From Stereum hirsutum FP-91666 SS1 (Eukaryota; Basidiomycota; Agaricomycetes; Russulales; Stereaceae): a stretch of 64,000 nt of DNA. The translations under genes were made by a program, and so were the position numbers. The DNA lies in contig NW_006763131.1 in the NCBI RefSeq assembly GCF_000264905.1, positions 2,241,939 to 2,305,938 of the forward strand. Reading direction: 5' to 3'. Each line of letters begins with the position of its first letter. Within the stretch, counting starts at the first letter, position 1. The notes under the pieces are model-generated. The model had not been told where the DNA came from. It saw only the letters and a program-made list of their open reading frames with translations, and did not search any database. Of this stretch, positions 1 to 64,000 are shown piece by piece.

Positions 1-1689
1 GATGGCAGAGTAGGTCTCACCAGGAGGAACCGAGTAACCCTCACTGAAGAGCTGTCATCCGGAACGTATCGGTTAACTTTCATATTCAGATATGATGAAT
101 GAGCTAACCTTGAAGTGATGAATAAGGGACTCCATGCTCTCTTTCATTGAGGCACGCGGTGGTGGTACGAGCTTGTGGTCGTCGACCTTGACGGGCCCGG
201 TGGTGATCTTGTTCAGACACTGCAGACGGAGAATATTGTAAGTTGCCAATCCACTACGAGACTACAGCGTTACTTGCCTGGTCGATGATTCGGAGCGACT
301 CGCGGAACTCCTGGACACGGCACAAATACCGGTCATAACAGTCACCGTTCTTACCGATCGGAACGTCAAACTCAACCTAGGCGCAAACCGGACGTCAGTG
401 ATCTCTTTCTTGCCAATGACCACCCAAAATGCACGCGCACCTCATCATACTTGTCGTAGGGTGCAATCTTCCTCAAGTCCCACTTCACACCACTTCCACG
501 CAACATGACTCCGGAAAAGCTGTAATCCAAAGCCTCCTGAGCGGTGACCGGCCCAATACCGATCGTTCTCTGCTTCCAAATTCTGTTTCCAGTGACGACC
601 TCCTCGATTTCGTCCACACGGGAGCTAAATTGAGTAGCCCACTGGTAAATGTCGTTGAGTAGGCCGTGGGGGAGGTCAAAGGCGACACCACCAGGTCGGA
701 CGTAAGCGGCGTGAAGGCGGGCACCGGAGACGCGCTCGTAGAATTCCATGAGCTTCTCGCGCTCCTCGAAACCCCAGAGGAAAGGTGTGAGTGCTCCCAC
801 ATCCATGGCGTGTGTGAGAACGGCCATCAAGTCTGAATGCCGCACGATGAAGGATGGAAATATGTGAGTTATGGGACAAGGAAAGGGAGCAGGGGTAATG
901 GGCTTACGGTTGAGAATACGAGTAATTTCACCAAAGAGTGTGCGAATCCATTTTGCCCGCTCTGGAACTTCGATATTCAAAAGCTTCTCCACAGCCAGCG
1001 AGTAGCAGAGCTCGTTCGTCACTGTTGAAATTGACGTTCAGAACGAGATTTTCGTGAACAAGCGGAGGAAAACGTACTCATGGAGACGTAGTCCAAACGG
1101 TCAAAGTATGGCAGAGCTTGGGTGTATGTTTTGTACTCAATCAACTTCTCCGTCCCTCTGTGCAAAAGACCGACGTGCTGAACATGACAAAGTAAGCGAA
1201 TGAGCGACAAGAGATATTTGGGTGTGTAACTTACTGGGTCTGCACGAAGGATCTCCTCTCCGTTCAGCTCGAGGATTAGCCGTAGCACACCGTGAGCAGC
1301 GGGATGCTGTGGACTAACAATACTATCAGTATGTAATATGGGATTGCGAGCACGAGCCACACTCACCCAAAGTTGACTGAAGACAAACACGCACTAATTC
1401 AAGCTCAAAACCTACAATATTCAACGCAGGGCGACTAACCTGTAAAGTGTCTCATCGTCGACTCTTTCCGAGCACCAGTCTCCGCCAAAATATCCTGAGC
1501 ACTCCTTCCCTGCAAGTCTTCGACGACATGGGTATCGAGCGCGTGCTTCGTCGCTCTTGTGTATGGGGCAAGATTCGGGTCCTTCACGGTCTCCTGACGC
1601 AACGACGAGGAAGTTGAAAAGCATCGACTAGCGAGCCGAGACGCCGAAGCTGACGCCGCAAGCTGACGTCGAAGGAGGGTGGTGGCCAT
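1..1689 (-). CDS. NDUFS2: NADH:ubiquinone oxidoreductase 49 kDa subunit, mitochondrial (3' end outside window)
   Basis: Core peripheral-arm subunit of respiratory complex I, which with its partners shapes the quinone site in the mitochondrial inner membrane. The start at 1689 opens a Ser/Arg/Ala-rich mitochondrial presequence ([18 protein letters not shown]). Family hallmarks follow: [82 protein letters not shown] and [14 protein letters not shown]. The last exon visible (about 1-48) reads [16 protein letters not shown], so the remaining C-terminus lies off the left edge. One exon is only 10 bases (1367-1376) and supplies most of VNFG; without it the conserved RHFT-VNFG-PQHP block cannot be built. 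The gene is divergent from the MRH receptor gene, 108 bases away. The family assignment is very secure; exact limits of the exons between 50 and 370 are less certain. Confidence 0.95.
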
Positions 1690-1797
1690 CGTTGGCGACG
1701 GCGGCGAGCAGGGAATGAGTGAAGTTGCACAACGCGGGCAGCGTCGACGAATCACATTCGGCCAAATTCGGATATTCACACGGCCGGTCTCTCCTAG
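1690..1797. promoter_or_regulatory. Shared intergenic promoter of two divergent genes
   Basis: Only 108 bases separate the start codons of the complex I subunit and the MRH receptor, so both promoters must lie here or overlap the other gene's 5' end. No clear TATA box is seen. If the receptor starts at the internal Met codon at 1834, the gap is 144 bases. Confidence 0.45.
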
Positions 1798-3222
1798 ATG
1801 GGATCACAGTTGAGAACGCCAGCACCCGTCCCGATGCGTCTCCAACCTCGTCTACCACTTTTTCTGTCTGCTCTCTCCCTTCTTGCCACCGTCGTCGTTG
1901 CTGCCGGTGGTGACAGTCAAAACGCTGAAAGATCGTGCACTGCCCATGACGGTGATACCTTCTACGACCTGAGCCCGCTACAATCAAGGTATACCCCTAT
2001 TCAACCCTACCCTTACCCACACCTCGCTTACGGTTAGCAAGAGTACAGTACGGACTACAGCTTTCAGGATAGCGGGCAGGAATTCTTCATTAATGTCTGC
2101 CAACCCGTCCATCATGACCTCTGGCATGTCGAAGTCGACAGACCTGACAACGTCGGCGCTTTCATACGCAACTTTGCTCGACGTGGGGACACCTCGATAG
2201 GGTGAACATTTGCTGACTTGCTCCACTTTATACCTGCGCTCACCGTTGTGTTGCTCCCATAATCGTTTAGAGAAGTAAACACGACTTTGACCGTAAAGGA
2301 TGGTCATCCTCTTCTTCTCCTAACGGGCGGTTCTCTGTGCCCGAACACCGATGACATGCGCGCCATGACCGCCATCCGTTTCATTTGTGATACCTCTGTG
2401 TTCGGCTCAGGTTTGCACCCCGGGTTCACTGACGAGGAGTGCGAACTAAATCAGAATGGTACTAGGGACTCCTTTCCTGGTAGCCCAACTACCTCCTGAC
2501 GATGAATTGGCCTGCGCCTTCTTCATCGAATGGAGAACACACGTACGCGTCTCCTCGGATTTTGGCTCCACTCGCAAGTAGGTTCTGATGTTCACCGCTT
2601 GCCACCCACAGTATGCATGTCCCGCCGCGGAACGCACAGGATTTTGGGGTGGCCTCATTCTAACTCTCTCCATCCTGTACGCCCATTCGCTCGCATCTCG
2701 TCCTACTCCATAAACTCTGAACTCGCTGGTCGCTCACACCTTGCGAACAGCGCAATCATACTCATGATGCTCTACTTTGTCGGCGGCACAATGTACCGCC
2801 GTTACGTTCTCAACATTCGCGGCTTCGACCAGCTCCCTCGCTTCTCCCTCTTCTCTCTTGGCGATACCATCGAGTTTATTCAAAACGTCTGTGACCGTTT
2901 CATTACCTCCTCGCGTTCGCAGTCTTGGACTACAAACGACTACAATCACCACACGTCTTACCAAAGTGGACGAAGACAGCGAGGGAGCGTCGACAGACTA
3001 CCCACTCTTCCCGAAGAGGAAGAATCTTTGATCGGTGGTGACCACGGAAATGATCCTACCCATACGGAAGGCCATCATGCTCCGCCACCACAGCAGGTAC
3101 AGCCTACTCCTGCCCCTCAAACTCAGGTGCAGCAAGGAACCCCTGATCTTGGCCTCGGTCATGCGAACGATGGAGATGCCCAGCCGCACGCCGTAGACAC
3201 GCAGAACGTGATCCATTCGTAA
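1798..3222 (+). CDS. MRH-domain transmembrane sorting receptor (Mrl1/mannose-6-phosphate receptor-like)
   Basis: Probable Golgi/endosome type I membrane receptor of the Mrl1 family, whose lumenal MRH fold recognises sorting signals on vacuolar enzymes. Exons: 1798-1988, 2061-2201, 2271-2410, 2466-2542, 2612-2676, 2751-3222 (1086 bases, 361 aa). Seen in order: a signal peptide (a second possible start, MRLQPRLPLF, is at 1834), the MRH segment with GQEFFINVCQP, TSIGEVNTTLT and KDGHPLLLLTGGSLC, further Cys pairs, then FWGGLILTLSILAIILMMLY as the membrane segment. It is followed by the basic-aromatic YRRYVLNIRGFDQLPRF cytosolic motif and a His/Gln/Pro-rich tail. Four introns are placed by phase and by conserved text. 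Atg27 is a related alternative, but the YRRYVLN-RGFDQ motif fits the mannose-6-phosphate receptor-like group better. Divergent from the complex I gene. Confidence 0.75.
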
Positions 3223-3977
3223 CATACAAGTAGCAAAGTGGGCGCACAGATGGAGTCGTGTCTGGGAACATTGGAGTATCCCATCTTGTACCATCCGAAT
3301 GTTTGTTTGAACTGTTCTGCCTTGAAACTATATCGTGTAATCTACGTTCACCCAACCTCGCGGTATCGTCTGCCGTCAGGTAGGTTCATGCGAACTTCTG
3401 GACAAGGAACGCAAGCTGGCCATTTTCGAAAGTGTCTCCCCGTCGGCTAACGGTGTTCTCCTGATTATCGGAGCTTTCTGGAATGTAAGACTGGACCTGG
3501 AGAGGTACACTCTGTGGAGACGATCAGGGCGGACTGTCTGTCAAGACAGGACAAGACGCGATGCATGGGGTGACAAGGCGTAAACTGGTGGGATGCAATG
3601 GGATTACCGATGTGTCGTGAGAGGCAGCGACGCTGAGAAGAGAACAGTCATTCTACAAAACGTGCACAACGTGAGAAGGCGACATAAAGAACCTGTAGGA
3701 TACTAATGAGTGTAAGGTCTGACACCATGTACTGGACTATCAATAACAAACAAATATGGTCCAATAATGTATGTGCAGGAAGTCCATGGAGTGGTGAAGG
3801 GAAAAAAGGGGTAAATCCAGAGTCCGAAAACCGACGTTGAGTGGGGGATGAACGTGTCAATCAACTACCCAACTACCAAAGTCCCAAGAAGCCTAAATGT
3901 CCGAGGGAAGAGTCTTTCAACTGGAGCCATGACCAGACTCCGATCCGCATGACAACGCATTGCAGTCGTATGCATGC
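3223..3977. other. Intergenic, convergent 3' ends
   Basis: Lies between the converging 3' ends of the MRH receptor and the Kre9-like gene. No conserved reading frame, RNA gene or repeat was recognised; 3' untranslated regions probably fill part of it. Confidence 0.5.
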
Positions 3978-4830
3978 TCAGATGGCCAAGACGGCAGCAC
4001 CGAGGAAGGCACCAAAGAGCATGGCGCCGACGGAGCCAACGTTGAGCTGGAACTTAGAGGGAGAGGCGGCGTTGAAGCTGCTTGGGGTCGAGCTGGCAGA
4101 CGTCGCGGTGGAGCTGCCTGAAGAGGTGGAGGCTGCAGAAGAGCCACTGATGGTAGACCCGAAGGCGGAACTGCTGGAACTGGCGGCACTCGTCACAGAA
4201 GCAGAACTGCGGAGACGTGAGTGTGGGAGAAGGACAAAAATAGATGGGGAACTCACGATGCACTTCCCGAGGAACTAGCAGAGGCCGACGTGGACGACGC
4301 CGACGTGGAGGTGCTCGTGGCAGAAGCGATCGCGAAGTCACCGGTGGTGCCAAGGACATCGTTGATGTCGCTGACGACAGAGATTCATGTCAGAGCTGAG
4401 TTAAGGTAGGACAGTAGGCAGGTATACACACCTAATGTTGACGGCCTCGAGCTGGTAGCCATCGCTGTAATGAAGGAGATGAAACTATGAGTCGCAGGTA
4501 CGAAGACGTATTGTGTATGGTTCTCTCGACTCACCCAACGGGAACAGCAGGCAACCCTAGGGTGATAGTACCATCAGAAGTCTGGATGTTGTTACCGATG
4601 GCAAATGCGTTGTTGAACTGCTGGTTAACGAGTTCCAACGAAAACACCTGAATATCGAAAATGTAAGATCTCCAGCAAGTCAACAAGTACACTGTTTTGC
4701 ATACGTCGGGGTCCCCACTCTCACTAGTCCACGTTATGGTGGTGGTGCCCCCGGAAGTCAAGTCTGAGGGAACATTGAGAGTAATGGTGGCAGAGGCAAG
4801 GGGGACCAAGACAAGGAGGCTGAAACGCAT
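3978..4830 (-). CDS. GPI-anchored Ser-rich cell-surface protein with Kre9/Knh1-like N-terminal domain
   Basis: Small wall or plasma-membrane protein of the Kre9/Knh1 N-terminal family, common in mushrooms and presumed to act in cell-wall assembly. Exons: 4705-4830, 4535-4647, 4432-4464, 4257-4370, 3978-4206 (615 bases, 204 aa). Seen: signal peptide MRFSLLVLVPLASA, the beta-sandwich text ITWTSESGDPDVFSLELVN, NNAFAIGNNIQTSDGTI, VPVGDGYQLEAVNI and SDINDVLGTTGDFAIAS. A long Ser/Ala/Thr linker follows, then a C-terminal hydrophobic tail (GAMLFGAFLGAAVLAI) fitting GPI attachment. One exon is only 33 bases. The Ser tract is probably O-mannosylated (inference). A TATA-like box lies about 185 bases upstream. 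Confidence 0.85.
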
Positions 4831-5370
4831 AACTGATATTAGTTCTATATTCCAGACAATTCGCGAAGAGATGCCAGAAACCGTACGTGAGTGCGGAAAT
4901 CATGCTGGACTGGTAAGAATGAAGAGCTCGAAGGCTTGTGAGGAAGAAGACTCAGGGTATGGATGAGAACAGGAAGCGAAAGAGCGGCGTAAGCTCAACG
5001 TCGCCCCGCATCTTTATATACCGCTTCCCACGTGACCGTTCGTCCGATCGCAGAAACGTCTTCATCCTTCCGGTCTCCCCTGCCGTACAACGTGCTCACC
5101 GTCGAGAACAGTCCAGAAATACATCACACGTCGACAACTTTACTTTAATTGGGACGATCTTTTCACATGTAATCTAATCAAAAAAGGCGTACTAGTAGAA
5201 TTGATGCACGAAACATGAGAATGAAGTATACACCGGCCATAAGATACTTCTTCCGTCGTCAGCAAAACTGAAGACAGGATTTCTAATACTGACCAGCATG
5301 CTACAAATTGCGTTCCCGTTGCGATCTCGCCGTGAGGATCAAAGGGTCAACAGGGAGCTTTACGTGTACC
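4831..5370. other. Intergenic with the upstream region of the Kre9-like gene
   Basis: Holds the promoter of the Kre9-like gene (TATA at 5013-5020) and the 3' flank of ATP23. No further gene is visible. Confidence 0.5.
5013..5020 (-). promoter_or_regulatory. TATA box candidate for the Kre9-like gene
   Basis: Reads TATATAAA on the minus strand, about 185 bases before the start codon at 4830. Position suits a gene with a moderate 5' untranslated region; assignment is by sequence only. Confidence 0.4.
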
Positions 5371-6326
5371 CTAATAGATCTGCCAATAAATTAGATGCTG
5401 TGTATCTACTTGACAGAATTATGGACATACCTCATTGAACGGCCGTGTATCATTGAAACAGCTCTCCCAAACCTCATTCACAACTCGCTCAGCCGTGGCA
5501 TGGTCTGGACATGCCGGGTTAACGCTGACCGAGAGGATAGCCCGTCGGCGGACGCAAGCCTGAAATGTATCCCGAAGGCGTTATTGCACTATTGCTGAAC
5601 AATCCGCGCAGCACGCACCTGATGCTGGTTTGTGAACGAAAGGAATCCTCGACCGATCTCCCTTCTCCAAGTACAGTCACCACTCAAGCTACCAGCACGA
5701 ATCTACACACAATATGTAGATGTCCTACTATAAGCAAAACATGAACGCATCCGAACTTATGATACGTTATAGAAACTCACCTCGCTGCAGGCGTGATGTC
5801 TGAGGTTGTTCCAGTCGACCTTGAACTTTGCATGATCGTACATATGTACAAGTTCATGCACCATCGTGTGTTCCATGTGTTTTTTGTCCATGTAATTCCC
5901 TTGACAGAGCACAACGGCGCCGATGTCGGATGCGAATCCCCCGGAGCGACTACGATCGCAAGGTGTACATGGTAAGTGCTCCGGTGTCACGTTGCAGCCT
6001 GCAAGCTGCAACTGTTTGACCATGAATACCACTGCTGGACCTATAGGAATAGGAAGACAGAGAAACGACATCATAATCAGTCTCGATAGAGAAGCGGTTG
6101 GGAGATGATATAGACGAGAACAAAGTTGTTGACGCACGAAATACTGACTGTAATTGAGAAGGTCCCTCTTCCAGTTTTCACATTTCCGGCGATCAATGGT
6201 ATTGATACGATCCCCAGACTCTATGCCAAGGCCAGTAAGGAGCGAGAATTCCCTGCGCCATTTCTGGAAGAATTTGTTGGGTGGTGGCGCATCGCCAGCT
6301 GGTGTGGACGAAGGTAAGTCGGACAT
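5371..6326 (-). CDS. ATP23: Mitochondrial inner-membrane protease Atp23
   Basis: Intermembrane-space metalloprotease that matures subunit 6 of the F1F0-ATP synthase and helps assemble the Fo sector. Exons: 6149-6326, 5781-6040, 5619-5702, 5431-5559, 5371-5379 (660 bases, 219 aa). Seen: Cys-rich N-terminal half with [29 protein letters not shown], the zinc motif HELVH inside [38 protein letters not shown] and the C-terminus [12 protein letters not shown]. An in-frame ATG at 6461 would add 45 residues, but MSDLPSSTP at 6326 fits the family, which lacks a cleaved presequence. The final coding exon is just nine bases (Ile-Tyr-stop), supplying the conserved DEIY-like end. Confidence 0.92.
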
Positions 6327-9300
6327 GCCGTCCACGACCGGAAATGGTCTTCGGAAAGGACGATGCAGCCACGTGGCGGCGTTGAGTGGCCAAAAGAGTG
6401 ATGTGGCGCGGCGCTTCTCTCCCTCTGCTACGGTCGTCATCACTTGCGCTCTGAGAGCCACGACCGACTAGACCTTCTCGAAATCGCTCCTATGGCATCT
6501 AGCGGGTCTTCAATGCTAGGAAGCTGCTCAGACCATCCATGGATTGTACACTAACTAGCGCCGTCCACGATTAAGATTATTGCTGGGCTCGTCTTTGTCT
6601 GCAACCGTCTGACCTTCTCACACCTGAACGTCTGAGCGCCGGGTGCGTCTTACAGTGCTTTACGCCCTCACTGGACCGGAAACTGAGTCGCAGATATTTG
6701 TTTGCTCTCTGGTCACTTCTGGGATATGAGAATCGGCAGAGAGTTCGGGTCGGAACCTCCTCGAGACCGAAATACGGAGGGCCAGCGCGTCAATGATATA
6801 GTCCTCGCAGTCCCCTGATCTCCATCCGCACTGGGCAGAGGCACTGTCCAAAGTTATGCGGGAGTACCCTGTCGCTTGGCCGCCGAACCTTGAGGATCAT
6901 CATGCCTTCCAGAATGACTATGGGCCTATTCCTATGACGAATCTTTCCTGTTCACGGACAAGTTGATGTGTGCCTTCAAGAGAGGCTGTGATCAAAAGAT
7001 ATTTTGCGCTTTCCCAAGGAATAATTACTAGTACGCCTCATCTCCTTTTCTTCCACCCTGTTTCAATGTTTTCTTCATTCGTCCAGTCTCCCTCAATTTT
7101 TTCTCATGAGCGTCCCTGTGTTTCTATCATTTACATAAAACCCAAGGTTCCTCGAGCCGTGCAGCAGTAGACGCCTTTCCTTGTCGACTAATGCACGCAC
7201 AACCGCTATACCGGCGGCGACAGTTGAACATCGACCAGTAAAGCCTAAGGCCCATCTAAACAAGAAGCGTTCCATGCGTTCTTGAACCCCCTCTGGTTAG
7301 TCCCATGGAACTCCTTCCGTCAATTGACCATCATCAGGCCCCCCCTCAAAGCCCTTTCGGACCCACCGACCCTTCTTACAGCCGTAGCCTTGGGTTCGGC
7401 CAGTCACTTCTGTCCAGCGCTTGGTAGTCTCTGCGGTACTTAGCGCCTTTGCACAATTACTTACGCAAATACCTCTCGCTAAGGCCTCTGAGACTTCCCT
7501 CGCTCACCGTCATACTATCTGATGCGGGCTTCTTCGGCCACTGATACACATTCTCGGGACAATACCTGCCTATCCTTACCTGGATCAGTCCCTTGTCCCC
7601 TCGATTAGCAGGTACCATTGATAAGTATTCAATCCAAGCCTTCTTCTCGCTTCCGCGACAGCGTTGAACTCGGTCACTGAGCTACAGCTGACCTTCATCG
7701 AGGACTCGTCGAGATTCCGCGACACGACGGACGAGTCTGAACTCCGAGTACACCTCCCGCTTGCTCGGTGGTTTGGTCAGACTAAAATGTTTTGACTATC
7801 CTCCGGACGCCCTTCTACCCGTCTAGGGATATACCTTCCGATCGCGCTTTTCTAGGACGCGTCCCCGTGCTTTCTTATTCCTCGTGTTCCCCAAGTGTTC
7901 TCCCTGACTCGTCTTGCAGAGTCATAGCCTTTTCTAAGCGCACACCCGATTACTAGCGCATTTTTGCTTTGTCTTTAGCCCCGATCTTCCAAGAAGCGGC
8001 CCGATATCTCTATGCTAAAATCGCCCTGTCGATGAACTGCCTCAAGTGAGCCACCTTGAGCCACACCTCACCCGACGCCTCGAGGCCGACCCTGCTAAGC
8101 ACTCATGGCGTACCTGCTGCAGCACAGATTGCCCATCTTGGTCCATGCGCCCTCCGAGACAAGTTATTCTAAAGTGGGTCGTGGAGGGCACGTTTTCCAG
8201 GATAAGTACCGGAGGCAAAGTGTCCGCAAGTCGTATAATCTTGTAATCTCAAGACCGTATCTTTGTGCTCGTGTTTTGCGACCTTCGTGGCCTGGTGATT
8301 AGATCTGATGATCATGCGTGTTGTTGTGATATTGATTACACGCATGCGGATTTGAACAATGATGATGCTGACTGTAAAGCGGTTCGAATGAGTATCTTCA
8401 CCCAACGGAAACGGCCAGACATACCGCAGGATTCGACTCGATGGCTAGTCACATCCGAGCAAATCGGCTGGAATAACAGGTAAGTATGTCTGTCTCTTCA
8501 CATCAACACTATGTTCTAGCAACTTTCATTGACCGAAACCGGGTTTATTGAAGGCCACGAGCCGCGAATAGCGTTTCCAAACAAACACCCACTGGTTCAC
8601 ACAGATTCATACCCTGCATCTCCCAGCGCAATCGTCTCGCACTAGTATATATGCAGAAAACGCACAAAATCTCAGGCCTCTCGTCGCAAGGTTACGCAGC
8701 CCCTTGCAATTGGGCTAGGTCCTATATTTTGTCTGATGCATGCTGTTCGCTTGTACTCGTACGTCCCTGTCCCTGCCATCTTCTTCTGATAGGCAGGCTA
8801 TAGAGAAGAGTACTGACGATGGTGGCGTCTATCCCCGAGTCTAAGGTGCGAATCCGAACGCACCGAGTCTAAGCCTCCAAAAGGTACTGTGACTCTTGTT
8901 GAGGGAAGTTCGTCGCAGTTTATGTCTTCTGACTCCGACCTTGCGCAGATAGATGCGGGCGTCGGACTTGAGATTCGGAGTGTCGCTTAACGATGATGTT
9001 CGGGGTTGCTGACGAGTGGACCAATGACAGCCTCAACCGCGACTGTACTTACAATCACAGGGAGGCCTACCGTCCTGCCGCAGGGATTCGAAGACACAGT
9101 CGAGGATAAGCGGCTGAATAAAGCTGATCATATGTGTTGCTTACCGTACGATACAAGCTTTCAGGGTGTCAAGATAAAGTAACGTGATTTCGAAGCCGAC
9201 GCAGTGCTCAGCTTCTGACTGTGTATCTACCAGCGAACGGGAACGAGATCTGGTTCTCCGAGTCGTGGGTCGGAGTTTATCGCGGCGGCCTATCAGACAG

Positions 9301-9798
9301 CCGTCGAGTTGTTGTAGTGCTGCCGAGTGAACGTGCCGAAGGTTTCTGTGGGTCGTGTTCGACGTCTTCTCGAAGGTACCGAGCGGTGTGTGAGCCACTG
9401 AGCCACTGATGGAACGACCACGCCACTCCCCTTATGGAGGGTCTTCGACTCAATGCGGATGCACGAAATTAAATGTCTGAAGATGACAGGTAATGAACAG
9501 GCTTTCGACCCTGCTTCCATTTAAGATAGTAAGGAAGCATTGATCCCACGGACGAACAGAACAGAAAAATCCAACCGAGGACGGACCATGTCCTGATAAG
9601 TTCAGAAGCGCCTCGGGAGGGCGTCGGATGGCATTTTGACGATAGAACAAACACGTATATAGGAGCAAAGAGATTCCGAATGTGGATGAATAGGGGCCAG
9701 ATGCTAGGATCGAATAGGGGCCAGTCGAGACAGCAACTTTGTAAGTTTGAAGTCACCGTGTCGTAAACAGAAGTGTATGTCGGTCAGCAAGTCTTGGT
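6327..9798. other. Gene-poor 3.4 kb stretch, possibly decayed sequence
   Basis: No gene could be rebuilt on either strand: frames are short, lack consistent splice-linked neighbours and show no family motifs I recognise. A frame at 7629-7795 reads like ordinary coding text (SVTELQLTF, RVHLPLARWFGQ) but is bounded by stops. A 13-base direct repeat (GAATAGGGGCCAG) occurs at 9688 and 9712. The first ~135 bases may be the 5' end of ATP23 if its longer start is used. Best read as remnants of decayed genes or elements, though unrecognised genes or RNAs cannot be excluded. Confidence 0.4.
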
Positions 9799-11811
9799 TC
9801 ATAACTTGGCAGGATTCGTCCAGCAAGGCTTGCGTTTCTGCGCGGAAGAAAGAAGGATTCAATGGGTTGACAGGTACGCGCAGAGGAATCGCTAGTTCAC
9901 TGCAACGGTGTTACTGGAACAGTGCAGGAAAAGTGTACATACCTCCGAGAATGCTCGGAGACCCTCCTACGCGTCGAAATAAATAATAAGTTTACTCGTA
10001 GCCTGTTGCTGACTGCCCTCAGTCAGGGGAACTTACCTGAATATTCTCCCCCTTATACGCCCGTTTACTCTCAACGGTCCTCGCATGAACCTGTGTGGCC
10101 TGTTCGATACTCCCGTGTTGACCTGCTAGGACGAGGGCGCGCTTAGTGCTCTGCACCGCGTCTGGCGAGTTCTGCACAATCTGCTGGGCCCAGTCAAGAG
10201 CAGTCTGAAGGACGTTTTGCTTCGGTACCACAGTGTTCACACTAGTATATTTTGAGTCTGCAGTGTCAGTAGTTTGTATGTTCAGTCGACTCGAACGCAA
10301 CCGAACGTACAAGCCAAAATGCTGAGCGGCCTCTTCAGCACTAACGTTCCGACCGAGCAGAAGCATCTCCGAAGCACGCTTTCGACGCACATAAAGTCCG
10401 ACGAATAGTGAGCGATGACGAGGCGAGGCAGAAGATCTAAAAGCGTCGAACGAATAGAACGTACATACCTGATGTCCGCATGCGTTTCTCAGCCTTGGTA
10501 TACCTACCATATGTTCAGCGTTCCACTCAAGAACATCTGTCTCCGAAGATACACGACTTACCTCCTTGAGCAGCGATCACACCACCTTCAATACAAACGA
10601 CCAACGCGTGAGTGTTATTGGAGAAATATAAAATGCGCGTTGTACTCACGTTTAACTTCAGGGAGTGCAAATACGGCGTCCTGACTGGCGATCACCAGGT
10701 CGCAGTTCAGAAGGATTTCCACACCACCTGTTTGGTACGGTATGATTAGAAACCATTCGGTGTAGAGTCTGGCCGACGAGGTCGACGAAAGAAGAGAAGG
10801 TCATTCAAATGTTATCGATTGGCCACGATTCAAAGGTTCGCAAAGGTTCCCCAGTGGAAATCCGAGAACTTCTCATTCACGAACCACGAAAGCACGACTC
10901 AGAACGTTCTCAAGCAGCAAGTCAGTTGCTAGATTGAAATAAAAGCGGTTTCTCACCTCCATAAGCCCCGCCATTCACGGCGGCTATGATTGGCTTGGAC
11001 GAGACCCGGCGCGAGAGGGACCCGAAACCATGCACCGAGGCGAGGATGGCTTCCTGTTCGTCCTTGCTGCCACTCAGATGATCATTGTTCCACCTGAACG
11101 CGGACGGCGCAAGTCATGGACCATGATCAGTACGTCTGGATGCACAAATATAGATTGAATTCAAACCCGGTGCATGTTGCAAGAAGTTGGAAGTGGAGGA
11201 AGAGCGGGTCTCACGCTTTAAGATCAGCTCCCGCACAGAACGCACGACCTTCTCCAGTGACGACGACAGCCCTGGAAGGCTATCAGCCCCATACGTAGAA
11301 TAGACAAATCCTCGGAGGAGACTTCACCTACCATAGAGAAGGTTCCTCTTCATACCTATAATTAAAATAAACGTCCAAGGTCAGCTAATGTTCTCAGGGC
11401 ACATCACTATCTACCTGTCCTCGAGCATGCATTGTGTATGTCTGGTCGTGCCGATGTAGCTCAAGGTTAGGCGACGTCAAGTCGCGCCGCTAGTGTGCTA
11501 CGAGGCCGTTAGCGCTGCCCAAGCAAGCATAGAAGTCCTTCTCTAAGGACTGAATCAATCACGCGAACGACGGTTTGTCAAGAGCTCGGAGGAATAGCCG
11601 AGGTGTGTGCTATATTCGTGACGTGCATAATGACGACAACGACTGACCAGTTGAGCAACTTTCTCAGGTCGTCCTCCATCTGTGGGGTCATGGCATTTAA
11701 GCTCCTCGGTCGATTGAGGGTGATGAGGAGGACATGGTCGCACGGGATGGATGCGTTGACCTGTTCGGAAAGAGTGGGAAGGATGGCTGAGTCGGGGGAG
11801 GTTGAAGTCAT
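9799..11811 (-). CDS. Enoyl-CoA hydratase/isomerase family protein with peroxisomal targeting signal
   Basis: Crotonase-fold enzyme acting on acyl-CoA thioesters, probably in peroxisomal fatty- or branched-acid oxidation. Eleven exons: 11648-11811, 11332-11355, 11215-11271, 10957-11093, 10650-10727, 10562-10585, 10469-10503, 10311-10378, 10037-10241, 9943-9966, 9799-9837 (855 bases, 284 aa). Seen: LLITLNRPRSLNAMT, the first oxyanion-hole segment TGEGRAFCAGADLKAW, IAAVNGGAYGGGVEILLNCD with the second oxyanion-hole glycines, GRNVSAEEAAQHFGFVNTVV, and the C-terminus NPAKL. The last three residues AKL are a type 1 peroxisome signal. Three exons are exactly 24 bases. Precise substrate cannot be told from the sequence; a hydratase or a Delta-isomerase both remain possible. 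It stands alone between gene-poor stretches. Confidence 0.88.
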
Positions 11812-14292
11812 CGATGAGCTTGCGAGAAGATGATGGATGAAAGGAAAGGGGTAAACGATCGGGCGAAGCGAGCATTGTGGGGAATGTGGGGAATGTGGCA
11901 TTTTCCGTCAGGCACGACCTTCGGAATTCCGGAAGACAACTGCTCTCACATGCAACCAATTCGTCCTTCATCCGATACTTATCTTCAGAGCTAGCGGACT
12001 GCAAGACACGAACAGAGAAAATCGTCGTGTTCGAGTCAGCCCAGTGATCTACTCAGGACAGCCGACGAGGCGGCGTCAGCAACGTGTGCGAAAGAAACAA
12101 AAAAGGTCGGAAGTGAGGACCGCGGGACCGGCGACACAGATTCCGTTTTCGATGGGATCGATCTCGGAGTGATCGGACGGAATGGATCCCGTTGCCCATC
12201 CGAGGACCCGCAAGGTCATTGCAAAACACTGACACTCCGCTCGTCGTCAACTCGACATCCGAGTCTGCGCGGGCCACAAGCAGCACACAGGGGGGAAGAT
12301 ATGTCAGAAACGTGAGATCATGATGCTGCCATGGATGGCGAGAATACTAGTAATACAGTATCAATATCGTGCAACACAAACCTCCTCCTCCTCCCTCCTC
12401 CTCCCTCCTCCATTAAACCCAGCGACTCCTCGACAGAACTAGACGTCTTCTGCGCGTGCGGTGCGATATCAAACGTGGGGTATTACAACGGTGGATGGGA
12501 TGAGATGATGATGACGGCGACGAGTGCATGCATTCAAAGCAAGAAGGGATCTGGGCAAGAGGCGATGTCAGACGGCGAGTGAGGGCACCAAAGACGACAG
12601 ACATACGAAAAGCAGATGAGACAGAGAGAGATACAGAGGCATAGATGGTTAACGGAAGGGGCAGGTTGGAGAATGCTACAGCAGATCGGGTCAGACGGCA
12701 TGCGAGCAGAGAGCGGAGCAAGAGAACTCACCGAGCCTCTCCAACCGCAGTGGCAGCACTGGGGAGCACTAGCGTTCACAGGAGACTCGTCCTGGCCAGT
12801 GGTCTGTCGTGATGAGATGGGGGTGTATGGAGCGGCAGATGATGGTGCATGGCACTTGGGCACTGGGGCGTGCGCTGTGCAAGTGGAGTGTGATGGGGGC
12901 AGAGATTGGGAGAGCATTGTGTTTGAGTGAGTGAGACGGGACGGATGTGGTTGAGATGCGGGGATGGGGGGATGAGGGAGCGGGGAGGAGCGGAAGGAGA
13001 GCACCTTTTATGCAGATGGAGACGGAGGAGGGAGACCAGGAGTGCGGGATCCAAGCGATCCGAGAAGGCTAGAGATTGAGATGAGATGACGCTCGGCGGG
13101 AGAGAGAGTTGCAACCGGCGAGATGACAACGATGCTACTCGATATCCTCTCGGATCACTCGTCCCAAACAGATATCCATTCAATCATTTCCAATTATCCT
13201 ATATCAAGCAAAACACGCCCCCATCGCGCGTCACAAGCCCACGTGCAAGGAACAATGCACACGACACCGCCACCCACCTGGTCGTCTACACGCTCCTCCA
13301 AATCCAGCCTTTTTTTCTCATCACCGCGTTTCCTCGGTGCGTCGCAGCTGCGGACACCCCAGGGACGGCCGAACAGAGCCTGTCTCGTGAGCTCGTTCGA
13401 ACAGCTTTCCGGCCAGGAGGACACCCCACGCCGCAGAATAGTCATTATTATCAATCCGTTTAATGAATCTTATTGTGTCTGCTGCTCCCGCAGCCCGCGC
13501 TCCTCTCTTTCCTTTGTTCTCCCCGATCGAATTCGTGGGCACGGCGATTATTTGTACGTCCGAGACACAACGCCCATCTGTTTGAACTTTTGACCATGAT
13601 CACACACACAGCTGTGAGCCTATTTTTCTCTCGCAACTGTTGGATGAGTTTGATGCGACATACAACCGCACGTCCAATAGCCTTACGTTCTTTCGTTCGT
13701 CTGTAAATGGCTGTCCCGAACGAGGACACGTCTTGTTCGGCTGCGCCACCCCTGCGGCTCTGCAATCTTCCCTGATTTTGTTTGAGTTAAATAGAAGGGG
13801 ACAATCTCGCACGCGTCGTGTGAGGACGATGATCACTTCATAGAGAAGCCGAGGCAATCTGAACGTACCTGTCAAACCCCTGCTGGGAATCGCCAATGCG
13901 GATGCCTTCACGAAGCTGACTGCATTGGACTTATTAACGATATGGCGAATACAAAGGAAAAAAGGAGCGAGAACAGCATCTCGGACTTGGCAACAGAAGC
14001 TCGAGAGGTCATTGGCCACGAAACGCAAGGCGCTAGCCGTGTGTGGTAGGAAGTTGGATTATTAATATTGCTGTCTTGTTCGGCTCGCCACAACTCGGGA
14101 TCAGATACAATGGCCTCGCATAGCCCGTCCATCTACACTCCTGGATCCACATCAATACAGTGCTGTCCATCGCACGAGTCACAGAAGCCGATACGAAAAC
14201 AGGACACAACAACAGCTTCGACCGATCAGTCACTCGGATTGTCAGGCTTCCATCGAGTGTCGCTGTCAGGAGAAGCGGGGTCGCGAGACGTG
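11812..14292. other. Gene-poor stretch between enoyl-CoA hydratase and TPX2-like gene
   Basis: Contains the hydratase promoter at the left and the 3' flank of the TPX2-like gene at the right. Several frames of 100-160 codons near 12,400-13,200 are Ser/Pro- or Arg-rich and mirror each other on opposite strands, as expected from skewed base composition. No conserved motif was found. A short CTC-rich microsatellite lies at 12381-12411. Confidence 0.4.
12381..12411. repeat. CTC-rich microsatellite
   Basis: Imperfect run of CCT/CTC triplets broken by extra C residues. It lies outside recognised exons. Confidence 0.7.
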
Positions 14293-16240
14293 TCAGTGGG
14301 TCCCCTCTGTTCTGCGTTTAGGGGCCTGTGAGTACCAAGCTGGAACTTCGTGCGCCTTGGGAATCGCCTTCTTGCGCAACTCCTTAATCTCGGCCTGTTC
14401 TTCAGCCTCCTTCTCCCTGCGCCGTTCTTCTCTCTCTCGCTCGATCTCTTCCTCTTTCACGCGCATCATCTCGTCGAACTTCTGGCGTTCCCTCGAGCGA
14501 GCCTCGGTGGATAGGCCAAGAGGTACGGGGACCGTAGGATGAATATGCTCTTTACGTAGAGCCGCCGCTTCGGCTTCTGCGGCGTGTAGCGCCCTGAAAT
14601 CGGGCACTGGTAGCGGAGGATGCGGCTTCGCGAGCGTATCCTCTTGGGGATCCTGTTTGCGCGTCTGAAGTCTGTGATCGACCGTAAATCGAAATTCGAG
14701 CGGTATCGTGGGCTTCGGTGGAGGCAGTGTCGTAGACTAGTATAGTACATGCAAAGGAGAGAAAAAAAGATTAGGAGATAGATGAGCGGCACGCACGCAT
14801 AGGCATAGACGCTGGAAACCAAAGCTAAATGGAGGAAACACGCACAGCAGGTAGTTTGCCCGACTTGCTCGACTCTGTCAGAAGGCCAGGCTTGCGGCCA
14901 GCCGGTATAGATTGATCTGTTCGGCCGTGTACTGCTGTATGATCACGGTGCCCCTGGCTGCGAATCAGAGTCTGGCTTCTAGAGGAGCTTCTTGTGGGCG
15001 CCTTCTTGGAAGTCGATCCCTGAGAGGCGTGACTCTGCTTCTGGAGGCGTGCAGAAATACGACGCTTGGTTGTAGGTGCCCGGCCGGCGGAAGAAGAGGG
15101 TTTCGAGGGAAGGTGGGTGGTCTTGAGACGCTTTGAAGGTCCCTCACCGCGCAGCTTAGACCCCTGTTTTCGATCCCGCGGTTCAACGACAGCCTGTTCG
15201 GTATCTTCGGTGGCTGGAGCGGGGCGCTTGCGCGTATTTCGCGTCGGCGGTAAGGGCGGGGCGACCGTTTCAGCAGGCATTTCTCGTTTCCGCGGAGAGA
15301 CTTGTGACAGAGTGAGCGGTCCTTTGTCATCGACTGCCATGTCCACTGGTGGACAGGCGTCAGACGCGGGTGTCGGTTCCGGTACTGCAACATTACTAGA
15401 ATAACTGGAGATGTTCACCGCATTAAAATTAAAGTGGCGAGCGGAAACGATGCAGGAAGCGAGAAATAGATGAAGTGCTCATGTGCTCACATCGTGTCCT
15501 GTTCCAGTTGGCCGCCATACTGCAACAAACGCTCGACGACACCACCTGAAGCCTCACCCTTCTTCTTCCCTACATCCGATACCTGCGCTTTCGATGGCCG
15601 GGTCTTCTTAGAAGGCTTGACTGCTCGAGGCTTAGGATCTTTCAAGGCCTCGCTATCTTTGGATCCCCCGAAAAGCTAGACGTGTATCAAGTGACTAAGC
15701 ACGACTCTGCACATTTGACCGAGCACAAGACCATATTCAGAAACTCACCGGCTTCACAACAGTCTTTGGGTGATCCTCCTTCGGCGTGCTTGTCTTGATG
15801 GGACTGTCGCGAGGTTCTCTGGAGCGAAGATTGTACCGGGACGGCGAGGCATCCGCTGTCGAGTTTACGTCTTCGCGAGGCGCGCGAGTTCGTCTGCGGG
15901 GAGACGAGGTTGATAGATCCGGGGGTGGTTGAAAAGGTTCGGTCGAGATTGTAGTCGAGATAGCATCTCGAAGGTTGGAGGCCATCTCTTTCCGTGGAGT
16001 AAGATCGCTGAGCCTGAGCGGAGATTGAGTAGGGCGCGGGGGTACCGATGCCTCGAAACTATCCTCCAGTTGGTTGAAAAACCCTCCGCTATCCTCGTCC
16101 AGAAGCCGAGACTCGGTCCCAGCATCAGTCGGGATCTGGAAAGTCAGAGACATGTCTGAGTCGTCGGGGAAGTGACGGAGGCTGAGCTCTTCATTCTTGG
16201 CTCGAGATGGACTGCGTCGATGCATGGCCACAGAGAGCAC
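14293..16240 (-). CDS. TPX2: TPX2-like spindle assembly factor
   Basis: Probable microtubule-associated protein of the TPX2 family, which nucleates spindle microtubules and activates Aurora kinase under importin control. Exons: 15749-16240, 15491-15675, 14846-15395, 14293-14736 (1671 bases, 556 aa); an alternative start MHRRSPSR is at 16225. Seen: acidic and Ser/Pro-rich N-terminal half, basic nuclear-localisation-type patches (GPSKRLKTTHLPSK, TTKRRISARLQK), then the C-terminal block EFRFTVDHRLQTRK, ADFRALHA-like text, PVPLGLSTEARSRERQKFDE and a long charged helix ending KKAIPKAHEVPAWYSQAP. This last block is the TPX2 C-terminal signature. The N-terminal Aurora-binding motif is not obvious, as usual in fungi. 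Assignment rests mainly on the C-terminal 100 residues. Confidence 0.75.
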
Positions 16241-17320
16241 TCTTATCAGTTAACAAAAACGAAGATGTTATAGTTGAGAGGTGTAAATCGCCAAGTTCAA
16301 ATGACACTGAAATGTCGACGTCGACGTTCGGATTGAGCTCGACACGGTTGAACTTCAGCCGACGTGCGCGAAGCGAACATGCGGCACGTGGCTACCCACG
16401 CCACCAAGTCTCACTTTGGGCCACACAGCGAGTCAATCTCCTCCGGAAGAATTCAATTGGTCAATGTCCTTCGTGCTATATCCATGTCGTTTAATTGGGT
16501 CAGAGTGTAGCACATTAAGAACGCGTTCAGTTCTTCTGTCGATAACGAGCCTCTTCACGGGTCCAGTAATATTTGTATTCGTGTTTATTCGTGTCGCAGT
16601 GAGCGTGACGCCCTACATTTCGTAAAAAATCATGGGGGCCCATCGACACCAGCGCTCGCGGGATCTTGAAGACAAGATAGCCAAAGATCCAAGACAGTGT
16701 CTCACACGAGAAGGCTTCCATGTAATTGCGGGTCCTGATGATGTTTACATCGGGGGCTAAAAGGACGCTCAAACGTAACGAGGACGACAAGGAATCAACG
16801 CAACACATCGACTAGCACAGACGAGCACCCTCATTACACTGGCAATATAGTGATCGGGACCACAACATCCCGATGCGTATGTGGCGTGTATTCAGTATCG
16901 ATAGTGTCTAGTTGAGTGGCGGTCGTATGATGCAACGGGTCGGGCACGATGAGGTTGAGATCCAGGGAGCAGAAGAAGAGAACCGCGAATACGACCAGGT
17001 GTCGTACTCGTAAATCGTATTCGGGACCACACGTCTTTATGGGTATGTGTGGTGTGGGGTTATATGATGCGAACTCATAGCTTCGATACAGTGCTTGGGA
17101 ATAGTGTTCGCCAATTTGAAAGAGTAAGATGTACGTGACTGCCAACGCGAACCACCTGAATAGCAACAGACGCCGAGGATAGATCGGAAAGATACAAACA
17201 TAACGAGAGAACGAAAGGAAGAAAATGTTGCGTACAGCGAATCCAGTAATTAATCGTACACAGTGATATATCGAGCCATGCGCAAAACACAACGGGACCG
17301 ACGTAGGTCCGCAAAGAAGC
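16241..17320. other. Intergenic, no gene recognised
   Basis: Includes the TPX2-like promoter and the 3' flank of the FAS1 gene. A minus-strand frame at 16834-17364 with hydrophobic stretches overlaps the last FAS1 exon in another phase and has no family resemblance, so it is not called. Confidence 0.4.
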
Positions 17321-18083
17321 CTACTCGTCCTTAATGGTCCCATCAATGAGGTAGAAGACTCCATTCACAGCCTGAGTGCATTGCATTAGCTTCTCGTACG
17401 ATGGAGCGCAAAACAGACCGTACCTGTTTCTCTTGAATGATACGAGATTCGCCATTCACTAGAACTCTTGACCACTCTGGAGAAGAGGCCTCACCGTCGA
17501 TCTCGGCGAAGGTCACATTCTTCCCATCAACAAGGGTGGGATACGTATGCGAGATGAGGGGTATGGGCGATTGCTGTTCATGATGCAGTCACGTAAGTGC
17601 TCAAAGTTCAAAGCGCCTGGAAGCAGAAGATGCGTACCGGGATGATGTGAAGAGAGACCCATCTCTGAACGTTCTCTTTCGAACGAGTGTCAAACTCCTG
17701 CTCCGAGATCTCAATCTTGTCCTCGAGAGGTGCAGGACCTTGATGGCTATTAAAAATACAGCAGTTTTGTGAGAACAAGAACGCTGAGTAGACAAAGGAA
17801 CTTACGGCTTCCGAGCGAGCGCCATCACGGCCTTGTTGGTAGGTACGAGCAGAGTAGTACCGGCATCTTTGTCTTGGAACAGCTGGCTGAGCTGAGTCTC
17901 ACGAGCATAGGAAAAGAAGATAGATGCGGAGTGTTCGATGGTGAGCAAGTCTGAGAGTGTGCTCTTGGCAATGGGTGTTTCAGCGGTTTCAGGCATGTTC
18001 TGACCAGAGAGAACGAGTTGGTCGACTGAGGCAGATTGAGTGAGTAGAGGTAGAAGACAGAGGGTTAGCGAGTATAGCCTCAT
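17321..18083 (-). CDS. Secreted FAS1 (fasciclin-like) domain protein
   Basis: Small secreted protein with one FAS1 fold, a class linked to cell adhesion and wall association in fungi. Exons: 17806-18083, 17638-17746, 17424-17573, 17321-17371 (588 bases, 195 aa). Seen: signal peptide MRLYSLTLCLLPLLTQSAS, then STLSDLLTIEHSASIFFSYA, the FAS1 H1-like segment AGTTLLVPTNKAVMALARKP, ENVQRWVSLHIIP (the Tyr-His-type core strand), TYPTLVDGKNVTFAEIDG, VLVNGESRIIQEKQAVNGVF and YLIDGTI (H2-like). No GPI tail. A TATA-like box lies 60 bases upstream, and the inverted repeat at 18173 begins just beyond it, so promoter changes from that insertion are plausible. Confidence 0.85.
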
Positions 18084-18142
18084 GTCCACGTATGTACAAT
18101 GAGGTATCGGTGCAGATGTAAATGAGGTTCAGGCTATTTGAG

Positions 18143-18150
18143 AATATATA
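18143..18150 (-). promoter_or_regulatory. TATA box candidate for the FAS1 gene
   Basis: Reads TATATATT on the minus strand, about 60 bases before the start codon at 18083. Confidence 0.4.
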
Positions 18151-18172
18151 TGCAGGCAAGATGGTGACAAGA

Positions 18173-18885
18173 TGTGGTGACGCGCAATTCCCGCAAGCGC
18201 GGCGTGGTGTTTGGGCATTGTTTGGTTCCCGCCAAAGCCAGTGAGTGGCGTGGTCTCGAATACACCTCCCAGTCGAACAACTTTTGCGCGAGTCAGAGAG
18301 GAAGTAACAAAAAGTGTTTGCATAGAAATGAAAGATTTCATGTATGCGGATGTTACCTTGGTAGGAATTTTGCTGATTCTGTCGTGAAAATATCCTAGGT
18401 GGAAATGGTATACAACCAGGTAAAATCGGCCAAAACAAACCCACAGAATATTTGGAGAACATTATTCCTGAAATCTGTTCCAAGGTAACATCCACATACA
18501 TGATACACTTCGATTTTATGCAAATGTTTTGGGTGAAAGCGAGTGTATGCCGTGCAATTCGTGTTCGACTGAGGACATGAAGTCCCGAAATGTACGCCAT
18601 TTTGCCCTCGGTCCGCCCATTTCCGGCGGTGGCGCGTCAGTTGTCTTCCACTCTGAGGGAAGTTGACGCATGCACTAGTCTTAGACTTACTCCGTTCGTC
18701 TCGAAAAGTCTTGTGGAGACGCATTAACACCTTCAGACCCCTTGTAGCTAATTCTACGGTCGATGGAGAGCAGATGGCTGTGTAATAAAATAATCTACCT
18801 GCGGACCACCCGTTCAGCGCGTTTGGCAGGGACCAAACAATGCCCAAACACCACGCCGCGCTTGCGGGAATTGCGCGTCACCACA
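18173..18885. repeat. Head-to-head inverted repeat, unequal arms
   Basis: The outer 54 bases, 18173-18226, are exactly the reverse complement of 18832-18885, and the next ten match with two differences. Inner parts also pair: the segment around 18339-18361 (ATGTATGCGGATGTTACC) corresponds to 18480-18502 on the other strand with one change in this stretch. The left arm is about 190-240 bases and the right about 400-455, so the left copy lacks roughly 217 internal bases. The copies meet near 18,400-18,430. Two copies of one short element in opposite orientation, or a foldback element, would explain this. No transposase frame is present. Confidence 0.85.
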
Positions 18886-19570
18886 AGATGTGGAGCGTCC
18901 ACAATGCAAGGCCTGAGGCAACGCCACACTGGGGGTTTTCCCCCTGAATCTAACTTGTTTTGGCGCGAAATCGGGGTAAATTGGCCTTGAAAAGTTGTCT
19001 TTCCGAAAGCCTCCGAGTGCTTTTCTACCGTGACGTACACTGCATCAATAAACCGAACCTCTGGACTTTCAGTGCTTTACATTTCGAGACATGCTCTGGC
19101 AGAGGCTCGCGCACAATAGAGCGAGTCCTTACAACGCTCAGGTTCGGATGCTTACTTTGCCGGCTTCGTATTCAACCTATAGTACGCCGCACTGAGCTAC
19201 TATCTCATGACAATCTAGGATTGGCTTGAAGGAAAATATGGACGTGTCGCATGTGCACTCGAGTACTTAGAGACTCTAAACACCTGCAACGGTACTCCTT
19301 AGGCTTGAACTCTGACGATGTCCTGTATCAGACACGTCATTGATTGAACTTTCACGCATGAAGCTTAAACCCTTGTTAACCGCTTCAGTATTTCACTGGC
19401 ACTCGGTGATTGTTCAGGGTGCTTCACTGGAGACAGCTGATGATTGTCGGTGAAACTCATCCTTCAAAATAGATCCTCAGTACCTGGACCGAACGGAAGC
19501 TAACACCATCCTTACCTCGGATATCCGGCGGTACCCCGTTCTCGTGGGCACCTTCAGCTATTTTCGACGA
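18886..19570. other. Upstream region of the first aldo/keto reductase
   Basis: No gene seen. It contains short C/G-rich blocks next to the inverted repeat and leads to the TATA box of the first reductase. Confidence 0.4.
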
Positions 19571-19578
19571 TATATATT
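19571..19578 (+). promoter_or_regulatory. TATA box candidate for the first aldo/keto reductase
   Basis: Reads TATATATT about 95 bases before the ATG at 19670, a spacing matched in the tandem paralogue. Confidence 0.45.
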
Positions 19579-19669
19579 GGCTGACGCTATCGCTAGCCAC
19601 GATGGACTTTTCCTTCTCTTCGACCTATCATCGCTTGCGACTCGAAAGCATACGATACGCCGCACCGCG

Positions 19670-21449
19670 ATGTCGGAGTTTACGATGAAGTATGAACAGA
19701 AGAATATGCCCTTTCGGAGACTTGGGTCCTCTGGATTGCGTGTGCCCGTGTTCTCCATTGGAGGATGTAAGTGCAATTATGCGCGATGCCAAGAAGAACC
19801 GCAGACTTACAAACATCTCGCAAGGGTTGACCATTGGCGGTACCGTGAATGGAGACCCCGTCAAGGTGTGTTCTCAACCCTGCGATATCGCTTGTATTCC
19901 CCCCCCCCTCATCCTTTTCCCCTTCAAGGATATTATCAAGACGGCTTTCGAGAATGGGATTAATATGTTCGACGAAGCGGAAGGCTATGCGTCTGGCAAT
20001 TCTGAGAAGGAGCTGTAAGGTTTCCTTTCCTTTTGCTGCTATTCCTCTTGGATTCTCCGGCTCATTCTCATCGCTTGAAGCGGTCGAGTTATCAAAGAGT
20101 TAGGCCTCCATCGCACAGATATCATCGTCACCACAAAGCTATTTTGGGGACCTGGACAGGGTCCCAATGACACGGGTTTATCTCGCAAACAGTGAGCTGT
20201 TATACCCTTTCGGCTCCGATCCGTCGTTCATGAGAAATGTTCACTCTGCAGTATCATCGAGGGTGCGCGGGGTTCTTTGAAGAGGCTACAGATGGACTAC
20301 GTCGACGTCATTTTTGCCCACCGTCCGGACCATACCAGTACGGAATCCCGCTGTCCGCAACGCATCTATCCTTATTCATTCTTTGTGCCAGCTCCCATGG
20401 TCGAAACGGTTCGCGCCTTCGACTGGTTAATCAACCAGGGACTCGTAAGTCACCGGTTCTTCGAATGATATGTGCAACGCTTACCTCCATCTCTCTGTAG
20501 GCGTTCTATTGGGCCACTTCCGAATGGTCGGCTCGTGAAATCGAAGAAGCTCATCGTATGTTTCTGCACCCATCAGTGCAAAAGAAAGGTCTCAATATTT
20601 TAAAAGATGTCGCCGATCAGTATGGACTCCACGCACCAGTTGCAGAGCAATGCCAACACCAGTGAGGACTGTCAGTGCAACTCTAAGTCTTTGGTGCTAA
20701 TTCGACTCTTGCCTAGTTTACTAAGTCGGGAGCGAGCTGAGGGCGAATACGCGTTCGTCATTCATCATGACTGCTAAACTTTGATACTGAAAACAGCATT
20801 TTTAGGCCGCTGTATAAGAGATACAACATGGGAACAACTGTCTTCTCCGCGTTGGCTAGCGGAATGTTGACGGGCAAGGTCAGAACTCACTACCGACTTC
20901 TCCAGTGTGCTTCATTGCTCACACTGATTGCACTATTTTAGTACAATAATGGTATTCCAGAAGGCTCTCGCTACAAAACCAATAAGGATGATGACAACTA
21001 CAAGGGAAAGGAGCTGTATCTCAAGTCTCCAGAGGGCCAGCGCGAGATTCAAATCGTCAAGGACCTCACCGTGATCGCTGAAACAGGTCTGTTTTTCCCT
21101 CGCCACCCAGTCAGTACATGTACATGTTTTTACTAAGACACTCGCGCAGATCTTGGGTGCACAGTAGGACAACTTGCTTTGGCTTGGGTCGCCCGAAACC
21201 CAAATACCAGTACTGTTATCCTCGGCGCCACAAGCCCTGCGCAGGTTCTTGACAATCTTAAGGCGATAGACGTTATTCCAAAGTTGACTCCCGAGATTTT
21301 GGAGAAGATAGAAAACATCGTCCAAAACAAACCTAAACCACCTGTACGCTCACGGTATTGCTTATCTTGTCCGTGCTCACGTTGCTGAGCAATCGTTGGT
21401 GTAGCCCACGTTTGGAAGGCCACCTCTGGATCCGATGGGAAGGCAGTAA
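19670..21449 (+). CDS. Aldo/keto reductase, potassium-channel beta subunit-like (copy 1)
   Basis: NADPH-dependent reductase of the Kv-beta-like aldo/keto reductase group; substrate unknown. Thirteen exons can be joined. Starting MSEFTMKYEQKNMPFRRLG, it shows GINMFDEAEGYASGNSEKEL with catalytic Asp and Tyr, TDIIVTTKLFWGPGQGPND with the Lys, DYVDVIFAHRPDH with the His, AFYWATSEWSAREIEEAH, YNMGTTVFSALASGMLTGKY and the cofactor-binding NPNTSTVILGATSPAQVLDN. The end is PTFGRPPLDPMGRQ. Exon-exon joints fall at the same codons as in the second copy (22077-23867), for example GG-T/GG before WLT and CT/N before GRVI. The two are therefore tandem duplicates. Microbial relatives often reduce aldehydes and ketones in detoxification, which would fit but is inference. 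Confidence 0.93.
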
Positions 21450-22076
21450 TTGGGGAGCATTACTGACCAAACGTCCGGTTTCCTTGGTGTTGTATCATAA
21501 CGCCACGACCTCCAGGAAAATATCAGTGTAGCCGGTAGTCGTACAACTCGTCCTATCCTCAGCACCAAGGTCTGCCTGTGGGAGACTAACAACTTGAAGG
21601 ATTTCATTCGATCTTGAACTGAGTGGTGTGCCTGCCATGACGAAATCTAATCTTATCTTGTCGTATATTTCCGGGTCCCGCAATCCTGAGCTCGCGAAAT
21701 ATCTTTACCTTTCTGCTAAGTGCTTGCGACATACAGTGAAGTGCGAGTCAATCGGAGTAATATGCGACATTATCCGACTCTTTTGCGACCAGTTGTTTCT
21801 CACATCCCACGGCCGGCGAAGGGACCCACACCGTCCCTTTTAATTCTCCCATACTGTTGGCAGCTCACGTGAGCAAATCGATAGCGACCTCGGTGCTCGG
21901 TGGTCTTTATCATCCAGTTTCCCCTCAAACCGTTTGTCCACAGCGGATGTGGCGTCATCCCCGATGGCGAGCACACGTATATATAAAGCGGCATCGTCGC
22001 CGACGAGGAAGGGACTTGCAGACCAACTCCTTTTCCACTCCCACCACCGTCTGTACATAGATTTCCTGCTGTCGCC
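21450..22076. other. Intergenic between tandem reductases
   Basis: Holds the terminator region of copy 1 and the promoter of copy 2. No extra gene is visible. Confidence 0.5.
21978..21987 (+). promoter_or_regulatory. TATA box candidate for the second aldo/keto reductase
   Basis: Reads TATATATAAA, 90 bases before the ATG at 22077. It is the clearest TATA box in the window. Confidence 0.55.
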
Positions 22077-23867
22077 ATGTCCGAAGTAAAGATGGAGTTC
22101 AAGCCAGGGAACATGCCATTCCGCAGACTTGGCTCTTCTGGGTTGCGTGTTCCGGTGTTCTCGCTCGGCGGATGTAAGCAGATGCTGCGTTTCCCGTTCT
22201 ACGAGCCAGAGATCACCGTAGCTAACGCACTTTCCTGTTAGGGTTGACCTTCGGAAACACGGTCAAGGGAGACCCCGTCAAGGTTCGGTTTATCTTCTGG
22301 CTTCCTTTTCACGAATCTGACGACTGGTGCACACACTACTGATGTAGGAAATCGTGAAAGTCGCATTTGAGAATGGAATTAATATGTTCGACGAGGCGGA
22401 AGTTTACGCCAATGGAAAGTCCGAGGAGGAACTGTAAGCACTGCACTCGGCCTGACTAATCCCTGGGATCCTAATATTTCACATAGAGGACGCGTGATTC
22501 AGGAGCTCGGCCTGCGTCGTACTGACCTTATCGTCACTACGAAGTTGTATTGGGGTGCCGCGCGCAAGGGACCAAACGACCAAGGTCTTTCGAGGAAACA
22601 GTAGGTCTCAGTTATATAGTGGTTTGGGCCACCTTTTATTGACCGAGATATCCAGTATCATTGAAGGGACTCGCGAGGCTTTGGAACGACTCCGCCTCGA
22701 CTATGTCGACGTTATTTTTGCACACCGTCATGATTTCACAGGTATACATATATTCATGTTTGATAAGTGATTCAGATAAACTAATGGTTGAATCTAGTTC
22801 CTATGGAGGAGATCGTACGGGCCTTCAGTTGGGTCATTGACCAGGGTTTGGTACGTCGCTTCCTAAGACGACAAAGTTTTACATCTAGTTATAATGTGAA
22901 GGCGTTCTACTGGGCGACCTCGGAATGGTCTGCCCGAGAAATCGAGGAGGCTCACCGTACGTGCTTGGTCACGAATGCCCACAGTGCGTCAATTTGGTAC
23001 TTACAAAGTGTTTCACATTTTAGACGTCGCGGACAAACTTGGACTGCATGCTCCAATTGCAGAGCAGTGCCAGCACAAGTAAGCTTCACGCAAAATTCTG
23101 TATTGTGGTCAGACTGACACGAATATTTCTAGTTTGCTGCACCGCGAGAGGCCCGAAGGAGAGTACGAGTGAGTTCTGAACTGGCTATGAACTCCTCGTC
23201 TCAGCACTGAAGAGATCTTTCCGCCCATGCAGCCCCTTATACAGGAAGTACAATATAGGGACGACAGTATGGTCTGCCTTGTCTAGCGGTCTTTTGACCG
23301 GGAAGGTGCGTGACCAGTCTACCCATCTTTCTAAGCAAGTGCTACGTACTTACTCATGGTGTCTGGTCTAGTACAATGACGGTGTTCCCGAAGGCTCTCG
23401 CTTCGACACAAACAAGAATTTCTTCAAGGGCAAGGAAGAATTCCTCAAATCTGAAGAAGGCCAACAGCAGATCGCGAAAGTCAAAGAGCTCACGAAGCTT
23501 GCGGAGACAGGTATTGTGCCTTCCGTTCCGCTACAGTGTAGCGCTTTGCTGACAATACGGACACTCAGAACTCAACTGCAAAGTTACACATTTGGCGCTG
23601 GCGTGGGTAGCCAGAAATCCAAACACTAGCACTGTCATTCTGGGCGCTACCAGTCCCGAACAAGTTTTGGACAATCTGAAGGCCATTGATATCATCCCGA
23701 AGCTCACGCCAGAAATCCTTGAGAAGATCGAGGCGATTGTTCAGAACAAGCCGGCGCCACCCGTATGCCCTCATTTCTATGACTTCCTTTTTGTTATAAT
23801 ATCCTGACTATCTTGGCCATAGTCTTCGTACGGACGCCCTCCCTTGGACCGCCTGGGAAGGCTGTAA
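22077..23867 (+). CDS. Aldo/keto reductase, potassium-channel beta subunit-like (copy 2)
   Basis: Tandem paralogue of the preceding reductase. Start MSEVKMEFKPGNMPFRRLG; then FSLGGWLTFGNTVKGDPVKE, GINMFDEAEVYANGKSEEEL (Asp and Tyr), TTKLYWGAARKGPND (Lys), DYVDVIFAHRHDF (His), SRFDTNKNFFKGKEEFL, and NPNTSTVILGATSPEQVLDN for cofactor binding. It ends SSYGRPPLDRLGRL. Intron positions and the unusual 36-base exon carrying LLHRERPEGEY are shared with copy 1. The Kv-beta resemblance (FDEAEVYA, TTKLYWG) is strong, but no channel partner is encoded here, so a free enzyme is more likely. All four catalytic residues are intact, so both copies should be active. Confidence 0.93.
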
Positions 23868-25503
23868 ATGGGTACAAAAACCGGAATGTGAGACACATCC
23901 GTAGGGGCTAACAGTTCTCCGTCGACGGCATGGTACTGTTCCCCTCTCAGGCGCAGTAGAAGATGAAGGCGCCCATCGTGATCTAGCGTCTTCGATGATT
24001 GTATAGCGTGCGTAGAAAGAATTGTACTAGTTTGTGGTCTCCCTCCTTGTGAAAAAGATGAATTGTTCGCACGTTCTCAGGTGTTAATTCTTCGCCGCGA
24101 TCGTTGAGCTGAATGGGGGCAAAAGGACCCCCACCGCATTGTATCCTCCTGACATCCAGTCAATCAACGAAGCCCGGCCGTACAGCTCTCCGCGAACAGT
24201 GGCGTATTCCCGTTGACGTCTCGGGTCCTTGGAAGTCCTTGGCCTCAAGATCGGTTAACATTCACAACCCATCTCCGCTCAATCTTCCCTGACTTCTCAT
24301 CCAGGTCATGACAGCTATTCTATGACTGATTATTAGTCCAGCTCCTATGGTGCGAAGCACTTACTCACCGCATATAATATTCAACCGCCAAATTTGTGCC
24401 CGGGAGGTCGAAATTCCCGTTTATTGAAAGAAAATTCCTGGAACAATAAAAAAAACCCCGGGACTCTCATAAATAATAAACAATTGGATTAAATATTGAT
24501 TGTTTGGCGGGAGAAATTGAAACCCGCCAAATTTGGTGGGTGGGAACTTTGAAAGTCCCTCAGTTTTGATTATTTTGGAAATCTGTCTTGGGGATCTGTT
24601 CCTTTCATCAAAAGGAGCATTTTGGCAAGACAGATAAGTCTTAGAGGCGAATTTAACCTTCCTGTGACCGGGTCTTCCCGGTGTTCGACTTATGCGGTGA
24701 GTAAGTGCTTCGCACCATAGAATCGCTTTCTCCGTGCCTGTCGATCCCCATGCAATTTAGGCTGTAGCGCGGCCATTGGACGTTTGAACCTTCAAAGCGA
24801 CCTCGCGCCCCCGTCGATCCCCCTGGGTTATATTATTGTCTGGACCGTCTGCATCACCGCAGCGAGACCGCGAAAACGGACCTCCTGAGGCATGGGGCTT
24901 GTTCGCGTTCATCCCGCAATGCTTCGTGAGGATGATCCCAGTCATTCTGACCACATCCCGACTTCTTGATTGCGATGTGGTCCTATTATAACCATATGCG
25001 TATGTGGTTTCAGTCCCGTTTCAGTAACGAGCTATTACTGACTTGGACGACGGCATCGGCACTAATGTTTGTTCGATTTGCAGACACCCTGAAACGCTAA
25101 GGTCGCATGCCGAAATAGACGGGGTATGGAAAGTCAAGGTTAAAAATGTGCGGGGCGCAGTCCGTGTCCAAGTACAGAATGAGCGCCATAGGGAAGCGTA
25201 GATATGTCCATGAAGCAGCGCACCAAGACGGGGACCACTAGGTCTTCCCATCAGGGGCTACGCGCATAGAGTCCTCCTTTGCAAATATGGATAAATCGAG
25301 ATATTAGTGGGTAAGATAGCGGAAGAGGATGCTTTCAGCCTGAGTCCATCACGCAAGGAGGCGTAAGGTGTCCAAACAGTCGTAATATGTCGTAAGAAGT
25401 CCAAGGAAATGTACAACAAGAAAGATATGTTCCACAAACTTAGAGTCCGTTCCAACACGGTCAAGAGTCCAAGAAAACGTAGAATGGAATCAGAGTGAAA
25501 ACA
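23868..25503. other. Intergenic with an AT-rich hairpin-bearing relic
   Basis: No gene could be rebuilt. The part at about 24,360-24,620 is distinctly AT-rich, with a 12-base direct repeat and a 9-base-pair hairpin, suggesting an element remnant. The part at 24,750-25,460 has short frames without family motifs. Confidence 0.4.
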
Positions 25504-27545
25504 TCAGCCAAGGGTCGTCTGCTTCATCTTGGCAGCAAGCAAATCCGTCGACGAGCCACCGTCTAGTCTCCCATATTCGTCCGGCGCAAGCATGCTCCTC
25601 CTCCTTGTGCCTGTCTCCGTAGAAGGTACTCCCAGCGTGTTATTCGACGCAAAGTTTGCCGAGCGACGTTTCGACCAAGAAGATGGAATCGGAGGACTAC
25701 CATCGTTAGCACCGAAATAGTCCTTTGAACTTCCCGCGAACGCGCCGGGGGAGAGGGAGTGCGGCCTCATGATCGGTATAGTCGGCGGCGTAACCATCGG
25801 CGGAGGCATCATGACACCGTAAGGCCCAGGGAGGTTCGAGAAGCTAATAGACCTCCGGTTCGTGACGGCAGCCTGAGCTCTCGGAGGTGGATGGGGTGTA
25901 GACGAGTCTAGGAGGGTCTGCAAGGCAAGGAGACAGGCGAAGGCGTCATTCCCGGCGTTGTGGAGGGTGTAGTCAACAGGGAAGTTGAGTGAGTAAAGAA
26001 GACTGGCGAGGGTGAGAGTGGAGCCCGGCTGGCGGTGGTGGCCAGTTTTCGCATCCAACATGGCACCTCGGTGACCCGCTTTGAACAGACCGCTTTCGAA
26101 GGTTGTCACATCAACCACAAGGACATTATGCGGCAGTTCTGACGATGGGAAGTATCAGCACGACTCTCAGTAATGCCACGAAAGTGGGCAGACGCACTGA
26201 TCTTGAGCTCTTCTATGCGGCGAAGATCCTCTGCGGCTGAATGAGTAACGAGGACGATATTGTTTGGTGTGGTCTCTGAGTCTGGGCTAGCTAGACTACT
26301 ATTGTAGAGGAGAAAAGTCAGCACTCACTCGAGAAATCCAGATATAAACATGTACTTACCTTATGATCGCTTCAATGATCACCGCAAGTTTAGCCTTGGG
26401 GACCACTTGACTTTCACCAAACTAGATATAGAGCAATATGTGAAATTTCACGAATAGCACAGGAACGGCGCAAACATACTGCATACTAGAATGTAAAATC
26501 GTCAAGATGAATACCCTCTGGAATACGCATACCGCATACTCACATTCCAAGGATGATTGGGGACTTTCTGGTTGCGCATTCTGTCGGCATACTCAGCGAC
26601 GACATAATGTCCCCTCCTAACTAATCGATGGGCATTCGTCTGCGTTGCCAAAATGATTCTCAACGCACCTATAGTTGTCCTCCGGTATTGGCGGCCAGGA
26701 TCCTATCCTGCAACCCAGTAAGTACCACGGTTTGCCTCACAGCACGAAGAGCACACATACGTGTCCAGATGACCACAGCGCACCGCTGCGTATCCCCATT
26801 CAAGAACCGACGAAGCATTACGCTCAGAGTTCTCGAAATCAACAGCCACGAAAGTCTTGTCCCTCTTGTCCCACAACTCTTGAATTACCCTCGGCTCTCC
26901 GCTTCGCGCCCTGACCTTGAGAGCCGCGAGCACAGCGGCAGGTAAAGCGGCGTGCAACTTCTTGTACACTTCGTAGTCGTTGACGGTACGCAGGCGCCGT
27001 TGGTGTGTCTCGAAGGGTGTGATCTTCAGAATGTGGTCTACCATGGGTAGCGTCTCCCCGAATCTATTCCCGTCATAGCACACGAGCACACGAATCGGAC
27101 ACGAGACCAGAATTAAATCGTCTGAGGGCGTGGCGATCAAAGAGTATCCACGCACCTCGTCTTGATCATCTTGAGAAATGCACCAATGGAGGTCATTCGC
27201 GTGACTATGTGCGCTCTACCTGTCCACGAATCCGTGACGGTGATAACGGGCCAAGAGAACGCAAGGAAGTCTTCGAAGGAGTTGAAGAGATGGCCCCATG
27301 AGCGATCATACCTGTGCGAGACGAGTATGTAGGGTAAACTCTCAGCGTAAATTGCGGCACTCTCTCGTTCTAATTTCGCACTGACCATGGGATCCCGTTA
27401 TTCTGGAAATAGCCCATGTATGCGGTGTACACCTGTAGAAGTCTATTAGATCGTCTTAGACAATCCTGTGAACGCTGGCAAGGCGCACCGAGTGCAGATC
27501 ATACTCCCATCCCTTGATGTCGACAAGACTGAAGTCCGAAGCCAT
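25504..27545 (-). CDS. Gfd2/YDR514C-like protein with DEDD nuclease-type C-terminal fold
   Basis: Fungal Gfd2/YDR514C-like family, which has an RNase H-like fold related to DEDD 3'-5' exonucleases; its role is not settled. Start MASDFSLVDIKGWEYDLHS at 27545, then VYTAYMGYFQNNGIPW-YDRSWGH, SFEDFLAFSWPVITVTDSW and MIKTRFGETLPMVDHILK. After these come the nuclease-like features: KTFVAVDFE (first Asp-Glu pair), HYVVAEYADRMRNQ, VLVTHSAAEDLRRIEEL, NVLVVDVTTFESGLFKAG and YTLHNAGNDAFACLLALQTL, which looks like the final His/Asp motif. A disordered Pro/Ser-rich tail ends at 25504. At least seven introns; joints were checked by phase at several places, but not all boundaries are fixed. RNA or DNA trimming is possible, not shown. 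Confidence 0.72.
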
Positions 27546-29464
<1,919 letters not shown>

Positions 29465-29863
29465 TCGACTCGCTTCTTGGTTGGCTTTGCTGGTCGAGAT
29501 ATACTCTGTTCGAGCGATGCTGGAGTAGTCGTTCTCATGTACTCATGTGACTATGCAAGCCATGTTCCTTTTCCCCTCTTTTTGTCTGTATGCATATTCT
29601 TCCCGGCATTGGGTTCCTTGGCACCAAAAATGAGCTCGCACGGAGCAATGTTTAGCCAACATAGCGCATTAGAACGACCAAACCAATGTGAGAACACCAA
29701 GTGCAGTCGCAAATTGAAATCGCATAAGTTTTGAGAAACTAGAATTCGGAAGTCCGAAGGATGGAACGTGCCACCGGCGACTTGCTTCCGCTCCACATTT
29801 TACAGGAGCTGAGCTTGCTTTCGCATCTGCACTTGTACTCGACCACCACCCTCGACACGCGCA
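29465..29863. other. Intergenic between ubiquitin-eL40 and UTP14
   Basis: Same-strand spacer of 399 bases holding the eL40 3' region and the UTP14 promoter. Nothing else was recognised. Confidence 0.5.
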
Positions 29864-32800
29864 ATGGCTCGACCAGCACGCCCGGATCGTCCAGGAAAAC
29901 CAAAATTCTCTTCTCACAAGGCAAACGCAGCAGGCTATGCTAAACGGCATTCTGCCAAATCGAAGGCGAACCTCTCAGACGTTTACGATTACCAGCACGA
30001 GAAGGTCAGGCGCGGAAACGTCTCTCTTACCCTTGACAAAGATGAAGCAGCGGAGTTTGACCGCGATGGGTCGGATGAGGATGACATTGACCATAGTGCG
30101 TTGAGAGCGAGGCTTATTGGGGAGACGGTGGACGATGAGAAGATTGATTCGGAGGATGATGAGGAGCTGGACAGTGACGAGGCATTCGAGGAGAGCGACG
30201 ACGAGAAATATGCTGGGTTCTCTTTTGCCACCCAGGTGCGTGTTTCTATTTTCTTCCAGACTTTTTTTTTCTCGCTCACCTGGTGTGGCCCACAGAACAA
30301 ATCGAAGTTCAAAGCCAAGAAAGCGTTAAAATCCAAGAAGACCTCTGGCGTCCGATTTGCTGAAGTCAATCTTGACGAGGATGAGGACGGAGACGGGGGG
30401 ATAACGGCCAAGGGAGGCTCCGGCGAAGATGACGATGAAGAGGAGGAGGAGGAAGGTGACTCAGACGAATTCATCGACGTGCTGGACGTTTTGGACGGGC
30501 GTGGAGAGCCGGATTTAGGAGAGGAAGAAGGGAAGGGAAGCTCACGAAGGGATGATGCTGGCACGGTTGAACATCAGATAGGGGACATGGGGGAAGCGGA
30601 TGAGGACGAGGACGAGGACGAGGACGAGGTGGATGAAGATGAGAACGAAGACGACGGTATGGATCTATCTGCCGACGAAGCCGACCACGACTCCCCAGAA
30701 GCACTCGACAGCCTGGGCAAATTCATCTCTTCGCTGGACACGGGAACGAAGCGGAAAGCTGAGGATGCAGGACTTGAGGCACCCCGGCGGAAAAGGAGAA
30801 TTATCCAGGAGCGCACTGAAGCAGGTGCCGAGAATGAATTTGCTGCTCATGTTGCAGGTATATAATGCTCTCTCCCTTTCTGTACTAAGTCTAACACCAC
30901 ATTCATATAGGGTCACAACGGCTCAATCTGGACGATCTTTTGGAACCCCTGGCGTCGCAGTCCTCAAACCTCATGTCTCTCAAGAAATCGGCGAAAGCTT
31001 TGACTTCGTCGCGGGTAGGAGGGGCTCCGCTCTCTGCACCTCTTCCACAACGGACACAGGATCGTCTGGACCGGGAAGCAGCTTATGAACAGACGAAGGA
31101 GGAAGTCGACAAGTGGAAGGATACTATGAAGCGAATTAAAGAGGCGAGCACCACCATTTACCGCCGTTACCTCGCTGGGCTGACTTGACAATTCCAGGCC
31201 GAACATCTCTCGTTTCCTTTACAAGCCCAAAAAGCAGGCAAGACTTCGAATCTTGAGCTTAGCGCTAAATTCAAGGTATGTTTCCTTCTACCTTACGGAA
31301 CACCCCAACATTGACGAAATCTTGTCCCTCCATCTGTCAGCCTACCACTGAACTCGAAAGCGCCGTCGACAAACTTCTCAAGCAAGCCAAAATGCGTGAA
31401 GAAGACCTTGCCCAGACCGAAGAACTCAAGATGAACCACCTCTCCGTCGAAGAGGTCGCTGCACGCCGCGCAGAGGTCCGCAAACTTCGCGAGCTCATGT
31501 TCCGCGCGGAAGCCAAGGCGAAACGGGTTGCGAAGATCAAGAGCAAGACGTATCGCCGCATGAAGAAGAAGGAGCGGGAAAAGTTGGCAGCTAAATTGGG
31601 AGCGGACGAAGTGGATGAGGATGATGAGGATGTGAGGATGAAAAGAGAGGCGGAGAGGGCGTTGGAGAGAGCGACGTTACGCCACAAGAACACGGGGAAG
31701 TGGGCGAAGTCGATGAAAGGACGAGGCGAGCTGGATCATGACCAGAGGAAGGAGATCACAGAAATGTTGGACCGAGGCGAGAAACTGAGACGAAGGATTC
31801 AGGGGAAGGGCAGTGATGACGAGAGTGAAGATGAGAGCGATGAGGATGGGGAGGGTGGGATCGAGGGGCTGAAGGCGAGAGCGTTCGAGGAGATGGTGGA
31901 GCTGAAGCGGTCAGAAGGGCTATCGGAGGCGGGGAAGGGCAAGAGCGTTTTCGATATGAAGTTCATGCGGGATGCTGCTACTCGGGAGCTGATCGAGGTC
32001 GACAAGGACGTTGACGACTTTATAAAGGAGCTCGGAGAGGACGGCGATGAAGGAGATGTTGTTCAAGATGAAAGTGGTGCCATCATTCAGCGTACTGGGG
32101 GGCGAATGACCTTCAGGCCGGGTGCTCTGGTGAGTCTGCCCGTTTCGGATTCTAGTAGGATGATTCTGATAAAAATTGTCTCACAGGTTCCTTCTAGAGT
32201 GGCGCTATCAGATACATCAAGCGTCACACTTCAATCGGCTGACCTCCTACCCCAAGCCAACTCAACGACGACCTCTCCAATTCAGACTATTTCCCACTCA
32301 CTCCCACCTCCCGTTACCTCTTCATCATCTAAAACACAATCAAATCCGTGGCTTGCTCATGCAGAAGACGGTTCATCAGGAGCCGGCCTCAGAAGGAGCG
32401 AAGTCGTTGTCGGCAAGGACAGCAAAGCGACCGAAAAGTCAAAGAACAAGCTTCGCAAGCGAAAACAGCAGCGGGATGAAGAGAAGGAGAGAGAGAAGGA
32501 GGACGCCGTTGTGGAGATTTCCTTGGACAACACTATGAAGGGCACGTCTGCGTCTGCTTCGTCATCGTCGAAACAGGTGCCAGTCAAGTTGGCTGGGAAG
32601 GGTAAAACGAAGGTCACAACGGCTGCCCTTACTGATGACGACTATGACGTGAACTCGGAGGTTGATGAGCAGGAGAAGGCGTTGGAGAAGAAGGACAAGG
32701 GAAAACGAGGAGGTAGCAACGGTGTGAAGGCTTTCGAGCAACGGGACCTTGTCGCATTAGCCTTCGCTGGTGACAATGTCGTCCAGGTTCGTCACTGTCT

Positions 32801-33369
32801 AGTTTCTCGATCTGTTTACTAGCTTTGTTCGCATGTGCTCAACCTTCATCCTCCAGGACTTTGCGGAGGCGAAACGACGAGAGATCCAGGCCGACGCGCC
32901 GAAGCAGGTCGACACAACCCTTCCAGGCTGGGTACGTCCACGCGTAATCATACTGGCTGCTCGCTGACGACGCTTTATCCACAGGGTGCATGGGGTGGCT
33001 CTGGCACCAAAAAATCGGCACCCAAGCCGTACCTCATCAAGAAAGTTGCAGGTGTGGATCCAAAATCCCGCGCCGACTATGGAAAGGCCCACGTCATCAT
33101 CTCTGAGAAGAAGGATAAGAAGGCGGCAAAGTACATGGTCAAGGATTTGCCCTATCCATATACGAGCAAAGCACAATTCGAAAGGAGCATAGAGACACCG
33201 CTTGGGCCGGAGTGGAACACTCGTGTCGGGTTCCAGAGGGGAACACTACCAAAGGTCACGAAGAAGGTTCGTCGGATATTTGCTGTATTCTATTATGCGT
33301 TGTATACTGGCTAAAGTTTGGCGTTTGTAGATGGGTACGGTCATCAACCCGCTGGAGAAGTTGTTCTGA
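29864..33369 (+). CDS. UTP14: U3 snoRNP/small-subunit processome protein Utp14
   Basis: Nucleolar factor of the small-subunit processome needed for 18S rRNA maturation, where it works with the helicase Dhr1. Exons: 29864-30235, 30296-30857, 30911-31143, 31198-31275, 31341-32129, 32187-32786, 32857-32931, 32985-33266, 33331-33369 (3030 bases, 1009 aa). Seen: LSDVYDYQHEKVRRGN, long acidic stretches, QRLNLDDLLEPL, DKWKDTMKRIKEAEHLSFPL, MRAEAKAKRVAKIKSKTYR-like text (residues near 31,500), ERATLRHKNTGKWAKSMKGR, LVALAFAGDNVVQDFAEAKR, LPGWGAWGGSG and the C-terminal KVTKKMGTVINPLEKLF. The third intron (31144-31197) has a GC donor. Converges with RAD5. Confidence 0.95.
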
Positions 33370-33706
33370 GCTTTCAGCCGGTAGCGCGTCTACCTCAGAT
33401 TCATTTCCTTTGCATCTGTCATTTTCCCTCGCCCATATTTCGTACCATGCACTTCGCGAATGCGTTCAGAACTCTGGATCCTTGCACATCCACTAGATAC
33501 TATGGAGAAGGCTCTCCTTTTGACCTGGCCAATGAACCTAGATCAGGGCTAAGGTGGTCGCAGAAAGCAGTCGTCCAAGAAAACGATAAATGAAGCATTA
33601 ATGTACACAGCATCTAGGGGGTAAACATTCTTCCGCCATAGAACGTCCAAGTCCTTCAAACCTCGCCTGAGCACCCAAAGTCTGTACAATGCAAGAGTAT
33701 TTGTTC
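33370..33706. other. Convergent 3' flank of UTP14 and RAD5
   Basis: 337 bases between the two stop codons. No gene seen; probably shared 3' untranslated regions and terminators. Confidence 0.5.
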
Positions 33707-36700
33707 TTAGTCTCCGAACATGAGTTTCAAATTCTGGATGCTCTCCGGGTCTGCCGCAGTTCCCTTATCCTTCGCCTGAGTCCCGCGGAACGCTTCCTTT
33801 ACGAGCGCTGTCTTGCGTTTCTGAATCTGGAGGATGCGGCCTTCGATCGTGTCTTCGACCTATGCATAACGGACGACAACAACAAACAAGATATGGATGA
33901 GCACATGGGCCATCATGCGAAACGGCCTGTATAAGATAGAAGTGGGTAAAAGAAGGGTGGGTGGGACTGACGATGAAGTGCGTGACATATACGGTCTTTT
34001 CTTGACCGATACGGTGAACGCGGTCGATGGCTAGAAGAGTGAGAAGTGCCGTCAAACGAATGATATGGTGGAAGGAGCACTGCACGACGAACCTTGGTTC
34101 TCGATGGCAGCGTTCCACCAGCAGTCCATCTGTAAACAATAGTATTAGCTACACAGAAAACCCAGGATATTCCACCCGTCCTTCACCATGAATACATGAT
34201 TAGCCGTGGTCAACTGCCAGGGTCCAGAGTCTGATCAGGGTCCAGTGACAAAATGGTAGACGAGGGTGGAGGTACAACATACATTCAAACCCACACCCCC
34301 TGCCTTCAAACTAATGATCAGCACTTTCGGTCTCCTCGACGGCGCTTTGAACTCAGCGACGGCTGCGCTCTTCTTCTTCATATCCATCGTACCGTCGAAA
34401 CGACAGAATGTGATGTGCTCGCGTTCGAGCGCTGTGCCAATCAAATCAAGGAAGGAGGTGAATTGGCTGAACACGACCGCGCGGAAGCAAGGATCTTGGT
34501 CCTGGAGGCGACCTAGAAGAGTCGATACACGGGTCAGAATAGTGTTCAGGCGCGAAATGCAGTCAACCACGAATTGAATATGATATTTATAAGAGTGCGG
34601 GACGAAGCAAGAATACTTACGAAGATTTTGGAGTAGGGCATCGAGTTTCGTGGAAGAACGGAAATCGTTGCGACGGATGATCACATCGGGGACTGAGACC
34701 TGAGAGCTAGGCTGCGAGACGGTAACTTTCGCTTTTCGTGGTCGGAAGACTTCCAGCATATCTTTCTCCTGCGTGCGTAGTCGATAGTCGAGTGAGCTCG
34801 CGGGCTTCGTACCGGCATTCGGAAGGGATCGAAAGCACACTTACCTTTACAGGCCCGCGATTACAGCTCGGACAACATACAGAGTCTCCTTTCGCCAAGC
34901 TTGTCTCGAAGTATCCAGCTACACAGTCCTTGCAACTGAAATAGCAACAATGCCGTTTTGTCAGTATAATTTGACAACAATAATTCTGAAGGGTCTGACC
35001 ATTGATGCATGCACTCAGGAAACATCATCGGGTGATCCATCACATCCATGCATAGAGGACATTCCGCTTCCTCACCATTGTTCGATAAATTGTTAAGGAC
35101 GCCCTCTGCGAAAGTGTTACCAGGAGCGGCCGGGGTTGATTCATCGCCTTTGCTGTCACTAGTAGACTGTGTGAACTTTTCGATCATACTGTCTACATCG
35201 ACTGGTCCAGAGGCGGTTGGCTGATTCTCTTCGTCGTCGTCAGACAGGACGAGGCTAGGATGAAGAACCGCTCGACGCAATCTATGTACGCCAGTTGTTA
35301 GTCGAGACGAATGTGGGGAAGCGAGATGTCAGTTCTCATACCGCATAAGCATGGCCAATATATGCGAGTAATTCTTGCCGACGAGGCCTTTCACCCTTAG
35401 TTGCTCGAAGTCCTTCTTGGCGGAATGATAAATGGAGTCGTAGATGTCTCGTTCGGATTTCGAGAAAGACAAGGTGTCCACAGTAATCTAGAAATGGAGT
35501 TGACGAGGACATGAAATAGAGGGTAAGTGTAGGAAGCCTACCTCCTTCGGCGGGAGCTCAACAATGCGGTTGCCGTCACTATCGCGGAACGTTTTCTCTC
35601 TGCGTAGCAAAACGCTTTCCAGGATGACTTGCACGACTTCGATGGCCTTGGGATCGTGAGCAAGGAAGGGCAATGTGATAAAGCTGCATGGTCATTGGTT
35701 AAGGTAGGCAAACATACAAACGATAACAAGGATGCGGACGTACGAGCGAAAGAAGGCGTAATCAGACCAGGGAGCGAAGTTTAAGAATTTTCTGTAAAAC
35801 TCAGTCAGTGGCGGTTTTCGACGTAGAGATCTTCACATGAGCTGGCTCACAAGAGCGAGAAAAGATCTTCCACTCGGTTCACAATTGGAGTGCCTGTCAC
35901 AGCCCAGCGCCGACGAGCCTCCAAAGCAAAGACCGCCTTAGCTGCCTTGCTCGTTCGGGACTTGCAATGGTGGGCTTCATCGAGCACGATACGCAGCCAT
36001 TCGCCTGTAGGAAAGGAAGTTATTGTGTCATGATTAAGGGTGAATAAAACATAGTCGACATACCTGTGAAAATTGGAGATGTCAACTTCCCCGACTTGTC
36101 CACCTTCGAGTGTTCCGACACGAGAACCCCGTAGGACGTGATGACCACGTTGGCCGTCCCCTCATCCTCAGCTTCGATAACTGTATCCAGATCCAAACGG
36201 TTCTGACCGTGCCACACTAGTGTCTTGACGGTTCCAGGTTTACTGCAACGCTCGAGTTCTTCTGCCCACTGGTTCAGCAAGGATGTCGGTGCCACGATGA
36301 GGGTGGCACATGGACCTTTGGGAGGCTTGGCAGGGGTCGTTCGAGCTTGCGCACGAAAAGCGCTGTCGAGCTTCAGTTGACGAGGTTTGGAGGGTTGCCC
36401 AGATGGAGGAACCGATGTGGCATCAGGTCCGCGGTTGGTGTGAATGAGGGACGAAATCATGATGGTTTTACCCATCCCCACTAATAACGAGTTGAGTGAT
36501 CAGTAAAAAATGCAACATAATTTGCCGTTCTTACTTACTTTCTATGCAAAACACCATAAGAATGAATGATTGTCAGTAAATGAGGCTGGAGTTGCTGCAA
36601 GCAAAGGAAATATTACCATCACTATGTAAATAGACGTTTAAGCACTTTTAAGCATCAAAAAAGCAAACAAACATACGCACGCAAGTATTCCGCCCCTGCA

Positions 36701-38408
36701 CTGCTGGTCCGCTTTCGGGAAATCCAAACTCAGCTCTCCAGAGTATGAATTGAAGTAAAATGGTGGCTGTTCAACGTCGTCCGTGAGGTCGATGACTCCA
36801 CCGATCGGCTCCACCGGAAAATGATACCTGTATTTGTTGTCAGTGAGGATAGGATAGTACAAGCATGCAACCTACTCATTCCAGAGAGGGTGCATAGAGG
36901 CAGCTTCACGAGCAGATATAAGCCCGTTTTCCAGAGAGTGCATCCAACTGGAACTAGTCAATACATGCGCAGGAACCCAACGAAGATAAACCGCACCATA
37001 GTGCTTGCTTCTGGTAACCTCGCAAAGTTAGAGCGAAGCTATCGGAAGGCTCCATCTCTGCCATATTTCGATCATTCTGTTGTGCTCTAGGCGGGCATAA
37101 GCAAATCGTGTAACCCAGAATGATTACTGAACCTGCAATACCTTTTGTATATAGAATTCAGCTCGTCCTCGGATAATTCTTCCCCTTCCCCTTCTTCCTC
37201 TTCTTCGTCGCCAGTGCTCTTAGTCTTCGCAACCTGAACAGGCTCGTCAGGCTTATTAACCTCATTACGGAGGCCAAGTTCGGAGGCGTCGTTTCCCCGT
37301 GTAGGTTTCAAGCCTACGGCTTGGAACAGACGACCTAGGGCCTTCTTGCGCTCGCGCAAGGTCTGCTCTTCCGTCGTCTCCTTGCCTTGATCAAACATAG
37401 TTTTGCGAGGCTCTGAGTTCGAGACCTTGGGCTTCTGGAAAGCTGATGCTTTGATCCTGACGGACAACGATACTACGAGGTCCATGCCAGATCGGAGCTC
37501 TGCGGGGCATTCTACCATTGAGCTTCCTCGAAAGTCAACGATGCCTAGCAGCAGTTTTAGCACACTCTACAGTGTAGATATCATGACCGTACCTTGTTCC
37601 AACAGAGGATAGATCCATTCAGCCTCTCCTTGAGGAATACGACCAAACTCTGGGAGCTACCGTCAGCAGGCATACATCGTTGAAAAAAATGCGCCGTACC
37701 AAAACCACGATCATTCGTGAGCCGAACGATTGTAGTGAGCTTTTTCTTCACGGGTTTAGCGTTCTTGGCCTGAAAAGCACTCGTCAAAGTGGTTTGCTTT
37801 TTCTTGCTCTTGTCTTTTGCTCCGGTGGGTTTGGACGAAGTATGTTTGGAAGAGGTCATAGAATCTTCCCCGGCATCAATCTCGACCCGAACAGCATCTC
37901 CGGGTTTGATGTATCCTTTCCCCCTGGCAGTGGCCCAGGCGTTACCAATAATAAAGGTACCGACGTAGGCCGAGGAGAATACCGGCTTTTTAACCTGTGG
38001 TAGGGAGAGGCGGCGCCTCTTCGCAGGAGGAGGGCTAGTTTCGCGAATAGAAGGAGAGCGTGACAGAGATTTGACCGAGGCGTGCGCTGAAGGGCCGGGT
38101 GCAGGTGGACTGGATGAACGCGGTGGGTCGAGCGACAGGGTGTCATCGACATTCATGGGATCATCAGCGAGTAGCGGTTCGCCCTCATCGTCACTGCCAG
38201 CAAGAAATAAGGGCTCTCTGGACTCTGACACGGCTTCTGTCTCTGAGTTTGGTTCACTGAGCGCGTCCTGAAGAGGCTCAGGCTCAGCGTCCGTCGGTGG
38301 GACATCGTCGTGGTCATCGTCAAGGGACATGGACTCCGTAATAATGTCGGTGCTAGTCTCAGGCTCGTCTTCAGGATCAGCAAAGAAGTACGGTTTATCG
38401 GATAGCAT
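33707..38408 (-). CDS. RAD5: DNA repair helicase/ubiquitin ligase Rad5 (HIRAN-SNF2-RING)
   Basis: SWI/SNF2 ATPase and RING E3 that polyubiquitinates PCNA at stalled forks for template switching. Start [16 protein letters not shown]. Order seen: acidic N-terminus, nuclear-localisation patch [18 protein letters not shown] domain ([20 protein letters not shown]), [20 protein letters not shown], Walker [20 protein letters not shown], motif II in [40 protein letters not shown] ([21 protein letters not shown], then CKDCVAGYF and CPSCN), helicase C half ([44 protein letters not shown]) and the end NLKLMFGD. The Walker A codons are assembled from two micro-exons (36617-36621 and 36539-36541). First exon 37700-38408. 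Divergent from CCT7 across 175 bases. Confidence 0.95.
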
Positions 38409-38583
38409 GAGCGAAAGGTCCCGTTGTGGAGTGGGTGCAAAGTCGAGAGACAATTGCCCGCGACGCGTCGAAAGCAACGCGTCAAACGCGTAAACAACAC
38501 CAAACAATCCGCCACCGCGAGCCAAATCGGCATGCGCAATCGAAGCGGTACGTTTTCCTGTCTTCTACCTCCAATCATCCAAA
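38409..38583. promoter_or_regulatory. Shared promoter of RAD5 and CCT7
   Basis: 175 bases between divergent start codons. No TATA box is evident; both genes are housekeeping-type. Confidence 0.45.
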
Positions 38584-40573
38584 ATGCAACGCGGCCTGCC
38601 TATGGTAATATATCTCGTTCTGCGTGATAGCGTCTTGATCTGATGTTCTGCTCATATTGCTCAGCAACCTACTGTCGTGCTCTTGAAAGAGGGCACCGAT
38701 ACATCGCAGGGCAAAGGACAGCTGCTCTCCAATATCTCAGCATGTCTTGCAGTCGCAGAAACCCTTTCCAGTACGCTTGGTCCTAGGGGTATGGACAAGC
38801 TCATCATCAATCAAAGGGGGGACGCTCAGATTACCAACGACGGTGCGACTATCCTGAAGCTTCTGGACATCGTCCATCCTGCGGCTCGTACTTTGGTCGA
38901 CATTGCCCGCGCTCAAGATGCCGAAGTTGGAGATGGCACGACGTCTGTAACTTTGTTGGCTGCTCAGCTGCTGAAGGAAGTGCGAGGGTACATCGAGGAG
39001 GACGTTAGCCCGCATATCATCATGAAAGGATTCAGGCAGGCTTCCCAGTTGGTGCATACATTTCTCGCCTTAGTTAGCGCTTTCCTATCATATTTACGCT
39101 TTTTTTGCAGGCCATCGACAGGATCAAAGCCATCCAGGTTACCATGGACAAATCAGATCCAGAGTATGGACCCTATTACTTCTATAAACTTCGCATCCTG
39201 ACGTCACGCTACGATGCATCCACAGAAAGTTCCGCTCTCTTTTGCTTAAGTGTGCCTCGACGTCGATGTCATCCAAACTCATACATTCCGAAAAACCCTT
39301 CTTTGCCAAGATGGTCGTAGATGCCGTGCAGTCTCTGGATCAGAGCGATCTTGACGAGTCCCTCATTGGCGTGAAGAAAATCGCAGGCGGCGGCATGCAG
39401 GACTCACTTCTCATCCGTGGCGTTGCCTTCAAAAAAACTTTCACCTACGCCGGCGCAGAGCAGCAACCCAAATCTTTCGTCGACCCCCTCATCCTCTGTC
39501 TCAACGTCGAGCTCGAGCTGAAGGCGGAGAAAGACAACGCAGAAGTGCGAGTCGAGGCCGTATCTGATTACCAGGCTATCGTCGATGCGGAGTGGGAGAT
39601 CATCTATCGGAAGTTGGACGAGATTGAGAAGACAGGCGCAAAGGTTGTTCTCAGCAAACTACCAATTGGCGACCTTGCGACCCAGTGGTTCGCCGATAGG
39701 GACATCTTCTGTGCTGGTCGTGTGCCCGCCGGAGATCTTCGCAGAGTTGTGCAGGCTGTGGGAGGTTCCATCCAGTCGACGACGTCCGATATTCAACGAG
39801 AGCATCTGGGAACGTGTGGCAGGTTCGACGAGAGGCAGATCGGAGGGGAGCGATTCAACGTTTTCGAGGATTGCCCAAAGGCGAAGACGTGCACGCTACT
39901 TCTGCGTGGCGGTGCCGAGCAGTTTATCGAGGAGGTGGAACGCAGTCTCCACGACGCCATCATGGTCGTTAAACGCGCGGTACGAAATGGCGAGGTTGTC
40001 GCTGGTGGCGGTGCCATCGAGGTACGCACATATCGGCAGGTATGAGATCTTACTATACTGATCATGGTTTGCGTAGATGGACCTATCCGCACACATCCGG
40101 AAGCACGCTTTGTCCATACCTGGGAAGCTGCAGCTGGTCCAAATTGCGTTCGCCAAGGCGTTGGAGATCATCCCCCGTCAAATTTGCGACAATGCCGGTC
40201 TCGACTCCACCGACATCCTGAACAAGCTTCGCATGAAGCACGCCAACGGCGAGACATGGGTCGGTGTTGACGTCGATGGGCCTGAAGGCGTTCGTGACAA
40301 CATGGAGGCATTTGTCTGGGAGCCCAGTCTCATCAAGGTTAACGCGATCAGCAGCGCTGTCGAAGCTGCTTGCCTGATCATAAGCGTTGATGAGACCGTC
40401 AGGAACCCGCAGAGCGAAGCGGTACGTCTCTTCTGATCATCGTCCCCTTTCCATCGTCCTCTTTTTCATGCGCTCACTAAACCCGCCTCTAGCCACAAGC
40501 AGGGCCTAAAGCGCCACCCGGAACGGCTCAGCGTGCGTTGAGAGGTAGAGGACGAGGCGTGCCGCGGCGATAA
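38584..40573 (+). CDS. CCT7: T-complex protein 1 subunit eta (chaperonin CCT7)
   Basis: Subunit of the cytosolic TRiC/CCT chaperonin, which folds actin, tubulin and WD-repeat proteins. Exons: 38584-38604, 38665-39051, 39111-39163, 39226-40021, 40077-40421, 40493-40573 (1683 bases, 560 aa, normal for the family). Seen: [41 protein letters not shown], the ATPase motif [17 protein letters not shown]-type apical text [42 protein letters not shown], the eta-type [14 protein letters not shown], and [20 protein letters not shown]. The C-terminus ends with an Arg/Gly-rich tail. The first coding exon is 21 bases. Confidence 0.97.
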
Positions 40574-40930
40574 TGAGGGGTGTTGAGTATGCAGGAACAT
40601 CGGCGAATTAAATCTTGCGATTGTACAATCACCAACTTCAATGGCGACTTCGCAGCAGTGCTAAAAACGAACAAGTTGCACAACCGAACGGAATGATGCA
40701 ACTGAGGCTCGCGTGTTGCATCAGTTCCGGTGCACGTGACCGTAGGTAAAGTGTGGTGCGGCGGTTCCTTCTCATCGCGCAATTGGGACCTAGAAAGCGC
40801 AATTCCTCATTTCCCTCACTCAGTTTTCTTATCTTCTCTTCTTTGCTTGTATAAAAATGCGCGACAGCTTCTTGATCTTTACGACCCTCTTGCTGTCCCT
40901 GGTTCTCTCCTTCGCTGAGGATTCTCCGTC
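40574..40930. other. Promoter region of the Dal5-type permease
   Basis: Contains a TATA-like TATAAAAA at 40850-40857 and an upstream reading frame at 40857-40934 that overlaps the permease start. No other gene. Confidence 0.5.
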
Positions 40931-40934
40931 ATGA
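40857..40934 (+). CDS. Upstream open reading frame overlapping the permease start (ATGA)
   Basis: A 25-codon frame whose stop TGA shares bases with the permease ATG (ATGA). The peptide begins MRDSFLIFTTLLLSLVLSFA, hydrophobic like a signal sequence. If included in the mRNA it would force reinitiation or leaky scanning. The TATA-like box ends on its first base, so transcription may start downstream and exclude it. Treat as possible only. Confidence 0.25.
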   Translation: MRDSFLIFTTLLLSLVLSFAEDSPS

Positions 40935-43341
40935 CGACTATTCTGCCGTCTTTGCCACTTGCGCCCTCTACAGCCGGTAGCGTCGATGACAAGGAGAAGG
41001 CAAGCCTTCGTGCTCCGTCCGTCAAGGACATTCCGCCTCTCGGAGAGCCATTAGACGACGGATCAGACAGGTTGTTCCAAACCATCAATAATCGTCCGCT
41101 CGATGCGATTGCTACGCAGCCTTCGGTCTTCGATGATCCATTGACTCTGGAGGTCTATCGTCCTCCGCCACAATATGAGAATGCCCACCGCTTCGATCCT
41201 TTAGCTCGATGGACCTGGCGTGAGGAGAAGGTGAGTTACTTCTCTCGTGTTTTCTATCTCTGATTGAGGTCTTTGCCTATTTTTCCAGGCTCTTGTCCGG
41301 AAAATCGATTGGAGAATCATGGTTTGGGCGTTCCTTATGTTTGCCTCCTTGGACTTGGACCGGTCCAATATCTCGCAAGCCAACAGCGACAACCTCCTGG
41401 GAGACTTGGGCATGACCACCAACGACTACAATCTGGGCTTCATGTTGTTCCGACTTGGATTTTTCTGGTGATTTGCATCTCCAATGACTTTATGTATCAC
41501 GCGTCTAACCCCATCTGCAGCGCAGAACTCCCGTCGCAATTGGTCTCCAAAAGGATTGGTCCAGATGTTTGGATTCCTTCACAGGTGGGACGGCAGCCCT
41601 GGCTTAGTTTTCTATGTGCTAATTTGTCTGCTAGATGGTCTTGTGGAGTATTGTCTCCTTCAGTCAATTTTGGATCACTGGAAAGGCCTCTTTCTTCGCT
41701 ACGAGGTAGGCATTTCGGCTTACCATCACCACTTTCGCAAGCTCATAGTGCAATCAGAGTTCTTCTAGGATTCCTCCAAGGTGGATTCATTCCTGACGTT
41801 GTCTTGTACCTCTCCTACTTTTACACCAAGAGGGAACGTAAGTCACTGCATTTGCTCCTGCCTCCTGACCAGCGTCGCTGACAATGTGATTTCAGTTCCC
41901 ATTCGTCTTGCCTTCTTCTGGGTGTCCAACTACCTTGCCGAGATCGTAGGCGCCTTCATGGCTGCCGGCATCTTGCAATTGCGCGGTGTGGGTGGGAGAT
42001 CTGGGTGGAGGTACCTATTCTTGATCGAAGGGCTTATCACTTTCCTCGTCGGCCTGGTCTCGTTCTTCATGATGCCTCCCGGTCCAACTCAGACCAAAGC
42101 GTGGTATAGACCCAACGGTTGGTTTACTGAGCGGTATGTATCATTACGCAAGCGAATTCTTTCTATTCATGCTGATATATTTGAACGAACAGGGAAGAGA
42201 TCATTGTAGTCAATAGGTGCGTTGAGTTCTCAGTCTTTCGCTATTGCGACGTTTCCTTATAATGTTACGTCAGGGTTCTGCGAGATGATCCTACCAAGTC
42301 GGATATGCACAATCGTCAAGGACTGTCCCCCAAAATGATCTTTGTAGCCCTGAGCGACTGGCAATTATGGCCTCTGTATCTCCTTGGATTGACGTTCTTC
42401 AGTGAGCTTTATCTAATACATCATATTCTGTTTTCGCCTAACTGAGTTGCGCTTCGTCTTCGTCATCGATAGTCCCTACCGGTCCTCCCCAACAATACAT
42501 GACCCTCACCCTCAAAAACCTCGGCTTCACGACCATCCAAACCAACCTCCTCACTATCCCTGCCAGCGTCCTCGGTGTCATCGGACTCGTCACTGCCGCC
42601 TACGTCAGCGAAAAAATCAACAGCCGTGTCATCCCCACCGTATTCTTGCAATTCTGGCAATTACCCCTACTCATCGCACTGGAAAGCTTCACGTCCAAGA
42701 CGTCAAATTGGGTCTACTACGCTGTCGTATTCCTTGCGGTTGGATATCCATATGTGCATCCGGTACAAGTGGCTTGGGTGTCGAGGAATTCGTATAGCGT
42801 GAGGACAAGGACAGTATCAGCATCAGCCTATAATATGATGGTGCAAGCTGGTTCTATCGTCTATGTGAGTTATACTCCCCTTTCTCCCAAACTGGATTTC
42901 GTGCTAAATACGTTCAATTCATAGTCCAATATCTATCGAGCCAACGACAAACCTCTATGTATGTAGTCTTCGACTCTCGTCTCTCAGGTAGCAGCTACTG
43001 ACCGATTGACTTCGTACAGACAAACATGGAAACCTCGCATTGATCATCGTCTGTGGTCCGTACCCTCTCTGCCATGCTTGATTCTTGCTCCTTCTCATCT
43101 TGACGCCTACAGTGTTCAACATCTGCTTCTACGCCTTCACCTTCTTCTTCTACCGGGGCATCAACCGGAGAAGAGACGCTATCTGGGCTTCCATGACAGC
43201 AGAGGTTCGTTATATGCTGTGCTCCTTTACCGTACATATCTCTGACTGGTTTCTTCGACATTACTCTAGGAGCAAGCAGACTACCTCGAGAATACGAAGG
43301 ACGAAGGGAACAGACGTTTAGATTTCCGGTTTGCATACTAG
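40931..43341 (+). CDS. Major facilitator transporter, allantoate permease (Dal5) family
   Basis: Plasma-membrane anion:cation symporter of the fungal Dal5/Tna1-type family, which takes up small acids such as allantoate, nicotinate or vitamins; substrate not told by sequence. Seen: long hydrophilic N-terminus, [155 protein letters not shown] and a C-terminal basic tail ([15 protein letters not shown]). Twelve membrane segments are compatible with this text. At least ten introns, including a 24-base exon (42193-42216). Ends LDFRFAY at 43341. Confidence 0.88.
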
Positions 43342-43888
43342 AGACGGGTGACGATAGGAGTTTTGTGGAAGGAAGGAGTGAGAACACTTATGTGTACTGA
43401 CGATATCATCCGGTGCGGGCTTCATGATGGGGATGTATGACGAGTTGATCCATGTATCGCTACTGTTTTCGTGCTTATTGATTTGGAGGAGATACCAGCA
43501 TCATTTCTTCGCATAATGTCAGTCGAGCCAGGTTGAGGCGCGTTAAACGAACTTCGCCGTACTTCGTTCCTGCGCCGCCCAGTGGGGATTTTAATAAGTT
43601 GAACAAGCCGTGGGGATTCGCGTGCCTTTCTTTATTATGGACTCGGCGAATCGCGATCAGCCCCTTTCAAGCTTCTCACCATGGTTCTCTACATACTACT
43701 GCGTTGCAGGTCGACTCTTCGTGTCATCTTGCCACCACGTACCGCCTGCGTTCTCTCTGCTCGAGGTGCTTTAAGACACTATAAGACTCCCATACTGCCG
43801 GCAGTATCCCTCGACATTTCCAACCAGTTGTAGCATACCTGGATCATATCAGGCTGTCATCATTTGAGCTTACCGATTTCCTCCTCAT
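43342..43888. other. Intergenic between permease and BSP peptidase
   Basis: Contains the promoter of the next gene. An 83-codon frame at 43533-43784 shows no family resemblance and is not called. Confidence 0.45.
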
Positions 43889-44894
43889 ATGCGCATGCCT
43901 CCGCCGCCGACCCCCCCTCGCCCACAGTGGCCCATACCGAAGTTCAGCCTTCGGATCGAGGACCTCTCCCATCCTGGTGTCAAGCTCTTTCTACAAAGCG
44001 TAGACCCGCATAAGGTCATGGTCGATGCTTGCACGTCTGTGTTCCAGTGGCTCTATGGGACCGTTGAAGTAGCGCCAAAGAAGTGAGTGCGTGTGTTTAT
44101 GTTGTATGCTGTTGTGCAAGGAATCGAAGACTTAGATGTTCTATCGCCACCCATCCTCTATGTGAAAGACGAGGTCTTTCAACGCACTATCTATACCTTT
44201 CCTTCGGCTGATAGCAACTGAACTCATTTGACGAATGGCGATATTCTCTACCCGTTCCACAGCGTCCAAGAAATTCATCTCGTTCTTCGACCCATGGAAG
44301 GGGTAGCCTATACCACCGGGACACATACGCACAAACAGATCCATCTCTCCTGCCAACACATCGTCAACAACACCTCCCGCGCGCGGCATGAAATCTACGG
44401 CGTCTTAACGCACGAAGTCGTCCATTGTTTCCAGTACAACGCAAAGGGGTCGTGTCCAGGTGGATTCGTTGAGGGAATCGCAGGTGCGTTTACTATAACT
44501 ATCGAGCTTGAGGTCATTGCGTCCGGCATTGGCTGTCACGTTTATGCACTTGGCTGTTCCAATAATGACGGGTATTCCGTGCGTTGTAGACTGGGTACGC
44601 CTTCACGCCTCCCTCTCCCCTCCTCACTGGCAACCTCGATCAGGCCCACAATGGGACGCAGGCTACGACACAACTGCCTATTTTCTCGCCTGGCTTGAGG
44701 ATCGCTTTGGCTCCCACGTCGTCCCCACTCTGAACGAGTTCATGAACGACAAGAAGTACGATGAGAAAATGTTCGGGGAGGTCACTGGTAGCGGTATGAC
44801 AGTCGAGGAGCTTTGGAGCGAGTATTGTGCGAGTGTAGATAAAGGTGGGGTCAGGAGAGACGGGAAGGGTGCTTTGGTTGTTCAGGAGAGGTGA
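43889..44894 (+). CDS. BSP-type (plant basic secretory protein-like) zinc metallopeptidase
   Basis: Putative zinc peptidase of the plant/bacterial basic secretory protein family, found in many fungi. Exons: 43889-44082, 44263-44483, 44590-44894 (720 bases, 239 aa). Seen: PIPKFSLRIEDLSHPGVKLF, VQEIHLVLRPMEGVAYTTGT, KQIHLSCQHIV, the zinc-binding helix YGVLTHEVVHCFQYN (HEVVH), the third-ligand segment GGFVEGIADWVRLHASLSPP, HWQPRSGPQWDAGYDTTAYF and LNEFMNDKKYDEKMFGEVTG. Intron joins fall in phase. No signal peptide is evident at this start, unlike secreted plant members, so it may be intracellular. Target proteins unknown. Confidence 0.87.
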
Positions 44895-45374
44895 TGCCAT
44901 TGTTTTGAGCTTGGTTGTTCGATTGCGTGGGCATATGGGCTGAACGCTCGCAGACCGCAGTATCAGAACGATTAGGCAGGAATAGATAGGCCAACACTGG
45001 TGTGCATCCATGTAACCATCAGTTCCGCCTATTGCGGCTGGAGCTTTGTGGTGGGTATGCCTCGAATGAACGTTGTCCTTGAAACCGGTGGTAAAAAAGC
45101 TGCCAAACACGGCAAAGAAAAGACGAATGCGTCGTCTGGACGCTGACAGCAGGATTTGAACCTACGCGGGCAATGCCCAAGTGATAATTGAGAGTTCAAA
45201 TCACTCGCCTTAACGACTCGGCCATATCAGCTTAACTTTGTGTCCTCTAAGAGGCAACATGGCTTTTTCCAGCGGCCTCACATGAAGATGCCGGCCCTGC
45301 GAGGATGAGCTGCCACTGACCTACGACCACCGTGAACGATCGCAATTGACCCTACACCCGCTGAGAGAGGTGCC
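44895..45374. other. Intergenic containing tRNA-Ser
   Basis: Between the BSP peptidase stop and LSM1 start; carries tRNA-Ser at 45141-45231. The remainder shows no gene. Confidence 0.5.
45141..45231 (-). tRNA. tRNA-Ser (anticodon UGA), with a short intron
   Basis: On the minus strand the acceptor arms GCTGATA and TGTCAGC pair (one G-T), followed by discriminator G. A D stem GCC/GGC, anticodon stem AGTGA/TCACT, long type II variable arm (GGGC/GCCC) and T arm GTAGG-TTCAAAT-CCTGC are all present. The anticodon loop reads TTTGAA, then an intron of about 9 bases (CTCTCAATT), then A. Positions 34-36 are TGA. The long variable arm with UGA anticodon identifies serine. No CCA is encoded, as normal in eukaryotes. 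Confidence 0.9.
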
Positions 45375-46045
45375 ATGGACTCTCTCATCCCATTCACAAC
45401 GTCTGGCTCGCTAGTAGATTGTGTGGACAGTACGTTTGTCTGCGTCCCCTGTCCACCAACCGTTTTCACACCCCCATGACCACCCATCCATATTTCCGTC
45501 CATGCACGCCTCCTTGCCATGACCGTACCCACCCCTGTTGGTCCCATTTTATCGGAACTTAGGAAAAATGCTCGTTATCTTACGAGATGGGAAGAAACTA
45601 CACGGTGTGCTACGGTCGTATGACCAGTTTGGTGCGTTTAAAGATCACTGGTGTTTCACGTCTGCTGGTCCTGATGCCACTGATTGTTCATGTAGCGAAC
45701 TTGGTGTTGGAGGAGACGATAGAGCGAATATATTCTAAGAATCATTACGCAGACAAGTATGTCGGCCTATATCTCATCCGTGGAGAGAACGTCGTACTTC
45801 TAGGCGAAATTGTGCGTCTCTCTTGTCTCTCTCCGTACTTGTACTAAACACGTTGGGTATGTTTGTCTACGCAGGACCTAGATGAAGAAGACGAGATTCC
45901 GTTGCGCAGGGCGGATTACCAGGAACTTGAACCATTTCATAAGCAGGATATTGCGGCCAAGAAGCAGCGCGACGATGCGAAGGCCCAAATCTTGCATGAA
46001 CAGCAAGGTTTCTGTAGAGAAGGGGGAGAGGGCGACGGTTATTGA
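45375..46045 (+). CDS. LSM1: Lsm1, mRNA decapping/decay Sm-like protein
   Basis: Defining subunit of the cytoplasmic Lsm1-7-Pat1 ring, which binds oligoadenylated mRNA 3' ends and promotes decapping. Exons: 45375-45429, 45563-45631, 45696-45811, 45875-46045 (411 bases, 136 aa). Seen: [20 protein letters not shown], Sm1 motif [33 protein letters not shown], Sm2 motif [20 protein letters not shown], and a charged helix [20 protein letters not shown] typical of Lsm1. The start is supported by the family's N-terminal text. Confidence 0.95.
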
Positions 46046-46444
46046 TTTGCGACTTTCAGTTCTCGTCCTCTTCACGTTTTGTTGTGTTGTACCTGCATTT
46101 TTCTGCGCTCTCTGGCGTGTGGCGTTTTTGACTGTATAACTTAGCGCTGGACAAATTCGGCCTTCGAGGTATATAATTCACTGCCTCGATTCTATTCATG
46201 TATGGCACGAGAAGGTACTCGGTGAACTATGGAAGATACTAGCAGGGAAGAAGGCGCTGAAGACTGTGTAAGGTGCGTCTTCACTTCACCGGATACCCGA
46301 TAACAAGGATCCATCTGTCCTCGTCTTATCACCGACGTTTTTGGATCTATAGCGTCTGTCATGAATCCAATGCAAGGGTATAACATTGTGCAGAAACATC
46401 TCAATAACAACCTCGAAACACCACCGACCAACTGTCATCTTCTC
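46046..46444. other. Convergent 3' flank of LSM1 and the RhoGAP gene
   Basis: 399 bases between two stop codons with no gene recognised. Confidence 0.5.
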
Positions 46445-48658
46445 TCACATAGCAATCCACTCTGCCTCATCGTCGTCCTGCACCTCTTCCTCGACAACGT
46501 CGTCTTCGTCACTACCGTCCGAATCCTGAGCAAGCGCCTGCCCCCGTTGCCCCCTGAACGCCCTTGGCCCCGTCTTCCCCAACGTGTACAGTTCCTTCAC
46601 ATCGTCGGTACAGAACGTCGGGAGCCCATGATGATGGTACATCAGCTCCGAATTGTTCAGCATCTTTCTGATCGCTCTGGGCACCAGATCCTGCAACACG
46701 TTGTCCTTCGCGCAGAGCTCGTCCCTATCTCCCAATAACCCATCTGCAATCCTAGGCCACCGTTTGATGAGCCAGGTCATGACGTGACGCCCAGTGGTGT
46801 AACTCCCTTTGAACAGAGATGGTGCGAAGAGCCGGCTGACTTCGTCGTAGGTCATCCCACAGTCGCGGAAGAGAGGCACCTGCGAGAAGAAGGAGCAGAG
46901 GTAGATGAGGATCGAGAGGTGATTTGCAGGCATCATCCGGAGGATCGTTTGGACCATTGCGATCTGACCCGCCTCGAGCTCGTGGTCTTCCTTCACGTAA
47001 CCTCTCACCCTCTCCGCCATCGCACGGCGAGTCGGTGGAGGGATGGGTTTATTCCCGAGCGAATCGAGATCCTCCAGCCGCGACATCTCCTCGTCTTCTT
47101 CGCGCTGAAGTCGCTTGAAGTCGCGGTCGACACTTGGCTGCACACACCAGTCCATGATGGCGTTGACCAACCGACGGTTGATTAACGCTTCGGGGAAGTT
47201 GGTGAGGTAGTCGGCGAGAATGCTCCAGATGTCGGCGGCGGACTCGTGGCGGAGGTCAATGCCACGGCCGTAAGTTGGATGAGTGTCCATGGTATTCTGC
47301 AGTTGTGTCGCGCGCTCGCTTTTGTTCTCTGTATCGCGCTGTTTGGGAGGAGGAATGCCTTACCGAAGTCCAGACCAGTCAGAAATCTTCGTCTAGGCAG
47401 AGTACGTAGGACAATGGACATACCCGTTCGGAACAAGAAGTTGACGCAGAGAAATAGAGGGACAGGGATGTCGTGGCGGTACCCATTGATGATGATAGGC
47501 GTGAACGCCGAGATTGTATACCTCGCAAGGACCTGGCCGAACACTTTCACCATAACAAACCATAAGGTAAATCATCGATTCGACTCAGATGAATTGGCTA
47601 ACGAGCGACTTACTCTTCGGTGGCTTGATCCCCTCCACATAATAGTACGTCAAATCCTGACCAGCCATCACCTTCTGCCTCACCTCCGAATGCTCCTTAT
47701 CCCTCTTCACCCGCTCATGGTCATCCCACTGCGAAATCTCCCTCACATCCGTGGGCTCTAGTATCTCTCTGAAGACCGCGTTCTGCGGGACGAGAAGCCC
47801 TTTCAAGCGGAGGAGCAAGAACTGGTACGAGATTTTGGGAATGAGCGGGGGAAGAGGGTCCGTCCAAGGTCCGTTCTGGATCTCCATCCGACCACGGAGT
47901 CTATCCCGGTTGAGTTCTGTTCTCTCGTTTGCCCTGTTCTCTGGCATCGAATTCGACTGACGAGGCTCTATGTCATGGTTGTTATGGTCTGAAGCGGTCT
48001 CCGGGGCCGAATAACGTCTGACGTCGAGATGGTCCTGAACCGGGACCGCGAGATGAGGTGCAGAAAAAGAATAGTCCGCTGCCTCGGGCGTCTGATGCCT
48101 TTCCGCTCTCGTCTGCGGCATGGATCCAAACCTTTCCTCGTGCTGGTTCGGGTGGCTGTTGGAAGCAGGCAGCGCGAGCCCTACATCACGGTTCTCGGGC
48201 ATCGATTGACGTTTGGGACGGTGAGCATGTTGTGCAACGAAGGCATCGACTTGCGGGGACCGAAGGATCCCTGCCGGACCAGCGACATGTTCACCGAACG
48301 ACGAACGACGTTCGGTATTCGAACGCGGCTGGTGTGGGTCGGGGTGCATGCCTGCACGGGGAGTCGAAGCAGAACGAGGCCGAGTCTGAGAAAGAGGAGA
48401 GTGGAACTCGGTGTGTTGTGTGGAAGGACACCTAGGGCTTGCGTTCGGATTTAGGTTGCTCGAGACCCCGACGCGGGTTGATGAAGGGCGATTGTAGCTT
48501 GGGCCACGGGTGACCGTGACGGCGCTGTGAGGCCTAGAGGGCAAGTCCATAGGAGGGATGGCAGAGAATCGGCGGTCGTGGGGGGCTGTGGGAGACGTAT
48601 AATCAGGGGTAGTGAATGGGGAGTTGTTGGTGAGGCTGCGGCCATCGGGAGAAGGCAT
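46445..48658 (-). CDS. RhoGAP-domain protein
   Basis: Probable GTPase-activating protein for Rho/Cdc42-type GTPases, acting on polarity and the cytoskeleton. Exons: 47614-48658, 47424-47543, 46445-47328 (2049 bases, 682 aa). Seen: disordered Ser/Pro-rich N-terminal half from MPSPDGRSLTNN, then ISYQFLLLRLKGLLVPQNAV, QDLTYYYVEGIKPPKSKMFG, the GAP domain from INGYRHDIPVPLFLCVNFLF, arginine-finger-like segment LFRTENKSERATQLQNTMD (spacing matches the usual GIFRVSG block), HESAADIWSILADYLTNFPE, AGQIAMVQTILRMMPANHL, MTYDEVSRLFAPSLF and an acidic tail. The Arg in FLFRTE aligns with the catalytic finger but the usual Gly-Ser surroundings are missing. Target GTPase cannot be told. Confidence 0.8.
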
Positions 48659-49398
48659 GATGAGCGGAACGAGAAGGGTCGATGCTTTCGATGGCTGTCT
48701 ATTGTATAATGCGACCGAGGTAGTCTGGTGGTAATGCAAGGTTGGATGCTCTGACTTGGGTGCAGAGGGTAGTTTTGTATTTTCCCCTCAGTGGGTCTAG
48801 CGGGCGAAACATACCCTGACGTACCGAGGTTGAACAATGTTTCGGGCTTTGTCTCAGCGCGCAAGTAAGCCATGTCTGCCGGCCCGAGACACATACGCGA
48901 TGGAGAACTTGGCACGGCGCACACTGTGGCAGTGAACGTTGAACGTTCTGTTGTGTTTAGTGAACACGATGATGCGCCACAGGGGCTGGATATCAAATTG
49001 ATGTGGCGTTTGTGCTTAGCAATTGCCAGTTTGGCTCCTCCAAAGCTTGTCCAAAGCAGACGACCCATCCATCGAAATCATCAGCTTCAGCACAATGACG
49101 ATAACGAATATGTAGCTACAATGCATCGACACGACAGTCCGACTCAGACATATACAGATCTGACAATTATCACACAACCAAAAAGAAAAACATAAAATCG
49201 TGATTAGACCTGACTCGAAAAGCATGACGATGTGTAGGTAGAAAACTGGAAAGAGGAAAAGAGGAAGGAGAAAACAGCATAGCAATAATGATGTGTAGAG
49301 AGTTCGTACTTCCTATTGCGTGCGTTCGTGAATGCTACAGTCGCGGAAGCCTTATGGAGTGAGAAATATACTAGGTAAACGAGATGAGGCTAAACTAT
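48659..49398. other. Intergenic, RhoGAP promoter and Spp1-like 3' flank
   Basis: No gene was recognised. Frames here lack start-motif or family support. Confidence 0.45.
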
Positions 49399-52300
49399 CT
49401 ATTCCCCCGCCTTCCTCTTCTTCCCCTTCTTCGTCCCCTCCCCATTCGGTTTCCTTTTCTTACTACCCTTCCCGTTCCCATTAACACCATCCCCGCGCGC
49501 CTTCTGCCCACTAGCAGCATTTACATTCGCCCCGGAGCCATTGACCGCATTATGAATATTGTTACTGTGGGCCGAGGCATCCTTGAGCGTCCCGTCGAGG
49601 GGAGTGTAAGTCGAGGCTGAGGGAGCTGTGGCTGACACAGAAGTATTGGCGGTGGCGGCGGCGGAAGCAGCAGCGAGTCGTGTCCGAGCAGCGGCTGCAG
49701 GATCGAGTATATCCTCTATCCGCTTTCGGAGTTCGCGTTCGCGGGTAGTGAGCTTGACGACGGCCTGCTCCATCATCTCCTTTTCGAACTGGACTTCTGC
49801 CATCCGGAGCTTTTGCCATCTATAACCGAAGTTAGCACTATAAAGTGAAACGAGAAGGGGAATGAGAAAGAGACATACCCCGCATGTCGGTCACACTTCT
49901 TCTTCCCCCGACACCACCACTCCCCATAAACCACACCTCCTTCCTCCCCTCCCTCCCCCTCTCTCGGCGTCCCATTCCCATTCCCAGTCGCACCCTCACC
50001 CCCCTCCCTCTGCCCCTCCTCCTCATAACTCTCCAACACCCCCGCCCCATACTCCTTCACCTCCTCATCATCAAGACACATCCTCTGATCCCACCCACAC
50101 TCGTCGAACCCCGCTGCTTCGGAGCGCTGCACGGCCTGCTCCGTCAACCGTTCCCGCCATCCGACGACGTCCATCCGTTTCGTGAGCTGTTCGCGCTGGA
50201 GGAGGATCTTGTCGAGCAGGGGATGGAGCCGGGCGAGCTCGCGGTCCGATTTCGCTTTTGGGTTCCATTTCGGTTGGGGTTTGGTGGGTTGAGAAGCAGA
50301 AGCGGGAGTGGCGGTTGTAGAGGATGAGGAGAGATGACCGTTGGGAATGTAAGGGGGATTCGTCCCATTCACGAGATTGCTTGAATGTGGTTCGTCCACG
50401 TCCATCTTCTCCTCTTTAACACCACTAGGACCAGAACCAGGACCAACAATCTCAACAACGACCCCCTCCCTCCTCTCCACCCCCTTCACACTCTCCCAAA
50501 GCCTCTCCAACTCCTTCCTCCCCGTCGCCGTCGCCGTCGCACCGTTCTTGTCCTTCCCCCCACCAGCACCAGCACCAGCACCACCGCCCACGCCCGAAGC
50601 CGCCCACTTCTGTATCCTCATCTGCATGCACTTAATCCCGCACTCGTCCGAGCAGTACTTCGATAGCGCGCCCCGGGCTGGCTTATGGCACGACGAAGGC
50701 GAATCCGGGTCTTTTGACGTGAGGCCGAAGTGGCAGCGGGGTTTGTAGGTCGTTTGGAGTGTGAGGTGTGGGTTCTCTGTGGGTAGACGGGGTATCGTGA
50801 GTATATGGGATATGGGGGTACGAGCATTTGGGGACATGATGGGGGAGCCGGGTGGTAAAGGGACGAAGGAGGAAACGGAAGGAGAGGGGAAGGGGAATGG
50901 AGTAAGGAGAAAAGACGTACTCTCGACGCAAGGCGGACATATAAACTGGTCCACGAGATCGACCTCCAGATCCGGCATCCCGACACACTGCGTATGATAC
51001 CACTCGTCGCACCTGTGAGCCACCCGTCACCGAACACACGCCGAGAACGCCAACGCCACCGAAAGAGATCAAAGTCAGTCGGCAGTTCGTATGATAAGAC
51101 AAAGACGAGACGAGAAGAAATCGAATAGAACAAGGACACTCGTCATCCTCCGTACGTACGGGGGGTCAAAGCGAATTCACGCGTGCGTACCACAGCTTCG
51201 ACCCCCTCGACCCCCCCAGAAAAAAACAAGAACAAGGACAAGAACAAGAGCAAGCAAAAAAGGAAAACCCACCTATCACAAGCAATCATCACCTTCTCAT
51301 CATCATACGTCGTCTTACACACACAATACAACTTCTCTTCCTCCTCCTCTTCTGCCTCCGCACCTGCGGTCACACCAACACTCGCACCCCTCCCATGCTC
51401 ATCCGTAGGAACGACGCTCGTCGACCTCGACCTCCCCGCCCCTGATTTCTTCCCCGTAGTGGTACTTGTACTAGGCGCAGGAGTAGCGAACGGCGAATTC
51501 GATTTCGAGCCCGTTTTCTTCCCTCCGGACGCTTTCGCCCTCGGTTTCGGTTTGGGTACGGACACGGAGAGCGAAGAGCCAGAGGCAGAACCAGAACCAG
51601 AAGGAGTGAGGTGAGCCGGAGCAGAGACGGATGCGGACATGTTCGTGCTGGTGTGTGGATGAGAGTCTGGAAAGGTTGATGAGGGCGTTCCGGCCTTAGA
51701 GGATTTGGCCGATTTGGGCTGCGCTGGCTGTTTAGCTTTCGGTTTCGGTCCTGCCTGTAACGCAAACGCAAACGCAAACGTCAATATCAACATCCAATAT
51801 CCAATAATTGACATTCCACCCGTTCCAAAAACGTGACAACCGTAAAAAAAAAAAAAACACGAGCTCGAGCGCCTCAACTCAACTAGAAAAGAAAGAAAAA
51901 CTCACTTTCTTCCTCGACCCCGCCGTCGCACTCCCCACAACCACCACCCTCTCCCTCTCCTTCTCCTTTTCCTCACCCATTGCCATCCCGCCCACACCCG
52001 AACCCGCACCCGAACCGTCCACATCCCGTCCAGACGGCCGAATCGCAGGCGGAGGCATCGACTCTCTCTCGCTCTTCACCACGCCACCGGTACCAGGACC
52101 GGCGAGGGCGAGCGCGAGGGCGGCCACGGATCGTGGAGGTGCCGGATGAGAGTGGGGCAGGAAAGATGATGGGTCTGTTGGGCCTGTTGTTGTTGTTGGT
52201 CCTGTTGTTGTTGTTGTGTATGAAGATGCTGGGGTCGAGGTCGATGTCGAGGGCGGCATTTGTGGATGTGGGGAGTGTGAAGGATGTGAAGACGAGCTGG

Positions 52301-55274
52301 CGGGAGCGGGATTGAATGTAGGAAGAGGAATAGACGAGGGCTGTCCTGGACCGATGAGGTTTTCGCGTTTGATCGTGGTGGAAGAACCGTCGAAGACAGA
52401 CGACGCGTAATTCGAGTTGGGGTTGGAATTGAAATTGAAATTTGAAATGGAGTTGGGATGGGAGTTGGGTGAGAAAGAGGAAGAGGAAGAAGAAGAAGAC
52501 GCGACCGTCATCGTCGGAGGCGCGCGTTTTGGTGCCGGTGTCGTCAACAAAGGCGCAGACACGGACGCGTTCATCCCGTGACTCGAAGTTGGTGCCATCG
52601 ACGACGATACTGCCTGCGAATGGTCGTGGTCGTGATCGTGGTCCCCAACAAGACTCAACAGCTCGTCGTCCACATCCACGTCCATCTTCGCGACTTGACC
52701 ATGTCCATGGCTGCTCCCTCTCCCAGCACCACCACCCACCTTCACCTTCACCTTCACATTCGCCTTCACCCCTCCCCCTCTTTCTTTCTCCCTCTCCGTC
52801 CTGCCCTCGCCCGCTCCATATCCATATCCGTGCACAGGCGACCTACTCGCCAAACTCTGGCTCCGACTCTCCTCCACCGCCAAATCCAACTCCCTAGCGA
52901 TCTCACGATCCACATCCACATCCAAATCCACATCCATCCTCACATCCTCTCTCTCCCTTTCACCACTGCCAGCTTCCTGCACAACCACCCCAGCCGCCTC
53001 CTCCAACTCCCTCTCCAGCGCTTCTTCCGCCTCCATCTCCATCTCAGCCTTCACCTCACGCCCACCAACACCCGCCACGTCCCTCCCACTCACCCCAGGG
53101 CCAATCGACCTCCCAACTTCCACAGGCGAAGGCGAAAGCGTCGGTCTGGCTGCACCCCCCACCGACGGCACAGGCTCGTCCGCATCCGCATCCGCATAAT
53201 GTTCCAAGAACCACTCATGCGCGTCGTCTTCCTGTTCCTGTTCTTGCGATTTCGATACGTGCTCTTGTTTGTGTTTCGGTTTCGGTTTCGTCGGTTTCGT
53301 CGGCTGTGTCCGTGTTTGTGTTTGTGGTTGTGGCGGGGGAAGGGGAGGGGGCGGAGGCGGAGGAAATTGTAGTTCATGCTTGACGGATTCTCGAGACCGT
53401 GGTTTAGACCTGTGTTTTTCACCAGACGTCGGTTTCTTGATGGTGCCCTTCTCCGACCCGTCCTTCATGTCTTTATCTTTATCTTTATCTTTATCTTTAT
53501 CTTTATCTTTCGCTTTACCAGCCCTCGACGACCCAGCCGCAACGTTCGTTTTCGACTTTGATTTCGATTTCGATTTTGACGGCGGCGGCGGTGGCTGGGG
53601 GGGCTTGACGTCGTTGCTCTCGCTTGAGATTTTGCGCTCCCGTGCTGGAACTGGAACCGGTTGGGTTTCTTTGAACATCATTTCGGATTGTGATCTGTGG
53701 TGACCATGTCGTTGAGTCGATGAAGTCGGGATGGGAACGGCGAATGAGTCAGATGATTCTTGGCCGTGCGCGTGTGGATTTGTGTGCGCGCGGTGATACG
53801 AAAGTTCAACCTGGGACATCTCCTCCTCTCGCTGGAGCAGGTCCGTCACCTTCAACCTCTGCGTCCTCGAGCCCGAGCGCTCCCATTCGGCAGGCGTGAC
53901 CTGTCCTCCATATCCAAGACCAAGCCCATCGTCCGGAAGCGACCTCTTCTGCGAGAAAGCGGTAGGCGACAACGACGCCGTCCTATGCTGGTGATGGTGA
54001 AGCATCAATAATGACCCGTGCGCCCCAGCATCGACCTGCACGTCCCGCCTTCCTTCACTCGAACCTCCAGAAACGCGTCGTTCTCTCTCTCTCTCCCTAC
54101 TCCTATCCATATCCATATCCCGATCCGAATACTCATACTCATACTCATACTCGTGCGCGTGCTCGTGCTCGTGTTCATCCGACCTCCGTCTCCGCTTATG
54201 TGGCCTCTCGCGTTCGCGCTCCGCGTACGCGTCGAGACTGACGACACCCCTCAGAGCCTCCGAAGGTGAGTGTTGGTGGTGGATCTGGGCTTGTGCGGAC
54301 GCGGGGGGCGGGCTCGGCGGAAGAGCTATCCTTCGGAGTGAGGGGTCGACTAATGACATCGTAGGGAATGGTGGTTGTGAGGAGGAAGAGGACGGGGCAA
54401 GATAGTCGGACGGGTATGGTTGCTGGTGGTTGTGGTGATGATGGTATGAGGCAGGAGAGAGAGCCGACGACGGCTGCGGATGATGGGGGAACGGCTGGTG
54501 TGTACTGAGGACGGGAGGATGGCCAACGTGGTGCGGAGGAGGAGGGTGATGATGCTCGAACTCAAAAGCCTTATACTGCACCTCCGGGCTTCGACTCGCG
54601 CTCGTCCTGAACCTGCGATCGCGGTCGGGGGGCGAGTACGCGGAGGTGAGTGTGGAGATGGAAGTGGGCTGGCCATGGCTGTTCAGACGTCTGCGCTCTT
54701 CGGTGGCGACGGCGACGAGGGCGTCGAGGCCACCTAGCCCGGATGAAAGGGAGGGGGACGGCGTGGTTGGGTTGAGGAGGGAGGTGGGGAAGCCAGAGGT
54801 GGCTATCGGGTGGAGAGTGTGATGGTGGTGCGGAGGAGGGTTGGGGTTTGAATAGCGCGGAGGCGAGTAGGAGGACGGCGGTGGCTGCATGTGGGAAAAG
54901 TAAGTCGTGGAGGGCGAGGAGAGCGGGAAGGGGAGTGGCGAGGGCGTCGGGTAGGCCAAGGGCGTCTGCGAGGGAGAATAAAATAAGGGAATTGATGGGA
55001 AGGAAATAGAGTTGGAGGGACGTGCCTGTCGTTCGGGAGCGTAGCGAGGGTCAGTCGTCGGATAGAACGAGTCGTGGCCGGCGTGGCCGTACTCTGCTCG
55101 CTCGGGCGACGGCGTGTGCCGTGCGTAAGGCGGCTGCAGCGAGAGCGGGAGGATGCCTGGCGGGGCGTCTGGCGGTTGCGGATGTCGAGGACGAGGAGAA
55201 CGGTCGTTCGCAGCGGAGGGCGGGCCATCGTCGGAGCAGAGGAGAGAGGAGATGGCAAGCCGGCGTGAGGCCAT
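49399..55274 (-). CDS. SPP1: Spp1/CFP1-like PHD-finger protein with very long disordered N-terminus
   Basis: Likely COMPASS (Set1 complex) subunit that reads H3K4 methylation through its PHD finger. Exons: 51906-55274, 51273-51754, 50921-51012, 49879-50776, 49399-49819 (5262 bases, 1753 aa). Seen from the N-terminus: about 1120 residues of Pro/Ser/His-rich and dipeptide-repeat sequence in one 3.4 kb exon, basic linker, the C4HC3 finger (KLYCVCKTTYDDEKVMIACD, RCDEWYHTQCVGMPD, FICPPC), the second Cys cluster RCHFGLTSKDPDSPSSCHK with SKYCSDECGIKCMQMRIQKW, and the C-terminal YGEWWCRGKKKCDRHAGWQK. Joints agree in phase. Typical Spp1/CFP1 proteins are far shorter, so the first exon might instead be a separate gene or a late addition; no stop or promoter separates them. 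Confidence 0.8.
53470..53510. repeat. Hexanucleotide TCTTTA microsatellite coding Lys-Asp repeats
   Basis: About seven units of TCTTTA in the large first exon of the Spp1-like gene. Read on the minus strand they give alternating Lys-Asp. A hexamer keeps the frame, so length changes add or remove dipeptides. Confidence 0.85.
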
Positions 55275-56536
55275 CGTGGCACCCGGTCTGCGCGTCGTTC
55301 ACGGCGGCGTCGAGGCGTGTTTCCCGGCTCTTCCGTCGTCGTCGCTGTCGTGGATCAAGGCAAGGCTGGGACTGGCAGAGGCAGCGAGGCCCGGAAGAGA
55401 CGCGTGATTGCGGTGCCTGCCCGCGCGTCTCCCCACCGGCGCACAGCTCTCTCATTCTCGTCCTCCACGGCCACAACATTTATTCTCTCCAGCTCAATGA
55501 TCCCTTCACACAATCCATTCAAACCACTCGGTCGTATCCCCCAATCCGTCCGGTATACCCAAGCCCTCCACGATTCATGCTTGCACACATCCTCGTCAGC
55601 CCGTCAGCTGATCGGCGTCTCTCCCTCCGTGTTCCGTCATCCTTGGGCATTTCAAATCTGACAACCAGGTGAGTTTCTGCTTTGTTGGCCTCTTGGGGGA
55701 CGGAATTGGATCGTTCTACATACCATCCTTGCACTCCGTCGCACCTGCACTGTATACCCACACACTGGACGATCTTTCGACAAGGACATCATTTCATGTG
55801 GCGGAATTGATTGGGACGGTTGGAAGACATAGGGTGGCACACAATTTTATATCCGAGTGCCATCATCCATCATATTCATGACACAAAATACAACAACACA
55901 AAAGAAAACACAAATGAGAAAAAATCTGCAACGAGACATTGCGACGAAACTCATACGGCCGCCACGAAGGACGAAACAAAGAACCGCTAGGACAGAGTAT
56001 GTCCCATCCCTAAAGGCAAGAGCACGCCGCACCCAAGTCCCATCGCTCGCGCGGCCCCAACAGAGCCAGGGCCGTTTCTCGTTCTCCAGCCCACTTTGAC
56101 GGTCTCAAGGTCCTCGATCCACGCCAGTCCTCCGAAAAGGCGGGCGAATCCTCGTCGAGATGCTTTTTGGGGCTATAAGAGAACGGTCGTGAACAATGAG
56201 CAGAAAGTTGAAAGGAACAGTGAGGCTCACCTGTGGGTTTTGCGTTAAAGAAAAACCGCACGGAACGCGCGAGTCTTCCTTATATAGGAGCGCGGGAAGG
56301 GAACTGTACAGGAGTGGCTGAGGACGGGACCCCGGGCGCAGACAGGACCCCAACAGCGGCGAGTGGGGGAACCGACCGCCCGTGTTTTTGCTCGACGGCG
56401 TCGAAGTGAATCCTTAACCCAGGCCCAAACCCCAAAAAACTCGACGCAAGGCGCCGCGCATTCCCTACGGACCCGTCAACGCTCCCCTCCATCCCTTTAT
56501 TTCGACTGACTGATCTTCAAAAGGGCCCCGTCAACG
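55275..56536. other. Intergenic between Spp1-like and Stm1-like genes
   Basis: Divergent promoter region of 1.26 kb. A minus-strand frame at 56010-56261 (83 codons) ends in Cys-Ser-Cys-Leu; no confident gene is called. Confidence 0.45.
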
Positions 56537-58084
56537 ATGTCGGTGGCCACTAAAAACCCTTTCGCCCTTCTCGACGGTGCGTACTTGTACATCCTCGACC
56601 TCATCATCATCATCGTCCATATCATCCCATATCATTGTCCATATATGGTTCCCCGTTATTCTGCTCTTCGATGCACGTAGCGACGATGGAGCGTCGACTC
56701 CATCCCATCGCCCCAATCATCGCCTTTTATACCCACCCCGGCTCCGAGACTTTCTCTTACTGACTCCTCTTCTCCCATCTCCTTCGATCCTCACTCCCAT
56801 CACCCATGCATCGCCTCATCTTTCAAAACACCCACAGAGGAATCCTCCTCTCCCTCCGCCACCCCCGCTCCCTCCAAGGCCACCCCAGCCGCCGAGACGA
56901 CAACCCCCGCCGCCAACAACCGTGGCGGCTCAAAGCCAAGAGGTGGACCCGCCTCCAGGGGTGGAGGATACTACCGTCGCGGCGGTAAACCCAGGGAAGG
57001 TGGCGATGCCCCTCCTGCAGGCGACGATGCGCCCGCTACCGAGGGCAGGAGATGTAAGTCCACTCCCATCTGCATCTGGTGCAGCCTCGTTCGATCCCTC
57101 GTTCTCACTATGGATCGAACCGTGATGTAGTCGATGGCGAAGGCCGTGGACGTGGTAGGGGTAGGGGCCGTGGTGGTGATCGTGGTGACCGTGGTCGTGG
57201 AGGCCGCGGTGGTGGTCGTCAGGATAGGCATAGCGCCTCTGGAAAGGTGTACGTCCCCTTTTTCCCTTTTCTCTCTCTAACAATCTAATCCAATTCTCCC
57301 TCACCTCTCTCGCTATCAACCAGTGACACCGAGAAGCGCGTCAACCAAGGCTGGGGCGCCGAAGAAGGCAAGGCCGAATTGAACGCCGAGACCGCCGGTG
57401 CGACCGATGCAGTTGCTGAAGAGAAGGATGCGTCCAACGAGTGGGGCGTTACCGCTACCGATGCTACCGCCGCCGCCGACGATCCCTGGGCCACCACCAC
57501 CACGCCCGCCGATGGAGCCGCCGCCGTCGCTCCCGCTGAGGGCGAGAAGCCGGCCGAAGAAGGCCGTAAGCCCCGCGAGAGGGAAGTCGAGGAGGAGGAC
57601 AACACGCTCACGTACGAGCAGTACCTCGCTCAGCAGAAGGAGAAAGCGGAGGCTGAGGAGAAGTTGCAGCTTAGGGAGGCGAATGAGGGAGATGATTCCT
57701 GGAAGGACACCCTTGCCGTCCAGAAGAAGAACGAGGAGGAGGACGCTTACTTCGTCGGGAAGGTACGTTGCTACTTTCTCGTCCCGTTTCTTTTTTTTTT
57801 TGCGCGCGTCACTCATTTCGCCCCGGTAACAGAGCAAGAGCGCCCCCAAGCCTCGTGCTAAGAAGGAGGAGAAGGTCTTCATCGAGATCGACGCCCGCTT
57901 CGAGCGTCCCAGCCGTGGCGGCCGTGGACGCGGAGGCGACAGGGGCGGAGGAAGGGGCGGAGAGAGGGGCGCTCGTGGCCGTGGTGGGCCCCGCGGTGGT
58001 GGACGTGGTGCGCGCCAGAACGGTGCCCCGGCTGCGGCTGCCGTCAACGTCGACGACGAGACGGCGTTCCCGTCCTTGTCGTAG
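56537..58084 (+). CDS. Stm1/SERBP1-like hyaluronan/mRNA-binding protein
   Basis: Ribosome- and RNA-associated Stm1/SERBP1 family protein, which in yeast clamps idle 80S ribosomes. Exons: 56537-56576, 56838-57053, 57131-57248, 57324-57762, 57833-58084 (1065 bases, 354 aa). Seen: MSVATKNPFALLD at the start, the N-terminal RGG stretches (RGGPASRGGGYYRRGGK, GRGRGRGRGGDRGDRGRG), then HSASGKVDTEKRVNQGWGAE, the HABP4-type segment NTLTYEQYLAQQKEKAEAEE, and a second RGG block near the end before AFPSLS. Gly/Arg repeats suggest arginine methylation (inference). The start Met is followed by the conserved NPFALL motif. Confidence 0.9.
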
Positions 58085-59091
58085 GCGCTTACGAGGCCAT
58101 GCCAATATACGTTATAACGCATAGGCGTATATGCAAGTAGTCGTTCGTCGTTGAAGAAGATGAAGATGATGATGATGAAGAAGCAGTTTCCAAAAACGGG
58201 GTGCTTTTTTACACTTTTTTGGTGTCCGTTCTGTGTGTCCTGTGTGTGTCTGCTGCGCGTTCTGTGTGTGTATTAGTCGAATGTAGTCCCATTACCGCGT
58301 CCGACGTACGTTCGTCTATTTGTTCATAGTCTCCCTCCTTCCGTATTCTTGCCCCTCTCTTCCTGCTGCCTACCTGCTCCTCCCTCCCTCCCTACCTCTG
58401 TTTCGCTTCTGTTTCTCTCCACCTCTGTCTGTCTGTCCGTCCGTCTGTCTATCTTTCTGTGCGTCTACCTGTTCTATCTGTTTGTTTGTCTATCACGACA
58501 TATGTGTGTCTGGGTGCGCATGCGATCCAGAATAGTGAATAGTGCTCAGTGCTCAGTGCAGAAGTTGTTCGCATGCATGGGTGTGTGTATGTGTATGAAC
58601 TGGCCGACGAACGAACGGTTGCATCGAAATTTGAAGATTGCTGGGACGTATATGATATGGTATGGTATGGTATGATATGGTGCTCTATGCTGTACCCGTC
58701 TGATATTCTTTCAAAATTGTTGAGCGTGAATGGTGAAGCGTCCACCGAGACCGAGACCGAGGATTATTGAGGACGGATTCGTTGCTCTTTGCTCTTTATT
58801 CTTCGGCCCACACTGTTTATTTTTGCAGATCTCAAATCCGTGTGCATGTTTCCAGGTGCCACCCGCGATGAAGCTTTGAAGAGGGAGGGTGGCGCTGAAG
58901 TGAGTGGCCCCTGAGTCTGAATCGAGCAGCCTCGTTGTACATAAAGAGTCCCTGTGCGACGTGTTAGAAAATGCAGCAAGCACTTGCACCAGCACGTTTT
59001 CGACCTCCATCACAGGGATAGATATACCAGCGACTCGGAGTCCTTCCTTTGACGACGTTGAACCACCACTACGACTCAGAACACGAACACG
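58085..59091. other. Intergenic with low-complexity pyrimidine and ATGG-rich runs
   Basis: 3' flank of the Stm1-like gene followed by CTGT/CGTC-rich runs (about 58,420-58,490) and TATGG repeats (about 58,650-58,685). No gene was recognised. The right end is the promoter of the histidine phosphatase gene. Confidence 0.5.
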
Positions 59092-60652
59092 ATGATCGAC
59101 ACGATCTATATCTTGAGGCACGGTCAGTCTGAGTCTTCTACGTCCCGAAGTAATGGGAAAGGATCGGATGAGGACACCGTGCTCATGTATCTCGTCATTG
59201 TCATTCTTGTGTTTGCGACTCTGGGGCTTGGGGCTTGGGGATCGTAGGGTTTAGGTTGAACTGGTCAGCAACAGCTCTTTTCTTCACCGATGATTGGGGC
59301 CCTATGAAATCGTTCTGACTGTGATATGATGTTTGTTCCTCGGGTAGGGTGACTACTGAATGGTGAGTACATGTGCTCCATCAGTTATGCTCTTGCCCAG
59401 GCCGTCGAGTGGTGGAATGATAGCAAGTAACGCGCGTTGACTGACCTTTGGTTCTCCGGTGGGTTAGGAAGAGCGTGACGGGTACGTCTTTCATACAGAT
59501 ATACGAAGAACATCGAGCTGATCTGGAGTATTGGACTCTTTGTGGTACTATGACCATGTTCTGGATGGATTGACATTAATATTGCCACCGCACCAGGATT
59601 ACCTAGGGATCCACCGCTAGCTGCGTTCGGAGAGGTACGTTCCTGTTTCGGTTCTCGGTTCTCTCTCTTTTTTTTTTTTGCGTCGCGGTGATATCAAGTA
59701 CGGTGGGTTCGAACGGCTGATTTGGGATACAACGTTTTATGGTTTCATTGCTTAGACTCAGGCGAAGGAGGTCGCAGAGTATTTCCTCTCGTTACCTGAG
59801 GACCAAAGACCGACTGCGATCTTCTCGTCGCCTTATTGTACGTACCTTCGTCTATATCCACGTCGATGCTGCGACTGAGGGAACGACTATATAGACCGGT
59901 GTTTACAGACGGCTAACCCTCTGAGTGTCGCCCTCGGAGTTCCTATCTACGTCGAACATGGTGCGTACATATACTTCTGCTTAAGCTCCTCCTTCCACCC
60001 GTTCGAAACAGCCTAATACCCATACTCTTGACGAATCTCTCCCTTCCTCCCCCACATATCAGGTCTCTCCGAATGGTACTCCCCCGTCCTCCCAAACACA
60101 GGCCTACACCCCCGCCCCGCCTCCGCCTCCTCCCTCCAACAATACTTCCCCCAAATCGACCCCACGGCCTGGTCCTCGATATACTACCCGACCCGCAAAG
60201 GCGAGAACGTGAAGGACGTGCACGATCGGTCCGGTGCCTTCCTCGAGGCGTTGGTTCCCGAGGTCGAGCGCCGGTTCCCCGCTGCTGCCGCTGCAGAGGG
60301 AAAGGGTGCAGGAGGACACCAGAGGATTCTGCTCTGCAGTCATGCGGCGACTGTGATCGCGCTGGCGAGGGAGCTCGTTGGTGATCGCAATATGCCGTTA
60401 CGGATCGCTTGTTGTTCGCTCACGCATGTGCGGCGCAAGGAGGGAGCGGAGAAGATTGTTGGGGGGTGGGAGGCGAAGCTTCTTGGGGGTGGAGATCATT
60501 TGAAGGAGGGGTGTCAGAGGGATTGGGGGTTTGAGGATATTGAGATCGAGAATGGGGAGGTGGTGAGTGATAAGGGCGTCCCTGGGACCGAGGACGAGGT
60601 GGATGAGCCGGTGGGGCTGGTGTTGAAGGGCGAACATGTCGCGAGGATGTGA
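59092..60652 (+). CDS. Histidine-phosphatase (phosphoglycerate mutase-like) protein, TFC7/UBASH3-type
   Basis: Protein of the phosphoglycerate mutase-like histidine phosphatase superfamily; fungal relatives include the TFIIIC subunit Tfc7, so a role there or as a free phosphatase is possible. Exons: 59092-59122, 59248-59263, 59348-59362, 59468-59481, 59597-59634, 59756-59837, 59895-59960, 60063-60652 (852 bases, 283 aa). Seen: catalytic RHG in MIDTIYILRHGFRLNW, VTTEWKSVTGLPRDPPL, AAFGETQAKEVAEYFL, AIFSSPYYRCLQTANPLS with the second Arg, YVEHGLSEWYSP, TGLHPRPASASS and the second His in ILLCSHAATVIALARELVGD. Exons 2-4 are 16, 15 and 14 bases; together they encode FRLNWVTTEWKSVT. The protein text cannot be built without them. 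Confidence 0.9.
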
Positions 60653-60839
60653 GAGGTGAATAGGTGGTCACGGATATAGATGTAGATTGTAGATCGTAAC
60701 ATATACAGACATGATTGTATATTTCCGCATTTGATACACTACGCCCTGTAAATTCGTACACAGAATGATACAACAAGCACTTCTTAGATACACGTCGGCG
60801 GGGCTGGTTCTTTGCCGGACAGGCGGCACTCTATGTCCT

Positions 60840-62205
60840 TTAGAACACCACATACGCACTCGCATAACTCACACTCGAGTCCTTCACCGTCAAACACTGA
60901 CTACTCTGCTCATACCTCACCCATTGCAGCTTTGCCATCCTCTTCTCTACGCCCTCTACTTCTCCCTTTTCCACCGCACTCAGCGCTCCAAGCAACACTC
61001 CGATAGGATGTCTCCCGCATATGGTGTTCTTCGTCCTTGCGAGATATTCGGCGAAGTATGTGTGCGCTTGACGCGCAGTGCAGGGTGGCAGGGTGAGGAG
61101 TTCCATTGCTTCGCGGTCGAGGGAGGAAATGGATTCGTAGATGGGAAACTTGTGGAGGTTGGGTGGGGAGGATGTGCGAGAGAGACGGATAGGATCGAGG
61201 GCGGTAGGAGGACGTTCGGGGTAGTAGAATGTGTAGGAGAAGCGTGTGCCCCTGGTTTATATGAACGGCATGAGATGAGTATGTGACGAATAAGAAGAAT
61301 AGGTCCGAACATACCAATGACAAAAGTCGCTTGAGACGACGCAGAATGTGTCGTCCCGTGCGAGGTAAGGAGCAAGAGTCCGACCGAAGGCAACCTCTTT
61401 CTCTTTATCAATTGCCCCGACGAGTATTGGGACGATCTTAATGTCCATCCTAATTTTCGGAAGTTGAATGATTAACGGGGTATATGGAAGGAGAAGGATG
61501 TGTCTCCCAAGATTACGAACCCTTCGAAGACTTTCCGAACGTAGGGTAGGTGCATCTCGATGCTGTGCTCGTCCTCGTCAGTCTGAAGATCCATGTCGCT
61601 AAACTCTCCACTACTTCTTAGCTCTGCGATGGCTGATGAAGATACGGAAGTGAGTGAGGGTTGAATAACAATCTCTACAAGAGATCTCACCCACTTTCGA
61701 GATCAAGGGGTAAGTCCCCGATGGGCGTCTGGTACGTCTCGCATTCCGATAGAGCACATCCGTCGAGGTATACATGATGTGATGGTCCAAGAATAAAGAC
61801 ACGTTTACTATTGCAAACAGTCAGAGACACATACTACGATATAGTGTAATTAAAGTACTCACATCCCGGTAGTATCGATGCTCTTATACGCCCAAGCCGC
61901 GGCCGGACCAGAATACGAATACCCAGCATGTCTGTGAGCGAGCTGCTATAAGCAAATATGCTCAATTCTTGAGATCAAGCAGATATAGATGCAGACGGTG
62001 CGATGATGGCTTTGCACTTCGCGATGGGTGGATGGTAATTGTCCTGTGCTGATGGTTTGACTGCGTTGAACCAGCCTTTCAGCTCCGAGTCGAGCTTGGT
62101 TCCATTGCCGGTGTACCAAGAATCGGCGTGTGTAGCGATGCTAGCATAACAGTTCAGCATGCACAAATTAATGTAACAGTGCGATTGTGCGTACCGTGAG
62201 GACAT
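60840..62205 (-). CDS. MHO1: Memo (mediator of ErbB2-driven motility) family protein
   Basis: Intracellular Memo-fold protein related to extradiol dioxygenases; copper and redox roles are reported for animal Memo, while fungal function is little known. Exons: 62195-62205, 61997-62140, 61863-61931, 61695-61807, 61521-61623, 61315-61449, 60840-61251 (987 bases, 328 aa). Seen: [35 protein letters not shown] (first metal His), [68 protein letters not shown] (Cys/His metal site) and [18 protein letters not shown]. The first coding exon is 11 bases. Divergent from the PAP2 gene. Confidence 0.93.
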
Positions 62206-62412
62206 CAGGCCTATGTTAAGGAGGAGAAGAGCAAAATGTCAGCAGTGGATGAATGTGGATGAATGTGGCGAACAAGGATCGGAGACCCCCGGGATCGGTC
62301 GGGCTCTGATTGTGGCGAGCACGTCTTTCCACCGTACCATCACCGTACCCACAGCTGTCTGTGGCCCTTCATAACTTATACTCTGTCTAAATACCCAGCA
62401 AAAAGCGTCATA
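62206..62412. promoter_or_regulatory. Shared promoter of Memo and PAP2 genes
   Basis: 207 bases between divergent starts. A 10-base sequence (GTGGATGAAT) occurs twice near 62,243-62,265. No TATA box was assigned. Confidence 0.4.
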
Positions 62413-63139
62413 ATGCCCTCAGATATCCCTAAGCCCAGCTCACTCTACTACTACACCCTTCGTTTCTTAGACCACGTCAGTCCACAATCCTTCGAATTCG
62501 CCGCTTTCCCGTCCTGGTCATCCTGAATCTACATTGCACCCAAATGGCACACATTCGGATGGAAACAGACCAATTTCACCGTCACAGCACTCTCGGCCTG
62601 CGTAGTTCTGTATACGCGCTCTGCAGGCGTAGCTTACTTCTGTGCTGGCGCCCTCGCGTGCTCGCTGACCGTGAAGGTTCTTAAACGAGTTTTACGCCAG
62701 CCTAGGCCGATGCATCCTACACAAAAGAAGAAAACTTACGGGTATGTTTTTGACCTGGCCAATTTACACAAAATTTTCCGCTTCGGTAATCCGCTGAACT
62801 TCCGCACATAGAATGCCCTCGACGCACTCTGCAACAATCACTTTCTACGGCACTTACATCCCCCTCGCATGCCTCTTTCTCCCCGTACACACATCCTTAC
62901 CCGTCCACCAACTCACCCACATCCTTCCGCCACTCATTGTCATCCCATGGGCCAGTCTCATAGCAGTATCCAGGGTTTGGCTCGGACATCATACGTGGCC
63001 GCAGGTTATGGTCGGCTGTGCATATGGCTTTGGGTTTGCATGGGCATGGTTGGGTCTTTGGATGCTATGTGGGGGGAAGGAACAGGGAGCACTTGTGGAG
63101 GGATGGGTGGAAGGTGTATTGGCGGGTGTCAGGCGTTGA
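62413..63139 (+). CDS. PAP2-family membrane phosphatase (dolichyldiphosphatase-like)
   Basis: Integral-membrane phosphatase of the type 2 phosphatidic acid phosphatase family, possibly acting on dolichyl or lipid phosphates in the ER. Exons: 62413-62475, 62569-62741, 62812-63139 (564 bases, 187 aa). Seen: MPSDIPKPSSLYYYTLRFLD, TALSACVVLYTRSAGVAYFC, the first phosphatase motif KRVLRQPRP, the second GMPSTHSATITFYG (PSTH), and the third SRVWLGHHTWPQV with the nucleophile-region His; four membrane segments fit. It is shorter than yeast Cwh8 and lacks its N-terminal motif, so the substrate is open. Confidence 0.88.
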
Positions 63140-63446
63140 ACGTTTCGGGGATGGACCATTCTGAGGGATTCCCATGCTCAGCACTGCCAGAGCAGTCGAT
63201 ATTGCCAATTTCACTTTCCGCTGGAGTGGGCCTCAGACCCACGTTTTGGTCCAGAAAACACCTTGCCGATGAGGAGCCCATATTAAACGCGTTCGACAAT
63301 GCAATAGTTTGGGATTCTGTCAAATAATCTACGCCCACGCAGAAGTATATTACACTTTCCAGTTCTCCTCAGCGCATCTCACTTCGCACCCTCGATTTTT
63401 CCTATTTATTTCAGTGTTGCCTCCCCCAGAGACCCTCCATCTGCAC
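63140..63446. other. Convergent 3' flank
   Basis: 307 bases between the PAP2 stop and the MYND gene end; nothing recognised. Confidence 0.4.
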
Positions 63447-64000
63447 TTATCCCGACTGCGAACTGCCCCAGGCCTTGGAAGAACGCTTGAAGGTCGCTTT
63501 TCCAGGATAGATCAACCGTACACTTCCGCAACCCGATGTGGCAGCCAGGAATGATAAATGATCATCAGGGTCCACGTACAGATCGGACAGGCCGAACTCC
63601 TTGTGGCCCACAATAGCTCTAAGCCCACATACTTCTCTGTGTTCATTCCAGTCTCTATAGATCCAGTCAAGGACAAGCCAGTAAGTCAAACCAATGCGTG
63701 GAGAACTCTCGAGAAACAAAAGGCAGAACTCACGCGTTCTGGCAATCAGTGCAGCAATACCTCACTGCCGAACAAGCCGTACACCACATCTCACCCTTCT
63801 TATTGCACTCCCTCCGGCCGCACAACCCTTCCGCGAATCGCTGGCCCGAGAACATCAAGATGATCAACCACATTCGGTGCATAATGTGAGAGTCCGTGGC
63901 TTGATTGGTGCAGACCCCGAGCATGATAGGTTCGCCGTGTGAGTGGTGGCAATAATTCATTTGGTTGAGATGCCAGTCTACGAGCGAGCGGAGAAGACGA
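63447..64000 (-). CDS. MYND-type zinc-finger protein, 3' part (5' end outside window)
   Basis: 3' part of a gene whose start lies off the right edge. Seen: a MYND finger, CGRRECNKKGEMWCTACSA then VRYCCTDCQNADWNEHREVC, giving Cys/Cys/His/Cys spacing as in MYND domains. An intron (GTGAGT to CTATAG, about 63,677-63,728) interrupts it between QNA and DWN and fits in phase. Downstream text KEFGLSDLYVDPDDHLSFL leads to a stop at 63447. MYND modules bind proline-rich partners in transcription factors and methyltransferases. No SET or other domain is visible in this part, so the product class is unknown. Upstream exon limits past 63,850 are not resolved. Confidence 0.55.

Follow-up and report, generated by a model that had tools for sequence, protein, structure and literature searches.

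Tandem microexons of 5 and 3 nucleotides probably complete the Walker A motif of Rad5 in Stereum hirsutum and appear to be widely mis-annotated among mushroom-forming fungi

The window, a 64,000-nucleotide stretch of the Stereum hirsutum FP-91666 SS1 genome (contig NW_006763131.1), carries on its minus strand a clean Rad5/HLTF-type gene (33707..38408, spanning 4702 nt). Our manual, homolog-corrected model comprises 21 coding exons and 20 GT-AG introns and encodes 1139 amino acids, the terminal stop being the only one in the spliced frame. Specifically, a HIRAN domain (PF08797; 40.6 bits versus a cut-off of 24.7; residues 154-282) lies N-terminal to SNF2, of which both the N-terminal half (PF00176, 207.3 bits) and Helicase_C (PF00271, 70.6 bits) score above their Pfam cut-offs. 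RING-like cysteines (CPLC...CMHQCCKDC...CPSC) occupy residues ~871-916 between the helicase halves, where RING models fell short of their cut-offs (20.9 bits against 27, 20.1 against 21 and 20 against 25.2), with the cysteine pattern itself visible. The gene carries the GGILADEMGxGKT motif I of Rad5/HLTF, reading ADEMGMGKT where the Rad5 of K. lactis (structure 6l8n) reads ADEMGLGKT, a difference of M for L. Homologs are often named DNA repair protein RAD5, one of them (P0004) matching 6l8n with an E-value of 6.3e-137, and four among the best homologs, compared over residues 400-900, are 69-71% identical to the gene, the best coming from a Russulales species. A pseudogene or a duplicate copy is ruled out by the open 1139-residue frame and by the one match obtained when the 46-Mb assembly was searched with the motif I stretch. 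Divergent from Rad5 and separated from it by a short gap are plus-strand open reading frames (~38677-40045) that look, from their motifs, like a CCT/TCP-1 chaperonin subunit, an arrangement that suggests a shared promoter region. The window also contains a tRNA-Gln (TTG) gene of 91 nt on the minus strand (45141-45231).

The A-D-E-M codons of motif I are, with high likelihood, split by three short introns that leave two constitutive microexons, TGATG and AAA. In the direction of transcription (minus strand), a 147-nt exon ending in R-G-G-I-L-A (GGA ATA CTT GC; 36681..36827) is followed by a 59-nt intron (36622..36680; GTGCGT...ACATAG; phase 2 in the Ala codon) and by the 5-nt exon TGATG (36617..36621), which supplies the end of the Ala codon, the Asp codon and the first base of Glu. 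A 75-nt intron (36542..36616; GTAATA...GCATAG; phase 1 in the Glu codon) then precedes the 3-nt exon AAA (36539..36541), which holds the remainder of the Glu codon and the first base of Met, and a 58-nt intron (36481..36538; GTAAGT...TATTAG; phase 1 in the Met codon) leads to a 417-nt exon (36064..36480) that starts with TGGGGATGGGTAAAACC and reads TG GGG ATG GGT AAA ACC, the rest of Met followed by GMGKT. Counted from the start of the Ala codon, the introns fall at offsets 2, 7 and 10, and the joined codons GCT GAT GAA ATG GGG ATG GGT AAA ACC give ADEMGMGKT. Both microexons are internal and coding, do not exceed 15 nt and are flanked by GT-AG introns; around the shorter one (ATAG/AAA/GTAAGT), three coding bases separate acceptor and donor. 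The cDNA text expected from these junctions across 36,400-36,850 is GCTGATGAAATGGGGATGGGT, and the uninterrupted form of the motif-coding DNA would be GATGAAATGGGG. Re-derivation from the spliced model returned exactly the coordinates and lengths given by the first-pass annotation, and verified the GT and AG ends that it reported for all three introns.

The splice signals resemble those of the gene's other introns, and nothing about them looks specialised. Donor-U1 duplexes of the three introns have predicted energies of -4.0, -5.1 and -7.2 kcal/mol, within the range of the 20 introns, the last value belonging to the GTAAGT donor after the 3-nt exon, the fifth strongest of the 20. Branch-like CTNA motifs are found 13-40 nt before the 3' end of each intron; the CTGAC and CTGAT sites that the first-pass annotation placed in two introns are indeed present, CTGAC in the second (32 nt from the end of the 75-nt intron) and CTGAT in the third (20 nt from the end of the 58-nt intron), and the first contains CTTAA.

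Comparison with relatives drew on 183 distinct homologs obtained from three protein searches (the best 120 of 3736, 2428 and 2724 matches), and in each of these we recorded the residues that precede G[ML]GK; a stricter pattern gave the same result. We take the named homologs to be mushroom-forming fungi, as far as we recognise them, and the seven species looked up in the taxonomy were all Agaricomycetes. The proteins are representatives of 90%-identity clusters, so that minority isoforms would be hidden. All 11 homologs sourced from lgn or jgi (ten and one, respectively) contain ADEM. For nine of the 11 the longest contig measures 3420-4205 nt, the other two having 6154 and 15033 nt, and in eight of these nine short contigs the protein would account for 82% or more of the length. 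Nine contigs are thus shorter than the 4702-nt gene and, for that reason, probably intron-free and cDNA-like; contig size suggests a cDNA origin for the lgn/jgi-sourced proteins.

The 172 homologs annotated from genomes (ncbi) present a different picture, with ADEM in 24, ADV in 36, other text in 93 and no G[ML]GK in the remaining 19. The 36 ADV models read ADVGMGKT or ADVGLGKT, the commonest single wrong text, and ADVGMGKT is the exact product of a missing 3-nt exon. The first search supplied 112 annotated proteins, whose agreement with a transcript-like consensus (eight proteins of that search) is 0.53 for D, 0.27 for E and 0.35 for M, the flanking residues agreeing at 0.98 (A before) and 0.95 (G after). 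Beside the other introns, at residues on which the eight transcript-like proteins are unanimous, the lowest values are 0.63, 0.65 and 0.74 (near 34844, 34620 and 34999). An internal control for annotation accuracy is provided by a small 27-nt exon near helicase motif V (LTTANHVFM; 34187..34213, minus strand), whose printed residues are 0.86-0.97 conserved in annotated relatives, one variable Thr excepted. On these comparisons, other junctions are also imperfect in annotation, none as badly as Walker A.

Discrepancies of this kind occur between close relatives whose proteins come from different sources. Armillaria fumosa P0079, annotated AYV, shares 95.0% identity over 1158 residues with P0037, which reads ADEM; Pisolithus croceorrhizus P0087 (ADGKM) shares 90.1% with P0076 (ADEM), though P. 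tinctorius P0074 is annotated ADEM. Within Gomphales, Ramaria reads ADV, and Gautieria, like Clathrus (Phallales), is garbled between GGILA and GMGKT; the lgn protein P0178 (ADEM) is 68% identical to Gautieria. Coprinopsis cinerea is annotated ADGM and Schizophyllum commune ADEM, and the 24 annotated ADEM models may reflect intron loss in some lineages. Seven annotated proteins (P0121, P0122, P0124, P0128, P0131, P0132 and P0158) begin close to Walker A, on one side of it or the other, which would fit a gene split into two models at the tiny exons. A pattern search for relatives' genomic DNA matched two stretches in each of two contig sets, none of them encoding a relative.

The wrong texts follow a grammar, and it is from the form of these annotation errors that we infer the tiny exons of relatives. 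An acceptor at N/TGGGG requires V, M or L (NTG) immediately before G[ML]GK, which fits all 129 of 129 wrong models (V in 80, M in 27, L in 22), the share of these three among other inserted residues being ~0.20-0.21. Of the 67 wrong models that keep A-D, 63 continue with V (40) or G (23), matching GATG joined to TG, which gives V, or GATG read into GT, which gives G; the rest have E, E, Q and H. Among the 63 that keep GGILA and lose D, the following residue is one of F, L, S, Y, C and W in 37, as expected from read-through of GC/GT (P ~6e-6, at 19 of 61 codons), and does not fit it in 26; 18 models lacking GGILA are excluded from these after-A counts, which use the strict pattern. In 14 wrong models the text closes with EM ahead of GMGK, preceded by A, S, T or I in 12, by L in one and by D in one (P0125); the residues A, S, T, I and L are those possible for ..NNA G/AA A/TG, and P0125 (...S-DEM) may have D-E-M contiguous. 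The text ACKVM, found in both Leucogyrophana mollusca P0026 (Boletales) and Amanita thiersii P0159 (Agaricales), is letter for letter the sixth chain listed from the window in the enumeration described below, which is consistent with AAA followed by GTRA in these two genes as well. Absence of the first intron could likewise produce ADV, which is therefore evidence for the 3-nt exon alone. Such indirect marks of conservation span Russulales, Boletales, Agaricales, Hymenochaetales, Gomphales and Phallales (seven species looked up). Most simply read, these patterns would place the origin of the 3-nt exon before Phallomycetidae diverged from the other orders sampled, and would put a 5-nt exon at least in those genes whose text runs on into GC/GT.

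The two exons differ in what their omission is computed to do. Leaving out the 3-nt exon (cDNA text GCTGATGTGGGG) keeps the frame and yields a full-length protein reading ADVGMGKT, with one residue lost and G-K-T intact. Leaving out the 5-nt exon or both exons, or retaining any one of the three introns, introduces a stop at residues 497-509, shortly past Walker A, and messages of this kind would yield no helicase. The first-pass annotation had held that missing either exon would break the frame or destroy the nucleotide-binding site; the notion that skipping either one always breaks the frame was rejected because the 3-nt skip is in frame. Its further suggestion, that inclusion could gate helicase activity, finds no backing in the 11 of 11 lgn/jgi-sourced homologs that contain the residues of both exons, nor in the ordinary splice signals, and no sign of an alternative isoform emerged from the sequences examined; there is a strong probability that the exon pair is structural and not a switch.

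The alternative that survives best, unlikely as we consider it, is a regulated switch in which conditional inclusion of the 3-nt exon would yield complete Rad5 in one case and, in the other, an ADVGMGKT form of full length whose ATPase is altered and whose HIRAN and RING are intact. Such a switch is compatible with the in-frame skipping of this exon alone, with an ordinary GTAATA donor ahead of it (-5.1 kcal/mol) and with the prevalence of ADV, which outnumbers any other single wrong text (36 of 172 annotated homologs), and it has a fungal precedent in Trichoderma Xlr2, where the available part of the report describes a 20-nt microexon acting as a glucose switch (PMC11121469). By contrast, ADV occurs in none of the 11 lgn/jgi-sourced homologs, gene finders unable to place a 3-nt exon would predict ADV even if no such mRNA existed, and intron read-through seems to lie behind many of the remaining wrong texts. 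It is correspondingly improbable that a splice switch widely shared among mushrooms provides a second Rad5 with a P-loop one residue shorter. Were this the case, the ADVGMGKT form, its ATPase altered, might still bind DNA and act as a ubiquitin ligase, the remaining splicing errors tested at the tiny exons would abort the protein, and Rad5 output would depend on the accuracy of the spliceosome at an 8-nt coding island.

We enumerated the chains of up to four GT-AG introns of 40-200 nt between GGILA and GMGKT. Twenty stay in frame, a single one of which gives ADEM, and the other 19 give non-consensus text; bridging GGILA to GMGKT by a single ordinary intron is possible in two in-frame chains, but these read ACVL or longer text. 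One of the 20 uses TAA (36537-36535, AAAG/TAA/GTAAGA) instead of AAA as the third exon, giving ADVMGMGKT. The repeat AAAGTAAGTAAG (window 36530-36541, minus strand) begins with the 3-nt exon and offers a second in-frame 3-nt exon. This repeat would permit both choices, and Gelatoporia P0014 is annotated ADVM, exactly the ADVMGMGKT text. The TAA exon nevertheless depends on AAAG as acceptor and GTAAGA as donor where the AAA exon has ATAG/AAA/GTAAGT, turns the conserved Glu into Val and would predict an ADVM text that none of the 11 lgn/jgi-sourced homologs has, which makes it very unlikely; a cDNA text of GCTGATGAAATGGGG would be incompatible with it.

The proximity of acceptor and donor, merely 3 nt apart, also invites an explanation by recursive splicing, under which AAA would be a ratchet-point intermediate absent from the mRNA, and a route combining recursive splicing with intron definition has been proposed for the 1-nt exon of APC11 (PMC4674806, in the part of the article available). 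At a ratchet point, however, AG adjoins GT, whereas here AAA lies between them and is needed for Glu and Met; moreover, loss of AAA would read ADV, which is found in 0 of the 11 lgn/jgi-sourced homologs, and we regard this explanation, too, as highly improbable. For a constitutive AAA exon, a route can be envisioned that follows the intron-definition model in the accessible discussion of the 1-nt exon (PMC4674806). The introns of 59, 75 and 58 nt would each be recognised across themselves, needing no exon, and would be removed successively, because an acceptor and a donor separated by 3 nt would probably not both be bound at once; given its strong GTAAGT donor, the 58-nt intron may leave early.

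Assembly of the motif exceeds chance. In dinucleotide-preserving shuffles of the 200 nt in between (3000 free and 3000 with the real intron ends kept), searched under slightly narrower rules (at most three introns of 40-160 nt), a chain giving ADEMGMGKT was allowed in 0 of 6000. A chance match, in which the real structure differs and the motif merely seems recoverable, can draw on the rarity of reports of fungal exons of such size, but is rendered extremely unlikely by the 0 of 6000 shuffles, by the non-consensus text of the 19 other in-frame chains and by the junction phases common to the annotation errors of relatives. The shuffle control and the 183-homolog comparison agree in upholding the tandem 5-nt and 3-nt exons, first recognised in the initial reading of this DNA, as completing the Walker A motif of Rad5.

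Exons of comparable size are known outside fungi, and the view that 3 nt stands at the lower limit of exon size does not survive comparison with plants. According to the available portions of two reports, a constitutive 1-nt exon occurs in Arabidopsis APC11 and another 1-nt exon in VPS55 of land plants (PMC4674806, PMC8831610), and 3 nt as a minimum was rejected on these grounds. Like the Rad5 case, APC11 and VPS55 have an ultra-short exon between introns that is unannotated and needed for the right protein, and that is deeply conserved, as the Rad5 exons probably are; unlike it, they are plant genes with a single tiny exon outside any nucleotide-binding loop. In rice, a figure legend shows adjacent 5-nt and 12-nt microexons in Os08t0562700 (PMC8831610), a neighbouring pair of which the 5-nt member is likewise unannotated, with 17 nt of exon in total versus 8 nt here and in a different, plant gene. 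Drosophila homothorax, as far as the consulted text of the paper describes it (PMC7392893), has an evolutionarily conserved 3-bp coding micro-exon, which differs from that of Rad5 in arising by alternative splicing from a 48-bp exon and in lying between two domains and not in a catalytic motif.

Two parallels are fungal, one of them from the ascomycete Trichoderma. In the basidiomycete Phanerochaete chrysosporium, P450 genes, like Rad5, contain microexons, set there amid frequent 45-55-bp introns, but in the part of the source available the shortest exon is 6 bp, with no tandem pair and no class-wide conservation (PMC1184071). The Xlr2 microexon cited above (PMC11121469) is similarly fungal, unannotated and encodes part of a functional domain, and is unlike the Rad5 exons in being 20 nt long, single and glucose-dependent. 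Papers on Cryptococcus and Rhizoctonia, in their accessible parts, mention microexons only as a TopHat setting (PMC3990503, PMC4014442). Among the open-access matches listed, none addressed tiny Rad5 exons or basidiomycete 3-nt exons in its title or the start of its abstract, and the 8 nt of exon among three introns are smaller than any tandem pair found in this literature, as represented by the portions of it at hand.

The wider SNF2 family offers a possible origin for the arrangement. From 54 SNF2 matches in the same assembly, 20 stretches (L010-L029) were chosen, of which 11 were resolved by script and nine were not. Six of the 11 resolved paralogs have one intron within the 15 nt encoding A-D-E-M-G, and five have none; the offsets from the start of the Ala codon are 2, 7, 9, 12, 12 and 13, five different positions. 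Rad5 has three introns at motif I, the rest of the gene holding 17 in ~3400 nt of coding sequence, and its offset 2 recurs in L016, which also admits less likely readings, and its offset 7 in L022. Motif I thus seems favoured for introns in the SNF2 family, in the manner of a hot spot, in a small sample where shared descent is possible. The Rad5 arrangement probably arose as several favoured intron positions were filled in one gene, a crowding of introns at motif I that would have left the tiny exons behind.

Taken together, the genomic and protein sequences make it probable that the tiny exons are ancient and constitutive, rely on ordinary splice signals and have been widely mis-annotated. 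Errors at Walker A appear to be systematic in the annotation of mushroom Rad5, the microexon arrangement defeating gene finders so that most of the annotated mushroom Rad5 proteins examined would have the wrong text there. If this is right, 148 of the 172 annotated homologs examined (86%) have a wrong or missing Walker A, which would make domain searches, structure predictions and evolutionary claims unsafe at this site. With its location in a catalytic loop and its marks across mushroom orders, the exon pair would offer a natural test of a spliceosome working across short introns against splice sites 3 nt apart.
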